A stretch of DNA of 64,000 bases from Deltaproteobacteria bacterium. Its GTDB lineage: Bacteria > Myxococcota > Myxococcia > Myxococcales > SZAS-1. A program made the position numbers and the translations under genes. Position 1 is the stretch's first letter; every line of letters starts with the position of its first letter. Of the stretch, positions 1 through 64,000 are shown piece after piece. The stretch lies in the NCBI GenBank assembly GCA_018266075.1, contig JAFEBB010000035.1, forward strand, positions 1 to 64,000, written 5' to 3'. The notes beneath the pieces were generated by a model, which ran no database searches, was not told the DNA's origin, and worked only from the letters and a program-made list of their open reading frames with translations.

Positions 1-1352
1 TGGATCAAGGCCCGCTGCCGGATCCGCACGAGCACACCTCGCCGGTGCGCGTGGATGGCACCCGCGTGGACCAGGGCGCGCTGTCCCCGGGCACGCGCGT
101 CGATCAGCGCAACCTCGACGAACTCGAGGTCACGCCGCCGAACGAGCCGCTCCCCACCAAGCCGATTCCCAAGAGCCCCACGCGCAACTTCAAGGCGCCC
201 ACGGCCGAGCAGCTCGACGACAAGCCGCGCAAGAAGACCCCCGACAAGGCCCCGGCGCTCGCCGAGCCCGACACCGGGCTGAGCGCGCTGCCCACCTCGC
301 GCAACAAGGGCCCGACGGCGGCCAAGCCGCGCACCGATCCGCGCGCGGCCAGCCTGCTCGAGGAGCACACGCGCGTGGGCGCGCTGCCCGAGGCGCCGGG
401 CGCCAAGCCGCAGCGCATCGAGGAGCGGTCCACGTCCATGCTGCCCGAGGTGGACGCGCCGCTCGACGACAGGCCGCGCCCGCGCGCGGGCCCGCCCACG
501 GGCGAGCTGCGCATCGAGAACCGTGAGACGTCGATGCTGCCGGTGCCGAACGTGCCGGAGCTCGACGGGCCCGCCAAGCGCAAACCCGGTCCGCCGGTCG
601 CCGACGACGATGACGACGACGCCGTCCCCACGGCGCTGATGGCCCGGCCCTCGAAGGCCCAGCTCGATCCCGACGGCGACGAGGACGACTCCGCGCCCAC
701 GGCGCTGATGGCTCGGCCGTCGAAGGCCCAGCTCAATCCTCAGGACGAAGACCCCACCGACGCCACCGCGGCGCTCCCCAAGGTCGACAGGCCCGGCGGC
801 AACATCGAGGTCCGCAGCCTGGCGGTGATGAACGCCGCGGCGTCGGCGAAGCCCGAACCCGCGAAGACCGCCGCGGTGCCGCCCGCGCGTCGAACCGGCT
901 ACAGCCGAATCGCGAAGGAGGCCGAGAAGGCCAAGGCCGACAAGCCCGGCGAGCCGCCCGCGCGCAGGCCGTTCGAGCTCTCGGGCATGATCCGCGCCGA
1001 GGCGCTGCAGAAGTTCGGGCAGAACAAGAACGGCTTCCAGCTCGCGATTGGGCTGGTGTTGGTGGTGCTGGGCCTGGGCGCGTTCCTGGGTTACTTCCTG
1101 CACGGCGACAAGCCGTCCAACGAAGATCTGCAGATGGCGTACCCCTACGGGTTCTCGGGCGGGCGCCAGCTCAACGGCCGCAGCGCGCCGCCCTCGGCCG
1201 AGGTGATCTTCGACTTCGAGAAGTCGGTGGACTGTGGCGATACCGTCTGCGTGCGATATACCGCTCACACCTTCGACAACAGTTTCCACATCGCGATGGA
1301 CCTCAAGAAGAACGAGAAGGGCGAGTGGAAGTTGGTGAGCAGCACCCCGTGA
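1..1352 (+). CDS. Single-pass membrane protein with low-complexity N-terminus (5' end outside window)
   Basis: The reading frame is open to the window edge (first full codon at base 3), so the true start lies upstream. About 449 residues remain. They comprise a long Pro/Lys/Asp/Arg-rich disordered region, one transmembrane helix near bases 1036-1110 (core GFQLAIGLVLVVLGLG) and an ~80-residue C-terminal domain with a CGDTVC cysteine pair. In the disordered part short motifs recur: GTRVD twice, TSML twice, and a duplicated block PTALMARPSKAQL. The C-terminal domain resembles that of the next gene, 18 nt downstream, so the two are paralogues and probably one operon. I do not recognise a family. 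The topology suggests a cytoplasmic tail and an extracytoplasmic small domain (inference). Confidence 0.8.
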   Translation, partial: DQGPLPDPHEHTSPVRVDGTRVDQGALSPGTRVDQRNLDELEVTPPNEPLPTKPIPKSPTRNFKAPTAEQLDDKPRKKTPDKAPALAEPDTGLSALPTSRNKGPTAAKPRTDPRAASLLEEHTRVGALPEAPGAKPQRIEERSTSMLPEVDAPLDDRPRPRAGPPTGELRIENRETSMLPVPNVPELDGPAKRKPGPPVADDDDDDAVPTALMARPSKAQLDPDGDEDDSAPTALMARPSKAQLNPQDEDPTDATAALPKVDRPGGNIEVRSLAVMNAAASAKPEPAKTAAVPPARRTGYSRIAKEAEKAKADKPGEPPARRPFELSGMIRAEALQKFGQNKNGFQLAIGLVLVVLGLGAFLGYFLHGDKPSNEDLQMAYPYGFSGGRQLNGRSAPPSAEVIFDFEKSVDCGDTVCVRYTAHTFDNSFHIAMDLKKNEKGEWKLVSSTP

Positions 1353-1370
1353 GGAAGACCTGAGGGAGCG

Positions 1371-2639
1371 ATGAGCGACCGCAAGACCAACACCGGCGGC
1401 CAGAGCGACAGCACGGTGATGCTGCGCGTCGACGACCAGGGTCGGCCCATCGCCGACGAGAGCTCGGGGCCGCAGCCGCAGCCGGGACAGTCCGATTCCA
1501 CCGTGCTGGGCATGCAGATGCCCAACTTCGACGACGACCACCCCACGCAGGACGAAGTGCCCAACCCGATGTCCAACGCGGACAGGCTGCGCGCCAAGCC
1601 GCTGCAGCCCGCGTCGCCGGCCTCGCAGCCGCCCAAGGCCGCGACGGGCGTTCGTCCGGCGCTCTCGAACCCGGGCGTCGGCGGCAGTCAGCCTCCGAAG
1701 CGCGCCACGGGCATGCGGCAGGCGCTGTCGGATCCCGGCGTCGGGGGTTCGCAGCCTCCGAGAGCGGCGACCGGCGTTCGCCCCGCGCTCTCGAATCCGG
1801 GCGTCGGTGGCTCGCAGCCGCCCAGGGCCGCGACGGGCGTTCGTCCCGCGCTGTCGAACCCGGGTGTCGGCGGGAGTCAGCCTCCAAAGCGCGCCACGGG
1901 CATGCGTCAGGCGCTGCCCGAGCCGCCGCCCGAGGGTGCCGGCGAGACGCTGATGCTCAACCCGGACACGCTCCTCAAGGCGGGCCAAGCCGCACAGAAG
2001 GCCGCCGATCCGGGCCCCGAGGCTGCGAACGCCACGGTGATGTTCTCCGCGGTCGACTCCGCTCCAGCCGCGAAGCCCGCGGCGCGCGGAAACCTCGCCG
2101 GAGATGACAAGCCGACCGCCGCGAAGAACCTCGCGCGCGATGACAAGCCCACGGCCTCCAAGCGGCCGCTGCAGGATCTCGTCGACGGCGGCGGTCGCGA
2201 CGAGAACGAGAGCAGCGACGGCGGCCTCGACGAGGGCAACCCCGACACCTTCCGCGGCGAGAACACCGCGCTCGATCACAAAGCCCGGACGACCAACGGC
2301 ATGTACCTGGTGACGTCCGGCCTGATGCTCCTCATTGCCGGCGCGGTCCTCGCGCACTTCATCGCCGGCCGGGTGGCCACACCCAGCCGCGACGAGCTCC
2401 TGCTGCTGTACCCGTTCGGCGCCGGCGGCAAGGTGATGCCCAACGGCCGCACCGCGCCGCCCGCGCGCACGCTGGTCTTCGACATGGTGAAGGCCGACGA
2501 CTGCGACGGCCTCCGCTGCCTCACGTACCACGTGCACTCCGAGGACAACGGCTTCAACTACGAGATGCTCGTCCGCGACAACGACGGCATCTGGGGCCTG
2601 GTGAGCGGCAAGCTCTCGGAGCCGCTCAGCAAGAAGTAG
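1371..2639 (+). CDS. Single-pass membrane protein with 21-residue tandem repeats, paralogue of the preceding gene
   Basis: 422 aa. The ATG at 1371 follows a GAGGGAG ribosome-binding site. The N-terminal ~300 residues are disordered and hold five tandem units of 21 residues (consensus QPPRAATGVRPALSNPGVGG). Thr-containing motifs also recur (DSTVML, DSTVLG, ETLMLN, ATVMFS). One transmembrane helix lies near bases 2301-2370, followed by a C-terminal domain (YPFGAGGKVMPNGRTAPP...) that matches the end of the upstream gene, including its pair of cysteines. No enzyme motif is visible. The T-x-M-L motifs could be phospho-threonine or FHA docking sites (speculation). Confidence 0.8.
   Translation: MSDRKTNTGGQSDSTVMLRVDDQGRPIADESSGPQPQPGQSDSTVLGMQMPNFDDDHPTQDEVPNPMSNADRLRAKPLQPASPASQPPKAATGVRPALSNPGVGGSQPPKRATGMRQALSDPGVGGSQPPRAATGVRPALSNPGVGGSQPPRAATGVRPALSNPGVGGSQPPKRATGMRQALPEPPPEGAGETLMLNPDTLLKAGQAAQKAADPGPEAANATVMFSAVDSAPAAKPAARGNLAGDDKPTAAKNLARDDKPTASKRPLQDLVDGGGRDENESSDGGLDEGNPDTFRGENTALDHKARTTNGMYLVTSGLMLLIAGAVLAHFIAGRVATPSRDELLLLYPFGAGGKVMPNGRTAPPARTLVFDMVKADDCDGLRCLTYHVHSEDNGFNYEMLVRDNDGIWGLVSGKLSEPLSKK
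1626..1916 (+). repeat. Five tandem 63-bp coding repeats
   Basis: Four full 63-bp units (1626-1688, 1689-1751, 1752-1814, 1815-1877) and a 39-bp fifth unit encode alternating QPPxAATGVRPAL and QPPKRATGMRQAL blocks inside the preceding gene. The units are in frame, so copy-number change would keep the protein open. Confidence 0.9.
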
Positions 2640-2644
2640 GGCCA

Positions 2645-2674
2645 TCGACAGCGGCGTCGGGGGCGGGGTAGAGC
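2645..2674 (+). promoter_or_regulatory. Candidate sigma70-type promoter of the thiolase gene
   Basis: TCGACA (2645-2650), an 18-nt spacer and TAGAGC (2669-2674). The -10 box ends 6 nt before the ATG at 2681, which would place transcription start at or next to the start codon (leaderless mRNA). Confidence 0.4.
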
Positions 2675-2680
2675 ACCCGC

Positions 2681-3876
<1,196 letters not shown>

Positions 3877-3880
<4 letters not shown>

Positions 3881-4413
3881 CTTGCGGCCAGCGTCGCTTC
3901 GAGCAGCTTGGCGAGATCGACCTGCTCGCCGGGCGTCGGATCGTGGTGCTCGAAGGTGATCTCGCCGCCCTTGCGGACCACGAGCGCGCCGCCTTGCTGC
4001 CAGGGATCGCCCTGGGGGAGCTTGTTGCGGTGCCCGTTGGCGATGGTCTTCAGCGACGCGCCCCAGCCCGCAGGACTCACCACGTTCCAGACCCCGCGCT
4101 TCATGCCCGCGGCTTCGTGCGCCGCGCGGGTGGGATCGGTCAGCAGCTGCGCGCCGGCAGCGGCGAGGCCGACCTCGTCGTCGAAAGCCTTCGCAAAGTA
4201 GGGCGCGCCGACGCCAATCACCGCCACCTTGGCGCCGTTCTTCGTCAGCTCCGGAATCAGTGGACGCACCTGCGTCGCGAGCTCGCGGCAGTGCATTCAC
4301 CCGAAGTGGCGAACGAAGATGATGACCGCCGGGCCGTCAGCCCAGAGTCCTGCCAGCGGCACCTGGGTGCCGTCCGTCCGGAGCGCGGTCAGCCCATCAG
4401 CGAGCGAGGCCAT
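3877..4413 (-). CDS. PRXL2/SelU-like thioredoxin-fold protein with in-frame TGA: probable selenoprotein (U-x-x-C)
   Basis: Read from the ATG at 4413, the frame gives 38 residues ending FVRHFG, then TGA (4297-4299), then MHCRELA and 139 residues in all to the TAG at 3877. If TGA is read as selenocysteine the product is 178 aa. It matches the AhpC/TSA-like PRXL2 family over its whole length: a [17 protein letters not shown] strand before the redox motif, then CREL, then a KVAVIGVG strand, and a FDDEVGLAA segment. The redox motif is normally C-x-x-C followed by RE; here it is U-x-x-C, the same arrangement as in vertebrate SelU. A hairpin suited to a bacterial SECIS follows. Starting at the ATG at 4296 instead would remove the first beta-strand and half of the active site. 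No selA, selB or selC lies in the window. Role: probably thiol or peroxide redox chemistry (inference). Confidence 0.75.
4263..4276 (-). promoter_or_regulatory. Candidate bacterial SECIS hairpin
   Basis: On the minus strand GACGC-AGGT-GCGTC forms a perfect 5-bp stem with a 4-nt loop. The loop lies 26-29 nt after the TGA and holds a GG, with G as its second base. This fits the known bacterial pattern (short stem, G early in a small apical loop, loop about 16-37 nt after the UGA). An alternative hairpin (CTGC/CGCG arms) closer to the TGA is also possible. Confidence 0.5.
4297..4299 (-). other. Candidate selenocysteine codon (TGA)
   Basis: The TGA falls at the position of the first cysteine of the family's C-x-x-C motif (FVRHFG-U-MHCRE). 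Both sides are in the same reading frame and both resemble the same family, so a one-base frameshift is not needed to explain it. Confidence 0.7.
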
Positions 4414-4431
4414 GCGCGCATTCTAGCTGCT

Positions 4432-5352
4432 TCAGCCCCAGAGCCGGAGCTGATCCAGCCGAAGCCAGTGCAGCACCCAATCGCCCCAGAGCAGCGCCTG
4501 GAGCGCGCCGAGCACCAGGAACGGCCCGAACGGCACGGCCGTGGGCGGCGGAACCCAGTCTTCTTCTTCGTCGTCGCTCCTGGCTTCGGGCTTTGGCTCG
4601 GCGCGCGGCTCGACGCCCGGTTCGGCGGGCGCTTCGGGCTTCGGCGGCTCGGGCTGCGGTAGCTCGGCCTCCTCCTGGCGGCGGATGCGCAGCAGGATCA
4701 TCCCCAGGATCGCGCCCTGGATCGATGCGAAGAAGAGCGCCACCACCAGCTTCAGCGGGCCAGTCATGGCGCCGATGCTGGCCATGAGCCACGCGTCGCC
4801 GCCGCCCATCGCCTCCTGGCCCGCGATGAGCTCGCCGATCTTTCCGACGATCACGATGAGCGACCAGCCGATCCCCGCGCCGAGCACCGCGCGCAAGATG
4901 CCCTGACGGCCGTCGAGGAGCCCGCTCGCCAGGGTGATCGGAATCAGCGGCAGGGTGATGACCAGCGGAAGCAGGAACGTGTCGAGGTCGATGAGCGCCA
5001 GCGCGATGCCGGCCCACGCGAACACCAGGTGGAAGGCCAGGATGGGCTCGAAGCCGTCGTGCTGGATGAACAGGAACGTGACGACGCCCGTGAGCGCCTC
5101 CACGAGCGGGTAGCGCCAGCTGATGGGCCCGCGGCAGACGCGGCAGCGGCCGCCGAGGAGCAGCCAGGCGAAAACCGGGATGTTGTCGAAGCCGGCGATC
5201 GGCGAACCGCACCGCGGGCAGTGCGAGCCCGGGTGCACGATGCTCTCGCCGCGGGGCACCCGCCAGATCACCACGTTGAGGAACGAGCCGACGACCAGCC
5301 CCAGGACAACCAGGGCCGCGGTGAACAGCACCTCGAACGCAGGAGGAAGCAC
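4432..5352 (-). CDS. pilD: Prepilin peptidase / N-methyltransferase (type IV leader peptidase, A24 family)
   Basis: 306 aa, GTG start. This polytopic inner-membrane aspartyl protease cleaves and methylates type IV pilin or type II secretion pseudopilins. Seen in sequence: an N-terminal GSFLNVVIWRVPRGES signature, a four-cysteine zinc motif (CPRCG...CRVCR) characteristic of the methyltransferase half, and the two catalytic aspartates in ALIDLDTFLLP and MGGGDAWLMASIGA. The usual Lys after the second Asp region is replaced by Trp. A Pro/Glu-rich insert (PEPPKPEAPAEPG...) of about 60 residues precedes the last hydrophobic segment, an uncommon extension. It lies 18 nt upstream of the selenoprotein candidate on the same strand. 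Confidence 0.92.
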   Translation of the reverse strand: MLPPAFEVLFTAALVVLGLVVGSFLNVVIWRVPRGESIVHPGSHCPRCGSPIAGFDNIPVFAWLLLGGRCRVCRGPISWRYPLVEALTGVVTFLFIQHDGFEPILAFHLVFAWAGIALALIDLDTFLLPLVITLPLIPITLASGLLDGRQGILRAVLGAGIGWSLIVIVGKIGELIAGQEAMGGGDAWLMASIGAMTGPLKLVVALFFASIQGAILGMILLRIRRQEEAELPQPEPPKPEAPAEPGVEPRAEPKPEARSDDEEEDWVPPPTAVPFGPFLVLGALQALLWGDWVLHWLRLDQLRLWG

Positions 5353-5399
5353 GCTCGCGGGAACTTAGCAGCCGATCCGCCGGGGCGAAACGCAGATTC

Positions 5400-5429
5400 T
5401 TGTCCGCGCCGTGGGGAGCGGGCTACGCT
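5400..5429 (+). promoter_or_regulatory. Candidate promoter of the FHA-GGDEF gene
   Basis: TTGTCC (5400-5405), 18-nt spacer, TACGCT (5424-5429). It leaves a ~25-nt leader with a GAGG site before the TTG start at 5459. Confidence 0.35.
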
Positions 5430-5458
5430 GGGTTGGTTGCGCGTTTCGCGAGGTGGCC

Positions 5459-6334
5459 TTGGCCCGCGGCAAGACGGTCGTCACCGTCATCTCCAAGATC
5501 AGTGAGCGCCAGAGCACCGGCGACTCCGCGCTCGTCGTCATCTACGGCATGGACCTGGGCCGTAAGTACGACCTCAACAAGCCCCAGTTCACCATCGGCC
5601 GTTCCAGCAAGTGCGACATCCAGATCGACCAGGAGTCGATCAGCCGCAACCACGCGGTGCTCGTGAACGACGGCAAGCGGGTGATGGTGCGTGATCTGGG
5701 TTCCACCAACGGCACCTACGTCAACGACCAGCTCGTCACCGAGTACGAGGTCCGCAACGGCGACTTCATCAAGATCGGCCGGACGATCTTCAAGTTCATC
5801 GCCGGCGGCAACATCGAGAGCGAGTACCACGAGGAGATCTACCGGCTCACGACCATCGACGGTCTGACCCAGGTCTTCAACAAGCGGTACTTCACCGAGA
5901 ACTCCGACCGTGAGATCAGCCGCGCCCACCGCTATGGCCGGGCGCTCACGCTGATCATGTTCGACATCGACAACTTCAAAACCATCAACGACTCCTTCGG
6001 CCACCTCGCCGGCGACCACGTGCTCAAGCAGCTCGCGAGCGTGGTGAAGACCAAGATCCGCCGCGAGGACGTCTTCAGCCGCTATGGCGGCGAGGAGTTC
6101 GCGATCCTCTTGCCCGAGCTCACGCTCAAGGGCGCCGCGACCACCGCCGAGAAGATCCGCAAGCTCGTCGAGAGCCACAAGTTCATCTTCGAGGACGAGA
6201 CCATCCCGGTGACGGTGAGCCTCGGGTGCGCTGCGGTCACCAAGGACATCCAGGACTGCGCCGCGCTCATCAAGGCCGCCGACGACCGGCTCTACGCGGC
6301 CAAGCACGCCGGCCGGAACAAGGTGATGGCCTGA
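5459..6334 (+). CDS. FHA-GGDEF diguanylate cyclase
   Basis: 291 aa from a TTG at 5459 preceded by GAGG; a start at 5411 would add 16 residues without family character. Residues ~40-112 form a forkhead-associated domain (GRSSKCDIQ, SRNHA, DLGSTNGT), which binds phospho-threonine peptides. Residues ~128-291 form a GGDEF domain with an active GGEEF signature (210-214) and an allosteric I-site RxxD (201-204) five residues before it. It therefore should make cyclic di-GMP, be product-inhibited, and be controlled by a Ser/Thr kinase partner (family knowledge). The protein is soluble. It is monocistronic, ending just before the MerR gene. Confidence 0.92.
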   Translation: MARGKTVVTVISKISERQSTGDSALVVIYGMDLGRKYDLNKPQFTIGRSSKCDIQIDQESISRNHAVLVNDGKRVMVRDLGSTNGTYVNDQLVTEYEVRNGDFIKIGRTIFKFIAGGNIESEYHEEIYRLTTIDGLTQVFNKRYFTENSDREISRAHRYGRALTLIMFDIDNFKTINDSFGHLAGDHVLKQLASVVKTKIRREDVFSRYGGEEFAILLPELTLKGAATTAEKIRKLVESHKFIFEDETIPVTVSLGCAAVTKDIQDCAALIKAADDRLYAAKHAGRNKVMA

Positions 6335-6338
6335 ATTC

Positions 6339-6377
6339 GACCCCGAAATTGACAATGGGGTCCCACGCCCTTACGGA
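6339..6377 (+). promoter_or_regulatory. MerR-type operator/promoter candidate
   Basis: An inverted repeat GACCCC (6339-6344) / GGGGTC (6357-6362) surrounds a consensus -35 TTGACA (6349-6354). After 17 nt comes TACGGA (6372-6377), 6 nt before the ATG at 6384. The arrangement suggests autoregulation and a leaderless transcript. Confidence 0.45.
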
Positions 6378-6383
6378 TTGAGG

Positions 6384-6944
6384 ATGCCTGGCGCGGCCCG
6401 CTACTTCACCACCGGGGATCTCTCGCGCAAGACGGGCGCCACGCCCCGGGCCATCCGCTTCTACGAGCAGAGCGGCCTCATGGCTCCGCACGCGCGCAAC
6501 GCGGGCGGCCGGCGGCGCTACACCGAGCACGACCTCGAGCGGCTCCAGCTCATCACCGATCTGCGCGACCTCGACCTTTCCATCGAAGACATCAAGCAGC
6601 TCCTGCACATCCGCGACTCGGTGGAGAGCGCGCCGGAGCTGGGCGAGCGGCTGTCCAACGTGGTGGCCGAGCAGCTGGACCGCACCCAGAAGCGCTTGCT
6701 GGCGCTGCGCCGGCTGCGCGAGGAGCTGGCGGCCACGCTGGCGGTGGTGAAGGAGTGCACCCACTGCTCGCTCGACCTGGCCCAGCACCCGTGCAAGGGC
6801 TGCGACAACGTGACGGCGCCGTCGACGCCGCGCATCGTGAAGGTGCTCCTCGGCCAGTGCCGGCCGGCGACCGAGCGTTCGGAAGGCCCGCTGGTGATGC
6901 TCAAGGCCTGCAAGAACGCCGACGATCCCGCGCAAGAGCCTTGA
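6384..6944 (+). CDS. MerR-family transcriptional regulator with C-terminal Cys cluster
   Basis: 186 aa; the ATG at 6384 was chosen over an in-frame TTG two codons upstream. The N-terminal winged helix-turn-helix is typical (FTTGDLSRKTGATPRAIRFYEQSGLM, then GRRRYTEHDLERLQLI). A dimerisation helix follows, then a cluster CTHC-x8-CKGC and two later cysteines. The four clustered cysteines could bind zinc or an Fe-S cluster (inference). Effector unknown. The following rhodanese and MoeA genes concern sulfur and molybdenum metabolism, so a redox or sulfur signal is a reasonable guess. Confidence 0.9.
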   Translation: MPGAARYFTTGDLSRKTGATPRAIRFYEQSGLMAPHARNAGGRRRYTEHDLERLQLITDLRDLDLSIEDIKQLLHIRDSVESAPELGERLSNVVAEQLDRTQKRLLALRRLREELAATLAVVKECTHCSLDLAQHPCKGCDNVTAPSTPRIVKVLLGQCRPATERSEGPLVMLKACKNADDPAQEP

Positions 6945-7007
6945 GTTCGATTGCCCGGGCGGGCGCGCACGACCAAGTTTGAGACTGGGAAGGGGCTGGA
7001 GGCGGTA

Positions 7008-7376
7008 ATGCGGCAGAGCACGGGCGGTAACGTCGAAGTGAGGCCGCTCGAGCCCTACGAGCTGCGGCGCATGCTGGAGCTGGGCGATCCGGTGACGGTG
7101 CTGGATGTCCGAAGCGTCCACGACTACCAGCTGAGCGACGGAGAGATCGCCGGCGCCATCCGCATCGTCCCCGAGGAGCTCGACGGCAAGCTCGGCGAGC
7201 TGCCGCGCGGCCGCCAGGTCGTCACCTGCGGCGCGGGCGAATCCGACGGGCAGGGCGAGCGCATCGCGCAAGAGCTCATGCGCAAGGGATTCACCGAGGT
7301 GCGGCCGGTGCGCGGCGGGTTCGAGGCCTACGTCCAGGCCGGCGGGCCCGTGTCGCCGCGGTCGCGCGGCCGCTAG
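7008..7376 (+). CDS. Rhodanese-like domain protein
   Basis: 122 aa; the ATG at 7008 has GGAGG five bases upstream. Single rhodanese fold: VTVLDVRSVHDYQLSDGEIAGAIRIVPEEL, then an active-site cysteine in VVTCGAGESDGQGERIA and a C-terminal GFTEVRPVRGGFEAY segment. Rhodaneses carry persulfide sulfur on this cysteine. The active loop is longer than the six-residue standard, so the substrate is uncertain. The 3' end overlaps the convergent moeA by 4 nt. Confidence 0.85.
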   Translation: MRQSTGGNVEVRPLEPYELRRMLELGDPVTVLDVRSVHDYQLSDGEIAGAIRIVPEELDGKLGELPRGRQVVTCGAGESDGQGERIAQELMRKGFTEVRPVRGGFEAYVQAGGPVSPRSRGR

Positions 7377-8569
7377 AGCAACATCACGTCGACCGGTGTT
7401 CCAGCCGCGAGCTGGCCGACGCCTGCAGGCAGAATCGCGAGCCCATCCGCGCCCACGAGCGAGGTCAGGTAGTTCGAGCCCTGCTTGGGCATGGGTACGG
7501 CCAACAGCTTGGCGCCATCGCGCTCGAGCCGGACCCGCGTGAAGAACGTGAGCTCGGCGACCTTCTTGAAATCGGCACTCAGGACGGCCGGAACCGTCGA
7601 AATCGGCTTCGTGAGTCCCATGAGGGCTCGCAGCGCCGGCCGGACGAAGACCTCGAACGTCACGCGCGACGAGACCGGATTTCCCGGCAGCCCGAAGAAG
7701 AGCTGGCCAGGCCGCGTCGCAAACACGAGCGGCTTTCCGGGCCGAATGGCCACGCGCTCGATGTGAAGCGTCGCGCCGAGGGCTTTCAGCACCGGTTTGA
7801 CGAAGTCCTTGTCGCCAACCGAGACGCCAGCGGAGCTGACGATGACATCCGCGCCAGCCGCCGCTTCGAATCGAGCCTGAATCGCGGCCGGTTCATCGCG
7901 CGCCACGCCAAGCGCGGTCACGTCGCAGCCGAGCTCGCGCAGCCGCAAGGCCAGCGCCAACGAGTTCGAATCCACGAGCTTTCCGGGCGCGTTCGAGCCG
8001 AAATCCACGAGCTCGTCGCCGGTCGCCAGGATCGCCACACGCGGCCGTCGGTGGACGCTCGCGTGGGTCTCGCCAATCGACGCCATCAGCGCCAGCTCCG
8101 ACGCACCGAGCGCCTGGCCAGCCCGAACCGCGACATCGCCCGGACGGATGTCCTCGCCGGCGCGCCGGATGTACTCGCCGGCATCCACGGATTCGCGAAA
8201 CAGGGCCGACGAGCCCTGGACCTCGACGTCTTCCTGCATGACCACGGCATCGGCGCCAGGCGGCAGGGCGCCACCGGTCATGATTCGGGCGGCCTGGCCG
8301 GCGCTCAGCGTCGACTGCGGCGAATCGCCGGCCGTGATTCGTTCGACGATCTTCAGCACGACCGGCTTCGATTCCGATGCGGATTTCAAGTCGTCGGACC
8401 GGACTGCGTAGCCATCCATGGCCGAGTTATCGACCGCCGGAAGCAGCGCGCGCGACACCGCGTCCGAGGCCAGCGCGCGGCCCAGCGCGAGCTCCAAAGG
8501 CACGCGCTCGGTGGGCAGCGGCTGCACGTGCGAGAGGATGGTCTGGAGGGCGTCGGGATAGGGGGGCAC
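7373..8569 (-). CDS. moeA: Molybdopterin molybdenumtransferase MoeA
   Basis: 398 aa, GTG start at 8569. It inserts molybdate into adenylylated molybdopterin in molybdenum cofactor synthesis. Family blocks in order: DNSAMDGYAVRSDDL, GGALPPGADAVVMQED, RRPRVAILATGDELV, SSAGVSVGDKDFVKPVL, and FGLPGNPVSSRVTFEVFVRP. C-terminal domain IV is present (AVLSADFKK...). Length is normal. It is read away from the divergent gene at 8711. Confidence 0.95.
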   Translation of the reverse strand: MPPYPDALQTILSHVQPLPTERVPLELALGRALASDAVSRALLPAVDNSAMDGYAVRSDDLKSASESKPVVLKIVERITAGDSPQSTLSAGQAARIMTGGALPPGADAVVMQEDVEVQGSSALFRESVDAGEYIRRAGEDIRPGDVAVRAGQALGASELALMASIGETHASVHRRPRVAILATGDELVDFGSNAPGKLVDSNSLALALRLRELGCDVTALGVARDEPAAIQARFEAAAGADVIVSSAGVSVGDKDFVKPVLKALGATLHIERVAIRPGKPLVFATRPGQLFFGLPGNPVSSRVTFEVFVRPALRALMGLTKPISTVPAVLSADFKKVAELTFFTRVRLERDGAKLLAVPMPKQGSNYLTSLVGADGLAILPAGVGQLAAGTPVDVMLL

Positions 8570-8673
8570 GGGCCGCAGGATGCCTTAAAACGGGTCCAAA
8601 GGGGCCCTCCCGTGCGTTCTGGCGAATTTAACATAACATATATTATCAGACGTTGTGATGGGTGGATGGCCCG

Positions 8674-8702
8674 TTGACGGTCGCGACCCTGGCTCGTACG
8701 GT
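8674..8702 (+). promoter_or_regulatory. Candidate leaderless promoter of the gene at 8711
   Basis: TTGACG (8674-8679), 17-nt spacer, TACGGT (8697-8702), then 8 nt to the GTG start. The AT-rich tract at about 8625-8650 just upstream may carry the divergent moeA promoter. Confidence 0.45.
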
Positions 8703-8710
8703 CCGCGCCT

Positions 8711-9238
8711 GTGAACCGTCGAATTCGAGCTGCCGCGACCGCATTGGGACTGCTGACCTGCGTCGCCATCGCAAACGCCCAAGCTCCAGCCGATGCCGGC
8801 CTGGTGGTCGACGGCGGCGCGCCCGATTCGGGAACGCCCGTCAGCCCCCCGGTCAAACGAAGCGAGCTTTCGTGGTCGCTGACGTTGGCCGATGGCGGTC
8901 CGCTCGAGCTCGATGGCGGCGTTCCAGTTGGCGTCGATTTGGCGGCCGATATCCCCGTTCGGCTCGCCGATTTTCAAGTCCGCCTTTTGGACGCGGCTTC
9001 GCACCAGGTTTCAGCAACCGAGGACATCCGGCTGACGGACAAGACGTCGGTCCTCATCCACCCCGATCCGCCGCTGAATTCCGGATCAACCTATTCGGTC
9101 TCGATCGAGCCCGATTCCTCCGACGCCATCCGCGATCCTCAAGGCCAGGCCTACGCCAACGCCGAGATTCGCTTCCGGACCGCCGGCGAGCCGCCGCCGC
9201 GAAAAGCCAGCCACAAGAAGCACCACAAACGGCACTAA
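8711..9238 (+). CDS. Secreted protein with Ig-like (Big_5/SbsA-type) domain
   Basis: 175 aa, GTG start. A Sec signal peptide (MNRRIRAAATALGLLTCVAIANAQA) is followed by an Asp/Gly-rich linker and a region TSVLIHPDPPLNSGSTYSVS...FRTAG that resembles bacterial Ig-like domains that end in F-R-T. The C-terminus is Lys/His-rich (KASHKKHHKRH). Probably periplasmic or surface-located. No enzymatic motif. Confidence 0.7.
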   Translation: MNRRIRAAATALGLLTCVAIANAQAPADAGLVVDGGAPDSGTPVSPPVKRSELSWSLTLADGGPLELDGGVPVGVDLAADIPVRLADFQVRLLDAASHQVSATEDIRLTDKTSVLIHPDPPLNSGSTYSVSIEPDSSDAIRDPQGQAYANAEIRFRTAGEPPPRKASHKKHHKRH

Positions 9239-9244
9239 CGCGCG

Positions 9245-9538
9245 CTAATGCCGCGCCGGCCGCGTCACCGTGGCCACGACCAGCAGGTCCGGGTCGACGA
9301 TGACCTGGTTCGTCTTGCGCAGTCGGTACTCGCCTGGCCGCGCCGGCTGCAGCATCTCTGGCGCCGGCGGCAGCTCGTACGTCGAGCCGTCCTGCAGGCG
9401 CAGCGTGATTCCGCGCGAATCCGACCGTTCGATGGTCCCGAAGAGCTGCTCGCGATCGAGCAACGTGCCGTCCCAATCGCGGAACGTGAGCCCCACGAGC
9501 ACCGTCCGACCAATGAGGCGATCCGACAGGTCGACCAC
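9245..9538 (-). CDS. Conserved small hypothetical protein
   Basis: 97 aa. The GTG at 9538 was chosen because GGAGG lies five bases upstream; a longer version from the ATG at 9658 would overlap the divergent gene's start and add basic, non-conserved sequence. The body (LSDRLIGRTVLVGLTFRDWDG..., LFGTIERSDSRGITLRLQDG, LQPARPGEYRLRKTNQVIVDPDLL) looks like a small beta-rich domain found in several proteobacteria. Function unknown. Confidence 0.65.
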   Translation of the reverse strand: MVDLSDRLIGRTVLVGLTFRDWDGTLLDREQLFGTIERSDSRGITLRLQDGSTYELPPAPEMLQPARPGEYRLRKTNQVIVDPDLLVVATVTRPARH

Positions 9539-9656
9539 GCGTCCCTCCGGCCCAGCCTGACGCCCGCCCAAACCCGGACCTGACGCGCCCAAAGGGATAC
9601 TGATATCAGCATCTTTGAGGCGACGCCGCGGCGGCCTCTTGGCTACACTGCGCGCC

Positions 9657-10226
9657 ATGCTCACCCGTCGCAGCGCCTTGAAGCTGGGCTTCTTCGGCTC
9701 GGGATTGGTCTTCGTGGGCGGCGGCCTGGCGCTGAACGCGCGCGCGTCGAAGCTCCAGAAGCCCGCAAGGCCGCTCCTGGTCCTCACCGAGCAGGAGTTC
9801 TCGATCGTCGCGGCCATGGCCGATCGCATCGTGCCCGGAAATGGCGCCTTCCTGCCGCCCGAGAAGCTCGAGGTCGCGCACCGCGTGGACGCCCTGTTCG
9901 CGCGGCTGCAGCCCGGCCTCGCGAAGGACCTGTCGCGGCTGCTGCACCTCTTCGAGAGCGGCGTCGCCAACTTCCTCTTCGACGGACGCGGCCAGACGTT
10001 CACGCAGATGTCGGCCGAGGACCAGGACGCTGCACTTCGCGACTGGCAGCGCTCGCGGCTCTCTCCGCGGCGCGCGATCTACAAGGCGCTTCGAGGCGTC
10101 ATCGCCGCCTCGTACTTCGGCGTCCAGGAACTCGATGCGGCCGTCGGCTATCCCGGCCCGCCGTCGAGCGCCGACCAGCCGCTGCATCAAGTCGAACCTG
10201 CGACCAGGCTCGGGAGCGGCTCATGA
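9657..10226 (+). CDS. Tat-signal small subunit, gluconate 2-dehydrogenase subunit 3-like
   Basis: 189 aa. The ATG at 9657 gives a twin-arginine signal (TRRSALKLGFFGSGLVFVGGG). The mature part (LTEQEFSIVAAMADRIVPGNG...) resembles subunit 3 of membrane gluconate dehydrogenases, which travels with a GMC-family flavoprotein. The stop overlaps the next gene's ATG by 4 nt, so the two are translationally coupled. A -10 box TACACT (9644-9649) lies 7 nt upstream of the start. The family subunit probably guides its signal-less partner through the Tat pore (family knowledge). Confidence 0.78.
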   Translation: MLTRRSALKLGFFGSGLVFVGGGLALNARASKLQKPARPLLVLTEQEFSIVAAMADRIVPGNGAFLPPEKLEVAHRVDALFARLQPGLAKDLSRLLHLFESGVANFLFDGRGQTFTQMSAEDQDAALRDWQRSRLSPRRAIYKALRGVIAASYFGVQELDAAVGYPGPPSSADQPLHQVEPATRLGSGS

Positions 10227-11761
10227 GCGGCGCCATCTATCCCGGCACGTTGGTCACGAGCGACCTCGAGCTCACCGCCGACGTGTGCATCGTGGGCTCG
10301 GGCCCCGGCGGTTCGGTGCTCGCCTCGCGGCTCTGCGACAAGGGCCTCAAGGTCGTGATGCTCGAGGAAGGCGGCTACCCGACCCGGCGCGGCTACTCCA
10401 GGCGCGAGCCGGAGACGTACCCGATGCTGTACCAGGACCGCGGCGTCCGAGCGACGGCCGACGCCGCGATCACCATCCTCCAAGGCCGCACCGTCGGCGG
10501 CGGCAGCGTGGTGAACTGGACCACCAGCTTCCGAACGCCCAAGGCCACGCTCGACGTCTGGGAGCGCGAGCACGGCGTGCGCGGGATCGATCAGGCGGCG
10601 CTCAATCCGCACTGGGACGCGATCGAGAAGCGGCTCGAGATCCACCAGCAGCCCGAGTGGGGAGTGAACGCCAACAACGGCGTGCTCCTCCGCGGCGCCA
10701 AAGCCCTGGGCCTCGACGCGCAGCGCACCTTCCGCAACACCAGCGTGCGCTGCGTGAACAGCGGCTACTGCAGCTTCGGCTGTCCGAACGACGGCAAGAA
10801 CGACATGACCCTCACCTTCATCCCCGACGCGGTGGCCAAGGGGCTGGAGGTCTACGCCGACGTCCGCGCCGAGCGGATCGAGCTCGAGGGCCGCAAGGTC
10901 GCGCGCGTGGTGGCCAGCGTGATCGACCGCAACAACGGTCGTCCCACGGGCGCGAAGCTCACCGTGAAGCCCAAGGTGCTCGCCGTCTCCTGCGGCGCCA
11001 TCAACTCGCCCAATCTCTTGCTGCGCTCGGGCATCGACAACGCGGGCCGCACCGGCAAGCGGACGTTCCTGCATCCGGTGATCTTGATGGCCTCGGAGTT
11101 CGAGCAGCGCATCGACGGCTGGTACGGCGCGCCGCAATCGGCCGCGAGCCACCACTTCATCGACCGCGGACCGGGCAAGGTCGGCTTCTTCCTCGAGTCG
11201 GCGCCGATTCACCCCATGCTCGCGGGCTCCGCGTTCCAGGCGTTCGGCACGGAGCTCGAGGACAGGATGTCGAGGATGCCGTACACGAACGTGCTGCTCG
11301 GGCTCACGAAGGACGGCTTCGTCAAAGGCGACGACGGCGGCACGGTGACCGCGCTCGACGACGGCCGGCCCAAGCTCGACTACCCCGTGAACCGGCACCT
11401 CCAGGAGGCGCTCCGCGAGGCCTGCAAGGCGATGGCGCGCGTGCAGTTCGCGGCCGGGGCCAAGCGCGTGGCCACCGCCACCGGCGTGGTGCTCAACTCC
11501 GTGGACGACATCGCCAAGCTCGACGCGCTCTCGTATGGCGCCCTCGACCAGCCGCTCTTCAGCGCTCACCAGATGGGCGGCTGCGCCATGGGCGGCGATC
11601 CGGACACGAGCGTGGTCGACAGCCAGCTCCGCCACCGAGCAGCCGACAACCTCTTCGTGGTCGACGGCTCGGTGTTCCCGACCTCGCTCGGCGTGAATCC
11701 TCAGCTATCGATTTATGGCATCTCCAGCTATGCCTCGACGTTCGTAGGCGCTGCCATCTAG
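10223..11761 (+). CDS. GMC-family FAD oxidoreductase
   Basis: 512 aa. An N-terminal Rossmann FAD site (ADVCIVGSGPGGSVLASRL) is followed by GRTVGGGSVVNWTTS, a Cys-rich insertion (CVNSGYCSFGCPNDGKNDM) and the GMC C-terminal block (HQMGGCAMG...LFVVDGSVFPTSLGVNPQLS). It lacks its own signal peptide and is coupled to the Tat-signal subunit, so it is likely co-exported. The substrate may be an alcohol, sugar acid or sterol; the sequence does not decide. Confidence 0.88.
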   Translation: MSGAIYPGTLVTSDLELTADVCIVGSGPGGSVLASRLCDKGLKVVMLEEGGYPTRRGYSRREPETYPMLYQDRGVRATADAAITILQGRTVGGGSVVNWTTSFRTPKATLDVWEREHGVRGIDQAALNPHWDAIEKRLEIHQQPEWGVNANNGVLLRGAKALGLDAQRTFRNTSVRCVNSGYCSFGCPNDGKNDMTLTFIPDAVAKGLEVYADVRAERIELEGRKVARVVASVIDRNNGRPTGAKLTVKPKVLAVSCGAINSPNLLLRSGIDNAGRTGKRTFLHPVILMASEFEQRIDGWYGAPQSAASHHFIDRGPGKVGFFLESAPIHPMLAGSAFQAFGTELEDRMSRMPYTNVLLGLTKDGFVKGDDGGTVTALDDGRPKLDYPVNRHLQEALREACKAMARVQFAAGAKRVATATGVVLNSVDDIAKLDALSYGALDQPLFSAHQMGGCAMGGDPDTSVVDSQLRHRAADNLFVVDGSVFPTSLGVNPQLSIYGISSYASTFVGAAI

Positions 11762-11770
11762 ACTCGGCCC

Positions 11771-12685
11771 GTGTACAAGCTCCGCGTCCCCATCCTGCTC
11801 GCTGGAATCGTGCTCGGCGTGGCGTTCTTCTCGCCGGCCTGCACCCCGTCGGACAACTCGCCCGACGCGGGCGGCACGATCATCGGCACCATCGACACCC
11901 ACGGCGGCACCGCCACCAACGACCAGGGCGTGATCATCTTCGTGCCCTCTGGCGCGCTCGCGCCGGGCGACTCGGTGACCTTCACGATTGATCCCGATCC
12001 GAGCGCGCCCGTTCCCTCGGGCACCACGCCGGTGGGCACGACGTGGCGCATCGGGCCCGCGGACAAGGTCTTCCGGAAGCCCATCACCATCGCCCTGCCC
12101 GTCGACGCCAACAAGCTCGGCACGCAGAACACCGCCGACGTGGCCATCTACGAGGGCCAGCCGCCGACCACGAACTTCGGCCCGATCGTGACCTCGCCGT
12201 ACGCCGACGGCACGCGCGTGAGCTGCAGCACCACCACGCTCGGCGACTTCGTGCCCGTCTTTGGCCCGTTCGCGGATGCAGGCGGCCTGGGCGCGTCGAG
12301 CGGCTCGAGCGGTTCGTCGGGCTCGAGCACCACCACGGCCACGTCCACCACCACCGGCACGAGCACGACGACCACCACCACGACTTCGACGAGCGCGACC
12401 ACCAACACGTCGACCACGGGCACGGGAACCAGCACGAGCGGCTCGGGTTCGGGCTCGACGACCACGTCGACCACTGCGGGCTCGTCCTCGTCGACGACGG
12501 CGTCGAGCTCGTCGAGCAGCACGACGGCCACGTCGTCGAGCTCGTCGTCGGCAGCGAGCACCACGGCAGCGGCCTCGAGCAGCAGCGGCTCCGGCTCGAC
12601 CACGAGCGGCACCACCGCCGCGGCGAGCAGCGACTCCGGCTCGACGGGCGGCACCACGACCGCCGGCAGCGGCAGCACGAACTAG
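11771..12685 (+). CDS. Lipoprotein with ZU5-like module and Ser/Thr-rich tail
   Basis: 304 aa, GTG start. The lipobox is in VAFFSPAC. Residues ~35-150 (GGTIIGTIDTHGGTATNDQGV, IFVPSGALAPGDSVTFTI) resemble ZU5/YD-associated beta modules, also present in the lipoprotein at 49452. The last ~130 residues are almost only Ser, Thr, Gly and Ala, a stalk-like tail possibly glycosylated (inference). A TAGACT box (11759-11764) lies 6 nt before the start. Likely surface-exposed; function unknown. Confidence 0.75.
   Translation: MYKLRVPILLAGIVLGVAFFSPACTPSDNSPDAGGTIIGTIDTHGGTATNDQGVIIFVPSGALAPGDSVTFTIDPDPSAPVPSGTTPVGTTWRIGPADKVFRKPITIALPVDANKLGTQNTADVAIYEGQPPTTNFGPIVTSPYADGTRVSCSTTTLGDFVPVFGPFADAGGLGASSGSSGSSGSSTTTATSTTTGTSTTTTTTTSTSATTNTSTTGTGTSTSGSGSGSTTTSTTAGSSSSTTASSSSSSTTATSSSSSSAASTTAAASSSSGSGSTTSGTTAAASSDSGSTGGTTTAGSGSTN
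12297..12682 (+). repeat. Low-complexity Ser/Thr/Gly codon tract
   Basis: Repeated AGC, TCG, ACC and ACG triplets encode the Ser/Thr-rich tail of the preceding lipoprotein. Its strong codon periodicity explains the long Val-rich open frame on the other strand. Confidence 0.85.
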
Positions 12686-12690
12686 GTTCG

Positions 12691-14412
12691 TTATCCGCGC
12701 ATCGCGTTCAGCGCGACGCCCGGGAGCTTCAGCCAGCTCCCGTTGCGCTCCAGCTGCACCAGCCGCTTGCCCACCTCGTTCGCGGTCTTGTGGCCCGGGA
12801 ACCAGAGCGGCTTGGGGAACTGCGTGATCGGCGCGCGGGCCACGCACTTCTCGATGTCCTCGATCATGAACGAGTTGTGCACCCAGCCGCGGCCGCTCTG
12901 GATGTCGGTGAGCGGCGAGCCCGGCGCCCCGCCCCACGGCGCGCTGCCCAGCGCGAAGATGCTCGCCGGCCAGAGGTTCACGCCAATCGCGCCGTAGCGC
13001 AGATCCTCGAGCGCCTGATCGAGCGCGGCCTGCACCGCCGGGTTCTTCAGCGTGCGCGGGTGGATGATGATCGTGGCGTTGAGCGTGCCCCAGACGCGCT
13101 GGTTCACGAAGTTGACGGCTTCCTGAAGGAACGTGACGGGATCGTCGCTGCCGATGGCGGTCTCCGAGAGGATCGAGCAGAACGGCTCCTCGCGGAAGAT
13201 GACGTCGTCGGCCTTGCTGGCGTCGACGTCGGGGATGAGCGTCCAAGGCAGCTCGCCTTCCTTGGGCTCGCCGATCTTCACCAGCTTCTCGCGGCCCTCG
13301 GTGAAGTGCGCCCAGCGGTCGGCGGCGCCCGGGTAGTACGCCTTGCGCAGCGGCGCGCCCCGCAGGCTCTGCTCGATGCCCGCCATCAGCGGCTGCCGCT
13401 CGCTCCAGCCCTTGGGCTGCACGAGCAGCTTGGCCGCGTTGCAGTTGAAGCTGCCGTTGTTGGTCACCGCGCCCGCGATGTTGGCGGCCTGGAAGTCGAG
13501 CTCGGCCTTCGAGTACGGCCCGGGCACCACGATCACCGGCGACACGTTGCCCAGCTCGCTGGTGATCTCCTTCTTCAGCAAGGGCTCGTTGCGCGCCATA
13601 CGCTGCGCGCGATCCGGGCCGGGCGGGCCCCAGACCATCGCGTCATGGGTCTTGTCGGAGCCGGTGATGTGGATTTCGTCCACGGCTGCATGCTCGACGA
13701 GGTACTTGCCGACCTCCGCGCCGCCGTAGCAGACCGCGAGGTAGCCCTTATCGATGAGCGTCTTGAAGGCGCGCTCGAGCAGCGGGCCCACGTACGCGTT
13801 CACCGGGTTCATCTTCAGGATGCAGACCTTGCCCTCGAGGAAGAGCTTGCTGGCGAGATCCGTGGGCGGGATCGACGAGACGTTCCCTGCGCCGAGGATG
13901 AGGCTCACTTTGCCGGTGTGGTCGGGCCGCTTGTAGAAGCTGGCCTGGCGCTCGCGCATCTGGCCCGCGGTCACGCCGGGCTTGAGGAAGACCTCGGCGG
14001 TGATGCCCGCGAAGAGCATCTTGTCCAGGCCGCTCGCGGGGAAGACCTGCACGGCGAGCGCGCCGTTCGGACGATGCCGGATCCACGCGTCGGGAATCTC
14101 CGGCTGCCCGCGCGACGCGATCTGCCCGAGCGACTCCTCCAGCAAGCGGAAGTTGCGCACGGTGATGAACGGCCCGGCGAGCCACTCTTCGCCTGCCAGC
14201 GGGCCATTCACGTCGATGCCCTTGTAGTCGCACGCCTTGCGAACCCACTCGTCGGCGACGGCGACCACGCCCTCCTTCATCTCACGCAGCAGCGCCTGCC
14301 GCTCGCGCACCGAGAGCCTGGCGTAGGGCCCGGCCTGCTCCTTGAGCCGCGCGAGCTGCTTGTCGAGCTCGGCGAACTGCGTGGGCTGCGGAATCGAGAC
14401 GGCGGCGACCAT
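12691..14412 (-). CDS. Aldehyde dehydrogenase superfamily protein
   Basis: 573 aa from the ATG at 14412; 40 more codons are open upstream but look non-coding. The NAD(P)-dependent aldehyde dehydrogenase fold is indicated by SLILGAGNVSSIPPTD (cofactor region), ITSELGNVSPVIVV (general-base Glu region), NNGSFNCNA (candidate catalytic Cys) and EEPFCSIL near the C-terminus. It is longer and more divergent than classical ~490-aa members and the usual G-Q-x-C is G-S-F-N-C, so the substrate is unknown. Confidence 0.85.
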   Translation of the reverse strand: MVAAVSIPQPTQFAELDKQLARLKEQAGPYARLSVRERQALLREMKEGVVAVADEWVRKACDYKGIDVNGPLAGEEWLAGPFITVRNFRLLEESLGQIASRGQPEIPDAWIRHRPNGALAVQVFPASGLDKMLFAGITAEVFLKPGVTAGQMRERQASFYKRPDHTGKVSLILGAGNVSSIPPTDLASKLFLEGKVCILKMNPVNAYVGPLLERAFKTLIDKGYLAVCYGGAEVGKYLVEHAAVDEIHITGSDKTHDAMVWGPPGPDRAQRMARNEPLLKKEITSELGNVSPVIVVPGPYSKAELDFQAANIAGAVTNNGSFNCNAAKLLVQPKGWSERQPLMAGIEQSLRGAPLRKAYYPGAADRWAHFTEGREKLVKIGEPKEGELPWTLIPDVDASKADDVIFREEPFCSILSETAIGSDDPVTFLQEAVNFVNQRVWGTLNATIIIHPRTLKNPAVQAALDQALEDLRYGAIGVNLWPASIFALGSAPWGGAPGSPLTDIQSGRGWVHNSFMIEDIEKCVARAPITQFPKPLWFPGHKTANEVGKRLVQLERNGSWLKLPGVALNAMRG

Positions 14413-14596
14413 GTGGAATCTCCCCGTGACACTGGACGCGTGCCACTGGACGCGGTTCCCATAACGAAACCCGCGGCTTGGCGTCCAGTCGGCACAAGCC
14501 AAAAGCGTTGGCCGGTCCGCTCTCCTGTTCACCGAGAATTCGCTAGGCTCGTTGCCCGTCGGACGGGTTTGGCCGGGGTTTCACGGAGGCATCTTC

Positions 14597-15196
14597 ATGC
14601 GTGGGCTTCGTTTCGTGCAGATGGCGGCGTTGGCGGCGTTTCTCCTCGGCGGCGCGGGCAAGGCGCACGCCATCATCCACCTCGAGCTCGAGGGCGGCGG
14701 CGGGCTCTCTTTGCGCGGCCCCGAAGCGCCGATGGCCAGCGCGCGCGTGGGTTTGAATCTGTTGAGCCTGCTCGATGTCGGCCTGCGCGGCGAGTACATC
14801 TTCGGCCAGGCGCCCACGACCTGCACCGACATCGCGACGTGCCCGAACTCGAGCCGCGGCTACCAGGGCTGGGCGGCGTTTCCCGAGATTCGGTTGAAGA
14901 CGCCGACGCCGATCGTCCAGGGCGATCTCGCGCTCGGCGGCGGACTTGGCTACCTGAAGGGCATCAACATCAGCGGCGCCACGTACAACGGCAACGGTGC
15001 CGCGAAGCCTTACGGCCAGGCCGGCGTGGGCGTGCGGCTCAACATCCCGACGACGGACGTGTACATCCGCGCCGAAGGCTCGATCGCGTTCTGGTCCAAC
15101 GTGACCGGCCCCGACATCGGCAATGGGCTCAACCCCGGCATCCTGCCCGTGTGGCAGGTGATGGCGTTCGTGGGCTACACGGGCATCGGGTTCTAG
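14597..15196 (+). CDS. Putative outer-membrane beta-barrel protein
   Basis: 199 aa from the ATG at 14597, which starts a good signal peptide (MRGLRFVQMAALAAFLLGGA). The rest is Gly- and aromatic-rich with alternating polarity (GLSLRG, LALGGGLGYLKG, GQAGVGVRLNIP) and ends FVGYTGIGF; the terminal Phe is typical of barrels recognised by the Bam machinery. A CTDIATCPN cysteine pair may form a loop disulfide. Confidence 0.65.
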   Translation: MRGLRFVQMAALAAFLLGGAGKAHAIIHLELEGGGGLSLRGPEAPMASARVGLNLLSLLDVGLRGEYIFGQAPTTCTDIATCPNSSRGYQGWAAFPEIRLKTPTPIVQGDLALGGGLGYLKGINISGATYNGNGAAKPYGQAGVGVRLNIPTTDVYIRAEGSIAFWSNVTGPDIGNGLNPGILPVWQVMAFVGYTGIGF

Positions 15197-15238
15197 TTGC
15201 GCCTCACACGACTGGCGCGGCTTCGACGAGATTTCGCT

Positions 15239-15673
15239 CTAACCCCGCCGTGCGCGGATGCGCTCGTAGGCGTCGTTGATGCGTCGCATCTGGGCCGCGT
15301 CACCGCCGCGATCCGGGTGATGCGCCAGCGCCAGCTCGCGATACCGCTCGCGCACCTGCTCCGGTGACGCGTTCGCGCCGAGCCCAAGCACTGCGTTCGG
15401 ATCCTCGCGATCGAGCCGCGCCATCCACGACTCGAGGCGCTCCTTGATCTGCTCGAAGCTCGGCTCGGGCCGCGGCGCCGGACGCGCGTAGCGCACGCCC
15501 GCATGCCGCCGCACGACGTCGTGCGCGTACATGCTGCTCTGCCAGCGGCCGCACCTGGAGCAGCAGAAATAGCGAACCGGGCTCTCGCTCCGGGCCTGCG
15601 CGGGCATGGGTACGCCGCAGTGGGTGCACTCGAGCAGCTCCGCGTTCGGCAGCGGCTGATGTTGCGCAATCAT
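15239..15673 (-). CDS. Zinc-ribbon DnaJ-domain protein
   Basis: 144 aa. The N-terminal half has a zinc ribbon (CTHCGVPMPA...YFCCSRCGRW). The C-terminal half is a J-domain with the HPD tripeptide (ALAHHPDRGGDAAQMRRINDAYERI), here at the very C-terminus. J-domains stimulate Hsp70 ATPase. The start overlaps the end of the upstream XRE gene by 4 nt, so both are co-translated. Client unknown. Confidence 0.85.
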   Translation of the reverse strand: MIAQHQPLPNAELLECTHCGVPMPAQARSESPVRYFCCSRCGRWQSSMYAHDVVRRHAGVRYARPAPRPEPSFEQIKERLESWMARLDREDPNAVLGLGANASPEQVRERYRELALAHHPDRGGDAAQMRRINDAYERIRARRG

Positions 15674-15900
15674 GGCTGCACCTCCGCCGTCGCCTCGCTC
15701 GGCCGGTACTCGAGCAGCTCGCCGAGCGAGCAGTTGAAGTAGGCGCAGAGCCGGGTGAGCACGTCGGCGTCGTAGCGGGCCATGCGGTTGTCGGCCAGCA
15801 GCGCCAGGGTGCGGCGGTTGATGCCCGTCTCCTCGGAGACCCGGGCCACGAAGCGGATGCCGCGCCGGGCCATGAGCTCGAGCAGCCTGCAGTGGATCAC
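15670..15900 (-). CDS. XRE/Cro-type helix-turn-helix regulator
   Basis: 76 aa from the GTG at 15900, which has a purine-rich GAGAGGGAA just upstream; an ATG at 15954 would add 18 residues not typical of the family. Compact HTH of the 'CRLxELM' type: CRLLELMARRGIRFVARVSEETGINRRTLALLADNR, followed by YFNCSLGELLEY. It is coupled by a 4-nt overlap to the DnaJ-like gene. An inverted repeat lies 60 nt upstream and could be its operator. Confidence 0.82.
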   Translation of the reverse strand: MIHCRLLELMARRGIRFVARVSEETGINRRTLALLADNRMARYDADVLTRLCAYFNCSLGELLEYRPSEATAEVQP

Positions 15901-15960
15901 GTTCCCTCTCCCATAATGCGCGTCCAGGTGCGCCTGATGTGCTTGTAGGGTCACATTTTG

Positions 15961-15984
15961 GGTCGGTCAATTTTTCGACCGATC
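15961..15984. promoter_or_regulatory. Inverted repeat, possible operator
   Basis: GGTCGGTC (15961-15968) and GACCGATC (15977-15984) are complementary at 7 of 8 positions around an AT-rich centre. It sits between the divergent XRE and aminotransferase genes, a natural site for XRE autoregulation. Confidence 0.35.
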
Positions 15985-16005
15985 TTGGCAAGCGAGCAGC
16001 CGGCG

Positions 16006-16034
16006 TTGACCCTGCGCGCCCCGACAACTAGCGT
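16006..16034 (+). promoter_or_regulatory. Candidate leaderless promoter of the aminotransferase operon
   Basis: TTGACC (16006-16011), 17-nt spacer, TAGCGT (16029-16034), then 8 nt to the ATG at 16043. Confidence 0.45.
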
Positions 16035-16042
16035 CCGCGGGC

Positions 16043-16900
16043 ATGGGAGCCCTGGTGAACCTGAATGGCGCGCTGGTGCCGCCCGACCGCGCGTTCATCT
16101 CCATCTTCGACCGCGGCTTCCTCTACGGCGACTCGATCTACGAGGTCTGCCGCACCTACCGGGGCAAGCTCTTCGAACTGCAGGCGCACCTGGATCGACT
16201 GCAGGCTTCCGCGGATCGCATCGGGCTCGAGCTGCCCATGCCCATCGCGGGCTTGGGACGGCAGATGGCACACACGCTGGAGATGGCCGAGCTGCCGGGC
16301 GAGGCGTACGTGCGGCTCATCGTCACGCGGGGATCGGGCGAGATCTCGCTCGATCCGAACGCGGCCGTGGATCCTGCGTTCGTGATCATCGCCAAGCCGC
16401 TCACGCCCTACCCGCCCGAGCTGCTCGAGAAGGGCTGCAAGGTGGCGGTGGTGGGTGTGCGTCGAAATCCGCGGCAAGCGCTCGATCCCGCGGCCAAGAC
16501 GGGCAACTACCTGAACAGCGTGCTGGCGATGGGTGAAGCGAAGAAGGCCGGCGCGCACGAGGCGATCCTGCTGGGCATCGACGGCGGCGTGACCGAGGGC
16601 GCGTCGTCGAACGTGTTCCTGGTGCAGCGCGGGACGCTCGTCACGCCCGCGCTCGAGGTGGGGATTCTCGCGGGCGTCACGCGGCGCATCGTGTTGGAGC
16701 TGGCGCGCGAGTTGAAGATTCCCGTACAGGAGCGGCGCGTGGAGCCGGCGGAGCTCGAGAACGCGGACGAAGCGTTCCTGGCGTCATCGATTCGCGAGGT
16801 GATGCCCATCGCGCGCGTCGACGACAAGGTTCTCGCGGCGCCCGGGCCGCTCACGACGAAGCTTCGCAACGCCTTCCGCGCGCTCACGGAGAAGGCGTGA
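16043..16900 (+). CDS. Class IV PLP aminotransferase (branched-chain or D-amino-acid type)
   Basis: 285 aa. The fold-type IV signature is clear: NGALVPPDRAFISIFDRGFLYGDSIYEVCRTY at the start, PLP-binding Lys in AAKTGNYLNSVLA, and the glycine-rich EGASSNVFLV plus ILAGVTRRIVLELA blocks. It is a PLP enzyme transferring amino groups between an amino acid and 2-oxoglutarate; IlvE, D-amino-acid transaminase and 4-amino-4-deoxychorismate lyase share this fold and cannot be separated here. It overlaps the next gene (GTGA). Confidence 0.88.
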   Translation: MGALVNLNGALVPPDRAFISIFDRGFLYGDSIYEVCRTYRGKLFELQAHLDRLQASADRIGLELPMPIAGLGRQMAHTLEMAELPGEAYVRLIVTRGSGEISLDPNAAVDPAFVIIAKPLTPYPPELLEKGCKVAVVGVRRNPRQALDPAAKTGNYLNSVLAMGEAKKAGAHEAILLGIDGGVTEGASSNVFLVQRGTLVTPALEVGILAGVTRRIVLELARELKIPVQERRVEPAELENADEAFLASSIREVMPIARVDDKVLAAPGPLTTKLRNAFRALTEKA

Positions 16901-18624
16901 TCCTCCGTTCGCTCCCGCTGGTGCTGCTGGTCGCGTGCGCCACGTCCAAGCCCGCGACCGTTTCGCCAGCCCCCAGCCCCCAGCCTCCAGCCCCTGCAGC
17001 GACGCCGATGCTCGTGCCCGACGCGGGCGTCGTGGAGGCGTCGCTGCCCAGTCCCGACGACGCGCTCGAGGCGCTCTGGGCGCGGCAGCTCAACTTCAAG
17101 AACGGCACGCCGACGGTCACCGTCCGCCTGATGGAAGGCCAGGACAAGGCCACCTTCTCTGCGCGCGCGCCCATGCACCTGCACGCGCACGGCGGACTTA
17201 ACAAAGAGGTTAACGCGCCGGCGAACGTGCCCTTCACGGTGCGGCTCGCGTCGGCGGATGCAGCGGAGCAAGGATTTGCGGTGCAGGTGGGCGAGTTCGC
17301 GGTCGACGATCGCGACGCGCTCGCGGCCGCCAAGCAGCTCTGGACCTCGCGCGGCTACGAGGCGCACGCGCTGACGGAAGGCGCCGTCTACGGCATCGCG
17401 GGCCACGTGCTCGACAACCGGCACACCCTGCTCCTGCTCGGGCCGCACGGTCCCAAGGCGCAAGCGCGCGCGATGCAGGACGAGATCGGCCAGAAGTTCG
17501 GCGAGGCCACGCTGCTGCACACCACGCTGCTCAAGCGGCCTTCGGGCGTCCTCGAGGTCAGCGACGCCAACGGGAACGTGCTCGCGCAGGCTCAGGATCT
17601 CGTCGTGGTGGACGACGACCAGATCGGCTTCGACGTGAAGCAGGTGGAGTACGGCGTCGGCTATTCGTGGCACGGCTTCGCGGATCGCTCGTACCGCGGG
17701 CAGCTGCTGTTCACGGTCGATCCGCAGGGGAAGCTCGCGGTGGTGAACGCGGTGCCGCTCGAGGAGCTCTTGCGCGGCCTGGTGCCAAGCGAGATCCCCG
17801 CGAAGGCGCACGCCGAAGCGCTCAAGGCCCAGGCGGTGACCGCGCGTGGTGAAGTGCTCGCCAAGATCGGCGTGCGCCACCTCGAGGATCCGTACCTCTT
17901 CTGCTCCGAGCAGCACTGCCAGGTGTACTCGGGCATCGGCGGCGAGACGGCGGCCACCGACGCCGCGATCAAGGCGACGGCCGGCGAAGCGCTCTTCCTG
18001 CCCAACGGCGGCAAGCTGGTGGACACCGTCTACTCGGCGATCTGCGGCGGCTACACCGAGAACAACGAGAACGTGTGGGCCGGGCCGCAGAACCCGGCGC
18101 TGCGCGGCGTTCCCGACGTCATCGGCGACGACAAGAGCGTCCCCGCGACGCTCACCGACTCGTCGCTGCCCGGCTTCTTGAACAGCAAGGCGGCGTTCGC
18201 GTGCAAGCTGGCGAGCGCGTCGACGGCGTCCAAGTTCCGCTGGACGAAGCGCTTCACTGCGAGTGAAGTCGACGCCATGCTCGCAACCCTGAAAGTCGGC
18301 CACGTGCTGGGCATGAAGGTCACCCAGCGCGGCGTCTCCGGACGCGCCATCGCGCTCACCGTCAGCGGCGACGCGGGCGCCAGCGAGATCCGCGGCGAGC
18401 TCAACATCCGCAAGGCGTTCAAGAACCTGCCCTCGGGCATGTTCGTGCTCGCGTCCGAGGGCGGAAAGTCCGGCCCGAGCGCGTGGACGTTCAGCGGCGG
18501 CGGCTGGGGCCACGGCGTGGGCATGTGTCAGATCGGCGCCATCGGCCGCGCCGAGCACGGCCAGACCTACCGCGACATCCTGGCCCACTACTTCCAGGGC
18601 AGCGAGTTGGTGAAGGTCTACTAG
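16897..18624 (+). CDS. SpoIID/LytB-domain lipoprotein (putative peptidoglycan lytic enzyme)
   Basis: 575 aa, GTG start overlapping the upstream stop. The lipobox is in LVACATS. A SPOR-like stretch (FAVQVGEFAVDDRDALAAAKQLW) comes first, then the SpoIID domain: VPLEELLRGLVPSEIPAKAHAEALKAQAVTAR with the catalytic-type Glu, YSAICGGYTEN, and GGGWGHGVGMCQIGA near the end. SpoIID members cleave denuded glycan strands. As a lipoprotein it would act in the periplasm on septal or remodelled peptidoglycan (inference). Confidence 0.86.
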   Translation: MILRSLPLVLLVACATSKPATVSPAPSPQPPAPAATPMLVPDAGVVEASLPSPDDALEALWARQLNFKNGTPTVTVRLMEGQDKATFSARAPMHLHAHGGLNKEVNAPANVPFTVRLASADAAEQGFAVQVGEFAVDDRDALAAAKQLWTSRGYEAHALTEGAVYGIAGHVLDNRHTLLLLGPHGPKAQARAMQDEIGQKFGEATLLHTTLLKRPSGVLEVSDANGNVLAQAQDLVVVDDDQIGFDVKQVEYGVGYSWHGFADRSYRGQLLFTVDPQGKLAVVNAVPLEELLRGLVPSEIPAKAHAEALKAQAVTARGEVLAKIGVRHLEDPYLFCSEQHCQVYSGIGGETAATDAAIKATAGEALFLPNGGKLVDTVYSAICGGYTENNENVWAGPQNPALRGVPDVIGDDKSVPATLTDSSLPGFLNSKAAFACKLASASTASKFRWTKRFTASEVDAMLATLKVGHVLGMKVTQRGVSGRAIALTVSGDAGASEIRGELNIRKAFKNLPSGMFVLASEGGKSGPSAWTFSGGGWGHGVGMCQIGAIGRAEHGQTYRDILAHYFQGSELVKVY

Positions 18625-18869
18625 AACCCGCTCCAAGCCCCTGATTCCAAGCCCGTCCGCTGCGCCGGCTTCGTCACCGGCGGGGGTTGAAGCTCTGAGA
18701 ACCCCGGGGAAGGCTCTGGCGACCGCGCGGTTGAAGGACCTGCGGGGTGTCGCCGATGTGGGATGCACGTCGCCAACGGGCATCCGAGCGGGCGCACTTG
18801 AAGCTTGCGGCCGTGCTTCGCACCCTTGAGGCAGGGGCTCCTCCGCCCGTTCGGCGGGAGAGATAGAGT

Positions 18870-20138
18870 TTGGGCAAGGGTGCAGGGGTCTTCGTGAAGC
18901 CGGCTGGCGAACCCATCTTCCGGCGTCGACCGGATCGCGAGGGACGCCGGCTCGCGCTGGGCGCCCTGCTCGCGCTGCTCTTCCACGGCGGCGTCGGGCT
19001 CCTCCTGCTGCTCTTCGCCATGCTCGGCTGGCTGGGCCTGCCCACCGAGCCGTTCAAGAGCCAGGAGCCAGTGTCGCTGGTGAACCTGCCGGGCTCGCAG
19101 TGGGACCAGAACCGCATCGTCGGCCCCAAGCAGCAGCAGACGCCCAAGGCGGCGCAGGCCGAGGAGGAAAAGCCCAAGCCGCCCGACGAGGAGAAGAAGA
19201 AGGAAGACCTGCCCAAAGGCCAGGTGGTGGACGTGGCGCCGGGCAACGACGAGAAGCCCAACGACGACGCCAAGTACCTCGCCGAGCACAACAACAAGGT
19301 CGACAAGCAGAGCCGCGCCAAGGACCAGACGCCGTTCTACAAGAACGCTCAGCCCAAGCGGACGACCACCCTGCCGCCCAACCAGACCACCGGCCACGAC
19401 GTGGCGAGCAAGCCCTCGCTCAACGGCAACCACGGCCTGGGCCAGGACGAGGCCGAGAAGCAGCAAGGCAAGATCGCCGGGCACCTCGACGTGCCCTCGG
19501 TCGAGAAGCGCGACCAGGTGGCGATGCGCAACGAGCTGAACGGCGAGATCCACAACCAGAACGAGTCGGAGGCCATCAAGGGCAACTCCGACAAGCTCAA
19601 CATCACGCCCGGGCCGCAGGGCGAAGGCGAGTCGAAGGCGCCCAGCGAGGGGCGCGCCGGCGACAAGAACGTGGCCAACTTGATGCCCTCGGCAGCCGCG
19701 CTCGACAAGATCACCGGCGCCGCGCCGAACGATCACCTGGCCGACGTGGACGAGGGCGACGGCACCTTCCTCAACACCCGCGAGTTCAAGTACGCCACGT
19801 TCTTCAACCGGGTGAAGCAGAGCGTGGGCGAGCACTGGGATCCGAGCACGCCCCTGCGCTCGCGCGATCCCGAGGGGAAGATCTACGCGTACAAAGATCG
19901 CTACACGCTGCTCACGGTGACGCTGGATCCCAGCGGACGGCTGCGCGCGGTGAGCGTGGAGAAGTCGAGCGGCGTGGAGTTCCTCGACGACGAGGCGGTG
20001 GCCGCCTTCGAGCGCGCCCAGCCCTTCCCCAACCCGCCGCCGGGCCTGGTGGACCACGGCGAGGTGCACTTCACCTTTGGCTTCTTCCTCGAGGTGAACT
20101 CGGGGTCGAGCTTCAAGATCTTCCGCTCGCGCGACTGA
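18870..20138 (+). CDS. TonB-like energy transducer
   Basis: 422 aa from a TTG at 18870 with GGGAGAG upstream; a GTG eight codons later is the alternative. One N-terminal transmembrane helix (LALGALLALLFHGGVGLLLLLF) is followed by a ~270-residue Lys/Glu/Pro/Asn-rich periplasmic linker and a C-terminal TonB-family domain (HWDPSTPL...LLTVTLDPSGRLRAVSVEKSSGVEFLDDEAVAAFERAQPFPNPP). No exbB/exbD or receptor gene lies nearby. The 245-nt gap upstream (18625-18869) holds only a weak hairpin (18690s) and no promoter I trust. Confidence 0.8.
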   Translation: MGKGAGVFVKPAGEPIFRRRPDREGRRLALGALLALLFHGGVGLLLLLFAMLGWLGLPTEPFKSQEPVSLVNLPGSQWDQNRIVGPKQQQTPKAAQAEEEKPKPPDEEKKKEDLPKGQVVDVAPGNDEKPNDDAKYLAEHNNKVDKQSRAKDQTPFYKNAQPKRTTTLPPNQTTGHDVASKPSLNGNHGLGQDEAEKQQGKIAGHLDVPSVEKRDQVAMRNELNGEIHNQNESEAIKGNSDKLNITPGPQGEGESKAPSEGRAGDKNVANLMPSAAALDKITGAAPNDHLADVDEGDGTFLNTREFKYATFFNRVKQSVGEHWDPSTPLRSRDPEGKIYAYKDRYTLLTVTLDPSGRLRAVSVEKSSGVEFLDDEAVAAFERAQPFPNPPPGLVDHGEVHFTFGFFLEVNSGSSFKIFRSRD

Positions 20139-22523
20139 TCAGCTCTTCGAGGGCGGCGGATTGAGGTGCTTGTTCACCTCCATCCACGCGCGCTGCAGCT
20201 CCGGGTTCATCGGATCCTGGGTGAGCGCGGCCTCGCACTCGCGCAGCGCCGCCGGGTAGTTGTCGCGGTTTCGCGCGATCTTGATGCGCCCGAGCATCTG
20301 CTGGCTGCGCTCCTCGATGCCCGGCCGCTGGGCGAGGAAGCTCTTGTGGCGCTGCGAGAGGTCGGTGATGGGCAGCCCGGCTTCGATGCAGCGGGCCACG
20401 CCGCGGAAGTTGCCGCGGTGCGCGTCGTACTCCACCTTGCGCGCCAGGGTGCCCAGCGTCTCCAGCGCCGCGCGCACGCGCGTGATGCCGGCCTCGAGCG
20501 GCGGCTTGTGGTGCGCTTCGGCCTTGGAGAGCGCGCGCTTGATGCGGTCGTCGAGCGCCTTGGCCGCGGGCCCGATGCCCTTGAACTCCACGTCTGCGGG
20601 CAGGCCGAGGATGTCGTAGTGGTTCGCGTTGAACCGCTCGGAGAGGTAGTTCAGCATCCGCGCGACTTCGGGATCCGTGGGCGCGGAGGTGCTCGGCGGC
20701 GGCACGCTCGGGTTGGGCAGCGCGGCCGGCTTGGCCGTGGTGATCTCGGTGAGCGCCTTGCGCTGATCAGCGCTGAGCGCAACGAACTGAACGCCAAAGC
20801 CGGGCTCCATACCCCACGCGCGCGCCTCCGAGGGCGACACGTGCCGCACCACCTCGCCCGTGACCTCCACGCGCCCCGCTCCACCCGGCCGGGGCAGCCC
20901 GAGCTGGACCTTGGAGAAGAGGGGCGGCAGCGACGCGGAGGTGCAGAGGAACGCGCCGCCGCGCGAGACGTCGGCCGCGATGAGCTTCATGGCCGGCGGC
21001 GGCGAGAGCACCTCGACCTCGAAGTTGGCCACCACCCGCGGCATCTCCGCGGCGGTCACCGGCGGCGGCGTGCGCAGCGGCGGCGGCGTGCGCAGCGGCA
21101 GCGGGGTCACGTGCAGCGGGGTGAGCCGCTGGGGCGTGGCGGTGACCGGCGGAGGGGGCGCCGACTTGCGAGCGACCACGGTGGCCGCGGCGTCGCGGAG
21201 CGCGTCGGCCACCTCGCGCGCGGTCTGGAAGCGCTCGTCGGGGTTCTTGGCCAGGCAGCGGAGGATGACGAACTCGTAGGCCTCGGGCAGCTCCGGGTTG
21301 AACTGCCGCGGGGGTTGCGGCGCCTTGTCGAGGTGCGCCGCGATGAGCCGGCCGATGCTCGTCTCCTGGAAGGGCAGCCGGCCCGCAGCCAGGCGATAGG
21401 CGATGCAGCCGAGCGAATAGACGTCGCTGCGCGCGTCCACGGGCTTGTTGTCGGCCTGCTCCGGCGACATGTACTCCGGCGTGCCCACCAGGACGCCGGT
21501 GGCCGTCTCGTTGCCAGCGCTGCTCTCGTCGCGGAGCTTGGCGATGCCGAAGTCCACCAGCTTCACGAAGTGCTCGCGCTGCCCGCGCTTGGTGATGAAC
21601 ACGTTCTCCGGCTTGAGATCGCGATGGATGATCGCGCGACCGTGCGCGGCGGCGAGCGCGTCGCAGAGCTGGAGGAGGATGTCGGTGGCCGTCTCGAGGT
21701 CGAGCTTCTTCTCCTTGAGGAGCTGCGCGAGCGTCTGGCCCTCGAGGGCCTCCATCACGATGTAGTAGCGGTTGGGCGGGAGCTGGTTGAGGTCGAAGAT
21801 GCTGACGATGTTCTCGTGGCCGATGAGGTTGACCGCGCGGGCCTCGTCGTAGAACCGCCGCACCAGCTCGGGCCGCGCCGCGAGCATGGGGTGCAGCATC
21901 TTGATGGCCACCTTGCTGCCGATGCCCGGGTGCTCGCCCAGGAACACCGCGCCCATGCCGCCCTTGCCCAGCAGCTTCACCAGCCTGAAGGAGCCCACCA
22001 TCTGCCCCACCATCTGCTCGGGCGCGACGACGGCCGAGTAGGCGTCATCCATGGGCGGCGGGGCCGCGGGCACGGGCGCAGCGGGCGGCGGCGACGGCGG
22101 GTTGGGCGCGGGCGCGGTGGGCGCGAACGGGCTTCCTGCCATGGAGTTCCCGGGCGACGGCGGCCGGGCCACGGTCGGCATGGCGGGCATGCCCGCCGTC
22201 GGCGGCGACGAAGGACCGGCCATGGTCTCCGAGAAACCACCAGGCTTCACGCGCGCAGGCGTGGGCAGGCGCGCGGCTGCGGACTCGATGGCCGCACCGA
22301 TGCTGGGCGCCGGATTGGGCGCAGCGGGGACCATGATCGGCGGCGCGGCGGTCGGAGGCGTGACCTGCGGCGGTGCAGCGGTGGGGGGCTTGCTTGCCGT
22401 CCCTGGAAGGCCCTGGGTTGCGGGCGCGGCGGGCCGCACCATGGTCTCGCTCCCCACCGGTGGGCAGAGCTGATCGGGCGCATGCGCCAGCCCACAGATC
22501 GGGCATGGAGGGAACGCAGACAT
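20139..22523 (-). CDS. Ser/Thr protein kinase with PilZ domain and degenerate J-like C-terminus
   Basis: 794 aa from the ATG at 22523. Domains: N-terminal Cys pairs (CPIC...C, 7-20), Pro/Ala-rich linker (25-175), eukaryotic-type kinase (~179-445) with GKGGMG P-loop, Lys208, HRDLKPEN (Asp302) and DFG (324-326), then a PilZ-like domain (~496-600; RGGAFLCT and GFGVQFVAL) and a C-terminal region (~640-794) whose start (NHYDILGLPADVEFKGI) resembles a J-domain without HPD, followed by a TPR-like helix pair. All kinase catalytic residues are present. The PilZ-like domain keeps the D-x-S-x-x-G type box (DVSRGG), but its c-di-GMP RxxxR is not evident, so nucleotide binding is uncertain. No transmembrane helix. 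Adjacent stop-to-stop with the TonB-like gene. Confidence 0.9.
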   Translation of the reverse strand: MSAFPPCPICGLAHAPDQLCPPVGSETMVRPAAPATQGLPGTASKPPTAAPPQVTPPTAAPPIMVPAAPNPAPSIGAAIESAAARLPTPARVKPGGFSETMAGPSSPPTAGMPAMPTVARPPSPGNSMAGSPFAPTAPAPNPPSPPPAAPVPAAPPPMDDAYSAVVAPEQMVGQMVGSFRLVKLLGKGGMGAVFLGEHPGIGSKVAIKMLHPMLAARPELVRRFYDEARAVNLIGHENIVSIFDLNQLPPNRYYIVMEALEGQTLAQLLKEKKLDLETATDILLQLCDALAAAHGRAIIHRDLKPENVFITKRGQREHFVKLVDFGIAKLRDESSAGNETATGVLVGTPEYMSPEQADNKPVDARSDVYSLGCIAYRLAAGRLPFQETSIGRLIAAHLDKAPQPPRQFNPELPEAYEFVILRCLAKNPDERFQTAREVADALRDAAATVVARKSAPPPPVTATPQRLTPLHVTPLPLRTPPPLRTPPPVTAAEMPRVVANFEVEVLSPPPAMKLIAADVSRGGAFLCTSASLPPLFSKVQLGLPRPGGAGRVEVTGEVVRHVSPSEARAWGMEPGFGVQFVALSADQRKALTEITTAKPAALPNPSVPPPSTSAPTDPEVARMLNYLSERFNANHYDILGLPADVEFKGIGPAAKALDDRIKRALSKAEAHHKPPLEAGITRVRAALETLGTLARKVEYDAHRGNFRGVARCIEAGLPITDLSQRHKSFLAQRPGIEERSQQMLGRIKIARNRDNYPAALRECEAALTQDPMNPELQRAWMEVNKHLNPPPSKS

Positions 22524-22635
22524 CTGAGCCAGGCAGTGTAACGGACAAACCGCGATTCGTCCCCAGGTCCGAATGGGCTCAGCGTCGCGACTTTGGGCGG
22601 GTGGCTGGCCCGAGGCTTTGCTAACGTCGCTGGCC

Positions 22636-25164
22636 GTGGAAACCGCCCTGGCCGCTCCGAACGCCCGCCGCGAGATCAAGCACGAGTTCGGCCCCGGGCT
22701 GCGCTGGGTCTGCCGGCATTACTTCGATGCGGTGAAGGTGGGGCCGGAGGTCGAGGCCGGGCTGCAGGCTGCCGCGCGCCAGGGCCACGTGGTCCACGTG
22801 ATGCGCTCGACGGGCCGCATCCGCTTCGTGTTCCTGGCCTACCTGTTGGCGAAGCTCGGGCTGCCGCCGCTGCGCGCGTGCGTGGGCCTGGCGCGGCTCT
22901 TCTTCAAGCCCTGGCGTCGGCTCATCGGCGGGGAGGCGGGCGCGGCAGTCGTCCAGGCGCTGGAGCGAAATGGCTCGGCGCTGGTGTTCTTGAAGCGCGC
23001 GGTGCTCGGCAGTCGGCGCGGCGCGGCGCTGCCCGATCCGTTTCCGGCGCTCGTGGCCCAGGCGCGCAAGAGCGAGAAGCCCATCCTGCTCCTGCCCGAG
23101 CTGCTCGTTTGGGAGCGCCGGCCGGGACACGTGCGGCCGAGCCTGACCGACACGCTCTTCGGCTCGCCCGACGCGCCCAGCGGCCTGGCGCAGTTGATGG
23201 CGTTCCTGCGCAACTACCGGCGCGCGTACGTGCGGCTCGGCGAGCCCATCAACCTCACGCAGTTCGTGAAGGACAACGCCAGCGAGCCCGACGCCGTGCT
23301 GGCGCGCAAGGTCCGTGGCGCGCTCTCGCAGCACCTGGAGCGGCAGAACCGCGCGGTCGTGGGGCCGCGGCTCAAGGATCCCGCGCGCGTGCGCGAGGAG
23401 ATCCTGCGCGATCGCGCGTTCCACAAGACGCTCGAGCAGACCGCCGAGGAAGCCAAGCGGCCGCTGGCGAGCGTGGAGTCGGAGGCGAACAAGGACATCC
23501 GCGAGATCGAGTCGCGGCCGAACCCCACGTTCATCGCTTTCATCCGGCCGTTCATGGCCTGGATCTTCAACCGCATCTACGACGGCGTGGAGATCGACGA
23601 CGCCGGCCTGCAGCGCGCCATGAGCGCCGGCCTCAAGGGCCCGCTCGTGTTCTGCCCCAGCCACAAGAGCCACATCGACTACCTGCTCATCGCCTGGGCG
23701 TTCGCCGAGCGCGGCATGGCCCCGCCGCTCGCTGCCGCCGGCGCGAACCTGAGCTTCTTCCCGCTCGGGCCGCTGTTCCGCATGGGCGGCGCGTTCTTCC
23801 TGCGCCGAACCTTCAAGGGCGACAAGGTCTACACCGCGGCCTTCCGCGCGTACGTGAAGAAGCTGCTCAAGGAAGGCTACTCGCAGGAGTTCTACATCGA
23901 GGGCGGCCGCAGCCGGACGGGCAAGCTGCTCGGCCCGAAGACAGGCCTCTTGAGCTTCGAGGTCGACGCGTTCCTCGAGGGCGCGCGCGACGACGTGTTC
24001 TTCGTGCCGGTGTCGATCGACTACGAGAAGATCGTCGAGAGCGCCTCGTACAAGCACGAGCTCTCCGGCGGCGAGAAGCACAAGGAGGACGTCCGAGGGC
24101 TGCTCTCGACGCCCAAGGTGCTCGCCGCGAACTACGGCAGGATCTACTTGGGCTTCGAAGAGCCCATCAGCCTCAAGACCTTCCTCGATCAGCGCAAGTC
24201 GCAGTGGGGCGACGACTGGGACAAGCGCAAGACCGTGGCCGCCCTCGCCCACCGCATCGTTTGGGGCATCTCGCGCGCGTCGACGGTCACGCCCAGCGCG
24301 CTGCTGGCGACGGTGCTGCTCTCGCATCGGCAGCGCGGGGTCTCGGCGCACGCGGTGAGCGAGCGCGTCCACTTCCTGCGCGAGCTGGTGAAGGAGTCGG
24401 GCGCGCGGCTCTCGGACGTCCTCGACGCCGACGCCCCGAGCGATCCCACGGTGCTCGGCCCGGTGAACGAGTCGATGCAGCTCTTCGAAGACGACGGGAT
24501 GGTCAGCCACCAGCAGGCCTCGGGCGAGACCATCTACCGCGTGGTCGACGAGCGGCGGCTGGAGCTGGTGTTCTACAAGAACAACCTCATGCACCTGGTG
24601 GCGCCGCGCGGAATCGTGGCCATGGCGCTGCGCAGCTTCAAGAACGAGCCCGCGCCCATGGCCGAGCTGCGCGAGCGCGCGCGGTTCCTGTCGCGCCTGT
24701 TCAAGCTCGAGTTCGTGTTCCGCGTGGGGCAGAGCTTCGAGGCCATCTTCGACGAGAACCTCGCCTGGCTGCTCGAGCGCGGGCTGGTGCTCAAGAAGGA
24801 CGAGGCCGTGAGCGCCGCGCCCGAGGCCCACGCGGCGGAGATCCTGGGCCTGCTCTCGGAGGCGCTGCGCGACTTCGCGGAGAGCTACCTGCTGGCGGCC
24901 AAGACGCTGCACCTGCTCAAGGGCGGCCCCCGCGACAAGAAGGGGCTGGTGCGCGAGATGCTCGAGCGCGGCCGCGCGGGCTTCCTCGAGGGCCAGCTCC
25001 AGTGTGCCGAGGCCGTGAGCCGGCCGAACCTTGAAAACGCGCTGGAGCTCTTCTCCGAGCTGCAGCTGGTGACCGCGGAAAAAGGCGGGCTCGCGCTGAC
25101 CGCCGAGGGACAGAAGGCCATCGCTGAGCGCTCGCTCGAGCGCGACATCGAGCGGTTCTTGTAG
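22636..25164 (+). CDS. plsB: Glycerol-3-phosphate acyltransferase (PlsB-type)
   Basis: 842 aa from the GTG at 22636; an in-frame ATG 63 nt upstream is less likely. It performs the first acylation in phospholipid synthesis at the inner membrane. The acyltransferase motifs are visible: HKSHID (His343-Asp348, the H-x4-D catalytic motif), a GAFFLRR block, FIEGGRSRTGK (glycerol-phosphate binding) and VPVSIDYEKI. Length matches PlsB. A TAACGT box (22622-22627) lies 8 nt before the start. Its neighbours are other lipid genes. Confidence 0.93.
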   Translation: METALAAPNARREIKHEFGPGLRWVCRHYFDAVKVGPEVEAGLQAAARQGHVVHVMRSTGRIRFVFLAYLLAKLGLPPLRACVGLARLFFKPWRRLIGGEAGAAVVQALERNGSALVFLKRAVLGSRRGAALPDPFPALVAQARKSEKPILLLPELLVWERRPGHVRPSLTDTLFGSPDAPSGLAQLMAFLRNYRRAYVRLGEPINLTQFVKDNASEPDAVLARKVRGALSQHLERQNRAVVGPRLKDPARVREEILRDRAFHKTLEQTAEEAKRPLASVESEANKDIREIESRPNPTFIAFIRPFMAWIFNRIYDGVEIDDAGLQRAMSAGLKGPLVFCPSHKSHIDYLLIAWAFAERGMAPPLAAAGANLSFFPLGPLFRMGGAFFLRRTFKGDKVYTAAFRAYVKKLLKEGYSQEFYIEGGRSRTGKLLGPKTGLLSFEVDAFLEGARDDVFFVPVSIDYEKIVESASYKHELSGGEKHKEDVRGLLSTPKVLAANYGRIYLGFEEPISLKTFLDQRKSQWGDDWDKRKTVAALAHRIVWGISRASTVTPSALLATVLLSHRQRGVSAHAVSERVHFLRELVKESGARLSDVLDADAPSDPTVLGPVNESMQLFEDDGMVSHQQASGETIYRVVDERRLELVFYKNNLMHLVAPRGIVAMALRSFKNEPAPMAELRERARFLSRLFKLEFVFRVGQSFEAIFDENLAWLLERGLVLKKDEAVSAAPEAHAAEILGLLSEALRDFAESYLLAAKTLHLLKGGPRDKKGLVREMLERGRAGFLEGQLQCAEAVSRPNLENALELFSELQLVTAEKGGLALTAEGQKAIAERSLERDIERFL

Positions 25165-25169
25165 CTCGC

Positions 25170-26111
25170 TCAGCGCTCCGCGCGCGCGTGCGCCCAGCGC
25201 ACCCGACCGATTTCCAGCTTCGGCAGCCGCGCGTGCAGCGCGTCAGCGAGGACGATCGCCGTCACGGTGAGCACCGGGCCGCACACCACGTCGATCGCGT
25301 AGTGGAACCGGCACGCGAGCGTGGCCACGATGAGCCCCGTTCCCGGCACGAGCATCGCCCAGAAGAGCCGCGGCACCAGCCGCCGCGACTCGTAGAGGCA
25401 GTAGAGCGTCAGCGCGGTGTGCCCCGAGGGGAAGCAGTCGCGGAAGAAGGGCGCGCCCCGGAACATCTCGTTCAGCCAGAGCCCCATCGGCGTGGCCGCC
25501 ACGGGTCCGTCGACCTGATCGATGAGGAAGAACCGTGGCCCGATGGCCGGCACCAGCACGTAGCCCAGGTAGCTGCCCAGCATCACCAGCACGTAGCCGA
25601 GGATGAACCGATCGCAGTCGCGCGCGCCCGCCTCGTGCCGCGCGAAGAGCACCAGCCCAATCGCCACCGGCCAGATGTAGTAGCTCGTGTAGAAGAGGAA
25701 CAGCACGCTCAGCGCCGCGGGCGGCAGGTGCCGCTCCAGCCAGAAACCGGGCGCGAACCCGAAGATCCGCTGATCCAGCGCCGCCAGCCGCGGATCGGCC
25801 AGGTGTGGATTCAGCAAATCGACGAGTGGATCGAGCTTCGAGTACATCACGATGATGCCCACCGCCGGCGGCACGATCGTGGCCAGGAACCGCGTGGGCT
25901 CGGTGGGCCATCGGCGGTGGATGAGCCGGCCAACCCAGGGCATCGCCGCGACCACGAGGAACGTCGTGGCCGCGCCGTTCCAGCCCGTGACGTGCCGGCC
26001 GAGGCCGATCAGGATGATCGCCGCGAGCGTCGAAGCGCCCGACACGACGACATCCTGCGCGCGGATCGACAACGGCTTCGATCGCACCTCGCGAACGGTT
26101 TGCGCGTGCAT
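25170..26111 (-). CDS. PAP2-superfamily membrane phosphatase/transferase, Aur1-like
   Basis: 313 aa from the ATG at 26111. Polytopic membrane protein with about six hydrophobic helices. PAP2 catalytic motifs: FPSGHTALT and RFHYAIDVVCG; an upstream GPRFFLIDQ segment resembles the inositolphosphotransferase (Aur1/PAP2_3) branch. Such enzymes transfer phospho-headgroups to ceramide or dephosphorylate lipid phosphates. Its position divergent from serine palmitoyltransferase suggests sphingolipid headgroup chemistry (inference). A simple lipid phosphate phosphatase is the alternative. Confidence 0.82.
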   Translation of the reverse strand: MHAQTVREVRSKPLSIRAQDVVVSGASTLAAIILIGLGRHVTGWNGAATTFLVVAAMPWVGRLIHRRWPTEPTRFLATIVPPAVGIIVMYSKLDPLVDLLNPHLADPRLAALDQRIFGFAPGFWLERHLPPAALSVLFLFYTSYYIWPVAIGLVLFARHEAGARDCDRFILGYVLVMLGSYLGYVLVPAIGPRFFLIDQVDGPVAATPMGLWLNEMFRGAPFFRDCFPSGHTALTLYCLYESRRLVPRLFWAMLVPGTGLIVATLACRFHYAIDVVCGPVLTVTAIVLADALHARLPKLEIGRVRWAHARAER

Positions 26112-26246
26112 GTCGAGGGCCCGCCTCACGCGCAACCCCCGATTTCGCCGAGTTTTGGAATGCGCGCGTTCATGGGCACACAACCGCTTCAAGGTTGGTC
26201 CCGGGCGCGTCAAAGCGCAACCTGGCATGCCCATCGCGACCACGGT

Positions 26247-26277
26247 TTGACAGGTCTGTGGATTTCTGGCCTAACCC
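26247..26277 (+). promoter_or_regulatory. Candidate promoter of the serine palmitoyltransferase gene
   Basis: TTGACA (26247-26252), 19-nt spacer, TAACCC (26272-26277); about 100 nt of leader follow before the SD GGAGGGGAG and the ATG at 26378. The spacer is long, so this is tentative. Confidence 0.3.
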
Positions 26278-26377
26278 GCCCCGCAACGTCCTGGGATGCG
26301 CGGTTTTTGTTGGTACCTGCGCGCTGCGTACTTATCTTGCAGCGCCTGGTGGGCAGCCCGGTTCCCTTGGAGGGGAG

Positions 26378-27871
26378 ATGGACGTCTTTGACAAGGCATT
26401 TGCTTGGCGCGACTTGAAGATCGCCAAGGCCACCGGCTTCTACCCCTACTTCAAGAGCATCTCCGACAGCGACGCCACGGAGGTCGTCATCGACGGCCGC
26501 CGGGCGATCATGATCGGCTCGAACAACTACCTCGGCCTGACGCGGCACCCGAAGGTCATCGCCGCGGCGCACGAGGCCATCGACAAGTACGGCACCAGCT
26601 GCTCCGGCTCGCGCTTGCTCAACGGCACCCTGGAGCTGCACCACGAGCTGGAGCGTCGCTTCGCCAAGTTCCTCGGCAAGGAAGCGGCGATCTGCGTGAC
26701 CACGGGCTTCACCACGAACCTCGCGGTGCTCTCCGCCCTGCTCGGCCGCGGCGACGTGGTGTTCAGCGATCGCCAGAACCACGCCTCGCTCGTCGACGGC
26801 ATCCGCCTCAGCTACGCAGACGAGAAGCGCTTCCGCCACAACGACATGGCGCAGCTCGAGAAGCTGCTCCGCGAGACCGATGAGAAGCACGGCAAGCTCA
26901 TCGTCACCGACGGCGTCTTCTCGATGGAAGGCGACCTGGCCGACTTGAAGGGCATCACCGCGCTGGCCAAGCAGTACGGCGCGCGCGTGGCGGTGGACGA
27001 CGCGCACGGCCTCGGCGTCATGGGCGCGCACGGCCGCGGCACCGCCGAGCACTTCGGCGTCGAGGACGACGTCGACCTGGTGCTGGGCACGTTCTCCAAG
27101 TCGTTCGCGAGCCTGGGCGGCGTCTGCGCCGGGCCGCAGCAGGCCATCGACTGGATCCGCCACAAGGCCCGCCCGTTCATCTTCCAGGCCGCCATGACGC
27201 CGTCGGCTGCTGCTGCGTGCATGGCTGCGCTCGACGTGATCGAGAACGAGCCCGAGCGCCGCGAGCGCCTCTGGCAGATCACCGAGAAGATGCAGCGCGG
27301 CTTCAAGAGCATGGGCTTCGACACCGGCGTGTCCGTGACGCCCGTCGTTCCTCTGCTCATCGGCGAGCAGCTGCGCACGTTCAAGTTCTGGAAGGCGCTC
27401 TTCGAGGCCGGCGTGTTCTGCAACCCGGTGATTCCGCCAGCTGTCGCTGCGAACCAGTGCCTGCTGCGCACCAGCTACATGGCCACCCACACCGACGACC
27501 AGCTCGATCGCGTGCTCGACATCACCGAGCAGATTGGCAAGAAGCTCGGCGTGATCCCCTCGGTGCGGCCGCACACGGCGGTCACGGTCAAAGTCGCGTC
27601 GCCGGGCCACGACCAGTTCCTCGCGAGCGCCGAGCGCTCGGAGGCGCCGGTCTCCCTCTGGTCCAACGGCAACGTCCGCGACGAGCGCCCGCTGCACAAG
27701 CGCCTCGGCGACGTGGTCGAGCGCTTCACCTGGACGGCCATCAACACCGATCCGTCGGACATGGTGAAGGTGACGGCGCTGCCCAAGAAGCTCTGGGATC
27801 GCCGCGCTCAGCTGCCGCAGCTGGTGATGGAAAAGGGCGTGAGCCTGGTGATGCGTCAGAAGGATGCTTAA
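26378..27871 (+). CDS. spt: Serine palmitoyltransferase (PLP-dependent alpha-oxoamine synthase)
   Basis: 497 aa; the ATG has a strong GGAGGGGAG site. It condenses L-serine with acyl-CoA or acyl-ACP to 3-ketosphinganine, the first step of sphingolipid synthesis. PLP residues: His135 (RQNHASLVD), Asp208/His210 (VAVDDAHGLG) and Lys241 (GTFSKSFASLGG). GSNNYLGLTRHP and GTSCSGSRLLNGT are typical of the family. The family is usually ~400-420 aa; here an extra ~85 residues follow residue ~400 and look like a separate small domain. 8-amino-7-oxononanoate synthase and KBL share the fold, but the sphingolipid-type context favours SPT. Confidence 0.87.
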   Translation: MDVFDKAFAWRDLKIAKATGFYPYFKSISDSDATEVVIDGRRAIMIGSNNYLGLTRHPKVIAAAHEAIDKYGTSCSGSRLLNGTLELHHELERRFAKFLGKEAAICVTTGFTTNLAVLSALLGRGDVVFSDRQNHASLVDGIRLSYADEKRFRHNDMAQLEKLLRETDEKHGKLIVTDGVFSMEGDLADLKGITALAKQYGARVAVDDAHGLGVMGAHGRGTAEHFGVEDDVDLVLGTFSKSFASLGGVCAGPQQAIDWIRHKARPFIFQAAMTPSAAAACMAALDVIENEPERRERLWQITEKMQRGFKSMGFDTGVSVTPVVPLLIGEQLRTFKFWKALFEAGVFCNPVIPPAVAANQCLLRTSYMATHTDDQLDRVLDITEQIGKKLGVIPSVRPHTAVTVKVASPGHDQFLASAERSEAPVSLWSNGNVRDERPLHKRLGDVVERFTWTAINTDPSDMVKVTALPKKLWDRRAQLPQLVMEKGVSLVMRQKDA

Positions 27872-27878
27872 ACGCTTC

Positions 27879-27908
27879 TTGCGGAACGACGGGCCGATTC
27901 GGTAGGAC
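27879..27908 (+). promoter_or_regulatory. Candidate promoter of the ceramide synthase candidate
   Basis: TTGCGG (27879-27884), 18-nt spacer, TAGGAC (27903-27908), in the 60-nt gap after spt. Confidence 0.35.
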
Positions 27909-27931
27909 GCGCGCTGGACGTGGAGAGGGTC

Positions 27932-29107
27932 ATGGCCGTTCCCTTGCGACGGATGGAAGTGGTGGAGCCCGCGGTGCTGCCCGTGGACGTGGCGCCGGTG
28001 CGCTCGGCCGTGGACCGCGACAAGTTCATCCGCTTCCAGTACGACCTGTACCGCAACGACCCGAACTTCGTGCCGCCGCTGGAGATGGAGCGGCGCGACT
28101 TCCTCGACCCGACGAAGAACCCGTTCTTCCGCCATGCGGAAGTGGACCTCTTCCTGGCGCGCCGCGACGGCGAGATCGTGGGTCGCATCGCCGCGATCCA
28201 CGACCGCAACTACAACGCGTTCTGGAAGAGCAAGACCGTCGCGTTCGGACTCTTCGAGAGCATCGACGACCCGGCCGTGGCGCGCGCGCTGATCTCGACC
28301 GTGGAAGCCTGGGGCAAGGAGCGCGGCCTCGAGCACCTCCTCGGCCCGCTCAACTTCTCCACGAACTACGACTGCGGCGTGCTCATCGACGGCTTCGACC
28401 GCCCGGCCGTGTTCTTGATGACCTACAACCCGCGCTACTACCCGGAGTTGCTGGAGCGCGCGGGGCTGTCGAAGGCCAAGGACCTCTTCGCCTGGGACCT
28501 GCTCAGCACGCAGGAGCCGCCCGAGAAGGTCGTCCGGATCGCCGAGAAGATTCGCAAGCGCGAGGGCATCACCGTCCGCAAGGCGAACTTGAAGGACCTG
28601 CCCGGCGAGATCGCCAAGCTGAAGAAGGTCTACAACGCGGCGTGGGAGCGGAACTGGGGCTTCGTGCCCATGACCGACGCCGAGTTCGATCACATGGCCA
28701 AGGACATGAAGTCCGTGGTCGTGCCCGACTTCCTGCTCATCGCCGAGGTCCAGGGCGAGCCGGTGGCGTTCTCGCTCACCCTGCCCGACATGAACCAGGC
28801 CTTCCGCCAGATCGAGGACGGCCGGCTCACGCGCTTTGGCCTGCCCATCGGCCTCGCCAAGCTCGTGTACTACCAGCGCAAGATCAAGTGGGCACGGCTC
28901 ACGGCGCTGGGCATCGTCGAGGGGTACCGGCGGCGCGGTTTGGACGCAATCCTGTACCTCGAGACGCTGCGCGCGGTGCAGCGCCTGGGCTACGAGGGCG
29001 GCGAGATCGGCTGGACGCTCGAGGACAACCACCTCGTGAACCGCGCCATCGAGTCCATGGGCGGCAAGCACAGCAAGACGTACCGCGTGTACGAGAAGTC
29101 GCTCTGA
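27932..29107 (+). CDS. bcerS: GNAT-fold acyltransferase, candidate bacterial ceramide synthase
   Basis: 391 aa from the ATG at 27932 with GGAGAG upstream. Two GNAT-like halves are visible: residues ~25-120 (DLYRNDPNFVPPLEMERRDFLDPTKNPF, then a VGRIAAIHDR strand) and a C-terminal half (LLIAEVQGEPVAFSLTLPD..., LGIVEGYRRRGLDAILYLETLRA, ending MGGKHSKTYRVYEKSL). This protein family is found next to serine palmitoyltransferase, and the Caulobacter ceramide synthase bCerS is a GNAT-superfamily enzyme that N-acylates the long-chain base. Family identity is from memory and context, hence moderate confidence. No CerR-type reductase lies in the window. Confidence 0.68.
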   Translation: MAVPLRRMEVVEPAVLPVDVAPVRSAVDRDKFIRFQYDLYRNDPNFVPPLEMERRDFLDPTKNPFFRHAEVDLFLARRDGEIVGRIAAIHDRNYNAFWKSKTVAFGLFESIDDPAVARALISTVEAWGKERGLEHLLGPLNFSTNYDCGVLIDGFDRPAVFLMTYNPRYYPELLERAGLSKAKDLFAWDLLSTQEPPEKVVRIAEKIRKREGITVRKANLKDLPGEIAKLKKVYNAAWERNWGFVPMTDAEFDHMAKDMKSVVVPDFLLIAEVQGEPVAFSLTLPDMNQAFRQIEDGRLTRFGLPIGLAKLVYYQRKIKWARLTALGIVEGYRRRGLDAILYLETLRAVQRLGYEGGEIGWTLEDNHLVNRAIESMGGKHSKTYRVYEKSL

Positions 29108-29376
29108 GCCGCTGGGCCGCGCTGCTGCTGGGTTTGGCAGCCTGCGGCCAGGGCTCGCAAGACGTCGGCAGCCCGTGCAAGGACAGCAGCCAGTGCGGCT
29201 TCGGCGAGACGTGCCTCGTCTTCTCTGGCACCAGCTCTCAAGGCTGCGACGCGTCCGTCCAGGCCTGCTCCAAGGCCTGCGTCGAGGACGCCGACTGCAA
29301 CGCGCTCGCGGCCGGGCTGACGTGCTTCCAGGGTTGCGGAGACAACCCGAACTTCTGCGCCAAGTCGCCGAAATGA
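29104..29376 (+). CDS. Cys-rich lipoprotein with probable CTG start
   Basis: 90 aa. No ATG, GTG or TTG lies between the upstream coding region and the lipobox, but a CTG at 29104 overlaps the preceding stop (CTGA) and would give (M)SRWAALLLGLAAC, a complete lipoprotein signal. The mature part holds about 11 cysteines in disulfide-like spacing (CKDSSQCGFGETC, CSKACVEDADC, CFQGCGDNPNFC), a pattern common in myxobacterial surface lipoproteins. Role unknown. Confidence 0.6.
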   Translation: MSRWAALLLGLAACGQGSQDVGSPCKDSSQCGFGETCLVFSGTSSQGCDASVQACSKACVEDADCNALAAGLTCFQGCGDNPNFCAKSPK

Positions 29377-29390
29377 ACGGGCCGCAGCCT

Positions 29391-29420
29391 TTGCCTCCAC
29401 CTCCCCCGCAGGGATAGAAG
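29391..29420 (+). promoter_or_regulatory. Candidate promoter of the gene at 29502
   Basis: TTGCCT (29391-29396), 18-nt spacer, TAGAAG (29415-29420). Confidence 0.35.
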
Positions 29421-29501
29421 ATTCCCCAGTTTCCTCGCCGGGGGGCGGGCCGACGAATTTTGGCCTCCGGCGTGCGTCTGGAACCTTTGCGAGGTCGCGC
29501 C

Positions 29502-30161
29502 GTGCGGATGCTCATCCTGGCCAGCCTTCTCACTGCCGCCACCGGCCACGCCGACGGCACGAGTACCAAGAAGCCCTCGAAGAACAAGGTCGACTTCGGC
29601 TTTGGCGACACGCCGCCGCTCCCCAAGGCCGACGGCATGGCCAACACCAAGGTCGACGACCCCGACGCCGACCAGACCAAGAAACCGGCAGACCCCAAGG
29701 CCGTGAAGTACGAGCTGGTGTCGGTGCAGCACGCGCAGCAGTTCAACATGCGCGGTGAGAAGTACGAGCCCAAGTACGTCATCCCGAAGATCGACGTGGC
29801 CAACCTGCCGATGACGGTGCCGCCCTTCCACACGCTCGTCCAGGTTCGCTCCAGCGACCGGCTCGGCGCCGCCATCGAGGTGCGGCTCCTGGATCCGCGC
29901 GGGGCCCAGGTGGTGTCGAGCCAGGGCGCGCTGGTGTTCGGCGGGCACGACGAGGCCGAGTTCCTCGTCGATTGGGACCCGTTTACCCTCAAGATGTCGG
30001 GCACCTACAACGTCGAGGTCAGCGTCGCGGGCCAGGTGATCGGCAAGAAGCCCTTCCCCGTGCAGCAGGAGCTTCGCGCCTCGCTGGTCGCCACCCAACC
30101 GCAAGACGCCGGCGGCCCGCCTCCCGCGCCGGAGCCCGAGCCCAAGCAGAACTGGCCCTGA
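29502..30161 (+). CDS. Secreted hypothetical protein
   Basis: 219 aa; the GTG at 29502 has GAGGT upstream and opens a short signal peptide (MRMLILASLLTAATGHADG). A Lys/Asp/Pro-rich stretch is followed by a beta-rich domain (VSVQHAQQFNMRGEKYEPKY, LGAAIEVRLLDPRGAQV, MSGTYNVEVSVAGQVIGKKPFPV) that may be Ig-like, and a Pro/Glu tail. Function not recognised. Confidence 0.7.
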   Translation: MRMLILASLLTAATGHADGTSTKKPSKNKVDFGFGDTPPLPKADGMANTKVDDPDADQTKKPADPKAVKYELVSVQHAQQFNMRGEKYEPKYVIPKIDVANLPMTVPPFHTLVQVRSSDRLGAAIEVRLLDPRGAQVVSSQGALVFGGHDEAEFLVDWDPFTLKMSGTYNVEVSVAGQVIGKKPFPVQQELRASLVATQPQDAGGPPPAPEPEPKQNWP

Positions 30162-30228
30162 GCAAATCAAGGGTCTGTGCGAAATCCGCCAATTCTGATT
30201 TGATACAGCCCAGGTGGAGGGGCTGCGA

Positions 30229-30444
30229 GTGGCGGAGCGTTACGAGCTGTTGGTTTGTCCGCACTGCGGGCACCGATGGTTGACCATCGGCGCCGCGGCG
30301 CTGAACGTGGCCGAGGCGGAGGCCCTGGTCGCCGACCACGGCAAGCACGCGCACCCCGGCAAGCGGCTGGAGCTGGAGTCGTTCATCCCCCGGCCGCCCA
30401 AAGACAAGAAGCCGCGGCCGCCCAGCCGGCGAAACCGGGGCTGA
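30229..30444 (+). CDS. Small zinc-ribbon protein
   Basis: 71 aa from the GTG at 30229 with GGAGGGG upstream. It has a single CPHCGH pair and a basic Pro-rich tail (RPPKDKKPRPPSRRNRG). Only two cysteines are present, so zinc binding would need His ligands or dimerisation. Function unknown. Confidence 0.55.
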   Translation: MAERYELLVCPHCGHRWLTIGAAALNVAEAEALVADHGKHAHPGKRLELESFIPRPPKDKKPRPPSRRNRG

Positions 30445-30445
30445 G

Positions 30446-30868
30446 TCAGCTTCCCTTGGTGAAGAACGCGCGCTCGACCTCGTCGGCGGTGCGCGGATTC
30501 CCGCCTGTCTTCGGCCGCAGGGCCACGGCGGTCGCGTGCTCTTCGGGCGAGGCGGGCTCGGTGGTGGCCTGGAACGGCGGCGTGTTCAGCGCGCCCATCA
30601 CCGCCTGGCGCAGGATGGCGCCCACGGTGGTGTTCTTCTTGAGGGCGTAGGCCGTGAGGGCGTCGGCGGCGTCGCCGTCGAGCTTGAAGGTGAACGCCCT
30701 CGCCTTCCCCAGCGCCTGGTGCAGCCGCTCGAGGGAGGCCGAGAGCCCGGCCACGGTGAAGTCGCCGCGATCGAGCTTCTGCTTGATGGCGGCGGCCAGC
30801 TCGTCCTTCTTCATCCAGCGGCCGTCGACCTGGATGGTCTCGGCGTCGAGATCGATGGGCTCGCTCAC
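30446..30868 (-). CDS. Putative ribbon-helix-helix protein
   Basis: 140 aa. Residues ~57-94 (ARAFTFKLDGDAADALTAYA...TTVGAILRQAVMGAL) have the strand-helix-helix spacing of Arc/CopG-type DNA-binding domains. The N-terminal part (VDGRWMKKDELAAAIKQKLDRGDF) is helical. Its start overlaps the end of ybeY by 4 nt, so it is the last gene of the pgpH-ybeY operon. DNA binding is inferred, not shown. Confidence 0.55.
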   Translation of the reverse strand: MSEPIDLDAETIQVDGRWMKKDELAAAIKQKLDRGDFTVAGLSASLERLHQALGKARAFTFKLDGDAADALTAYALKKNTTVGAILRQAVMGALNTPPFQATTEPASPEEHATAVALRPKTGGNPRTADEVERAFFTKGS

Positions 30869-31401
30869 GCGCGCCTCCCCGTTTGGACCCTCGACTTTGC
30901 GCGTCTGCTCCGCGCGCCGTCAACCACAGGACCCAAAGCGGCCTCCACCATCCCCACGCTTCCCAAGAGCTTGCGCTCGGCGGCCATCATGCGCGCGGCG
31001 TCGGCCTTCTTGTGGTGGTCGTGACCGAGCACGTGCAGCAGCCCATGCGCGAGGTAGCGCGCGAGCTCGGCTTGCAGCGGCCGGCCTTCTTCGGACGCGC
31101 GGGCGCGTGCGGTCTGCAGCGAAATCATCACGTCGCCGAGCGGCTTCAGCGTGCCGGGCGGCAGCGGCTGCTCGCCCGCGGGGAACGAGAGCACGTCGGT
31201 GGGCTTGTCCTTGTGGCGCCAGTCGCGATTGACGATGCGGATCTGCGCGTCGGTCACCAGGCTGAGCGAGAGCTCGCAGCCGGAGAGCCCCAGCTCGCGC
31301 AGGTAGCGCTTCGCGAGCCGCCCCAGGGACGCGGCAATGGGCGCGCTGCGCGGCGCGCGGGCATCGACGAGCACGCGGTTGGGCTTGTTCGGCGTGCTCA
31401 A
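30865..31401 (-). CDS. ybeY: Endoribonuclease YbeY (16S rRNA 3'-end maturation)
   Basis: 178 aa from a TTG directly after the stop of the HD gene. The zinc motif H-x3-H-x5-H is present in HGLLHVLGHDHHKKADAARMMAAER; the upstream NRDWRHKDKPTDVLSFP block is characteristic. It acts in 16S rRNA processing and ribosome quality control. The N-terminus carries a short extension rich in basic residues. The HD-phosphodiesterase/ybeY pairing is common in bacteria. Confidence 0.93.
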   Translation of the reverse strand: MSTPNKPNRVLVDARAPRSAPIAASLGRLAKRYLRELGLSGCELSLSLVTDAQIRIVNRDWRHKDKPTDVLSFPAGEQPLPPGTLKPLGDVMISLQTARARASEEGRPLQAELARYLAHGLLHVLGHDHHKKADAARMMAAERKLLGSVGMVEAALGPVVDGARSRRAKSRVQTGRRA

Positions 31402-33927
31402 TTACGTCCCGAGCTTCTTCACGTTCGACGGCGGATCGCCCACGGCGCGCAGCTGCGGCGCCTCGTTCTGCTTGGGCGGGTTCACGGCGCCGGGCGGATA
31501 CTGAGGCCGCGAGTGGTAGATGCCCGAGAGCGATTGGAAGAAGCTCTTGGCGAGCACGTTCAGGTCTTTCAACGTCAGGTCGCACTCGTCGAGCTGGCCG
31601 TCGGCGAAGATGCTGTTGATCATCTTCTTGACCAGAGCTTGAAGATTCGCGTCGCTCGGCTCGGCGAGCGCGCGGCTCGCGGCCTCCACGGCGTCCGCGA
31701 TCATCACCAGCGCGGCCTCGGGGTACTGCGGCTTCGGGCCGGGATAGCGGTACGCGGCCTCGTCGATGGGCGAGCCGTCCTTGCCCTCCTGCTCCTTCAT
31801 CGCCTTGTGGAAGAAGTAGCCGACGAGCTTGGTGCCGTGGTGCTGCGGAATCGCGTCGGCGACGGCCTTGGGCAGCTTGTACTGCTTGGCCATCTCGATG
31901 CCGTCGGTGACGTGCTTCTTGATGATCTGCGCGCTCGTCGCCGGCGCGAGCTGATCGTGGCGGTTCTCGCCCTTCTGGTTCTCGCCGAAGTAGAGCGGGT
32001 TCTTGCCCTTTCCGATGTCGTGGTAGTACGCGCACACGCGCGCGAGCAGCGGGTTGGCGCCGACCGCCTCGGCCGCGGCCTCGACCAGCGAGCCCATGAT
32101 GATGCTGTGGTGGTAGGTCCCGGGCGCCTGGACGATGAGCTCCTTGAGCGCCGGGTGGTTCAGGTTCGCGAGCTCGAGCAGCTTGATGTCGGTGACGTAG
32201 CCGCCCAGCCACTCCACCAGCGGCGCCGCGCTCATCACCAGCACCGGTGTCAGCACCGCGCCACCGAAGAGCCCCGCAGCCGCGCCCGCGACGGTCTCGC
32301 GCGAGGCGAACTTGCCAGCGATGAGCTGCAAGCAGATCACCATCAGCGCGTTGGCGGCACCGGTCCAGAGCCCCGCGCGGAAGAGCGCCGCGCGGTCCTT
32401 GGCGCCCGCCACGCGCTGGGCGCCCACGAGCGCACCCACCCAGGCGTAGAGCCCCATGGCCAGCGAATTTCCCGCCACCATGGCCGCGAGCAGCGCGAAC
32501 GCGCCCGAGAACAAGAGCGCCTCCTCCGCGCCGAGCACGAAGCGCACCAGCATTGCGCCCGCGGCAAACGGAATCGCGTACTCGAACGCGTCGCCAGCGA
32601 GCCCCGGCAGCCGGTCGCGGACGCTCTCCGACACCAGCAGGCCCACGTCCATCAGCGCCAGCATCGCCAGCAGCCACGCGGCGAGCAGGAGCACGTCTTT
32701 GCGCGTGGGCCGGAAGCGCCGCAGCCCGCGCTTGCCGAAGGCGAAGAGGCCGCCCAGGAGCAGCGCCACCGCGAGCGCCGTCCCCGCGCGGACCTGCCGA
32801 GGATCGAGCTCGGCGTTCTGGGCGCGCATGCCCTTGAAGATGAGCAGGTGGCGCTTGTCGATGCGCTCGCCCGCGGCGATGACCTTGTCGCCCTTCTTGA
32901 GCTGGATGACCACCGGCTTGATGGCCGCGCGGGCCATGTCGGCGCGGTGGGCGGTCTCGGCGGCGTCGAAGGTCAGGTTGGGACGCAGGAAGCGCCGCGC
33001 CAGGTGCACGGCGGCGCTGCGCGCGGTCGGCGGCAGGTCGTCGGGCAGCTGCGCACCGGCGTTCGCCTCCTCGGCGCGAACATGGTCCAGGTCCGGGACC
33101 TCGTTGACCGCCTTGGGCCCCTCGTCCGGGCTGCGCTCGCCGGGCTGGAGCTGCTGGCCGGGGCCGAGCAGCACCATCTCGCCCTCGCGCAGGCCCACGT
33201 GGGGGAACGTGCGGACGCTGATGCCCCGGCGGCCCAACGCGGCCAGCTCGTCGGAGGCCTGGGCGATCATCGGCTGCTGATAGCGGCGCAGGAGCAGCTC
33301 CACGGCGTGCTCCTCCTCGCCGCTGAACTGGACCTGGATCAGCGCCTGGAAGTCGTCGTCGTCGAGCGCGAGCTGCAGCTCACGGTACAGATCCTCGCGG
33401 CTGTCGGCCATCGCCTTGGCCAGCTCGGGGCTCACGGCGTCGTTCGGGTGCGCCTTGGGCGCGGGCTTCTTGCCCTTCTCCGCCGGCGCCTCGGCGGGCG
33501 GCGGCGGCAGCGTGGCGCGCACGGCGCTCACCGCCTCCTGCATGCGCGAGAACCCCGCGCGCAGGCGCGAGAGCGCGCCCTGGGCCACGGAGAGGTCGTA
33601 GTCGTAGACGGGGCGCACCTGCGCCGCCGCGTCGTCGCGCTGGGCAGCGGTGGTGGCCTCGTCGGGGATGTCGTAGTCGCGGTCGGCCTTGACGGTGAAG
33701 CGGGCCAGCTCGCCCACCTGAACGTCCTCGAAAGCCGGCACCTTGGAGCCGTAGAAGCCGGGCGTGACCAGGAAGGCCGCGCCGACGGCGACCAGCGCCA
33801 GGAGCACCGCGCCCGCGACCCGCTCCACCCAGCGCCAGCGCGCCGCGCGCCGGGCAAGGTCCTGGAGCGGCGGCGGAATCAGATCCGCCGCGGGACCGCT
33901 CGGTCCTGAGCCGCCTTCCTCGGGCAT
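31402..33927 (-). CDS. pgpH: 7TM-HD family phosphohydrolase (PgpH-like c-di-AMP phosphodiesterase)
   Basis: 841 aa. Order: cytosolic N-terminus, first transmembrane helix (VAGAVLLALVAVGAAFLV), a large extracytoplasmic domain, about seven transmembrane helices (bases ~32830-32170), and a cytosolic HD domain with GTYHHS, YYHDIGK (His635-Asp636), HV and QHHGT. These residues bind the two metals. Known PgpH enzymes hydrolyse c-di-AMP; no c-di-AMP cyclase is in this window, so the substrate is inferred from the family. Confidence 0.88.
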   Translation of the reverse strand: MPEEGGSGPSGPAADLIPPPLQDLARRAARWRWVERVAGAVLLALVAVGAAFLVTPGFYGSKVPAFEDVQVGELARFTVKADRDYDIPDEATTAAQRDDAAAQVRPVYDYDLSVAQGALSRLRAGFSRMQEAVSAVRATLPPPPAEAPAEKGKKPAPKAHPNDAVSPELAKAMADSREDLYRELQLALDDDDFQALIQVQFSGEEEHAVELLLRRYQQPMIAQASDELAALGRRGISVRTFPHVGLREGEMVLLGPGQQLQPGERSPDEGPKAVNEVPDLDHVRAEEANAGAQLPDDLPPTARSAAVHLARRFLRPNLTFDAAETAHRADMARAAIKPVVIQLKKGDKVIAAGERIDKRHLLIFKGMRAQNAELDPRQVRAGTALAVALLLGGLFAFGKRGLRRFRPTRKDVLLLAAWLLAMLALMDVGLLVSESVRDRLPGLAGDAFEYAIPFAAGAMLVRFVLGAEEALLFSGAFALLAAMVAGNSLAMGLYAWVGALVGAQRVAGAKDRAALFRAGLWTGAANALMVICLQLIAGKFASRETVAGAAAGLFGGAVLTPVLVMSAAPLVEWLGGYVTDIKLLELANLNHPALKELIVQAPGTYHHSIIMGSLVEAAAEAVGANPLLARVCAYYHDIGKGKNPLYFGENQKGENRHDQLAPATSAQIIKKHVTDGIEMAKQYKLPKAVADAIPQHHGTKLVGYFFHKAMKEQEGKDGSPIDEAAYRYPGPKPQYPEAALVMIADAVEAASRALAEPSDANLQALVKKMINSIFADGQLDECDLTLKDLNVLAKSFFQSLSGIYHSRPQYPPGAVNPPKQNEAPQLRAVGDPPSNVKKLGT

Positions 33928-34010
33928 GACCGGGCATCCTGACCCAACCCACCCGGTCGGTGCAACCGGTCAACTGGCCGCGGATCAGGGCCCAAAACAT
34001 CCGAAATTGC

Positions 34011-35303
34011 TCAGAAAAAGTTTCCAAAGACGAGGTAAATGTTGAACGCCCGGTCGGGGGAGCTGGCCAGGTCCACGCGCAGGACGAAAGACCGCCGCCA
34101 GAGCCGCGCACCCGCGCCGTAGCCCGGGTGGACGAACGGCCCATCGGGCTGGCCGGGCTGGTAGACGCGACCCAGGTCGAGGAAGCCGTTGAGCCCGAAG
34201 TTGAGCGGCTCGCCGCGGACCATGAATTCCGCAAGGAGGGTGCGCAGTTCGAGGGTGCCGATGAACTTCAGCCGGGCCACGTAGCGGTCCTGGGGCACGC
34301 CGCGCTCGCTCCAGAGGCCGCCGATGCCGTCGTAGGACTCCACCCCGCCGAAGTTGGGCAGCTCGAAGAACGGCGCGCCCTTGGTGAGCGCGTCGCCCTG
34401 GGCGCGCATGGCGAGAACCAGCCGGCGGTGGAACGACTTGAAGTAGAGCATTCGCAGGTCGAGGCCGCCGTAGGTGAAGCTCGAGGCGAGCGCCTGGCTC
34501 ACCCCGCGCCCCGACAATTCGATGAGGCCGCCGCGGGTGGGGACGGCCTCGTGATCGCGCGTGTCGTAGTACAGGCCCACGTTGAGCTGCAGCTCGTGGC
34601 CGCCGTTGATGCCGTACGGCTGCTGCAGCTCGACCAAGGAGCCCGCGTACGGGTGGATGGTCACGTCGGTGTACGAGACGAACCCGAACGCATAGAGCTG
34701 CGGAATGAACGGATACGCCGCGCCCGCGCGCAAGAACGGCCCGATGCGATCGTAGGTGAACGGATTCGACCCCGAGAGGCCTGCGTAGCTTGCGGGGTTG
34801 TCGGAGGTGTCGTTGCCGATGCCGTAGTACGGCGCGAACTTGTCGCGGTGGTACTCGAGGCGGCCCCACACGCGGAGCTTGCTGCCCTGAAAGCGCGGCG
34901 AGTCGTAGTGGATCCAGTGGCTCTGGACGCCGCCGGTGGTGAAGTACAGCTGCGCCGCGAGCAGGTACCGATACGGGTCGACACCTCCCGCGCCCTGAAT
35001 CTGGCCGGCGGCGCCGTAACCCAGCTTGGTGTCGCTGTTGTAGGTGACGAGCGGAATCACCAGCCAGTCGGTGTGTCGGGTCCCTTGCACCGCTGCCGGC
35101 GCGCCGCCGTCGAGCTCGAGGATGAGCCCGCCGTCGGGCGTGAGCACGATTCCCGCATCGGGCGCGCCGCCGTCGGCCGGACGAATCAGCGGGATGCCCT
35201 GCTCCACCGGCACGCCGGGGTTCTCGGGCCCGTGTGGAAGGACCGGAGGGCCACTCACGGGCGGCGGACCCGCCACAAACAGGGAGAGAAGGAGAGGAAG
35301 CAT
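34011..35303 (-). CDS. Omp85/BamA-superfamily outer-membrane barrel (surface antigen D15-like)
   Basis: 430 aa with a Sec signal (MLPLLLSLFVAGPPPV), a Pro/Gly/Asp-rich linker (~20-70) and a ~350-residue barrel. The strands resemble Omp85 proteins without POTRA domains: FTTGGVQSHWIHYDSP, LNVGLYYDTRDHEAVPTRGGLIE, ending NIYLVFGNFF with a C-terminal Phe. It could transport or insert outer-membrane material; POTRA domains are absent, so a BamA role is unlikely. It follows frzF on the same strand after a 92-nt gap. Confidence 0.75.
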   Translation of the reverse strand: MLPLLLSLFVAGPPPVSGPPVLPHGPENPGVPVEQGIPLIRPADGGAPDAGIVLTPDGGLILELDGGAPAAVQGTRHTDWLVIPLVTYNSDTKLGYGAAGQIQGAGGVDPYRYLLAAQLYFTTGGVQSHWIHYDSPRFQGSKLRVWGRLEYHRDKFAPYYGIGNDTSDNPASYAGLSGSNPFTYDRIGPFLRAGAAYPFIPQLYAFGFVSYTDVTIHPYAGSLVELQQPYGINGGHELQLNVGLYYDTRDHEAVPTRGGLIELSGRGVSQALASSFTYGGLDLRMLYFKSFHRRLVLAMRAQGDALTKGAPFFELPNFGGVESYDGIGGLWSERGVPQDRYVARLKFIGTLELRTLLAEFMVRGEPLNFGLNGFLDLGRVYQPGQPDGPFVHPGYGAGARLWRRSFVLRVDLASSPDRAFNIYLVFGNFF

Positions 35304-35395
35304 GGCGCGACACGCCGCGCCGTCCCACGTTAGGCACGCCTGGCTGGCCGAGCCACGAGCAGCCGTGAACGCTTGGCGTGAATCCGGAAGTGCGG

Positions 35396-36910
35396 TCAGC
35401 GCATGGCGCCGAGCGCGTACTGCGCGGCGCGGCCGAGCACGTCCGGATCCTTGGGGAGATCCGGATAGTGCGCGAGGAACGGACGCTCGGGGCGCCCGCT
35501 CTGGCACAGCGTCAGACAGTTCCGGTACGCGCGCCGCGCCGCCACCGCGTCGCCGAGGGCTTCGGCCGCGCGGCCCGAGTAGTAGTGGGCCAGGGCCATG
35601 TCGGCGTCGAGGAAGAGCGCCTTGCCCAGCTCCTCCGACGCCTCGCGCGGGTGGCTCGCCTCCACCTGCGCGATCCCCCAGAACAGCCGCGCCTCGGCGG
35701 AGAGCGGCTCCACCGCGAGCGCCCGCTCGTACGCCGCGAACGCCTCCGGGAAGCGCCGCAGCACCGAGAGCAGGTTGCCCAGCGAGATCCACCCGATGAG
35801 GCTCTCCGGCTCTGCCTGCACCAGCGCGCGCAAGAGGTCGAGCGCCTCCAGGAACTGCCCGCGCTCGATGAGGTCCACGCTCCGCGCCAGCCGGTGCGGC
35901 AGGTTCGGCGACACCACCGTCGGCGTTGCGGGCGGCGGCGTGGGAGGCCGCGCCTCCGGCACCGGCTTGGGCCGGCTGGGCGGCTCGAGCTGCAGCACCG
36001 GGAACTTCGCGGTGACGCGCGAACGGATTTCGAGCCTCGGCACCATCGGCGGCGTCTTGGGCCGCTCCGGCACCGACGCGCGCATGCCCATCGGCTTGCG
36101 ATAGAAGAACGCGCCTTCGATCTCGGCCAGCTCGAACCGCCCGAAGATCCGGTACAGCGACTCCGAGTAGCCCAGCGCCAGGTGCCCGCCCGGCCGCAGG
36201 GCGTCGTAAATGCGCTCGAGGGTGCGCACCATGGTGGTGGCGTCGAAGTAGATGAGGACGTTGCGGCAGAAGATGATGTCGTAGCCGCCCTCGGGCACCT
36301 CGTAGCCGCCCTCGGCCAGGTTGGCCACGCCGAACTTCACCATCTTGCGGATCTCGGGCGAGACGCGCGCCGCGTCGCCGCCCTCGGCCAGGAAGAACTG
36401 GGCCACGCGCTCGCTCGACACCGGCTTGAGCTTGCGCTGCCCGAACACGCCGCGCTCGGCCTCGAAGATGGCCTCACCGTTGATGTCCGAGGCCCGCAGG
36501 TTGACCTCCGACACCAGCGCGCCACACTCCACCGCCACCATGGCCAGCGAGTACGGCTCCTCGCCGGTGGCGCAGGCCGCGCTCCAGAGGTGCAGCTGCC
36601 GGCGCTCGCGGCGGGCGCGCTCGAGCGCGTCGGGGAGGAGCTTGCGCTTCAGGGCGTCGAACTGCCGCGCGTCGCGGAAGAAGTCGGTCTTGCCCACCGT
36701 CACCAGCGGCAAGAGCCGGTGCAGCTCGGCGTCCTGCTCCGGGCCGTGCACGTAGTTGAGGTACTGCGCCGAGCCGTGCATGCCGAGCGTCTGCATGCGG
36801 CCGCGCAGGGCCATGGTGAGCCCGAACTCGCCGTCGGCGGCGAGCTTGAGCCCGGCGCGCTCCAACAGGAGCTTGCCCAGGGCCTCCACGTCTGTACGGC
36901 GGAGCTCCAA
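35396..36910 (-). CDS. frzF: FrzF, CheR-type MCP methyltransferase with TPR tail
   Basis: 504 aa, TTG start with GGAGGG six bases upstream, two nt after the frzG stop. Residues ~1-275 are a SAM-dependent CheR methyltransferase (TDFFRD, WSAACATGEEPYSLA, IIFCRNVLIYFD). A Pro-rich linker (~285-340) and TPR repeats (~345-500) follow, as in M. xanthus FrzF, where they restrict which receptor site is methylated. Its substrate should be FrzCD, encoded three genes upstream. Confidence 0.93.
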   Translation of the reverse strand: MELRRTDVEALGKLLLERAGLKLAADGEFGLTMALRGRMQTLGMHGSAQYLNYVHGPEQDAELHRLLPLVTVGKTDFFRDARQFDALKRKLLPDALERARRERRQLHLWSAACATGEEPYSLAMVAVECGALVSEVNLRASDINGEAIFEAERGVFGQRKLKPVSSERVAQFFLAEGGDAARVSPEIRKMVKFGVANLAEGGYEVPEGGYDIIFCRNVLIYFDATTMVRTLERIYDALRPGGHLALGYSESLYRIFGRFELAEIEGAFFYRKPMGMRASVPERPKTPPMVPRLEIRSRVTAKFPVLQLEPPSRPKPVPEARPPTPPPATPTVVSPNLPHRLARSVDLIERGQFLEALDLLRALVQAEPESLIGWISLGNLLSVLRRFPEAFAAYERALAVEPLSAEARLFWGIAQVEASHPREASEELGKALFLDADMALAHYYSGRAAEALGDAVAARRAYRNCLTLCQSGRPERPFLAHYPDLPKDPDVLGRAAQYALGAMR

Positions 36911-36912
36911 GG

Positions 36913-37899
36913 TCAGCCCTCCACCGCGCGGCGAATGGCGATCGCCAGCTGATCGAGGGGCAACATGGACTCCACCGCGCCCAGCTCCCAGGCGGCGCGC
37001 GGCATGCCGAACACCACGCAGGTGGCCTCATCCTGCGCGAAGGTGCGCGCGCCCTGGCGGCGCATCTCGAGCAGGCCGTCGGCGCCGTCCTGGCCCATGC
37101 CGGTGAGGATGACGCCCACGCCGCGCTGGCCGTAGTGCCGCGCCACCGAGCGGAACATGGTGCTCACGCTGGGCTTGAAGCCGCCGTCGGGCGGGTCGTC
37201 GAGGAGCAGCGCCTTGCCTTCGCGCACCTCCATCTGCTTGCCCGAGGGCGCCACGGCGATGAGCCCGGGCGTGAGCGGCATCTGGTGCGTCACCTCGCGC
37301 ACCGGCGTGCCCGTCTCCACCGCGAGCCAGTGCGCCAGGCCCTCCGAGAAGCCGTCGGAGATGTGCTGGACGATGAGGATGGGCGCTGGCAGCGGACCGC
37401 GCAGGTCGTGCAGCAACTGGGCGAGCGCGCGCGGTCCGCCGAGCGAAGCGCCGACGGCAACCAGCTTGGTGCGCAAATCGGTGATGTCGTTGCGGCCGGC
37501 CTTGGCGCGGCGCGCGCGCACGTGGGTGATGACCCGCACACCCGCGAGCAGCCGCGCCCGACGCGCGAGGTCCACGGCCTGGCCTTCGGTGTAGCGGACG
37601 GCGTCCAGCGCGCCCATCGCCAGCGCCTCGAACGCCTCGGCCGGATCCTCGCCGTGGCCGGCCACCAGCAGGATGGGCGTGGGCGCGAAGGCCATGAGGT
37701 CTTGCACGCAGCGGTGGCCGTCGCGCTTGGCGAGCCCGAGCTGCAGGAGCACCAGCTGCGGCCGGGTGTCTTTGACCTTGGGCAGCAGCTCCGCGGGCTC
37801 GTGGATCGCGGCCTCGATGTGGAATTCGGGCCGAGGCAGGGCCTTGGTGAGCTCGGCGGCGAGCCCGGGATCCGCGGCGATGAGAATCCGGGTCGACAT
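36913..37899 (-). CDS. frzG: FrzG, CheB-type methylesterase with degenerate receiver
   Basis: 328 aa from the ATG at 37899; a longer frame from 37938 would be translated from the heptamer repeat. The C-terminal methylesterase is complete: Ser152 (VGASLGGP), His179 (IVQHI), Asp271 (GMGQDGADG). The N-terminal receiver-like half lacks the phospho-acceptor: the usual VLLD is LVLLQ (Gln53), and the acidic pair near the start is AAD. It thus cannot be phosphorylated in the normal way. It should remove methyl groups from FrzCD. Confidence 0.9.
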   Translation of the reverse strand: MSTRILIAADPGLAAELTKALPRPEFHIEAAIHEPAELLPKVKDTRPQLVLLQLGLAKRDGHRCVQDLMAFAPTPILLVAGHGEDPAEAFEALAMGALDAVRYTEGQAVDLARRARLLAGVRVITHVRARRAKAGRNDITDLRTKLVAVGASLGGPRALAQLLHDLRGPLPAPILIVQHISDGFSEGLAHWLAVETGTPVREVTHQMPLTPGLIAVAPSGKQMEVREGKALLLDDPPDGGFKPSVSTMFRSVARHYGQRGVGVILTGMGQDGADGLLEMRRQGARTFAQDEATCVVFGMPRAAWELGAVESMLPLDQLAIAIRRAVEG

Positions 37900-37912
37900 T
37901 CCGTTCTTGATC

Positions 37913-37924
37913 CCTGGTTCCTGG
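37913..37924. repeat. Short heptamer-repeat remnant between frzE and frzG
   Basis: CCTGGTTCCTGG followed by CGCTCTCCC, closely like the left arm and spacer of the larger repeat at 40296-40368. It looks like half of the same element. Confidence 0.6.
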
Positions 37925-37958
37925 CGCTCTCCCGTCAAGACGAGCCAGCAGCCCGCGG

Positions 37959-40286
37959 TTAACCGGTGAGTCTCTCGATGACCTGGGCCACCGCTTCCAC
38001 CGACAGCTCGCCCTTGACCAGGTACGCGTCGGCGCCGGCGTCGAGGCCGCGGCGCTTGTCCTCGGGCGCGGCCAGCGAGCTCATCACCACCACCGGCGTC
38101 TTCTGGGTGGAGAGCTCGGCGCGCAGGCGGCGGCAGAGGGCGATGCCATCGAGGCGCGGCATCTGGATGTCGGTGAGGATGATGTCGAAGTTGCCGGCGG
38201 TGGCCTTGGCGTAGCCCTCCTCGCCGTCCACGGCCTCTTCCACCTGGTGGCCCAACGCCCGCACCAGCGCCGCTTCCGTGGCGCGGGCGATGGGCGAGTC
38301 GTCCACCAGCAGGACCTTGAGGCGCCGCGCAGGAGTCGTTGCCTGGACGGGCCGCGAGGTGCGGCGGACGTCGGCCATGATGTCGGGCAGGTGCAGGAGC
38401 ACGGCGATGCGGCCGTCCTCGAGCGCGGCCGCTCCGGCGATGAACTTGGCCCCGCGCAAGAAGTCGCCGCCGCAGGGCTTCACCGCGACTTCGCGCTCAC
38501 CCACGAAGCCATCGACGACGAGCGCCGCGCGATCTTCCGCGTGCCGCACGAACACCGCTTGCGGCCGATCGTGTCGCGGGCCGCCGTTCAGCGACAGCAG
38601 CGGTCCCAGCGCGACGAGTGAGACGGTCCGGCCGCGATAGCGCACGGCGGAGATGCCGCTGACCTCCAAGCGATCGCTGGGATCGATGCGGCCCACGCTC
38701 TCCACATCGCTCGCGGGCAGGCCGTAGACGTCGTCGCCGAGGCGCACCAGCAGCACCTTCATCAGCGCGAGGCTCTGGGGCATGCGCAGCGAGACCCGCG
38801 TGCCCTTCCCCACCTGGCTGGTGACGCTCACCGAGCCGCCCAGCGCCTCGACCTTGCGCTTCACCACGTCCATGCCCACGCCGCGGCCGCTGGTCTCGGT
38901 GATGTCGGTCTTGGTGGAGAAGCCGGGCGTGAAGATGAGCTCCAGCGCGTCGCGGTCGGAGAGCGCGAGCGCGGCCGAGCGGGCGATGAGGCCCTTCTCG
39001 ACGGCGGCCTGGCGCACGCGCCGCGGATCGATGCCGGCGCCGTCGTCGTCGACGTCGACCGCGAGCATGCCGCCGTCGGCGCGGAGCCTGAGCTCGATGC
39101 GGCCCGCCCGCGGCTTGCCCGCGCGCGCGCGCTCGTCGGGCGTCTCGATGCCGTGGTCCACGGAGTTGCGCACCGCGTGCACCAGCGCGTCGCGCACCTC
39201 GCCGAGCAGCCCGCGGTCCACGCCCACGTCGCCGTTGAAGATCTCGAACGTGACGTCCTTGCCCTGCTGCTTGGCGAGGTCGCGCACGCCGCGGGGCAGC
39301 GCGCCGAACACCGTCGAGCACGGCACCAGCCGCGCCTCGGCCACGCGGTCCGCGAGCTGGTCGAGCGCGTTGCGCATCGCGTTCAGGCCGTCGGAGTTGC
39401 GGCGCAGGAAGCGGAAGGCGTCGTCGCGCAGCAGGTGCATGTCGCCCTCGTGCAGGGCGAGCTCGCGCACGTGATCCGGGCTGTTGTGCACCACGCGCTC
39501 GGCGAGGGCCACCAGCTTGTCGCTCACGCGGTTGAAGCGCTGCACCAGCGCCGCCAGCTCGCGCACGCGGAGCGTGGAGCGCTCGCCTTCCACGAGCAGG
39601 TCGCCCGCGAGCGAGCCGAGCTGATCGAGCGAGTCCACGGCCACGCGGATGGAGCGATCCGCAGTGCGCTCGCCCTGGAGCTTGTCGGAGCTGCGCTGGC
39701 CGGGACTCTCGCGCTCGCGGTTCGAGGGCGGGCGCGCATCGCCGGACTCGGATCTGCCATCGCCCTTCGACGGCGGCCGGGCCACGGCGGTGGGCCTCGA
39801 CGGCGGCCGCGCGCCCGGCTTGGTCGGCTTCGACTTCGGCCGGGCGGTCTGCGGCTCCGCTGCTGGAGGAGGCGGCGTGGGCTCCGCCGGCGGTGCGCCG
39901 CCGATCACGGACGTGATCTGCCCGATGACCTCCTTCGCCTGGGGCGCCTCGGGGTTGGTGCCCAGCGAGGTGTCGTCGACGAGCACGCTGATCGCGTCGC
40001 AGGCGCGCAGCAGCAGATCGCTGGCCTTGGCGAGCGGGGTCTTGCCCTCGCGCAGGGTGCGCAGCAGGTCCTCGGCGGAGTGCGCCACCGAGCCCACGCT
40101 GGGCAGGCCCAGCATGCGCGCTTCGCCCTTGAGGGTGTGGAGCTCGCGCGCGATCTCGTCGGCGGCGCCGGCGTCGCCCGGGTTCTTCTCGAGCGCCATC
40201 ACGGCAAGACCGATCTTCTCGAGCCGATCGCCCGAGACCTCTCGGAACTTGCCGATGAGCTGCTTGCGGACCTCGTCGGGCGTCAT
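37959..40286 (-). CDS. frzE: FrzE, CheA-type histidine kinase fused to a CheY receiver
   Basis: 775 aa. Order: Hpt/P1 domain with phospho-acceptor His50 (ELHTLKGEARMLG), Pro/Arg-rich linker (~130-230), dimerisation helices, HATPase (HAVRNSVDHGIE, DDDGAGID, GFSTK, GRGVGMDVV), CheW-like coupling domain, then receiver (~650-775) with Asp706 (LTDIQMPRLDG). This is the layout of M. xanthus FrzE, where the fused receiver restrains the kinase and FrzZ is a phosphorylation target. A heptamer palindrome sits where a ribosome-binding site would be expected; no SD is visible before the ATG. Confidence 0.95.
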   Translation of the reverse strand: MTPDEVRKQLIGKFREVSGDRLEKIGLAVMALEKNPGDAGAADEIARELHTLKGEARMLGLPSVGSVAHSAEDLLRTLREGKTPLAKASDLLLRACDAISVLVDDTSLGTNPEAPQAKEVIGQITSVIGGAPPAEPTPPPPAAEPQTARPKSKPTKPGARPPSRPTAVARPPSKGDGRSESGDARPPSNRERESPGQRSSDKLQGERTADRSIRVAVDSLDQLGSLAGDLLVEGERSTLRVRELAALVQRFNRVSDKLVALAERVVHNSPDHVRELALHEGDMHLLRDDAFRFLRRNSDGLNAMRNALDQLADRVAEARLVPCSTVFGALPRGVRDLAKQQGKDVTFEIFNGDVGVDRGLLGEVRDALVHAVRNSVDHGIETPDERARAGKPRAGRIELRLRADGGMLAVDVDDDGAGIDPRRVRQAAVEKGLIARSAALALSDRDALELIFTPGFSTKTDITETSGRGVGMDVVKRKVEALGGSVSVTSQVGKGTRVSLRMPQSLALMKVLLVRLGDDVYGLPASDVESVGRIDPSDRLEVSGISAVRYRGRTVSLVALGPLLSLNGGPRHDRPQAVFVRHAEDRAALVVDGFVGEREVAVKPCGGDFLRGAKFIAGAAALEDGRIAVLLHLPDIMADVRRTSRPVQATTPARRLKVLLVDDSPIARATEAALVRALGHQVEEAVDGEEGYAKATAGNFDIILTDIQMPRLDGIALCRRLRAELSTQKTPVVVMSSLAAPEDKRRGLDAGADAYLVKGELSVEAVAQVIERLTG

Positions 40287-40295
40287 GAACCGTGT

Positions 40296-40368
40296 CTGGT
40301 TCCTGGTTCCTGGTTGCTGGTTCCTGGCGGTCTCCCAACCAGGAACGAGGAACCAGGAACCAGGAACC
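40296..40368. repeat. Gene-less palindromic heptamer array between frzCD and frzE
   Basis: Left arm 40296-40327 is TTCCTGG-type heptamers, a 9-nt spacer CGGTCTCCC follows, and right arm 40337-40368 is the inverted copy. The two ~32-nt arms differ at only a few positions and would form a long hairpin in frz mRNA. Arms match the termini of the element at 62845-63325. Confidence 0.85.
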
Positions 40369-40378
40369 GAAAGTTGTT

Positions 40379-41623
40379 TCAGTCGGCGCGGAAGCGCTTG
40401 ATGAGCTCTGCGAGCCGGTTGGCGAGCTGCGCCAGGTCGGCTGCCGCGCTCGTGGCCTGACGGCTGGCCTGCGTGGTCTGGCGGGTCACGTCCTCGATCT
40501 CGCTCATGGACGCCACGACCTGCTCGGTCGCGGTGCGCTGCTGCTGCGTGGCCAGGTTGATCACCCGGGCGGCGTCGCTCGTCTCCTGGACGCCGGACAG
40601 GATTCCGTCGACCGACTGCGCCGCCACCGAGCCGAGCTTCTCGCCCTGCTCCGTCGCGCGCCGGCTCGCCTCGGCTGCAGCCGCAGCGGCGTGCGTGGAC
40701 TCGCGGATTTCAGAGATCAGGTTCTTGATCTCCTTGGTGCTCTCGAGGACGTTCTCCGCCAGGCGCCGCATCTCCGCGGCCACGATGGAGAAGCCCTTGC
40801 CCGCCTCGCCGGCGCGGCTGCCTTCGAGGGCGGCGTTGAGCGCGAGCAGGTCCGAGCGGTCGGCGATCTCGTCGATGACTTCGACGACGGTGCCGATGCG
40901 CTCCACGCGCTTGCTCAGCTTGCTGATGGAGTCGACCACGGCCAGGCCGTCGCTGCGGATCTGCTGCATGGCGGTGGTGAACTCGTGGATCGCGGTGCGG
41001 CCGGAGCGCGCGGCGCCGAGGGTCTCTTCGGCCACGCGGGCCACGGAGCCGGCGTTCTCGGCTATCTGCGCGGAGGCGTGCTTCAGCTCCTCCATCGTCG
41101 CCGTGGTCTCGTGGATGGCGGCGGCCTGCTCGGTGCTGCTCGTCTCGTGCTGCGTCGAGGCCGCCAGCACCTCGTTGGCGCTCGACGAGAGCCGCAGCGC
41201 GGCCTCGTTGATCTCGCGCACGAAGGTGCGCTGGGTCTCGAGCACCCGGCCCACGCCCTCGTAGAGGCCGCGGAGCTGCGCGTCGTCGCTGGTGACGTTC
41301 CAGCTGGTGAGGTCGCCCTCGTCGGCCACCTTCACGAGCAGCTCGGAGGCCTTGTCGATGCCCTCGCGGCTCACGGACTCGCCGGCGCGGCTGAGGGCGC
41401 GGTTGATGAGCTCGCCGAGCTGGACGACCGCGGGGTCATCGCTGGAGAGCGCGCGCACGCGGGCCGAGAGGTCGCCCTGGGCCACGCGCTCGAGCACCAT
41501 CAGCGCGTCGGCCAGCGGGTGGACGTTGTCCACCTTGGCGGAGGCCGTCGTCGTCTCCACCTCGGTGCCCTTGCGCTTGCCGCCGCGCTTGGACTTGCCG
41601 TTCTGCGGGACCGTCTTGTCCAT
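40379..41623 (-). CDS. frzCD: FrzCD, cytoplasmic methyl-accepting chemoreceptor
   Basis: 414 aa with no transmembrane helix or sensor domain. A basic, disordered N-terminus (NGKSKRGGKRKG) precedes a HAMP-like/helical segment and a long coiled-coil signalling domain whose conserved tip reads IADRSDLLALNAALEGSRAGEAGKGF. In M. xanthus the basic tail of FrzCD binds DNA and anchors the receptor to the nucleoid; the tail here fits that. GAGGA lies 8 nt before the ATG. Methylated by FrzF, demethylated by FrzG. Confidence 0.94.
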   Translation of the reverse strand: MDKTVPQNGKSKRGGKRKGTEVETTTASAKVDNVHPLADALMVLERVAQGDLSARVRALSSDDPAVVQLGELINRALSRAGESVSREGIDKASELLVKVADEGDLTSWNVTSDDAQLRGLYEGVGRVLETQRTFVREINEAALRLSSSANEVLAASTQHETSSTEQAAAIHETTATMEELKHASAQIAENAGSVARVAEETLGAARSGRTAIHEFTTAMQQIRSDGLAVVDSISKLSKRVERIGTVVEVIDEIADRSDLLALNAALEGSRAGEAGKGFSIVAAEMRRLAENVLESTKEIKNLISEIRESTHAAAAAAEASRRATEQGEKLGSVAAQSVDGILSGVQETSDAARVINLATQQQRTATEQVVASMSEIEDVTRQTTQASRQATSAAADLAQLANRLAELIKRFRAD

Positions 41624-41625
41624 AT

Positions 41626-42018
41626 TCAGCGTCCTCTTGAGTTGGCGCGGGTCTTGGCCCGGGCCGAGATCGTCTTCAAATCGATGATGGGCACCGGCGT
41701 CTGCCCGTCGAGCACCATGCCCATGAGCTCACGCCCGCGCGCGCCCGTGACCACGAGGGCCAAGGTCGGCGGCCGTCGCAGCGCCGTGTGGGGGAAGCGC
41801 CGCACGCCCAGCACGCGGTCCACCGTCACCTGGAACTCGCCCTTGGGCCCCTTGGCCACCAGCACGCGCCGGCCCTTCGAGGCCACCAACTCCGCGGTGG
41901 GAAGCTCGTCGCTGGTGCGATCCACGCGAACGACCTCGAGCGGATCCGCGGCGAAGAGCTGTCCGGAGATCTCGAAGAACAGTAGGCTGCACTCCGAGGC
42001 CGAGGCGGCTTCGATCAT
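41626..42018 (-). CDS. frzB: FrzB, CheW-like coupling protein
   Basis: 130 aa, shorter than the FrzA-type CheW. A CheW fold is indicated by CSLLFFEISGQLFAADPLEVVRV and MGMVLDGQTPVPIIDLKTI. It overlaps the upstream gene by 4 nt and ends 2 nt before frzCD. As in M. xanthus, the second and smaller CheW-like gene is FrzB, which probably lacks some coupling surface. Confidence 0.88.
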   Translation of the reverse strand: MIEAASASECSLLFFEISGQLFAADPLEVVRVDRTSDELPTAELVASKGRRVLVAKGPKGEFQVTVDRVLGVRRFPHTALRRPPTLALVVTGARGRELMGMVLDGQTPVPIIDLKTISARAKTRANSRGR

Positions 42019-42545
42019 GAGCCGCCCCCGGCCCGGTTGCGCGCCACCTGCACCAGGCGCTTCAGGTCGAGCAGCGCAAAGTTGCCGAGCGGATCACTCG
42101 AGACGCCCGCCAAGAACTCGGCGCCGCGCTGGGTGGCGCCCATCGGAGCCGGCTCGAGCAAGCTCGACTTGATGCGCGTCAGGCCTTCGATCTGGTCGGC
42201 GAGGAGCGCAACCACCATCCCCTCGAAGCGGACCACGGCCATGCGCGAGCGGTTGTGGGCGCGGGCCTCGCCGCGGCCCATGAGGCGCGGCAGGTCGACC
42301 ACGGGCAAAACTTCACCGCGGTGGGCGCACACCCCGAGGAGAAACGGCGGGCTGCCTGGCAGCGGGGTCACCGTGGGCAGGCGCACGACCTCGTGCACGA
42401 GCGCGGCCTCCACGGCGAAGCGCTCGCCGCCCATGTCCATGCAAAAAAGCTCGAGCTCCGGCTCGGCGTCGGCCACCGAGTCGTGGTCGGCGGCCTCGGC
42501 CAGCATCTCGCGCAAGGGCTTGGCGCTGGGTGTCTCTTCTGTCAT
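42015..42545 (-). CDS. frzA: FrzA, CheW-like coupling protein
   Basis: 176 aa with a ~30-residue acidic N-terminal extension. CheW-type core: LFCMDMGGERFAVEAALVHEVVRLP, PPFLLGVCAHRGEVLPVVDLPRLMG, MVVALLADQIEGLTRI. It links FrzCD to FrzE. First gene of the minus-strand frz operon, facing frzZ across a 96-nt gap. Confidence 0.92.
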   Translation of the reverse strand: MTEETPSAKPLREMLAEAADHDSVADAEPELELFCMDMGGERFAVEAALVHEVVRLPTVTPLPGSPPFLLGVCAHRGEVLPVVDLPRLMGRGEARAHNRSRMAVVRFEGMVVALLADQIEGLTRIKSSLLEPAPMGATQRGAEFLAGVSSDPLGNFALLDLKRLVQVARNRAGGGS

Positions 42546-42584
42546 GGTGACAGGCTGGGTTGGTCAGGCGGAACGGGCGGTTGC

Positions 42585-42612
42585 AGAGTACCAGAGGCTC
42601 CCGGCATGGCAA
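42585..42612 (-). promoter_or_regulatory. Candidate frz operon promoter
   Basis: On the minus strand TTGCCA (42612-42607), 16-nt spacer, TACTCT (42590-42585), about 40 nt before the frzA start. No equally good promoter is seen for frzZ in the other direction. Confidence 0.4.
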
Positions 42613-42641
42613 GGACGGCCGGGCGTCCGAACGGGTGGTCC

Positions 42642-43445
42642 ATGTCGCGCATCTACGTCCTCGACGATTCTCCGGTGGTGCTGGCGATGACCGTGGAAGG
42701 CCTGCGGAACGCGGGCTACGAGGCCCGCGGCGCGCCCGACCTGGCCGCCCTCGACGCCCTGCTCCGCGAGGCCGAGCCGGAGTGCATCCTCCTCGACGTG
42801 CGCATGCCGGAGATGTTCGGCGACGACGTCCTCGAGTTCCTGCGCACCGAAAAGCGGGTGAGCAGCCGGCTGCTGCTCTTCTCGGACCTGCCGGACGAGG
42901 AGCTCGAGGCGCGCGCCAAGAAGGCCGGCGCGGACGGCACCGTGCCCAAGTCGCGCGGCATGGAGGCCATCGTCGAAGCCGTGGCGCAGCAGGTGAAGCA
43001 GCCGCCGGTGGTGCGTCAGGCGCGTCCCAAGAGCGAGCCGCGCGCGCCGAGCCCGGTGGCCGCCAAGCTCATCGGCCGGCGCATCCTGGTCGTGGACGAC
43101 TCGGAGATGACGGCCAAGCTCATCGAAGGCGAACTGCAACAAAAAGGTTATGAAGTCTCCGTCGCCGAGAACGTGGACAAGGCCACGCGCATCATCCTCC
43201 GCCGGCAGACGCGCCCCGACCTCATCCTCCTCGACGTGAACATGCCCGGCGTGAACGGCGAGCAGTTCTGCCGCTTCTTGAAGGGCAACTCGCTCTTCGC
43301 GGGCATCAAGGTGGTGCTCTGCTCCGCGGCGAACGTCGAGGAGCTGAAGCGCATCTGCAAGGAGGCAGGCGCCGACGGCTTCGTGCCCAAGGACGCCTTC
43401 ATGAGCACCTGGGTGCTCAAGCAGATCGAGCCCAAGCATCCCTAG
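42642..43445 (+). CDS. frzZ: FrzZ, dual-receiver response regulator
   Basis: 267 aa from the ATG at 42642; an ATG 12 codons upstream is the alternative. Two CheY-like domains joined by a Pro/Arg-rich linker: first RIYVLDDSPVV with acceptor in ILLDVRMPEMFG, second RRILVVDDSEMTAKLI with acceptor in LILLDVNMPGVNG. Both have the acidic pair, acceptor Asp and Lys near the C-terminus (VPKS, VPKD). In M. xanthus FrzZ is the output of FrzE and controls cell reversals. The divergent position matches. Confidence 0.94.
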   Translation: MSRIYVLDDSPVVLAMTVEGLRNAGYEARGAPDLAALDALLREAEPECILLDVRMPEMFGDDVLEFLRTEKRVSSRLLLFSDLPDEELEARAKKAGADGTVPKSRGMEAIVEAVAQQVKQPPVVRQARPKSEPRAPSPVAAKLIGRRILVVDDSEMTAKLIEGELQQKGYEVSVAENVDKATRIILRRQTRPDLILLDVNMPGVNGEQFCRFLKGNSLFAGIKVVLCSAANVEELKRICKEAGADGFVPKDAFMSTWVLKQIEPKHP

Positions 43446-43454
43446 CTTGTTGGC

Positions 43455-44174
43455 GTGAGCCAAATCGCAGGCATCGCCCTGGCCTTGACCCTCGACGCGC
43501 TCGCCGGCCTGGTTGGCGGTGTGCTCCCCGACGCGTGGCTTCGCCGGCAGCTCGGTCCGCTGGTCGGCTTCGCAGCGGGCGCGCTCATCGCCGTGGCCTT
43601 TCTCGACCTCTTGCCCGAAGTCGCGGGGCGGATGGGGCCGCCGGGCTTCGCGCTCGCGCTCGCAGCGTTCACGGCGGCGGCGTTGGCGGAGTGGCGGCTG
43701 GAGCCGCACCTGGAGCACAAGCCGATTCGCGGCCCCCTGCCCGGCTCGCTGCTCGGCTCGGACGCGCTCCACAACATGGGCGACGGCGCGGCCATCGCGG
43801 CGGCGTTTCTCGCCTCGACCAAGGCGGGCGTGCTCGCGGCGGGCGCGGTCATCCTTCACGAAGTTCCGCAAGAGGTGGGCGACTACGCGCTGCTGCGCGC
43901 GGCCAACATCAGCCGGAGCAAGGCGCTGCTCGGCCTCTTCGCCGTCCAGCTGACGGCCTTCGTGGGCGCGGCGCTGGTGCTGGTGGTCGCGCGCCACGCG
44001 GCGGTGGTGACGAGCGTGGCGGTCGCGCTCGCGGCGGGCACGTTCCTCTTCATCGGCGCGACGGATCTGCTGCCCGAGCTCTCCCGCGGGCATGGCCCCG
44101 AGCGGCGGCGGCGACGGACGAGCTTCGTCCTCGGGTTGCTCGGCGTGGCGGCGCTGACGGCGGTGCTGAAGTAG
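43455..44174 (+). CDS. ZIP-family metal transporter
   Basis: 239 aa, GTG start. About eight hydrophobic segments; the metal-site helices read SDALHNMGDGAAIAAAF and HEVPQEVGDYALL, the ZIP consensus (HN-x3-D and HE-x2-x-E). A basic cytosolic tip (GHGPERRRRRTSF) precedes the last helix. Likely imports Zn2+ or another divalent metal across the inner membrane. It begins 9 nt after frzZ. Confidence 0.88.
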   Translation: MSQIAGIALALTLDALAGLVGGVLPDAWLRRQLGPLVGFAAGALIAVAFLDLLPEVAGRMGPPGFALALAAFTAAALAEWRLEPHLEHKPIRGPLPGSLLGSDALHNMGDGAAIAAAFLASTKAGVLAAGAVILHEVPQEVGDYALLRAANISRSKALLGLFAVQLTAFVGAALVLVVARHAAVVTSVAVALAAGTFLFIGATDLLPELSRGHGPERRRRRTSFVLGLLGVAALTAVLK

Positions 44175-44183
44175 CTTCTCTTG

Positions 44184-45170
44184 ATGCGCGCGATGGTGCT
44201 CGAGAAGGCGGGCCAGCCGCTCGTGCTGCGGGAGCTCGCCGAGCCGACGTGTCGGCGCGAGCAGCTCGTGGTGCGCGTGCAGGCGTGCGGCGTGTGTCGG
44301 ACGGATCTGCACGTGCTCGACGGCGAGCTCGACCAGCCCAAGCTGCCGCTGGTGCTCGGGCATCAGATCGTGGGCGAGGTCGTCCGGCTGGGAAGCGACG
44401 TGCGGCACCTGTCGCTCGGTCAGCGCGTGGGCATTCCCTGGCTCGGCTGGACCGACGGCACCTGTGCGCAGTGTCGCGCCGGCCGCGAGAATCTCTGCGA
44501 GCGTGCGCGCTTCACGGGCTACACGCTCGATGGCGGCTTCGCCGACTTCGCCGCCGCCGATGCGCGCTTTGCGTTTCCGCTTCCGAGCGAGCCGCCCGCG
44601 ACCGAGCTCGCGCCGCTGCTCTGCGCGGGGCTCATCGGCTATCGCGCGTATCGGCTCGCGGGCGACGCGACGAAGCTCGGGCTCTACGGCTTCGGCGCGG
44701 CGGCGCACATCCTGGCGCAGGTCGCGGTGCACGAAGGCCGCCAGGTCTTCGCGTTCACCAGGCCCGGCGACGAGAAAGGTCAGGCGTTCGCGCGCGAGCT
44801 CGGCTGCGCTTGGGCCGGCGGCAGCGACGCGAAGCCGCCCGAGGCTCTCGACGCCGCGATCATCTTCGCGTCGGTGGGCGCGCTGGTGCCCGCGGCGCTG
44901 CGCGCGGTGGGACCGGGCGGCAGCGTGGTTTGCGCGGGCATCCACATGAGCGACATCCCGAGCTTCCCGTACGCGGACCTCTGGGAAGAGCGCGTCATCC
45001 GCTCGGTCGCGAACCTCACCCGCGACGACGGCAAGCGCTTCCTCGAGCTCGCCCCGCGCGTGCCCGTGAAGACGCAGGTCACCGTGTTTCCGCTCGAGCA
45101 GGCCAACGAGGCGCTGCAGGCGCTGCGCGCGGGCGCGTTCGAGGGCGCGGCGGCATTACAAATCGGTTAA
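44184..45170 (+). CDS. Zinc-dependent alcohol dehydrogenase (MDR superfamily)
   Basis: 328 aa. Catalytic zinc region CGVCRTDLHVLDGEL and GHQIVGEVV; NAD site LGLYGFGAAAHILAQVA. The structural zinc loop DGTCAQCRAGRENLCERARFTGY has three cysteines; the first of the usual four appears to be Asp. GWTDGTC and RFTGY place it in the AdhA-like subgroup. Cytosolic oxidation of alcohols or reduction of aldehydes. Ten nt after the ZIP gene. Confidence 0.9.
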   Translation: MRAMVLEKAGQPLVLRELAEPTCRREQLVVRVQACGVCRTDLHVLDGELDQPKLPLVLGHQIVGEVVRLGSDVRHLSLGQRVGIPWLGWTDGTCAQCRAGRENLCERARFTGYTLDGGFADFAAADARFAFPLPSEPPATELAPLLCAGLIGYRAYRLAGDATKLGLYGFGAAAHILAQVAVHEGRQVFAFTRPGDEKGQAFARELGCAWAGGSDAKPPEALDAAIIFASVGALVPAALRAVGPGGSVVCAGIHMSDIPSFPYADLWEERVIRSVANLTRDDGKRFLELAPRVPVKTQVTVFPLEQANEALQALRAGAFEGAAALQIG

Positions 45171-45173
45171 CGA

Positions 45174-45791
45174 CTACGGCACGCAGTGCGCGGGGCGAAT
45201 CTCGCTCACGCAGGTGTCTTCGCTCTGGGCGCCGTCGGAGTAGACCTCGGCGATCTCGAACTTGATGACGCCGCCGCGCGTCTGCGCGTCCTTGCCGAGC
45301 GCCTCGCCGAGCTCGAAGGTCTGCAGGCCGAGCGCGTCCTGGAGTTGCACGGTGGCGATGGGCTTGTCGTTGAGCGAGACCTTGAGCGCCTTGATGCGGC
45401 CGCTCTTCTGGAAGAGCTTCGCGTTGCCCGCGTTGCCGTTCATGATCTCCACGCGGCCCGTCCACGCGGGGTGGCCTTCGTTGGCGTCGAGGGTGATGGT
45501 GAAGCTCTGTCCCACGCCGTAGCCGGGCCCGCCTTCGCACCAGGCGCTGCCGAGGAGGCCGTCGTTGAGGTTCTTGGGGTCGAAGTGCAGGCGCTTGGCG
45601 GGCGCGAGCGTCGAGGAGGCTGCGTAGGTGAAGCCGCCGCAGTCGTCGTCCTTGGAGGCCTTCTCCACGTGCTGGGTGTACTGGGCCTGCCTGGCGACCT
45701 TCTTGTCGAGCTTGGCCTGCACGACCTTCAGCGACGGCGCGTCGGCAGCGGGCGCGGCCAACACGACGAGCGCAGCGATGGTGTGGAGCAC
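45174..45791 (-). CDS. Secreted protein with NADase-type glycan-binding (discoidin-like) domain
   Basis: 205 aa from the GTG at 45791, which has GGGAGG five bases upstream and opens a signal peptide (VLHTIAALVVLAAPAADA). The domain reads AKRLHFDPKNLNDGLLGSAWCEGGPGYGVGQSFTI..., RVEIMNGNAGNAKLFQKSGRIKALKVSLND, FEIAEVYSDGAQSEDTCVSEI. These features resemble the C-terminal jellyroll found with bacterial NADase toxins; no NADase domain is present here. A candidate promoter (TTGATC-N16-TAGAAC) lies in the 50-nt gap upstream. Confidence 0.7.
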   Translation of the reverse strand: MLHTIAALVVLAAPAADAPSLKVVQAKLDKKVARQAQYTQHVEKASKDDDCGGFTYAASSTLAPAKRLHFDPKNLNDGLLGSAWCEGGPGYGVGQSFTITLDANEGHPAWTGRVEIMNGNAGNAKLFQKSGRIKALKVSLNDKPIATVQLQDALGLQTFELGEALGKDAQTRGGVIKFEIAEVYSDGAQSEDTCVSEIRPAHCVP

Positions 45792-45841
45792 GAGGTCCTC
45801 CCGCGAGAACGACGCGGGTTCTATAACATTTCTTTGAAGGA

Positions 45842-47170
45842 TCAACCGCGCGCGAGCCAGAACCGCCGGCGCAGGTGGCCGAAGAAGGCCTGCACCGGCG
45901 CGGCCCCGTCCTCGTGCAGCCGCGTGGCCAGGGGCGCCGCGAGCAACCGCCCAATCGCCGAGAGCACGAAGAGCACCTGGAGCCGGTGCAGCGGCACGCC
46001 GGCGATCCACAGCTGCGGCGGCAGCGCGGTCGCCAGCCACCCGCCCAGCAGCGAGGCCCCCGCGAACGACACACCCGCCGCGGTGGCGAACGCCGCCACG
46101 TAGAACGGCCGCAGCTCCGGCTCGGCGAGCGACAAGGGCAGCTCGAACGAGGCCAGCCCGTGCCCGCCCCAGAAGAGCCCGGCGAGCACCACGTCGAGCG
46201 CCAGCGGCCAGAGCACGTGCTCCGTGGTCGGCGCGAGCCAGAGCAGCGGCAGCGCGAAGAGCCCGAACGAGCACACCACGAGCACCGGCCGAGCGCCCAG
46301 GCGATCGATGGCGCGGCCCCAGGCGCCGCTGGTGAGCACGCGCACGAGCGCCATCGCAGCGCCGTGCGCCGCCACCCAGCCGAAGCCGAGGTGCAGATCG
46401 CGGAGCATGAAGACGGCGAAGAAGCTCGCGGCCACGCCCACCGCGCTGTTCCAGGCGAGCTGGTAGAGCAGCAGCGGCCGCGCGCGCGCGTCCCGCAGAG
46501 GGGCGAGCATGCTGCCGGGCTCAGGTCGGCTGACCTGCGCAAAGGCCGGCGGCTGGCGGGCCATGAGCGCTGTGGTGAGCAGGCCAGCGAGGAAGCCGAG
46601 GGCGCTCAGCGCCGCCAGCGCCAGCTCTTCGCTTCCGTGCTGGCGGGCGGCGTCGAGGCCAATTCCGCCTGCGAGGGCGCCGATCGATCCGGCGAGAAGC
46701 GCCAGCGACGTGCGCCGGCCGAAGTAGCGGCCGCGCAGCGAGGCGGGCACCAGGTCGCCCATCCACGCGGTCCAGGCGTTGTTCCCTGCAACGCCGAGCA
46801 GGCCGGTGAGCGTGGTCACCGCCAGCAGCACCACGCGCTTGGCGTGCAAGCTCCAGGGAACGAAAGGCACCACCGCCAGCGGCAGCACGGCCTGTCGCGA
46901 CGCGGCCACGGCCAGCAGCGCCACGCGGCGGCTTCCTCGAAGCTGGGTGAGCCACGCCGAGGGGAGCTGGACGAGCTGCGCCACGAACGGCATGGCGCCG
47001 ACGAGCGCGACGACGATCGGGCTGCAGCGCAGGTGCAGGGCCCACGCGGTGAGCACGCCGCCGCCGGCCAGCGCGGCGACCAGCTCGGCGACCATACCCT
47101 CGAAGGTCGAGAGCGCGAGGCCCCTGCGCAGCACGCCCAGCGGGCGCGCGGTGGAATTTGAGTCGGTCAT
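45842..47170 (-). CDS. Major facilitator superfamily transporter
   Basis: 442 aa from the ATG at 47170. About twelve hydrophobic helices; the loop 2-3 and 8-9 patterns (LRGRYFGRRTSLALLAGS and GRAIDRLGARPVLVVCS) are typical of MFS. Substrate unknown; it may export drugs or metabolites. A factor-independent terminator ends just 11 nt upstream, and no SD is seen, so expression may depend on read-through. Confidence 0.82.
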   Translation of the reverse strand: MTDSNSTARPLGVLRRGLALSTFEGMVAELVAALAGGGVLTAWALHLRCSPIVVALVGAMPFVAQLVQLPSAWLTQLRGSRRVALLAVAASRQAVLPLAVVPFVPWSLHAKRVVLLAVTTLTGLLGVAGNNAWTAWMGDLVPASLRGRYFGRRTSLALLAGSIGALAGGIGLDAARQHGSEELALAALSALGFLAGLLTTALMARQPPAFAQVSRPEPGSMLAPLRDARARPLLLYQLAWNSAVGVAASFFAVFMLRDLHLGFGWVAAHGAAMALVRVLTSGAWGRAIDRLGARPVLVVCSFGLFALPLLWLAPTTEHVLWPLALDVVLAGLFWGGHGLASFELPLSLAEPELRPFYVAAFATAAGVSFAGASLLGGWLATALPPQLWIAGVPLHRLQVLFVLSAIGRLLAAPLATRLHEDGAAPVQAFFGHLRRRFWLARG

Positions 47171-47180
47171 GATGGGAAGG

Positions 47181-47207
47181 AAAAAAGAGAGCCGGCGTCG
47201 CCGGCTC
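47181..47207 (-). terminator. Rho-independent terminator (minus strand)
   Basis: Minus-strand GAGCCGGC-GAC-GCCGGCTC (8-bp stem, 47207-47189) followed by TC and six T. It terminates the operon ending at 47401 and lies directly before the MFS start. Confidence 0.8.
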
Positions 47208-47235
47208 CCGATCGCAACATGCTGCACCGCGGCGT

Positions 47236-47404
47236 TCATTTCACCAGCTCGCCGAACGCGAGCCAGCGCTCGTGCGCCGACTGGACGAGCTCGAGCGCCG
47301 AGCGATCGATCTTGCGCAGCCGGAATCGTCGATGCCTGGCCGCCGAGCGTGCCCGTGAGCAGCAGGTGCTGGTCGTCCGTGTTGCTGATGCGAGCGAAGC
47401 TCAG
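47236..47404 (-). pseudogene. Possible frameshifted short gene after the murein endopeptidase
   Basis: A CTG at 47404 overlaps the preceding stop (CTGA) and opens SFARISNTDDQHLLLTGTLGGQAST. One nucleotide later, in the next frame, FRLRKIDRSALELVQSAHER and WLAFGELVK run to a TGA at 47238. Both parts look like real coding sequence and together give about 55 residues if one extra base is skipped. Could be a sequencing error, a decayed gene or chance. Family not recognised. Confidence 0.3.
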
Positions 47405-48108
47405 CGTGGCTCGAAGTCCACGTGGAAGTGCTCGTCGTGGCGCACCCAGGCCGGCTTGCGACTGAGCAGCTCCCCGAGCGCGCCGAGCTTCTGGCCCGAG
47501 GGCGTCTTTGACACGAGCGGCACGAACTCCGGCGCGATGAACACCCGCGAGATGCGCAGGCCGCGCGTCCGCGCTTGCTGATCGAGCTCCAGCAGAAATG
47601 CGGCCACCGCTTCGAAGTCGATGTGCTGATCGCCGAGCCGGCCGCGCTCGTCGAACTCGAGCGCGTAGCCGAGCTTGTTCCACGGCCACGTGCCGATCGT
47701 CACGGGCGCGCCGTGCGAATCCGCGAGCGGCATGAAGATGTCGACGCTCGTGCCGTTCTGGTGCGACCGATGCGGACGGAAGCGTCCGCCGTGCTGCCAA
47801 CCCGTCTCGCCGACGACGAAGAGCGAGCTCGGGTCAGCGGCGTGGCGCGCGGCGAACGCTGCCACGTGCGAATCGCGCACGCGGAGGTCCACGTACTGCC
47901 GCCCGAGCGACGATCCGAGAATCGAGTAGGTCTGAAAGCCCTCGCCCGAGGGCGAAATCGGATGCGCGTGCTCGATGTGGCCGCTCGCGGACGTGCCGAA
48001 GATTTTCGAGTCCGCGTGGTCGTCGAGCGCCACGCGAAGCCACGCAACGGACCACGGAAGCACGACGAGAATCGCGACCACGACGGCCGCGATCGTCCCG
48101 CGCTTCAC
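47401..48108 (-). CDS. MepA-like penicillin-insensitive murein endopeptidase
   Basis: 235 aa. An N-terminal transmembrane anchor (TIAAVVVAILVVLPWSVAW) precedes an LAS-type metallopeptidase domain: HGGRFRPHRSHQNGTSVDIFMP (His and Asp zinc ligands) and HDEHFHVDFEP (H-x-H). M74/MepA enzymes cleave D-Ala-meso-DAP crosslinks in the periplasm. It overlaps the radical SAM gene by 4 nt and ends at a short remnant and a terminator. Confidence 0.83.
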   Translation of the reverse strand: MKRGTIAAVVVAILVVLPWSVAWLRVALDDHADSKIFGTSASGHIEHAHPISPSGEGFQTYSILGSSLGRQYVDLRVRDSHVAAFAARHAADPSSLFVVGETGWQHGGRFRPHRSHQNGTSVDIFMPLADSHGAPVTIGTWPWNKLGYALEFDERGRLGDQHIDFEAVAAFLLELDQQARTRGLRISRVFIAPEFVPLVSKTPSGQKLGALGELLSRKPAWVRHDEHFHVDFEPR

Positions 48109-49418
48109 GGCCGCGCGCCGGCCGCGTTCTCGCGCTCGTCAAGCCCGCGCGCGAAGTTGCCCACGATGAGCCCGGGCCGCGCGTCCTTGAGCGCCTCGAG
48201 CAGGTTCTTCACGCCAATCGGGCGACCACCCGCGCCGACACCATCCGCACACTCGAGGTACTGCCGCGGATCGATGCACAGCGAGCGCGTCTGCACCTGG
48301 TCCACCTGGTAGCGCGACACGAGCTCGCAGAGCTTCTCCGCTTCGCCCTCGCGATCGGTCACGCCCGGGAACAGAAGCAGATTCAACGCCAGGTACGCGC
48401 CCTTCTCTCGGGCCAGCGCCACCGAGCGCTCCACGTCGTGCCAGTCGTAGCCCACGGGGTTGTAGTAGGCCGCATAGAGCTCCGGGTCGGCCGAGTTCAG
48501 CGAGACGCGGATCGCGTCCAGGCCCGCGTCGAAGAGCTTGCGCAGATCGTCGGTGCGGCTGGCGTTGGTGTTGATGTTCAGCGAGCCGCGCTTCGTCTTC
48601 TCGCGCGTGAGCCGGATGGCCTGCTCGATGGCCCGCGCGCGCGTGAGCGGTTCGCCCTCGCAGCCCTGGCCCCAGCTGATCATCGGCCGACCGGTGGCGC
48701 TCGTGAGATGCCGAATCGCGACATCCGCCATCTCCTCGCCCGACGGCGCCTTGTCCTGGCGATCGTGCGACGCCGGCGGGCCGTCCTCGGGCTGCTCGGA
48801 GATGCAGCCCACGCAGAACGCGTTGCACGCCACCGACGCGGGGATCGCGCCCTCGTCGCGCTCGTAGAAGACGTTCTGGCTCGTGGTGCAGCGATACAAC
48901 AGCGCGCAGGTCTTGAGCTGGAGCAGCACCTTATTCGTCGGGCTCTCGTGCAGCCGCGCGGTCACGAGCTTCTTGAGATCCGGCGTCGAGTACCGCGAGG
49001 GATCCCAGTGCCCGCGCTTGTCGGTGTGCAGCGCGTACGCGACCGGTCCCTTCGCGCTCCACGCGGCGGCCGTGTACGCCCACTGCGGCAGCGGCGGCGC
49101 ACCATCGGGTGGGACCTCGGCCGGCAGGTAGGTCCGCGTGTAGCCGGGCGGCAAGAGCGCCCCCACGGCGCTCGGGCGAATCGTCCGCGAGCCGAGCTTC
49201 AGCTCCGTCACCGGCACGGGCTCACCCGAGTCCGGGTCGATGCCCACCGGGATGCGTCCCGGCAGGAACGCGAGCTTGCCGAACTCGGGCAGCGCGATGG
49301 GCTTCTCCTCCACGTCGCGCGCGGCGAGGATCTCTTCGCCCGAGCGGACGGCCGCCAGCAGGCTCGGGTGCTCGAGCACCGTGCCCTTCTCGTCGGCGAT
49401 GAGGAGGCGGAGCGGCAT
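48105..49418 (-). CDS. Radical SAM protein of unknown specificity
   Basis: 437 aa. The [4Fe-4S] motif is C-x3-C-x2-C (CNAFCVGC, about residue 195). It is followed by ISWGQGCEGEPLTRARAIEQAIRL and LNINTNASRTDDLRKLFDAGLDAIRVSLNS, blocks of the MoaA/NifB-like class. The N-terminal ~180 residues (GRIPVGIDPDSGEPVPVTELKLG...) are unlike standard members and the C-terminus has few extra cysteines, so no SPASM domain. Substrate unknown. Confidence 0.85.
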   Translation of the reverse strand: MPLRLLIADEKGTVLEHPSLLAAVRSGEEILAARDVEEKPIALPEFGKLAFLPGRIPVGIDPDSGEPVPVTELKLGSRTIRPSAVGALLPPGYTRTYLPAEVPPDGAPPLPQWAYTAAAWSAKGPVAYALHTDKRGHWDPSRYSTPDLKKLVTARLHESPTNKVLLQLKTCALLYRCTTSQNVFYERDEGAIPASVACNAFCVGCISEQPEDGPPASHDRQDKAPSGEEMADVAIRHLTSATGRPMISWGQGCEGEPLTRARAIEQAIRLTREKTKRGSLNINTNASRTDDLRKLFDAGLDAIRVSLNSADPELYAAYYNPVGYDWHDVERSVALAREKGAYLALNLLLFPGVTDREGEAEKLCELVSRYQVDQVQTRSLCIDPRQYLECADGVGAGGRPIGVKNLLEALKDARPGLIVGNFARGLDERENAAGARP

Positions 49419-49451
49419 GCCGCCCTTGTAACCGCGGGGACGGTCGCGTTG

Positions 49452-50846
49452 CTACTGCTGCGTCACCGAGAGATCGCCGCCGATGGCGCCCGTGAGGTTC
49501 GGGCGAACGATCGGAATCGTGTCGGAGTCGATGCTGCTGACGCCGCCGAAGAAGAGCGCGTCGCCCTGCGTGTTCCAGGGCGAGAGGCCGTCGTTCACGG
49601 TGTGCTGCTGCTGCCCCGCGAGCGTGACCTGCAGCGCCGGGACGTCCTGCGCCTGGCCTGCCGGCACGATCTTCAGGCGGTTGACCGTGTTGTCCCAGAC
49701 GCCGGTGACGCCGTTGATGTCCAGGCCGCTCGGCTCGGCCGCGGAGTCGAAGTTCGCCGTGCAGTTGGAGACGCAGCACGCGGTGCCCGTCACCGTGGGC
49801 GGGCTGCCCGCGACGGCGGTGCCGATGGTGACGTTGAGGGAGTCGTCGAGGTCCACGGGCACCGTGTCCTGCTCCGTGGCGGTGTACGCGTAGTCGCCGC
49901 CGCCGCCCGCGGCGCAGGTCGAGGTGTCGGAGAGGCTGATGTGCAGGCTGTACGCGTGGGCGAGCACGTAGAGGCTCGAGAGCAGCGTGACCTGCGAGCC
50001 GTCGCTGGCCGTGAACGACACGCTCACCGTCTCGGGATCGTGCGTGGGGAGCGTGCTCGGCGCGTTGTACGAGCAGGTGTTGGCGAGCGGGCTCAACGAG
50101 CCGTCGCCGGTGTCGCCGTTGCCGGGCGTGCCGTTCAGGTTCCAGGTGGGCGTGCCGGTGATCGTCGCCGGCACCTTCGACGCCACGTACTGGTTTCCCG
50201 AGCCGTCATCCACCAGCGGCACCTGCGAGACCGAGAGCGACACCGAGCCGTTGGTGAGCATCGCCGTCTGCGAGGCCACGATGGAGAGGTCGAGCAGGTA
50301 CGCGTAGTCGGTGAAGTGCGTGGTGGTCGCGGTGAGCGTCTTGGCGCCGGTGTCTGCCGTCAGCCCGGGGACGATCTGCCAGCGCCCCTGGCTGTCCTGG
50401 AACGCGAGCTTCACGTTGTCGTAGCTGGCCGTGGCCCCGTCGAGCTGGCCGAAGGTCGGCGCGAGCGTGAGCGTCACCGGCTGCGCGAAGGTCGTCCCGT
50501 TCGGGCCCATGCGGTACGCGTAGCCCGTGCCGCCCGGGGCCATGTTCTGGATGGCGGAGATGGTGATCGTCGTCGGCGTGGAGAGCGCGCCCGGCGGGAT
50601 GGTCAACGTGAGCTGCCGATCGCCGGAGACGAGCGTGCCGCCCGAGGCGTCGATGCTCTTGCTCACCGCTGGAATGCCCGACGCCGGCGTTCCCACCGAC
50701 GTCACCGCCGCCTGGCCCGTGCTGCCCGTGCTGCCGCCCGTGGTCCCCGAGGTGCCGTTGGAGCCGCCGGTGGTGTTGCCTGTCTTGGAGCCGCTGCAGC
50801 CCAGCAGAAGCGCCGTCGAAACCACAGCCACGAATCCCGCGCGCAT
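49452..50846 (-). CDS. Large lipoprotein with ZU5-like module
   Basis: 464 aa; lipobox ALLLGC after a short signal. A Gly/Ser/Thr-rich spacer (~20-45) precedes a ZU5-like module (ASGGTLVSGDRQLTLTIPPGALSTPTTITI), similar to that at 11771. Later parts are beta-rich and include CCVSNC and a C-terminal IVRPNLTGAIGGDLSV. Probably outer-membrane or surface attached. Function unknown. Confidence 0.72.
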   Translation of the reverse strand: MRAGFVAVVSTALLLGCSGSKTGNTTGGSNGTSGTTGGSTGSTGQAAVTSVGTPASGIPAVSKSIDASGGTLVSGDRQLTLTIPPGALSTPTTITISAIQNMAPGGTGYAYRMGPNGTTFAQPVTLTLAPTFGQLDGATASYDNVKLAFQDSQGRWQIVPGLTADTGAKTLTATTTHFTDYAYLLDLSIVASQTAMLTNGSVSLSVSQVPLVDDGSGNQYVASKVPATITGTPTWNLNGTPGNGDTGDGSLSPLANTCSYNAPSTLPTHDPETVSVSFTASDGSQVTLLSSLYVLAHAYSLHISLSDTSTCAAGGGGDYAYTATEQDTVPVDLDDSLNVTIGTAVAGSPPTVTGTACCVSNCTANFDSAAEPSGLDINGVTGVWDNTVNRLKIVPAGQAQDVPALQVTLAGQQQHTVNDGLSPWNTQGDALFFGGVSSIDSDTIPIVRPNLTGAIGGDLSVTQQ

Positions 50847-51001
50847 GTTTCGTCCCTCTCGAATGGCCGGCCAGAAACGCCCGGATTTCTAGCGCAGCCA
50901 AATGCCGAGGGCGAGCCTGCGCGTGTCGATTTTTCGATCGCGTTCAATGAAACCAAATCGTTGCACCCGGAGGGCCTGCTGCACCGCGTAAAATCAGACG
51001 T

Positions 51002-51030
51002 TTGCCAGGTTGGGTGTCGGCGAGTATGTT
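51002..51030 (+). promoter_or_regulatory. Candidate promoter of ald
   Basis: TTGCCA (51002-51007), 17-nt spacer, TATGTT (51025-51030); a ~30-nt leader with GGAGG follows. One of the best sigma70-like matches in the window. Confidence 0.55.
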
Positions 51031-51066
51031 GCGCGCCGTCACGACCAACCGCCCCTGGAGGCCTCT

Positions 51067-52275
51067 GTGATCATCGGTGTTCCCAAGGAGATCAAGACGC
51101 GCGAGTACCGCATCGGCATCGTTCCCGCCGGCGTGCGCGCGCTCACCGCGCGGGGCCACAAGGTCCTCATCGAGAAGAACGGCGGCCTGGGCTCGGGCAT
51201 CAGCGACGGCGAGTTCCAGAAGGCCGGCGCCGAGATCGTCCGCACCGCGGGCGAGGTCTGGGACCGCGCCGACATGGTGATGAAGGTCAAGGAGCCGCTG
51301 CCGGATGAGTACGGCCGCATCCGCGAGGGCCAGGTCGTCTACACGTACTTCCACCTCGCCGGCGTGGACCCGGAGCTGACCAAGGTGCTCGTCAAGAAGA
51401 AGGCCGCCGCGGTGGCCTACGAGACCATCCAGCTCGCCGACCGCAGCCTGCCCCTGCTCCGCCCCATGTCCGAGGTCGCCGGCAAGATGGCGATCCAGGT
51501 GGGTGCCTACTGCCTCGAGAAGGAGAAGGGCGGCAAGGGCATCCTGCTGGGCGGCGTGCCCGGCGTGAAGCGCGGCAAGGTGGTGATCATCGGCGGCGGC
51601 GTGGTGGGCATCAACAGCGCCAAGATGGCCGTGGGCCTGGGCGCCGAGGTGACCATCCTCGACGTCGACCTCAACCGGCTCGCGTACCTCGACGACATCT
51701 TCATGGGCCGCTGCTCCACCCTCTTCAGCGACAGCGAGAACATCGCCAAGAGCGTCCGTGACGCGGACCTCGTGGTCGGCGGCGTGCTCATCCCCGGCGC
51801 CCGCGCGCCCAAGCTGGTCAGCGAGGAGCTGATCGGCGAGATGACCGAGGGCTCGGTGGTCGTCGACGTGGCGGTGGACCAGGGCGGCTGCATCGAGACC
51901 TGCGTGCCCACGACCCACGATCACCCCACGTTCATCAAGCACGGCGTGGTGCACTACTGCGTGGCCAACATGCCCGGCGCCGTTCCGCGCACGTCGACCT
52001 TCGCGCTCACCAACACGACCATCACCTACGCGCGCAAGATCGCCGAGATGGGCCTGCAGGACGCGATGCGCGCTGACAAGGCCCTGCTCGCCGGCCTGAA
52101 CACGTTCGGCGGCCACGTGACGTACGAGGCCGTCGCCGACGCGCTCGGGTACGACTACGTGCCCGCGCTGGAGGCGCTTTCAAAGGGCGGCAAGGCCGCG
52201 GCCGCTAAGCCGGCGAAGAACGTGATCGCCAGCAAGAACGGCTCGCCCACCAAGGGCAAGCAGGCGCGCGCCTAA
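51067..52275 (+). CDS. ald: Alanine dehydrogenase
   Basis: 402 aa from the GTG at 51067 with GGAGG five bases upstream. It interconverts L-alanine and pyruvate plus ammonia using NAD. Signatures: [39 protein letters not shown], the NAD-binding [21 protein letters not shown], and [13 protein letters not shown]. Family length is ~370; here a ~30-residue Lys/Ala-rich tail is added. Monocistronic between its own promoter and terminator. Confidence 0.95.
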
Positions 52276-52298
52276 GTCCGACGCGATCGCTTCACTCG

Positions 52299-52332
52299 AA
52301 GGGCCCGGCTCCGGCTGGGCCCTTTGCCTTTT
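52299..52332 (+). terminator. Rho-independent terminator of ald
   Basis: AAGGGCCC (52299-52306) pairs with GGGCCCTT (52317-52324), then a TTGCCTTTT tract. 24 nt after the ald stop. Confidence 0.75.
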
Positions 52333-52568
52333 GGGGCATGGTTCGCGACTGGGCAAATCCTGGCGCACGTGGACAAATCGTCTCCAGCTTTCCGCGGGCT
52401 GTGTCGGACCGTCCGCGGGCGTGCCAGCGCGGAGGCCCAATTTTCAAGCGCTTGGCTGAAATATCGCCCCGGGAACGCCGTTTGCTCTGCACGAACAGCA
52501 GGCGGCCATGGCTGGGCACCTCGGTGGGCCTGGCAGGCCGGGAATGGGCCAGCCGCCATCGGTGTTGC

Positions 52569-52600
52569 CCGGGTCGCAAACGTTCTTACGTTTGGCCCGG
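52569..52600. promoter_or_regulatory. Long dyad upstream of the ECF sigma gene
   Basis: CAAACGT-TCTT-ACGTTTG (52577-52594) is a perfect 7-bp inverted repeat, flanked by CCGGG (52569-52573) and CCCGG (52596-52600). Located 50-80 nt before the sigma gene start. Could be an operator or an mRNA leader hairpin. Confidence 0.45.
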
Positions 52601-52650
52601 AAATTCACCGGCGAACAGCGCAAGCGCCGAGGGAAATGAGGACCAGGCCG

Positions 52651-53289
52651 ATGTCGGACGACGCACGCAACGAGCGGACCAAGGGAGAGTTCGAGGGGCT
52701 CACCATCGAGCACATCGACCCGCTCTTCTCTGCTGCCCTGCGCCTCACGAAGAACGAGCGCGACGCGGAAGACCTGGTGCAGGACACCTTCCTGCGCGCC
52801 TACCGCTTCTTCGACAAGTTCGAGCGGGGCACGAACATCAAGGCCTGGCTCTTCAAGATCCTCACCAACACCTTCATCAACCGCTACCGGCGCAAGGTGA
52901 AGGAGCGCAGCGTGGTGGAGGGCGCCGAGCGCGACACCGTGCACGAGCGCTTCATGAGCCGCGAGGCCAGCGAGTACGCGGCCAACCCGGAGCAGTACTT
53001 CTCCGACCGGCTGCTCTCCGACGACGTGCTCAAGGCCATCGACGCCCTGCCCATCGACTTCCGCCTCGTGGTGATCCTCGCCGACCTCCAGGAGTTCTCG
53101 TACAAGGAGATCGCCGAGATCCTCGAGTGTCCGGTGGGCACGGTGATGAGCCGGCTCTACCGCGGGCGCAAGCTGCTGCAGAAGAGCCTGCGCACCTACG
53201 CGATCCTGCAGGGCGTGCTCCACGAGGACGTGAACGCGCCGGCAGATTTGTCCGAGTACCGGCGGCGCAAGGCGTCGTCGCGCGGATAG
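52651..53289 (+). CDS. ECF-type RNA polymerase sigma factor
   Basis: 212 aa from the ATG at 52651; an ATG five codons upstream is possible but too close to its SD. Sigma region 2 (DPLFSAALRLTKNERDAEDLVQDTFLRAYRFFDKF...IKAWLFKILTNTFINRYRR) and region 4 (LPIDFRLVVILADLQEFSYKEIAEILECPVGTVMSRLYRGRKLL) are complete. A ~50-residue segment between them is longer than usual. It resembles the RpoE1/SigR-type group that works with a zinc-finger anti-sigma factor, encoded next. Confidence 0.93.
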   Translation: MSDDARNERTKGEFEGLTIEHIDPLFSAALRLTKNERDAEDLVQDTFLRAYRFFDKFERGTNIKAWLFKILTNTFINRYRRKVKERSVVEGAERDTVHERFMSREASEYAANPEQYFSDRLLSDDVLKAIDALPIDFRLVVILADLQEFSYKEIAEILECPVGTVMSRLYRGRKLLQKSLRTYAILQGVLHEDVNAPADLSEYRRRKASSRG

Positions 53290-53399
53290 CTTGATGCTCA
53301 CCCTTCCCGGAGCGCCCATGGGCGGCTGCCACACGAACTTCGGGGGAACAAGGCGCCAAGCCGGGCGTTTCATGGCCGGGCGGGCGGACGGGTTCTAGA

Positions 53400-54245
53400 A
53401 TGGCAGCGACCATGACCGCGCTCGAGTGCCAGGAGCTGGAACCTCTGCTCCACGCGTTCGTCGACGGCGAGTTCGAGGCCAGCGAGAAGGCCGACGTCGA
53501 GGCCCACCTCGCCAACTGCCCCGGCTGCCGCGAGCGCGTGGAGATTGAGCGCAAGCTCCGTGAGCGCCTGCGTGCCGCTGCCGCGGTCCGCGCGCCTGAG
53601 GCCCTTCGTCGGCGCATCGAGGCCGGCCTGCAGCGCGAGCGGCGCATCTCGCACCTGCGTGCGCTGATTCGGCCGGAGTCCCTCGCCGTGGCGGCGGTGG
53701 CGGCAGCGGCGGGCATCATTGCCTTCTTGTCGGGGCGGCAGCTGCTGGAGCCCATGGTCGAGGATGTGGTGAGGAAGCACTCCCACAATCCTCCGGTGGA
53801 AGTCCGCGGCGACGAACAACAAGTCCAGCGTTGGTTCGCCGGCAAGGTGGACTTCCCGGTGCAGATGCCGCACCTGCGCAACCTGAACGTCTCCGGCGCG
53901 CGGCTCTCGCATGTGCGCGATCGCGACGCGGCCTACGTGGTCTACGAGGGCCCGCAGGCGCACCGGGTGTCGCTCTTCGTCTTCGACGATCCGCGCGCGC
54001 CCATCGAGCTCGGGCTCGGCGGGCACCTGCAGCGCATCGACGACCGCGAGGTGCTGCTGGCCAACGAGCACGGCTACAACGTGGTGATGTGGCGGAACAA
54101 CCAGATCATGTACTCGCTCGTCTCCGATCTCGACGAGCGCGACATCCTGGGCTTGCTCTCGAACCACGCCCAGCCGCCGGCGGAGCTCCCTGCCCCGCTG
54201 CCGACGCCGGAAGTCCAGCCCGCGGCGCTGCGCGCGGTTCCTTGA
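53400..54245 (+). CDS. Zinc-finger (ZAS) anti-sigma factor, membrane-anchored
   Basis: 281 aa. The N-terminal ZAS domain has HAFVDGEFEASEKADVEAHL and the H-x3-C-x2-C motif (HLANCPGC). A transmembrane helix (SLAVAAVAAAAGIIAFLSG) near residue 105 is followed by an extracytoplasmic domain (NLNVSGARLSHVRDRDAAYVVYEG, VSLFVFDD, VLLANEHGYNVVMWRNN) that resembles the sensor part of similar anti-sigma factors. It probably holds the upstream ECF sigma inactive until a periplasmic or redox signal. Confidence 0.88.
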   Translation: MAATMTALECQELEPLLHAFVDGEFEASEKADVEAHLANCPGCRERVEIERKLRERLRAAAAVRAPEALRRRIEAGLQRERRISHLRALIRPESLAVAAVAAAAGIIAFLSGRQLLEPMVEDVVRKHSHNPPVEVRGDEQQVQRWFAGKVDFPVQMPHLRNLNVSGARLSHVRDRDAAYVVYEGPQAHRVSLFVFDDPRAPIELGLGGHLQRIDDREVLLANEHGYNVVMWRNNQIMYSLVSDLDERDILGLLSNHAQPPAELPAPLPTPEVQPAALRAVP

Positions 54246-54260
54246 GGTGACCTGGCGCCG

Positions 54261-54770
54261 CTAGATGTGCAGCGCGCCCTGGTGGAACCCGGGCCCCGCG
54301 AGCGCCTCGCCCTCGAACGACACGGCCGCGACGAGCGGATCCTCGAGGTCGGCGAAGTCCACGAAGTCGAGCTCGATGGCGTCCTCGTGGGTGCCGCCGC
54401 GGACGACCATGCGTCCCGGCTTGGCGAGCGCCACGTCGAGCACCATGGGCATCTTGAAGAGCTTGCCGAACGGCGGCGCGGCGCCCAGCTCGCAGTCGGG
54501 GAAGAGCTCGGCGAGCTCGTCCTCGTCCACCAGCTCGGCCGGCGCGCCGAGGATGTGGGACATCGCCAGCAAGTCGAGCCGCGAGCTGGCAGGCACGGCC
54601 ACGAGCACGCGGTCGTCGCCAGCGCGCACCACCAGCGTCTTGGCGATGCGGTGGCCAGTCAGCCGCAGCGCTTGGGCCAGGTGCGAGCCGTCGACCGCGA
54701 GGGAGTGCTCGCGCGGCCGGTACTCGACGCCCGCGTCGTCGAGATACTGGCGGATGGTTTCGGGGATCAT
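54261..54770 (-). CDS. YbaK/EbsC-type aminoacyl-tRNA deacylase
   Basis: 169 aa from the ATG at 54770, which has GGAGG five bases upstream. YbaK/ProX fold: HSLAVDGSHLAQALRLTGHRIAKTLVV, LDLLAMSHILGAP, ELFPDCELGAAPPFG. These proteins edit mischarged tRNAs such as Cys-tRNA(Pro). The C-terminal extension (THEDAIELDFVDFADLEDP...) matches a longer subgroup. Exact tRNA unknown. Confidence 0.87.
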   Translation of the reverse strand: MIPETIRQYLDDAGVEYRPREHSLAVDGSHLAQALRLTGHRIAKTLVVRAGDDRVLVAVPASSRLDLLAMSHILGAPAELVDEDELAELFPDCELGAAPPFGKLFKMPMVLDVALAKPGRMVVRGGTHEDAIELDFVDFADLEDPLVAAVSFEGEALAGPGFHQGALHI

Positions 54771-54866
54771 CGGCGCCTCCATGCCGCACAGTGCCGGCGG
54801 AGCAAACGGTAGGTCCGACCGGGGCGACGCGCGCGCCGTTGCGTCATGCGATCGACGGTCAGTCCG

Positions 54867-55580
54867 TCAGCCCAGCTTGCGGTAGCGGACGATCAGGTCC
54901 GGCGAGGTGGCGCCGTAGGGCGTGCCCTGCGCGTCGCCCCAGGTGGCTTCGATCGCCAGGCCGCTCTGCTTGGCCCAGTGCGCGTGGTCCTCCACCGTGG
55001 GGCAGCGGACGGCGAACCGGCCCTCGAGCACGCGCGCCCCGTCGGCGAGGCGCCGGTGCAGGTGCAGCAGGTTGTGCGAGGCGTCGTACCAGGTCTCTTC
55101 CACGAGCTTGCCGCCGTCGGGGAGCGTGGCCTCGAAGCGCGACTGGCCCGCGGCCCCCTGCGAGATGGGGTTGTGCCCGTGGGCGAGCAGCTTCCCGCCC
55201 GGCTTGAGCACGCCCGCGGCGCTGCGCAGCGCGGCCAGGTTTCGCTCGTCGGCGCTGCTGATGAAGAGCGTGGCGTACCAGGCAAACGCCGCGTCGAACG
55301 TGGGGCCGAAGGGCGGCGCGTAGAAGTCGCCGCGAACCACGCGCGCGCGAAGGGGCGCCGGTGTCTGCGCGATGGAGAGCGGATCCAGCTCGAGGCCAAA
55401 GAGCGCGCAGCGCGCGTGCAAGAGCTCGAGGTGCCGGCCGTGGCCGCAGCCGATGTCGAGCGTGCGCGTGGTCGGCGTGAGCGCGAGCTCACGGGCGATG
55501 AGCTCCGCTTCGGCGCGCGTCTCGTTCGCGCCGAGATAGGGCCGCGTGCTTCGAAGGTAGAGCTCGCCGAAAAAAGACAC
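54867..55580 (-). CDS. Class I SAM-dependent methyltransferase
   Basis: 237 aa from a GTG two nt after the stop of the mutase gene. SAM-binding motif I is RTLDIGCGHGRHLELL; motif II and III are VVRGDFYAPPFGPTFDAAF and LKPGGKLLAHGH. Cytosolic. Substrate unknown; last gene of the mutase operon. Confidence 0.85.
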   Translation of the reverse strand: MSFFGELYLRSTRPYLGANETRAEAELIARELALTPTTRTLDIGCGHGRHLELLHARCALFGLELDPLSIAQTPAPLRARVVRGDFYAPPFGPTFDAAFAWYATLFISSADERNLAALRSAAGVLKPGGKLLAHGHNPISQGAAGQSRFEATLPDGGKLVEETWYDASHNLLHLHRRLADGARVLEGRFAVRCPTVEDHAHWAKQSGLAIEATWGDAQGTPYGATSPDLIVRYRKLG

Positions 55581-55582
55581 GC

Positions 55583-57400
<1,818 letters not shown>

Positions 57401-57486
57401 GGCAATCTCCGCTCGTCCCTCGGGGAGATAGCACCCGGGGTGAGGCCCGGCAATCGGCGCTGGGAATCGCCTCCCACAAACGAATT

Positions 57487-57912
57487 CTAGCTGCGAGCGC
57501 GGACCGGTGCGCCGGCGCCCGCGCTCGCCACCTGATCGCGCAAGAGCTCGTAGGCGCCGCGCGGATCGCGGATGCCCCGGAGCACCACGCCGGGCGCGTT
57601 CGGATCATCGCGATCGGAGAGCTGCAGCGTGCCAATGCCGAGCAGCTTCTGCCCGAACGTCTGCTCGAAGTGCACCTCTGCCACGCGCCAGAGGTCGAGC
57701 GTCTCCATCTTGGTGCCCACGATGCCGGTCTCGATCTCGAGCTGGCCCGGGAAGAGCCGATAGTGCGTGCTCCGCAGCCGCGCGCGCTTCACCAGCAGCA
57801 CCGGAATGCCAATCACCACGAGGCAGAGCACGCCCCAGAGCACGAACGGCCAGAACTCGCTCTTCCACGAGGGCGTCTGCTGCCAGAGCGGCGTCTTGCC
57901 CGGCGCGCTCAC
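57487..57912 (-). CDS. Membrane PH-domain (bPH2/YdbS-like) protein
   Basis: 141 aa, GTG start overlapping the kal stop (GTGA). One transmembrane segment ([21 protein letters not shown]) precedes a bacterial PH-like domain ([31 protein letters not shown]..., [11 protein letters not shown]). Function unknown. Confidence 0.75.
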
Positions 57913-58298
57913 CTGGCGCTCCCGCGCTGCTTGTCCTTGGGCGTGACGCAGGTGCCCACCGCGCGGCAGACGACGATCGGCTCCTTCAGTACCTCGGCCG
58001 CCGAATTAGATATATCGGGACGAGGGACGATCACCTTGCGCGCCTCGAACTTCATCTTGCGCGAGGTGTTGCCCACGTTGACCAGCTCGCCCTCGGCCTC
58101 GACGTAGTCGCCGGCGTAAACCGGGGCGAGGAACTCCACCGACTCGTAGGCGCGGAAGAGGCCCTCGTCGCCGTCCTGGCGGATGAGGAGCTCGGTGGCC
58201 ACGTCGCCGAAGAGGGCCAGCATGCGCGCGCCGTCGACGAGGTTGCCGCCGTAGTGGGCGTCGGCCTGGCTCATGCGCAGGCGGATTTGCACCTTCAT
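57909..58298 (-). CDS. kal: 3-aminobutyryl-CoA ammonia-lyase
   Basis: 129 aa hotdog-fold protein with AGGAG six bases before the ATG. The conserved block ([19 protein letters not shown], then [19 protein letters not shown] and [17 protein letters not shown]) matches Kal, which eliminates ammonia from 3-aminobutyryl-CoA to give crotonyl-CoA in lysine degradation. Its operon partners kdd, kamD and kamE support this. A generic hotdog thioesterase is less likely. Confidence 0.85.
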
Positions 58299-58307
58299 GT
58301 CTCGCTC

Positions 58308-58706
58308 CTAGAACGCGCGCTTCTTCACCTTGGCCACCGAGTCCACGCACACCCGCTGCAGCTCGCCCTCGCGCACCTCGGTGAGCGGGCAGACGAAGTA
58401 GTCGCCCTCGGCGGAGTGATCCAAATCCACGGCGGTGCGAACCTCGCCGGGCAGCCAGGGCGTATCGCCCTTCATGGCCGTATCTTCGACGCCGAGCTGG
58501 CGCGTGGTGCCGTCGATCTCCAGGCGAAACGCAGGCACGCCGGTGGTCTGGCGGAGCATGCCGTGCACCTTGAAGCACTGGCCCACGAGCTTGCTCGAGC
58601 CCTTGCAGGCGGGCTTGGGCGGGCCGGCGTTGGTTGGGGCCTTGGGCTTGGGGTGCGGCTTGGCCTTGGTGACGGTGAGCGCGAGGGCGAGGACCAGTGG
58701 GCTCAT
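58308..58706 (-). CDS. Small secreted hypothetical protein in the kam operon
   Basis: 132 aa from the ATG at 58706. Short signal-like start (MSPLVLALALTVTKA), then Lys/Pro-rich linker and a beta-rich domain with four cysteines (CKGS, VGQCFKVHG, FVCPLTEV, QRVCVDSV). GQCFKVHG resembles an OB-type domain (speculative). It overlaps the preceding lipoprotein by 4 nt. Confidence 0.65.
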   Translation of the reverse strand: MSPLVLALALTVTKAKPHPKPKAPTNAGPPKPACKGSSKLVGQCFKVHGMLRQTTGVPAFRLEIDGTTRQLGVEDTAMKGDTPWLPGEVRTAVDLDHSAEGDYFVCPLTEVREGELQRVCVDSVAKVKKRAF

Positions 58707-58918
58707 GTGCAGCTCTCGTCGACCAGGATGCAGCGGCCGCCGTCGGGCGCGGGCTCTTCGCTGAGCAGCTTGGCGCCGCTCGGGCACGAACCGCCGCACT
58801 CTACCGTGATCAGGCACCCGCCGTCGGCGAGATCGCTCCGGCAGGAGACCGAGCTGCAGCCCGTCGTCGCGAAGGATACGGATATCGCTATCGCGAGCGC
58901 CCAGCGGCCAGCGCTCAC
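58703..58918 (-). CDS. Small Cys-rich lipoprotein in the kam operon
   Basis: 71 aa from a GTG overlapping the kamE stop (GTGA). Signal and lipobox: GRWALAIAISVSFATTGC. Six cysteines in the mature part (CRSDLADGGC, CGGSC). Function unknown; position within lysine-degradation genes is conserved only as far as this window shows. Confidence 0.6.
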   Translation of the reverse strand: MSAGRWALAIAISVSFATTGCSSVSCRSDLADGGCLITVECGGSCPSGAKLLSEEPAPDGGRCILVDESCT

Positions 58919-59670
58919 GCCGGCTTCCCGCCCTTCTGGATGAGGTGCTCGACGATGTAGTTGGCCACTTCGCTGGGCTTGGTGCCCGGGCCGAAGCCAG
59001 CGTCGAAGCCGAGCTCGAGGGCGAGCTTGTGGTCCACGCGCGGGCCGCCGAGCAGCAAGATGGTCTTGCCGTGGATGCCTTTGGCTTTTGCCTTCTCGAT
59101 GAAGTCGCGCGAGTTGTCCTTGTGCACGTCGCGCTGGGTGACGACCTGCGAAATCAAGATCGCGTCGGCCTTGCCGGCCATCGCCTGCTCGAGCAGCGAC
59201 TCGTTGGGCACCTGCGAGCCGAGGTTGTGCGCGTCGAACCAGGGGTAGCGCTCGAGGCCGTAGTCGCCGCGGTAGCCCTTCATGTTGAGGATGGCGTCGA
59301 TGCCCACGGTGTGGGTGTCGGTGCCAGTGCACGCGCCGAAGACGACGACCTTGCGCGCGAGCTCCTTCTCGATGCGAGCGTTTATCTCGTCGAAGCCGAG
59401 CTTGCGGACGATCACCTCGGGGACGTCGATCTCCGAGTAGTCGAGCGTGTGCGTGGTGCGGCCGTAGACGATGAAGAACGTGTAGTCGTCGGCGGCGGGT
59501 TCCATCGTCGAGACGAGCGCGTTCTCGAAGCCGAACTTCTTCGCGAACTGGAGCGCGGCTTCTTTCGCTTTCTCCGAGCGCGGAACAGGCAGCACGAAGC
59601 TGAGCTGTACCACGCCGTCGTCTTTGCGGTCGCCGTAGGGGCGGATGATTTGCTTGTCGGCCTTGGCCAC
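58915..59670 (-). CDS. kamE: Lysine 5,6-aminomutase beta subunit
   Basis: 251 aa from the GTG at 59670 with GAGGG upstream. It carries the cobalamin site D-x-H-x2-G (DTHTVGID, His121) and the PLP lysine in LNMKGYRGDYGLERYPW (Lys132). The 11-residue spacing equals that in characterised KamE. With KamD it moves the amino group of D-lysine or L-beta-lysine. Rossmann-like GKTILLLGGPRVDH follows. Confidence 0.95.
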   Translation of the reverse strand: MAKADKQIIRPYGDRKDDGVVQLSFVLPVPRSEKAKEAALQFAKKFGFENALVSTMEPAADDYTFFIVYGRTTHTLDYSEIDVPEVIVRKLGFDEINARIEKELARKVVVFGACTGTDTHTVGIDAILNMKGYRGDYGLERYPWFDAHNLGSQVPNESLLEQAMAGKADAILISQVVTQRDVHKDNSRDFIEKAKAKGIHGKTILLLGGPRVDHKLALELGFDAGFGPGTKPSEVANYIVEHLIQKGGKPA

Positions 59671-59681
59671 GACGTCCCTCG

Positions 59682-60170
59682 CTACTTCGCAGGCTGCGCG
59701 TACTTGATGCCCATCAGGAGCTGCGTGAAGGTCTTCTCGTACTTCGGCCCGGCGTGGGTGAGCTCCACCCAGTCGAGCAGGAAGAACGACTTGCCATTGC
59801 AGCCAATCAGGCGGCGCTGGCGGTGCTTCCGGTCTTCCGTGAACGTGGTCTGCGTCACCGCGGGCTGTCCGTCGATCACCGTGGCCGCGTACGTCTCCTG
59901 GTTCTCCTTCGCGCCGGCGGCGACCTTCGACACCACCTCGTCCAAGCACGCCTGCGCATCGACGGCCTTGTCCTTCTCGCCGAAGTCGATGCTCATCTGC
60001 GCGTCCTTGCCCGGCGAGCTGAACACGAACGTCGTGCCGTCCTTGCTGCGGACGAAGCCCTGCGGCGCGGTGACGGTGATGTTGTGCGCGGTCGCGGTCG
60101 GCGGCGGCGTAGCGCTCGGCGACGTCACGAGGGGCGCCGCGGAAAGCATGAGTGCGATGAGCGTGTGCAT
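59682..60170 (-). CDS. Secreted hypothetical protein between kamD and kamE
   Basis: 162 aa; ATG with AGGAG six bases upstream. Signal peptide MHTLIALMLSAAPLVTSPSA. The mature domain (FVRSKDGTTFVFSSPGKDAQMSIDFG, RRLIGCNGKSFFLLDWVE, LLMGIKYAQPAK) is not recognised. It splits two genes that encode subunits of one enzyme, which is unusual. Confidence 0.7.
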   Translation of the reverse strand: MHTLIALMLSAAPLVTSPSATPPPTATAHNITVTAPQGFVRSKDGTTFVFSSPGKDAQMSIDFGEKDKAVDAQACLDEVVSKVAAGAKENQETYAATVIDGQPAVTQTTFTEDRKHRQRRLIGCNGKSFFLLDWVELTHAGPKYEKTFTQLLMGIKYAQPAK

Positions 60171-60179
60171 GCGTTGCTC

Positions 60180-61778
60180 CTAAGCGCGCTTGAGCCGGTC
60201 GGTGCGGATGGGCTCGGGCGTGGGTGTCTTCTCGAGCAGGTCGAGGAAGGGGTTGAAGTAGTCGTGGCCCTTCTCGAAGACGCCGCTGAGTCCCTTGCCG
60301 CCGGTCTCGGTGCGCTTCACGTCGCCGTACTTGCCCATGCCGATGGTGGCGACCATGCCGTCGCGACGGGTCTCCTCGAGCAGGCTCATCGCCTCCCGGA
60401 AGACCTGGCGCGCCCGGTTGGCGATCTTGCCGTTCGGGTTGATGGTGAATTCCTGATCGATGCCGTCGAACGCGCGGTACACGTAGTTGGCGCACTTCAG
60501 CGCGACGTAGCGGTCCATCAGATACGGGTTGTGCATCGCCTCGGTCATCATGCCGAGCAGCTGGATGCCCTGGTGGGTCCACATGGCCACGATGTCCGCC
60601 ATGACGTCGTACGCGTGGGTGAAGAAGATGTCGCCCGAGCTGTGCTTGGTGGGCGGCATGTACTTGCACGGCGCGTTCGGGAAGCAGCGCCGCACGAGCA
60701 TGGCCTGGGCGAGCTCGAGCAAGAACGTGTCCGGTCGCGCGGGATCGATCTCGTACGAGTGGCCGAGGCCGAGCTGCCACTCGCCGAGGCCGGCGCGCAT
60801 GGCGAACTCGCGGTTGATGAACTGCGAGGCGATCACCGTGTGGCCGGCGTCGAAGGCATCGGCGGTGGTGATGTAGTTGTCCTCGCCGGTGTTGATGATG
60901 ATGCCGGCCATGCTGCAGATGCGGCGCGAGAAGTACTGATCGCAGAACGTGCGCCGCATGTTGATGTCGCGGAACAAGATTCCGTACATCGCGTCGTTGA
61001 GCAGCATGTCCAGCCGCTCGTGCGCCGCCATGAAGGCGATCTCCGGCATGCACAAGCCGGAGCTGTAGTTGGTGAGCTGGATGTAGCGCTTGCGCTTCTT
61101 CGACTCGTCGTCGAGCGCCTCGCGCATGATCCGGAAGTTCTCCTGCGTCGCGTAGGTGCCGCCGTAGCCTTCGGTCGTGGCGCCGTGGGGCACGTAGTCG
61201 AGCAGCGACTGCGCGGTCGAGCGGATCACCGCGATGACGTCGGCGCCGGCCTGCGCAGCCGCCCTCGCCTGCTCCACGTCGTCGTAGATGTTGCCGGTGG
61301 CGACGATGACGTACTTGTGCGGCGCGGGCGCCGTGCCCAGCTCGAGCCGGAGCGTGTTGCGCTGATCGATGCGCGCCTTGAGCTCGTCGAGCGCAGAGCG
61401 CGTCTCGGCGCGCATCTCGTCGTGGATGGCCTTGTCCTCGGCGGCGTCCGTCGTCAGCTTCGCGAGCGCGTCCGACGGCATCGCGGTCAGTCGCTCCACG
61501 GCCTCCAGCGGGCTCGCGGCGCCCATGCGCAGCGCGCGGCCGAGCCAATAGGCGGCGCCGCGATGGAGCACCTTGGCGTCGTGGAGCTTGTCCACGAGCA
61601 GGTTGCAGAGCGGCGCGCCTTGCGGCCCGACGCCCGTGATTCCGAGCAGGCGCGTCACCGTGCGCTCGATGCTCACGGACGAGTGCCGCTGGATGTGCTT
61701 GAAGAGGTCTTCGGTGATCTCGTGCGCCAGCTGCTTGGCGCGGTCGATCTCCGAGTCGTCGATGAAGAGCCCAGACAT
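60180..61778 (-). CDS. kamD: Lysine 5,6-aminomutase alpha subunit
   Basis: 532 aa, normal for KamD. Conserved stretches include VIVATGNIYDDVEQARAAAQAGAD, PHGATTEGYGGTYATQENFRIMREAL, QLTNYSSGLCMPEIAFMAA, NTGEDNYITTADAF, and SGDIFFTHAYDVMADIVAMW. Adenosylcobalamin- and PLP-dependent; works as an alpha2beta2 complex with KamE. Confidence 0.95.
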   Translation of the reverse strand: MSGLFIDDSEIDRAKQLAHEITEDLFKHIQRHSSVSIERTVTRLLGITGVGPQGAPLCNLLVDKLHDAKVLHRGAAYWLGRALRMGAASPLEAVERLTAMPSDALAKLTTDAAEDKAIHDEMRAETRSALDELKARIDQRNTLRLELGTAPAPHKYVIVATGNIYDDVEQARAAAQAGADVIAVIRSTAQSLLDYVPHGATTEGYGGTYATQENFRIMREALDDESKKRKRYIQLTNYSSGLCMPEIAFMAAHERLDMLLNDAMYGILFRDINMRRTFCDQYFSRRICSMAGIIINTGEDNYITTADAFDAGHTVIASQFINREFAMRAGLGEWQLGLGHSYEIDPARPDTFLLELAQAMLVRRCFPNAPCKYMPPTKHSSGDIFFTHAYDVMADIVAMWTHQGIQLLGMMTEAMHNPYLMDRYVALKCANYVYRAFDGIDQEFTINPNGKIANRARQVFREAMSLLEETRRDGMVATIGMGKYGDVKRTETGGKGLSGVFEKGHDYFNPFLDLLEKTPTPEPIRTDRLKRA

Positions 61779-61819
61779 GCAGGGTTTCTATCGGGCGATC
61801 CCCTGCTCGGCAAGACGCG

Positions 61820-62881
61820 TCACGTCGCGTAGCGCTCCTCGAAGAGCTTGCGAATCGCGGGCACGCTGCGGACGAGGTCGAGGCACAGGTCGGCGTGGCC
61901 GGGTACGTAGCCGTTGCCCACGTACATCGTGAGGTCCTTGCCGAGGCCTTCGGCGCCGAGCGCGGCCGCGGTGAAGCTGGTGGCCATGGAGAAGAAGATG
62001 ACCGAGCCGCCGTCGCGCGCGCAGAGGATCGCGGCCATCTCCGTCTCGGGCACACTGGCGACGTTCACCACCATGTCGGCGAGCTTGCCGTCGTTGAGCT
62101 TCTCGAGCGCCTGCATGGCGTCGATGGCCTTGGTGGCGTCGACGGGAGCGCCCGCGTCGATGAGGCCGTCCTTCTTGAGGCGCTCGATGGCCGGGCCGCT
62201 GATGTCGAGGGCGAGCACCTTGGCGGCGCCGCTCTTCTTGGCCTGCGCGGCACAGAGCGCGCCGCTCTTGCCCGCGCCGAGGATGAGCACGGTCGCTCCG
62301 GGCTTCACGTGCCGCGCGACCAGCGCGGGCGCACCGCACACATCGAGCGCGGCGAGGCTGAGCGTGTCCGGCAAATCGGTTGGCAGCTTGGCGTAGATGC
62401 CGCTCGCGAACAGGATGGCCTGGGCCTTCACGTCGACGCGATCGATCTTGGGATGCACCGCGAGGATCTTCTCGAGGCGCAGCGGCGTGAGCGAGAGCGA
62501 AACCAGCGTGGCGATTCGGTCGCCGACCTGGAGCTTCTCGCGCGCGGGATGCGCCGGACCGATCTCCGCGACGCGACCGATGAGCATTCCGCCGGAGCCA
62601 GTGACCGGGTTGTGCATCTTGCCGCGCCGCTGAACGATCGCCTGGATGTGCGCAGCGATCTTCGCTTCGTCGCCGTGCTCGGCCTTTTCGATCTGGCGGA
62701 ACGACGCGGCGTCCACGTTCAGCGATTCCACATCAATCAACAGCTCGTCCGGACCGAGCGCCAGGTTGGGATCGATGGACTCGGCGCGCTGCGGGAGCAC
62801 GCCGTTGGGATTCACCACTCGGCGCAGGCCGAAAGGATCGCTCGTCAGTTCCTGGTTCCTGGTTCCTGGTTCCTGGTTCAT
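61820..62881 (-). CDS. kdd: L-erythro-3,5-diaminohexanoate dehydrogenase
   Basis: 353 aa. It oxidises 3,5-diaminohexanoate, the KamDE product. NAD-binding site TVLILGAGKSGALCAAQAKK; other blocks are GSGGMLIGRVAEIGP, YAKLPTDLPDTLSLAALDVCGAPALVARHV and MYVGNGYVPGHADLCLDLVR. The first ~12 residues (NQEPGTRNQE) are translated from the heptamer repeat; an AGGTGG site precedes the ATG. The next enzyme, the 3-keto-5-aminohexanoate cleavage enzyme (Kce), is not in the window. Confidence 0.93.
   Translation of the reverse strand: MNQEPGTRNQELTSDPFGLRRVVNPNGVLPQRAESIDPNLALGPDELLIDVESLNVDAASFRQIEKAEHGDEAKIAAHIQAIVQRRGKMHNPVTGSGGMLIGRVAEIGPAHPAREKLQVGDRIATLVSLSLTPLRLEKILAVHPKIDRVDVKAQAILFASGIYAKLPTDLPDTLSLAALDVCGAPALVARHVKPGATVLILGAGKSGALCAAQAKKSGAAKVLALDISGPAIERLKKDGLIDAGAPVDATKAIDAMQALEKLNDGKLADMVVNVASVPETEMAAILCARDGGSVIFFSMATSFTAAALGAEGLGKDLTMYVGNGYVPGHADLCLDLVRSVPAIRKLFEERYAT
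62845..62879 (+). repeat. Left inverted terminal array
   Basis: TCAG then four and a half TTCCTGG heptamers. It forms the first codons of kdd on the opposite strand. Confidence 0.85.
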
Positions 62882-62938
62882 CGGTCCACCTTGTCAGAGC
62901 TGGCTGATATGGCCGCCTCGGGCGCGAAAGGGGGCGGG

Positions 62939-63304
62939 ATGGCGAGTTATGAGGACTTGATGGTTTGGAAGGACGCGATGGACTTTGCCGAGAAGGCGTT
63001 TCGGCTCACTCGACGATTTCCGTTTGAGGAACGATTTGAGCTCGCGTCGCAGCTCAAGCGGTCGGCCGCTTCGGTGCCATCGAACATCGCAGAAGGCCAG
63101 CAGCGCAACTCTCGCGGTGAATTCGTCTACTTCCTGGGAGTCGCGAGAGGCTCGTTGGCCGAAGCCCTGACACAGATTCGACTTGCGGGCCGGCTCGACT
63201 ACCTCGAGTCAGTCGAGGTCGTTGAAATGCTTGAGCACGGAGATCGCATCGGGCGGATGCTCAACGGCTTGCGATCGAGCTTGCGACCAACAACCAGGAA
63301 CTAG
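62939..63304 (+). CDS. Four-helix-bundle protein (23S rRNA IVS / Avd-like family)
   Basis: 121 aa. Family signature is clear: YEDLMVWKDAMDFAEKAFRLT, FELASQLKRSAASVPSNIAEG, FVYFLGVARGSLAEALTQIRLA, LEHGDRIGRMLNGL. Members are encoded in 23S rRNA intervening sequences and, as Avd, beside diversity-generating reverse transcriptases; their role here is unknown. No reverse transcriptase or rRNA lies nearby. Its TAG stop is created by one variant base (CTAGG for CCAGG) inside the right terminal array. Confidence 0.93.
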   Translation: MASYEDLMVWKDAMDFAEKAFRLTRRFPFEERFELASQLKRSAASVPSNIAEGQQRNSRGEFVYFLGVARGSLAEALTQIRLAGRLDYLESVEVVEMLEHGDRIGRMLNGLRSSLRPTTRN

Positions 63305-63325
63305 GAACCAGGAACCAGGAACTGA
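63291..63325 (-). repeat. Right inverted terminal array
   Basis: Inverted copy of the left array with two mismatches, one of which makes the stop codon of the enclosed gene. Confidence 0.85.
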
Positions 63326-63332
63326 AGCGTGA

Positions 63333-64000
63333 TCAGTTCTCGGCCTTGCCGTCGATGTAGTCCTTCGAGCGCTCTTCGGTGGTAGCGCCTTCCCAGGTCT
63401 CACCGGGCGCGAGCTTCCAGTCGTTCTCAACCTGGATCTCCCACTTGTAGTTACCGGAGATGTCCGCGCCGTTCGGCGAGCGCGAGCTCACGGTCATGGT
63501 GAGCTCCATCTTCTGCGCGTTCGAGGGCACCGGAGGCAGGTTGTAGTAGCCAATCACCGCCTGCGGCGGGAACTCCGCGATCCAGCGCTCCGGGTAGTCC
63601 ACCTTGATCTCCGGATCGCCGGCCACCGGCATCTCCGCGGCCACCTTGCCCTTCTCGTCGAAGAGCTTGATGTTCATGCCCGAGAAGCTCGCCGCGGTGT
63701 TCATCTTGCTGATCGTCTCGCCGCTCGCCTGACGATCGCGCTGCATCTGGCGCTGTGCGCCCCAGAGCACGAGGTCGATGCGGAAGCCCTTCTGGCCGTC
63801 GGTGCGCTTGGCGATCTTCAGGAGGTCCAGGCGCAGCGAGTTGCTCGTGGCCGTGTAGACCGGGTTGTACGCGCGATCCTTCAGCGCGTTGAAGGTGGTC
63901 TTCACCAGGTCATAGTACTGCTTCTTCAGCTCCACATCCTCGGCCTTGGCCTTCTTCTTCTTGCCGCCGCCGGCCGGCGCCTTGCCCGAGAGCTCGTCCT
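63333..64000 (-). CDS. Hypothetical protein (5' end outside window)
   Basis: The frame is open to the window edge, so the start is missing; at least 221 residues are encoded. An Ala/Gly/Lys-rich stretch (GGGKKKKAKAEDVELKK) is followed by a soluble domain (YNPVYTATSNSLRLDLLKIAKR, GFRIDLVLWGAQRQMQRDRQ, ISGNYKWEIQVENDW). A GTG at 63935 could be an internal start, but the upstream frame also looks coding. Not recognised. Confidence 0.65.
   Translation of the reverse strand, partial: DELSGKAPAGGGKKKKAKAEDVELKKQYYDLVKTTFNALKDRAYNPVYTATSNSLRLDLLKIAKRTDGQKGFRIDLVLWGAQRQMQRDRQASGETISKMNTAASFSGMNIKLFDEKGKVAAEMPVAGDPEIKVDYPERWIAEFPPQAVIGYYNLPPVPSNAQKMELTMTVSSRSPNGADISGNYKWEIQVENDWKLAPGETWEGATTEERSKDYIDGKAEN

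Follow-up and report, generated by a model that had tools for sequence, protein, structure and literature searches.

The motif of the selenoprotein SelU is U-x-x-C, and in eukaryotes the SECIS element of SelU is located in the 3' UTR. The PRXL2/SelU proteins presumably belong to the Pfam family PF13911 (AhpC-TSA_2). Prostamide/PGF synthase (PGFS) was placed in the SelU family, where it is called SelU3, and was reported to reduce prostamide H2 (PMC3473315, available text). SelL is a Prx-like selenoprotein known in prokaryotes and eukaryotes (PMC2398784, available text); its two selenocysteine (Sec) residues, which are only two residues apart, are inserted with one SECIS element (PMC3316567, available text). 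According to the accessible portions of PMC9312934 and PMC13188914, prokaryotic Prx-like selenoproteins (PF00578) have the UxxC or UxxU motif, and the AhpC/TSA-like selenoprotein of pfam13911/cd02970 has UxxS.

The related gene described here was found in a window of 64,000 nucleotides, that is, the whole analyzed stretch of contig JAFEBB010000035.1 from a member of the Myxococcota. The gene occupies positions 3877–4413 of the minus strand and is complete as judged from its frame, homology and a fold model (Prx-like thioredoxin fold, PF13911). We consider it highly likely that its product is a Prx-like selenoprotein of 178 aa that belongs to the SelL/SelU (PRXL2) type, in which the UGA of codon 39 is decoded as Sec. 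The protein is similar to SelU/PRXL2 (PRXL2B, PDB 9us9 and 9usa) in its fold and in matching PF13911, and residues C44/C47 of PGFS are aligned with its U39/C42. It differs in that SelU/PRXL2 is eukaryotic and only 22 to 28% identical to it, and in that the candidate SECIS element of the window gene lies in the coding sequence rather than in the 3' UTR. Like SelL, from which the model NF040769 (SelL_rel_redox) takes its name, it is a Prx-like selenoprotein, but SelL has U-x-x-U, whereas the window protein has U39 and C42 and thus a single Sec position. The Prx-like selenoproteins of PMC9312934 and PMC13188914 resemble it in superfamily and in the placement of Sec, and as far as the available text of these papers describes that group, the window protein may well fall within it; the pfam13911/cd02970 form given there is UxxS, whereas the window protein has UxxC preceded by RHFG.

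The start codon is ATG at 4411–4413 on the minus strand, and the frame runs through 178 codons (4413 to 3880) to the stop codon TAG at 3877–3879. Its sole break is the in-frame TGA of codon 39 (4297–4299) in the context FVRHFG-U-MHCRE, where it replaces the first Cys of RHFG-C-x-x-C. The partner, presumably resolving, residue of the U-x-x-C motif is Cys42 (codon TGC, 4288–4290), identified in the alignments; it is invariant in two of them (8 and 20 sequences), and in three UxxU relatives this position is the second TGA. Three profiles from which the window was excluded were used to score each side of the TGA on its own, giving 28.3, 34.6 and 30.2 bits for the preceding 38 residues and 118.7, 126.4 and 127.7 bits for the following 139 residues in the same frame. 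Since each flank is recognized separately by window-free profiles, the frame represents one gene. The GC content by codon position is also similar on the two sides (0.74/0.53/0.84 before the TGA and 0.73/0.49/0.88 after it). The initial annotation, which had placed a TGA instead of the family's first Cys at these positions and described the frame as open on both sides with the same fold, was right in its coordinates; the strand, which it did not state, is minus, and the agreement of the two independently matching flanks in one frame is beyond chance. It had further warned that gene calling would lose 39 codons and half of the active site. Indeed, the mechanical list of open reading frames contains only a 139-aa ORF (3877–4296), which begins at the false start ATG directly following the TGA (4294–4296, minus strand), so that 39 codons, that of the active-site residue among them, are lost.

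The neighbors of the gene are a type IV prepilin peptidase (A24) gene upstream (4432–5352, minus strand), which ends 18 nt before the selenoprotein gene, and a convergent thiolase gene (2681–3880, plus strand), whose stop codon overlaps that of the selenoprotein gene by 4 nt. Neither of them was found in 93 relative loci, whose reach beyond the match is about 1 to 5 kb at most, while the window itself, used as a positive control, was detected. A conserved gene neighborhood within this reach was thus rejected.

The window protein scores 64.6 bits with PF13911 (gathering cut-off 27) and 30.2 bits with PF00578 (cut-off 26). Its only NCBIfam match is NF040769, the nearest curated bacterial family, which takes in UxxC and UxxU relatives; the match covers nearly the whole length (98.6 bits, E 3e-28) and remains below the curated cut-off of 120 bits. 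Among 11 chosen relatives nine exceed this cut-off, namely, the UxxC forms L023, L040, L041, L043, L168 and L171 (121.8–146.2 bits) and the UxxU forms L178, L179 and L180 (153.4–182.6 bits), and two fail it, the UxxC form L025 (105.6) and the Cys form L028 (113). In the search of 195 Myxococcota genomes, four exceeded the cut-off. The AF2 model, based on 20 sequences, has pLDDT of 94.8 and a thioredoxin fold, in which helix 40–58 directly follows residue 39. Among PDB structures, the sequence is closest to PRXL2B (E 1.9e-11), and so is the fold, in the form of the human prostamide/PGF synthase of entry 9usa (Z 21.2, 158 residues, 1.9 Å), followed in the fold comparison by peroxiredoxins of the Bcp, AhpE and PrxQ types. 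The predicted structure shows the Prx-like2 thioredoxin fold that is expected of SelU/PRXL2, and its Cys/Sec pair lies where helix 1 begins.

The protein was matched in 18 of 60 genomes including the window's own. At E ≤ 2e-20 this search yielded seven matches besides the window, six with one TGA and one (in G048, a genome from the order to which the window's genome belongs) with Cys; none of the other 59 genomes came from the family to which the window's genome belongs. In the NF040769 search of the 195 Myxococcota genomes, 22 of the 23 places scoring at least 89 bits, the window included, have one TGA, and it falls at the aligned residue. One more TGA form is the incomplete gene of G047 (73.8 bits), which brings the number of such Myxococcota genomes to 23; most of the matches listed below 89 bits have no TGA. 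Taken over both Myxococcota searches, with duplicate loci of one place removed before counting, all 24 distinct TGA genes that have the motif carry their TGA at the U of U-x-x-C. Two loci lack the motif and were not counted, the partial L031 and L029, where U-x-x is absent. In the latter (G057, match 1501–1956, minus strand) the sequence reads RHFG-CREQ, Sec and the next two residues being gone and one Cys left, as after an in-frame deletion of 9 nt.

Among the matches listed for 396 Acidobacteriota genomes, 59 genomes had a match at 1e-12, and one TGA was present at 18 of the 19 places scoring at least 120 bits, in all 18 cases at the aligned residue; the lone exception (G575) has no TGA. At most nine candidates per genome were scored in this search, so the list may be incomplete. 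Two TGAs were observed at three more Acidobacteriota places (RHLAULPU, RHFGULLU and RHLAULPU; L178, L179 and L180 from G210, G350 and G374, respectively), where they are 9 nt apart and yield U-x-x-U, the SelL motif. Cys forms were found in Planctomycetota, Dormibacterota, Actinomycetota, Armatimonadota, Bdellovibrionota and other groups by a scan of named genomes, from which the best 80 of 519 loci were taken; the pattern used demands a Cys codon, and these 80 loci are therefore Cys forms by construction. Strong homologues thus show either Cys or an in-frame TGA at the position aligned with codon 39, which was the comparison proposed in the initial annotation, and both flanks are conserved, as expected for a bacterial selenoprotein.

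Several other genes also contain in-frame TGA codons. The relative L198 (G253) has RHFGUVFP with no Cys three residues on. Remoter AhpC/TSA-type genes of Myxococcota (L211–L217 and L039) have RGFGUPFC, RGFLUPYC, RGHWUPFC, GDWUIYC and similar motifs; one of them, L215, has U-x-x-T.

The candidate bacterial SECIS (bSECIS) hairpin of the window gene, GACGC-AGGU-GCGUC, is located at 4263–4276 on the minus strand and has a 5-bp stem and a loop 25 nt after the UGA. It sits where most close Sec-type relatives have theirs, and the same AGGU loop occurs in L041 and L171. The bSECIS rule given in the accessible part of PMC13188914 calls for a loop of 3–9 nt with G in one of its first two positions, a stem of 4–16 bp, a distance of 16–37 nt from the UGA and an energy of at most −7.5 kcal/mol. 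By this published rule, the 4-nt loop AGGU, the 5-bp stem and the distance of 25 nt fit, whereas the energy falls short, being −7.4 kcal/mol when stretches of 20 or 26 nt are folded and −6.3 kcal/mol for the hairpin alone. Stems were counted as uninterrupted pairs around a loop starting 25–26 nt after the UGA; by this count the 5-bp stem has p=0.014 against synonymous recodings. The energy of the hairpin is no better than in the recodings (z=−0.04), and the 45-nt stretch favors a different fold; the energy of the region thus carried no signal and was abandoned as a test of the window hairpin.

A hairpin at this place is shared by most of the close Sec-type relatives. For 23 Sec genes (L039 being left out by the score limit) the mean stem at this place is 6.57 bp vs 2.53 bp in synonymous recodings, with at least 5 bp in 20 of 23, whereas 80 Cys genes have 1.91 bp vs 1.59 bp, with at least 5 bp in 6 of 80. 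Covariation was considered in 17 Sec sequences of one register (16 distinct), with the structure taken from those same sequences. Paired bases occupy 97.3% of the cells, six of seven pairs have changes on both sides, and none of 500 shuffles reached the observed value of any of the five measures, a result that does not amount to a probability given the relatedness of the sequences. This set (A3) omits five sequences with another hairpin register (the window, L041, L042, L043 and L060), and the covariation count therefore excludes the window; L039 and L040 were left out of both A2 and A3. A second set was formed from 50 loci, mainly TGA carriers (43 from Acidobacteriota and seven remoter ones from Myxococcota), of which nine were dropped because they did not fit the motif pattern, L206 because the pattern fell at a wrong place, and L170 as a Cys form. 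In the remaining 39 the mean stem is 3.59 bp vs 1.45 bp in recodings, with at least 5 bp in 17, so that most of the distant relatives do not have the hairpin at that place; in the 21 Acidobacteriota Sec genes scoring above 100 it is 5.33 bp vs 1.33 bp, with at least 5 bp in 16. In the UxxU relatives L178, L179 and L180 the loop lies 25 nt after the first UGA and 16 nt after the second, and the stems have 7, 5 and 7 bp. Of two Cys forms close to Sec forms, L028 pairs 1 bp and L170 pairs 3 bp where the hairpin would be; a selA match is present in the genome of the former (G048) and absent from that of the latter (G575).

The genome assembly containing the window (7.84 Mb, 166 contigs, 96.6% complete) encodes the machinery required of a Sec-decoding bacterium, and the search for selA, selB, selC and selD suggested by the initial annotation found all four, each above its cut-off: SelA (558 bits), SelB (300), SelD (385) and tRNA-Sec (selC, 71.8 bits; tRNA-SeC with anticodon tca according to ARAGORN). 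Of 22 AhpC-TSA matches in this genome three have a TGA, the window gene and two probable further selenoprotein genes. These are a peroxiredoxin gene with the motif TPGUTVQGC (L155, G000 C46) and a TlpA-like gene with WLPGUSAC (L156, G000 C9); in each, a GUU-loop hairpin of 8 bp has its loop 17 nt beyond the UGA. Formate dehydrogenase was ruled out as another Sec gene, as none of its nine matches in this genome contains an inner stop. The co-occurrence of selA with Sec forms was dropped as proof of Sec: selA is present in 21 of the 23 Sec-form genomes of Myxococcota (the other two, G047 and G151, are 61% and 87% complete), and it is also present in 150 of all 195 genomes, so that its presence discriminates little. 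In 20 hand-chosen Acidobacteriota genomes it was found in 12 of 12 with Sec forms and in six of eight others.

Taken together, these data suggest the following mechanism. The UGA of codon 39 would be decoded by the genome's own SelA, SelB, SelC and SelD, the decoding being directed by the short coding-sequence hairpin 25 nt on. The attacking selenol would be that of Sec39, which lies at the N-terminal end of helix 1 in the predicted thioredoxin fold, Cys42 would resolve the intermediate as a selenenyl-sulfide, and a thioredoxin-type donor would reduce the latter. Such a redox cycle (Sec39 to Cys42 to thioredoxin) would follow, by analogy, from the fold and the C44/C47 pair of PGFS, which is mutated in entry 9usa. 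The protein is very probably a thioredoxin/peroxiredoxin-type redox enzyme built with selenocysteine at an apparent active-site stop codon, and its likely job is the reduction of a peroxide or disulfide substrate. Given the reported reduction of prostamide H2 by PGFS (PMC3473315, available text), a peroxide or endoperoxide is our best guess for the substrate.

The phylogenetic tree was built for 81 proteins with the two motif positions masked, and it requires 12 changes among UxxC, CxxC and UxxU. The Cys form L028, with its 1 bp at the hairpin's place, is nested in a Sec clade (100/95), as one would expect had Sec been replaced by Cys. The branch nearest to the window consists of three Cys forms (95/89). 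No other observation speaks as strongly for a recent accident, in which a nonsense change or an error of assembly would have turned TGC or TGT into TGA, the protein being, or having been until lately, an ordinary C-x-x-C enzyme; this branching is also the reason why our confidence in Sec, while high, is not higher. Such an event requires one third-position change, the window hairpin is weak, and the 60 genomes contain no second genome of the window's family. We nevertheless regard this explanation as improbable. Where the family has its hairpin, 5 bp are formed in the window (p=0.014), with the loop of L041 and L171, and 2, 4 and 0 bp in the three Cys neighbors, a modest contrast; the remaining frame shows no decay; and the genome has the Sec machinery together with other probable Sec genes. 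Still less credible, to the point of being nearly negligible, is a true stop at the TGA with a restart at the next ATG, which would produce a 139-aa protein devoid of the first active-site residue. That ATG does follow the TGA immediately, but many Sec relatives have no Met after Sec (Ala, Leu, Ile and Val occur besides Met), and the region upstream of the TGA encodes N-terminal strands that are conserved (28 to 35 bits alone) and form part of the predicted fold.

The preferred reading, a Sec-containing enzyme of the SelL/SelU type, leaves the question of its closest kin. The initial annotation, correct in substance, called it the bacterial counterpart of vertebrate SelU, which holds for the fold and the motif, with PRXL2B being the nearest structure by sequence and fold, and extends to these two features only; the label is refined here in that the nearest curated bacterial family is that of the SelL-related redox proteins, UxxU forms included. 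True orthology to vertebrate SelU/PRXL2, as opposed to a SelL-related protein sharing the fold, seems unlikely to us. The best PDB match by both criteria is PRXL2B, and PF13911 is well over its cut-off (64.6 vs 27), but among curated bacterial families SelL_rel_redox gives the best match (98.6 bits, E 3e-28), several relatives pass the cut-off of this family, and it includes UxxU forms.

The distance from the (first) UGA to the loop is 25–26 nt in the family, as opposed to 17 nt in the two other Sec genes of the window's genome. With the two UGAs of the three UxxU forms 9 nt apart, the loop is 16 nt from the second one, so that one hairpin could serve both codons. It is conceivable, and we propose it only tentatively, that the spacing in UxxC forms is a relic of double-Sec decoding or a step towards it, and that the family is a living intermediate between SelU-like (UxxC) and SelL-like (UxxU) proteins. 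UxxC and UxxU Prx-like selenoproteins and the UxxS form of pfam13911/cd02970 are already known from the available text of the cited sources, the family name SelL-related is in use at NCBI, and the window gene is an added member. In the literature searched we found neither this protein nor a selenoprotein survey of Myxococcota; the accessible portions of that literature also yielded no description of UxxC, UxxU and CxxC forms occurring side by side in Myxococcota and Acidobacteriota, or of the 25-nt loop spacing by which one hairpin would come within reach of both UGAs.

The window gene adds a well-supported selenoprotein, one that a mechanical gene caller truncates at the wrong end, with loss of both the catalytic residue and the strands of the N-terminus. 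High-scoring members of the family are mostly Sec-type in Myxococcota and Acidobacteriota, with Cys forms, UxxU forms and one form without U-x-x alongside. These natural variants make it possible to ask what Sec buys over Cys in an enzyme of the PRXL2/SelL type, and whether one hairpin can decode two UGA codons.

What the first reader, a model, noticed from the sequence alone, without database searches (positions are those of the whole stretch)
62845..63325. Small element with heptamer-array inverted termini around one four-helix-bundle gene
35-bp inverted repeats made of TTCCTGG units enclose only a 23S-IVS/Avd-like gene. One variant base in the right arm makes the stop codon, so gene and repeat are co-adapted. 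Mobility without a transposase and the function of this gene family are unexplained.
Basis: partly seen in the sequence, partly recalled or inferred. Interest (0 to 1): 0.75.

Follow-up and report, generated by a model that had tools for sequence, protein, structure and literature searches.

The report
S23 gene inside heptamer-array mobile element
A small bacterial gene of unknown function sits between two inverted arrays of a 7-letter DNA repeat, and the same arrangement recurs around its relatives across many bacterial phyla with a different repeat each time, which points to an undescribed kind of mobile DNA and a possible source of the unexplained 7-letter repeats in bacterial genomes.

Summary
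Two arms of (TTCCTGG)n, 31 of 32 bases complementary, flank one PF05635 (S23/23S-IVS-like) gene. In this genome the array occurs at about 45 listed places; only this one holds a gene. It is absent from 146 other class genomes.

Relatives chosen by protein similarity alone show the same layout. 59 of 71 loci have a period-7 array within 200 bp (control segments 2.9%; other independent periods at most 3 of 71), and the right arm is the reverse complement of the left. A further 18 of 18 plasmid loci have arrays. Divergent S23 proteins carry period-6 arrays, sometimes in the same genome, so unit length follows the protein clade (Fisher 4e-25). Unit sequence is nearly genome-specific.

A sister element has precise empty sites in at least seven related genomes, and 90-94% identical copies sit at unrelated sites in another genome. 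So these are mobile elements, with gene-free arrays as likely non-autonomous copies, resembling REPIN/RAYT in logic but with no known transposase. The S23 fold matches the DGR protein Avd.

That S23 acts on the arrays, and how they move, is inferred. The 'co-adapted stop codon' claim is weak. I found no published link between S23 genes and heptamer arrays in the library searched.

The parts
62847..62879 (+). Left arm: tandem heptamer array (TTCCTGG), about 4.7 units, outer end AGTTCC
62939..63304 (+). S23 / 23S-IVS-like four-helix-bundle gene, 121 aa, PF05635
   Evidence: AlphaFold pLDDT 95.4; Xcc0516 fold TM 0.91
63292..63323 (-). Right arm: inverse heptamer array, about 4.6 units; overlaps the gene's stop codon
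63302..63304 (+). TAG stop created by the one base (63302) in which the two arms differ
   Evidence: read directly from the sequence
40291..40368 (.). Gene-free hairpin of two inverted arrays of the same heptamer: a likely non-autonomous copy

Best explanation
The feature is one copy of a widespread, undescribed class of small mobile element ('S23 array element'). It consists of one S23/PF05635 gene bounded by inverted tandem arrays of a short unit of fixed length, 7 nt here. Shown by comparison: the array-gene-array unit is gained or lost as one piece, the two arms of an element match each other, unit length follows the S23 protein clade, and the unit sequence is nearly genome-specific and turns over fast. 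Inferred: the S23 pentamer recognises the arrays as single strands (DNA or RNA), roughly one repeat per subunit, and brings the element, and in trans gene-free arrays and hairpins, to a host nuclease, polymerase or reverse transcriptase that does the copying. The gene-free arrays would then be non-autonomous copies, as REPINs are to RAYT transposases. The inverted arms let the transcript fold out and be trimmed, as RNase III does with 23S rRNA IVS elements, so insertions into operons are tolerated.
For: 59 of 71 relatives have period-7 arrays within 200 bp, against 2.9% of 1309 control segments and at most 3 of 71 for the other independent periods. Right unit equals the reverse complement of the left with 0-1 mismatch in 38 of 43 loci, against about 15% for mismatched pairs. 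18 of 18 plasmid loci have arrays. Unit length follows protein subfamily: 72:1 versus 5:41, Fisher 4e-25; 7 changes on the tree versus 34.7 shuffled. TTCCTGG arrays occur only in this genome of 147; CCGGCTA essentially only in G035; AGGCTTC dispersed in G044. Empty sites: the joined flanks of the G035 element match contiguously in G047 (87%), G044, G018, G013, G038 and others; also Nostoc versus Calothrix nrdB-nrdA. Copies 90-94% identical at unrelated sites in G018. Fixed polarity: the upstream array is G-rich on the coding strand in 51 of 57. Fold equals the Xcc0516 pentamer and Avd of the DGR ribonucleoprotein.
Against: No biochemistry. No recombinase motif is known in S23, and the source of DNA cutting and joining is unidentified. 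No target-site duplication was recognised, and the empty sites differ by about 10 nt of unalignable sequence at the junction. Most gene-free arrays in this genome are single rather than paired, which a simple hairpin-transposon model does not predict. About one-fifth of the S23 genes examined show no clear array. The arrays peak at 4.4 units, not 5.
Confidence: 0.62

Rival explanations
1. The arrays are an independent mobile or slippage-prone repeat family spread by other (host) machinery, and the S23 gene is a passenger that only moves when two inverted arrays happen to flank it.
For: Most array copies in this genome have no gene; no catalytic motif is known in S23; AGGCTTC arrays also occur at a few sites in genomes where S23 was not detected, such as one long array in G142.
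Against: A passenger would not be the same protein family in every phylum examined, with matching arms, nor would repeat length follow the protein subfamily within one genome. S23 is the only gene seen between arms here.
Confidence: 0.17
2. S23 is a nucleic-acid-binding regulator or nucleoid-type protein; the arrays are its binding sites, autoregulating its gene and marking other loci. The pair spreads mainly by horizontal transfer and selection, not as a mobile element.
For: Arrays lie at gene starts and ends, Avd-like proteins bind RNA (established knowledge), and arrays near genes were proposed to be regulatory in other bacteria (PMC4692102, PMC4679880).
Against: Precise empty sites, several near-identical copies at unrelated sites in one genome, gene-free hairpins, and insertion between genes of unrelated conserved operons.
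Confidence: 0.13
3. The element works at the RNA level like the 23S rRNA IVS: it moves through an RNA intermediate copied by a resident reverse transcriptase, with S23 acting like Avd, and the arms are RNase III-type stems.
For: Fold match to Avd in DGR complexes; Coxiella's rRNA IVS has an S23 ORF with heptamers directly upstream and is cut by RNase III (PMC4990558); fixed strand polarity of arms; fast rewriting of units.
Against: No reverse transcriptase lies in or beside the elements read here; no difference in arm length that would mark the 3' end of a copied RNA.
Confidence: 0.25

Closest known systems
23S rRNA intervening sequences (IVS) with an S23 ORF (Coxiella, Leptospira)
   Same: S23-family ORF inside complementary termini, described as a selfish or possibly mobile element; Coxiella's IVS has tandem heptamers (GACAGAT) just before the ORF (PMC4990558).
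   Different: The window element and those studied here lie between protein genes, not in rRNA; their whole arms are heptamer arrays; many gene-free relatives are scattered in the genome. The paper did not generalise the heptamers.
REPIN / RAYT systems
   Same: One gene-bearing locus with matching termini plus many short genome-specific non-autonomous copies, often as hairpins (PMC3116915).
   Different: RAYTs are tyrosine (HUH) transposases and REPs are about 20-nt palindromes; here the protein is an Avd-like helix bundle and the repeat is a 7-nt tandem array.
Heptameric simple repeats (Xanthomonas GGGAATC, Nostoc GGGGATT, Beggiatoaceae TAACTGA)
   Same: Dispersed arrays of one heptamer type per genome, about 4 units, in Xanthomonas often as inverted pairs (PMC4692102, PMC4679880). 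X. campestris also has the S23 protein Xcc0516 (2gsc).
   Different: They were read as G-quadruplex, regulatory or unexplained repeats and not linked to S23 genes. The Xanthomonas gene's flanks could not be checked here.
DGR accessory protein Avd
   Same: Same fold, TM about 0.78; weak family similarity.
   Different: No reverse transcriptase, template or variable repeat in the element; below the NCBIfam Avd cut-off.

Membership tests
PF05635 23S_rRNA_IVP / TIGR02436 four helix bundle protein | Profile score above curated cut-off | tested here: met
   121 bits vs 33.8; 116.6 vs 24
PF05635 23S_rRNA_IVP / TIGR02436 four helix bundle protein | Four-helix-bundle fold of the Xcc0516 type | tested here: met
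   pLDDT 95.4; 2gsc TM 0.91, rmsd 0.8
23S rRNA intervening sequence (IVS) | Insertion inside a 23S rRNA gene | tested here: not met
   Window element lies between protein-coding genes
23S rRNA intervening sequence (IVS) | Complementary termini enclosing an S23 ORF | tested here: met
   Arms 31 of 32 complementary
Diversity-generating retroelement | Adjacent reverse transcriptase with template/variable repeats | tested here: not met
   Only the S23 ORF lies between the arms and the neighbouring genes are unrelated; Avd model 25.9 bits vs cut-off 80
Insertion sequence / MITE of a known transposase family | Recognisable transposase in the autonomous copy | tested here: not met
   Only PF05635, TIGR02436 and Avd-type families match
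Insertion sequence / MITE of a known transposase family | Target-site duplication | tested here: inconclusive
   None evident at the G035 empty sites; about 10 nt at the junction do not align
REPIN/RAYT | RAYT tyrosine (HUH) transposase gene | tested here: not met

The most novel reading that the evidence does not exclude
S23/PF05635 proteins define a separate, ancient class of mobile element whose termini are self-renewing tandem arrays with a unit length set by the protein, and the unexplained dispersed heptamer (and some hexamer) repeats of bacteria are its non-autonomous products. This would also give a function, after decades, to the '23S rRNA intervening sequence protein'.
Probability: 0.5. 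Interest if true: 0.92.

Novelty: categorically new. Interest (0 to 1): 0.85.

Why it matters
It ties together three loose ends: the unknown function of the S23/four-helix-bundle family, the over-abundance of heptameric repeats in bacterial genomes, and the origin of 23S rRNA intervening sequences. It gives a rule that can be tested at once (S23 clade predicts repeat length; the gene-flanking unit predicts the genome's dispersed repeats). It points to movement without a known transposase, involving an Avd-like protein. It may also explain why S23 proteins appear 'CRISPR-associated' in genome mining, since some copies sit inside cas operons.

Tried and rejected
Chance or low complexity: rejected by shuffles, reversed patterns, other periods and distant segments. 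Stop-codon co-adaptation: weakened, because the same variant occurs in gene-free arrays and a stop lies 7 codons on. rRNA IVS membership of some fetched loci (L079, L082, L088, L100), suspected from cross-phylum DNA similarity: Rfam finds no rRNA there and L100 lies beside a release-factor-like gene, so dropped. Length polarity of the arms (a sign of target-primed reverse transcription): no difference. Anti-phage defence: no PADLOC hit. Phages: no match. The Anabaena/Dolichospermum and Ruminococcus L096/L101 comparisons show presence/absence, but the other allele holds a different repeat, so they are not clean empty sites.

Full report
What is there. At 62847-62879 the window holds AGTTCCTGG(TTCCTGG)3TTC and at 63292-63323 its inverse; 31 of 32 positions pair. 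Between them lies one gene (62939-63304, 121 aa) of PF05635 / TIGR02436. The right array runs over the gene's end: the only mismatch between the arms (63302) makes the TAG stop. The same AACTAGG variant occurs in gene-free arrays elsewhere in this genome, and without it a TGA would follow 7 codons later, so this is not strong evidence of co-adaptation. The left arm reaches the 5' end of the neighbouring lysine-fermentation gene (3,5-diaminohexanoate dehydrogenase), whose longest ATG ORF begins next to the arm and reads through it, so it would start with MNQEPGTRNQEL.

The genome. The array occurs 139 times at up to 3 mismatches, with 0 for the reversed control. These collapse to about 45 places among those listed. 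Some are hairpins of two inverted arrays with short loops (one at 40291-40368 of this window), more are single arrays of about 3-5 units, and only one encloses a gene. Outer ends often read CAGTTCC...GGAACTG. None of 146 other genomes of the class has the 18-base array.

The rule. 71 relatives fetched by protein similarity alone, from Clostridia, Bacteroidota, Chloroflexota, Cyanobacteria, Patescibacteria, Planctomycetes, Acidobacteria and Proteobacteria (names as in the record titles, many of them metagenome bins), were scanned. 59 have a period-7 array within 200 bp. Control segments more than 700 bp away have one in 2.9% of cases, and the other independent periods between 4 and 15 are near zero (period 14 is the harmonic). 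Where both sides have an array (43 loci, the window's and one relative's included), the right unit is the reverse complement of the left with 0, 1 or 2 mismatches in 20, 18 and 5 cases; mismatched pairings give 0-1 in about 15%. Eighteen plasmid loci, fetched separately, all have arrays, a few with period 8 (the threshold was somewhat looser there). Arrays peak at 31 nt (4.4 units) on both sides, and the upstream array is G-rich on the coding strand in 51 of 57 skewed cases.

Unit length follows the protein. PF05635 is found in 32 of 145 class genomes. Proteins near the window's own are flanked by heptamers; more distant ones mostly by hexamers (e.g. CGACGT, GGGAAA), one by pentamers (L286), even within one genome (G035, G145). 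For subfamily versus period the table is 72:1 and 5:41, Fisher 4e-25. On a tree of 117 proteins period changes 7 times against 34.7 when shuffled. Related rows are not independent, so the tree count is the fairer figure; the short alignment leaves many forks unresolved.

Unit sequence is nearly genome-specific and turns over. CCGGCTA, the unit beside the S23 gene of G035, is scattered in G035 and nearly nowhere else, same-genus genomes included. AGGCTTC is scattered in G044; elsewhere it was seen in one long array in G142 and at three single sites in two other genomes. A third unit, GCGGCTT, is shared by G047, G032 and, in decayed form, G035, so genomes can hold more than one. At one position inside a transporter-like ORF, G035, G047 and G044 carry arrays of three different units, either by rewriting or by repeated insertion. 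Proteins 80-100% identical share the exact unit in only about half of pairs, yet the arms of each element match.

Movement. The flanks of the G035 element, joined without it, match contiguously in G047 at 87% and in G044, G018, G013, G038 and further genomes, that is, precise empty sites; about 10 nt at the junction do not align and no target duplication is seen. A Nostoc plasmid has an element between nrdB and nrdA where Calothrix has none. Elements sit between cas6 and cas4 in Anabaena sp. 90 and, with another unit, in Pseudanabaena galeata, while relatives lack them there, and between cas10 and cmr3 in Picosynechococcus. In G018, copies 90-94% identical over about 550 bp lie at unrelated sites. 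The window's own copy has no close relative held, so its own empty site is untested.

The protein. The AlphaFold model (pLDDT 95.4) matches Xcc0516 of Xanthomonas campestris (2gsc, TM 0.91), a homopentamer as cited in PMC4990558, then 2rld and Avd, alone and in DGR reverse-transcriptase complexes. A polar motif around Q-x-x-R...S-x-P-S-N-I-A-E-G-x-x-R is nearly invariant, though the set was seeded by query peptides and is biased to similarity.

How it most likely works. Shown by comparison: a discrete unit of array, S23 gene and inverse array is gained and lost, and gene-free arrays with the same unit populate the same genome. Inferred: S23 recognises its array, period by period, and mobilises its own element and gene-free copies in trans, using host or resident enzymes for strand cutting and copying. 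Whether the intermediate is DNA or RNA is open; the Avd kinship and fast rewriting of units make an RNA route worth testing.

Known work. Heptamer repeats are described without a cause in Xanthomonas and Nostoc (PMC4692102) and Beggiatoaceae (PMC4679880). Coxiella's rRNA IVS has heptamers just before its S23 ORF (PMC4990558). A CRISPR mining paper lists '23S rRNA IVP' in a figure legend on associations of CRISPR adaptation modules (PMC10910872). REPIN/RAYT papers (e.g. PMC3116915) describe the nearest logic. None of the papers read links S23 genes to heptamer arrays; preprints and most subscription papers were not searchable, so priority is not certain.

Noticed in passing
window 58915-62881 (- strand): Lysine-fermentation genes: lysine 5,6-aminomutase alpha and beta and 3,5-diaminohexanoate dehydrogenase; the dehydrogenase ORF reads through the left arm, giving an MNQEPGTRNQEL N-terminus.
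   Followed up: partly
L147 2989-3357; L151 1307-1666; L304 689-1045: S23 elements inside CRISPR operons of cyanobacterial plasmids (between cas6 and cas4 twice with different units; between cas10 and cmr3), which may explain the reported CRISPR association of this family.
   Followed up: partly
G018 loci L259-L265: Period-6 S23 elements with extra long palindromic stems inside GGGAAA arrays, many copies per genome.
   Followed up: partly
L100 1430-1768: The S23 gene lies directly upstream of a gene resembling peptide chain release factor 1; DNA beside the S23 genes of L079, L082 and L088 is similar, so the location may be conserved.
   Followed up: partly
G000:C66:1-61 and several G051 and G037 contigs: Assembly contigs end in or near these arrays, so draft genomes probably under-count the elements.
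   Followed up: no
L152 870-905: The S23-free cas6-cas4 spacer of Pseudanabaena ABRG5-3 holds its own short heptamer array (ATTACGA).
   Followed up: no
L101 353-655 and L148 1020-1270: Where the S23 element is absent, the same spacer carries an unrelated repeat element, suggesting these spacers are insertion hot spots.
   Followed up: no
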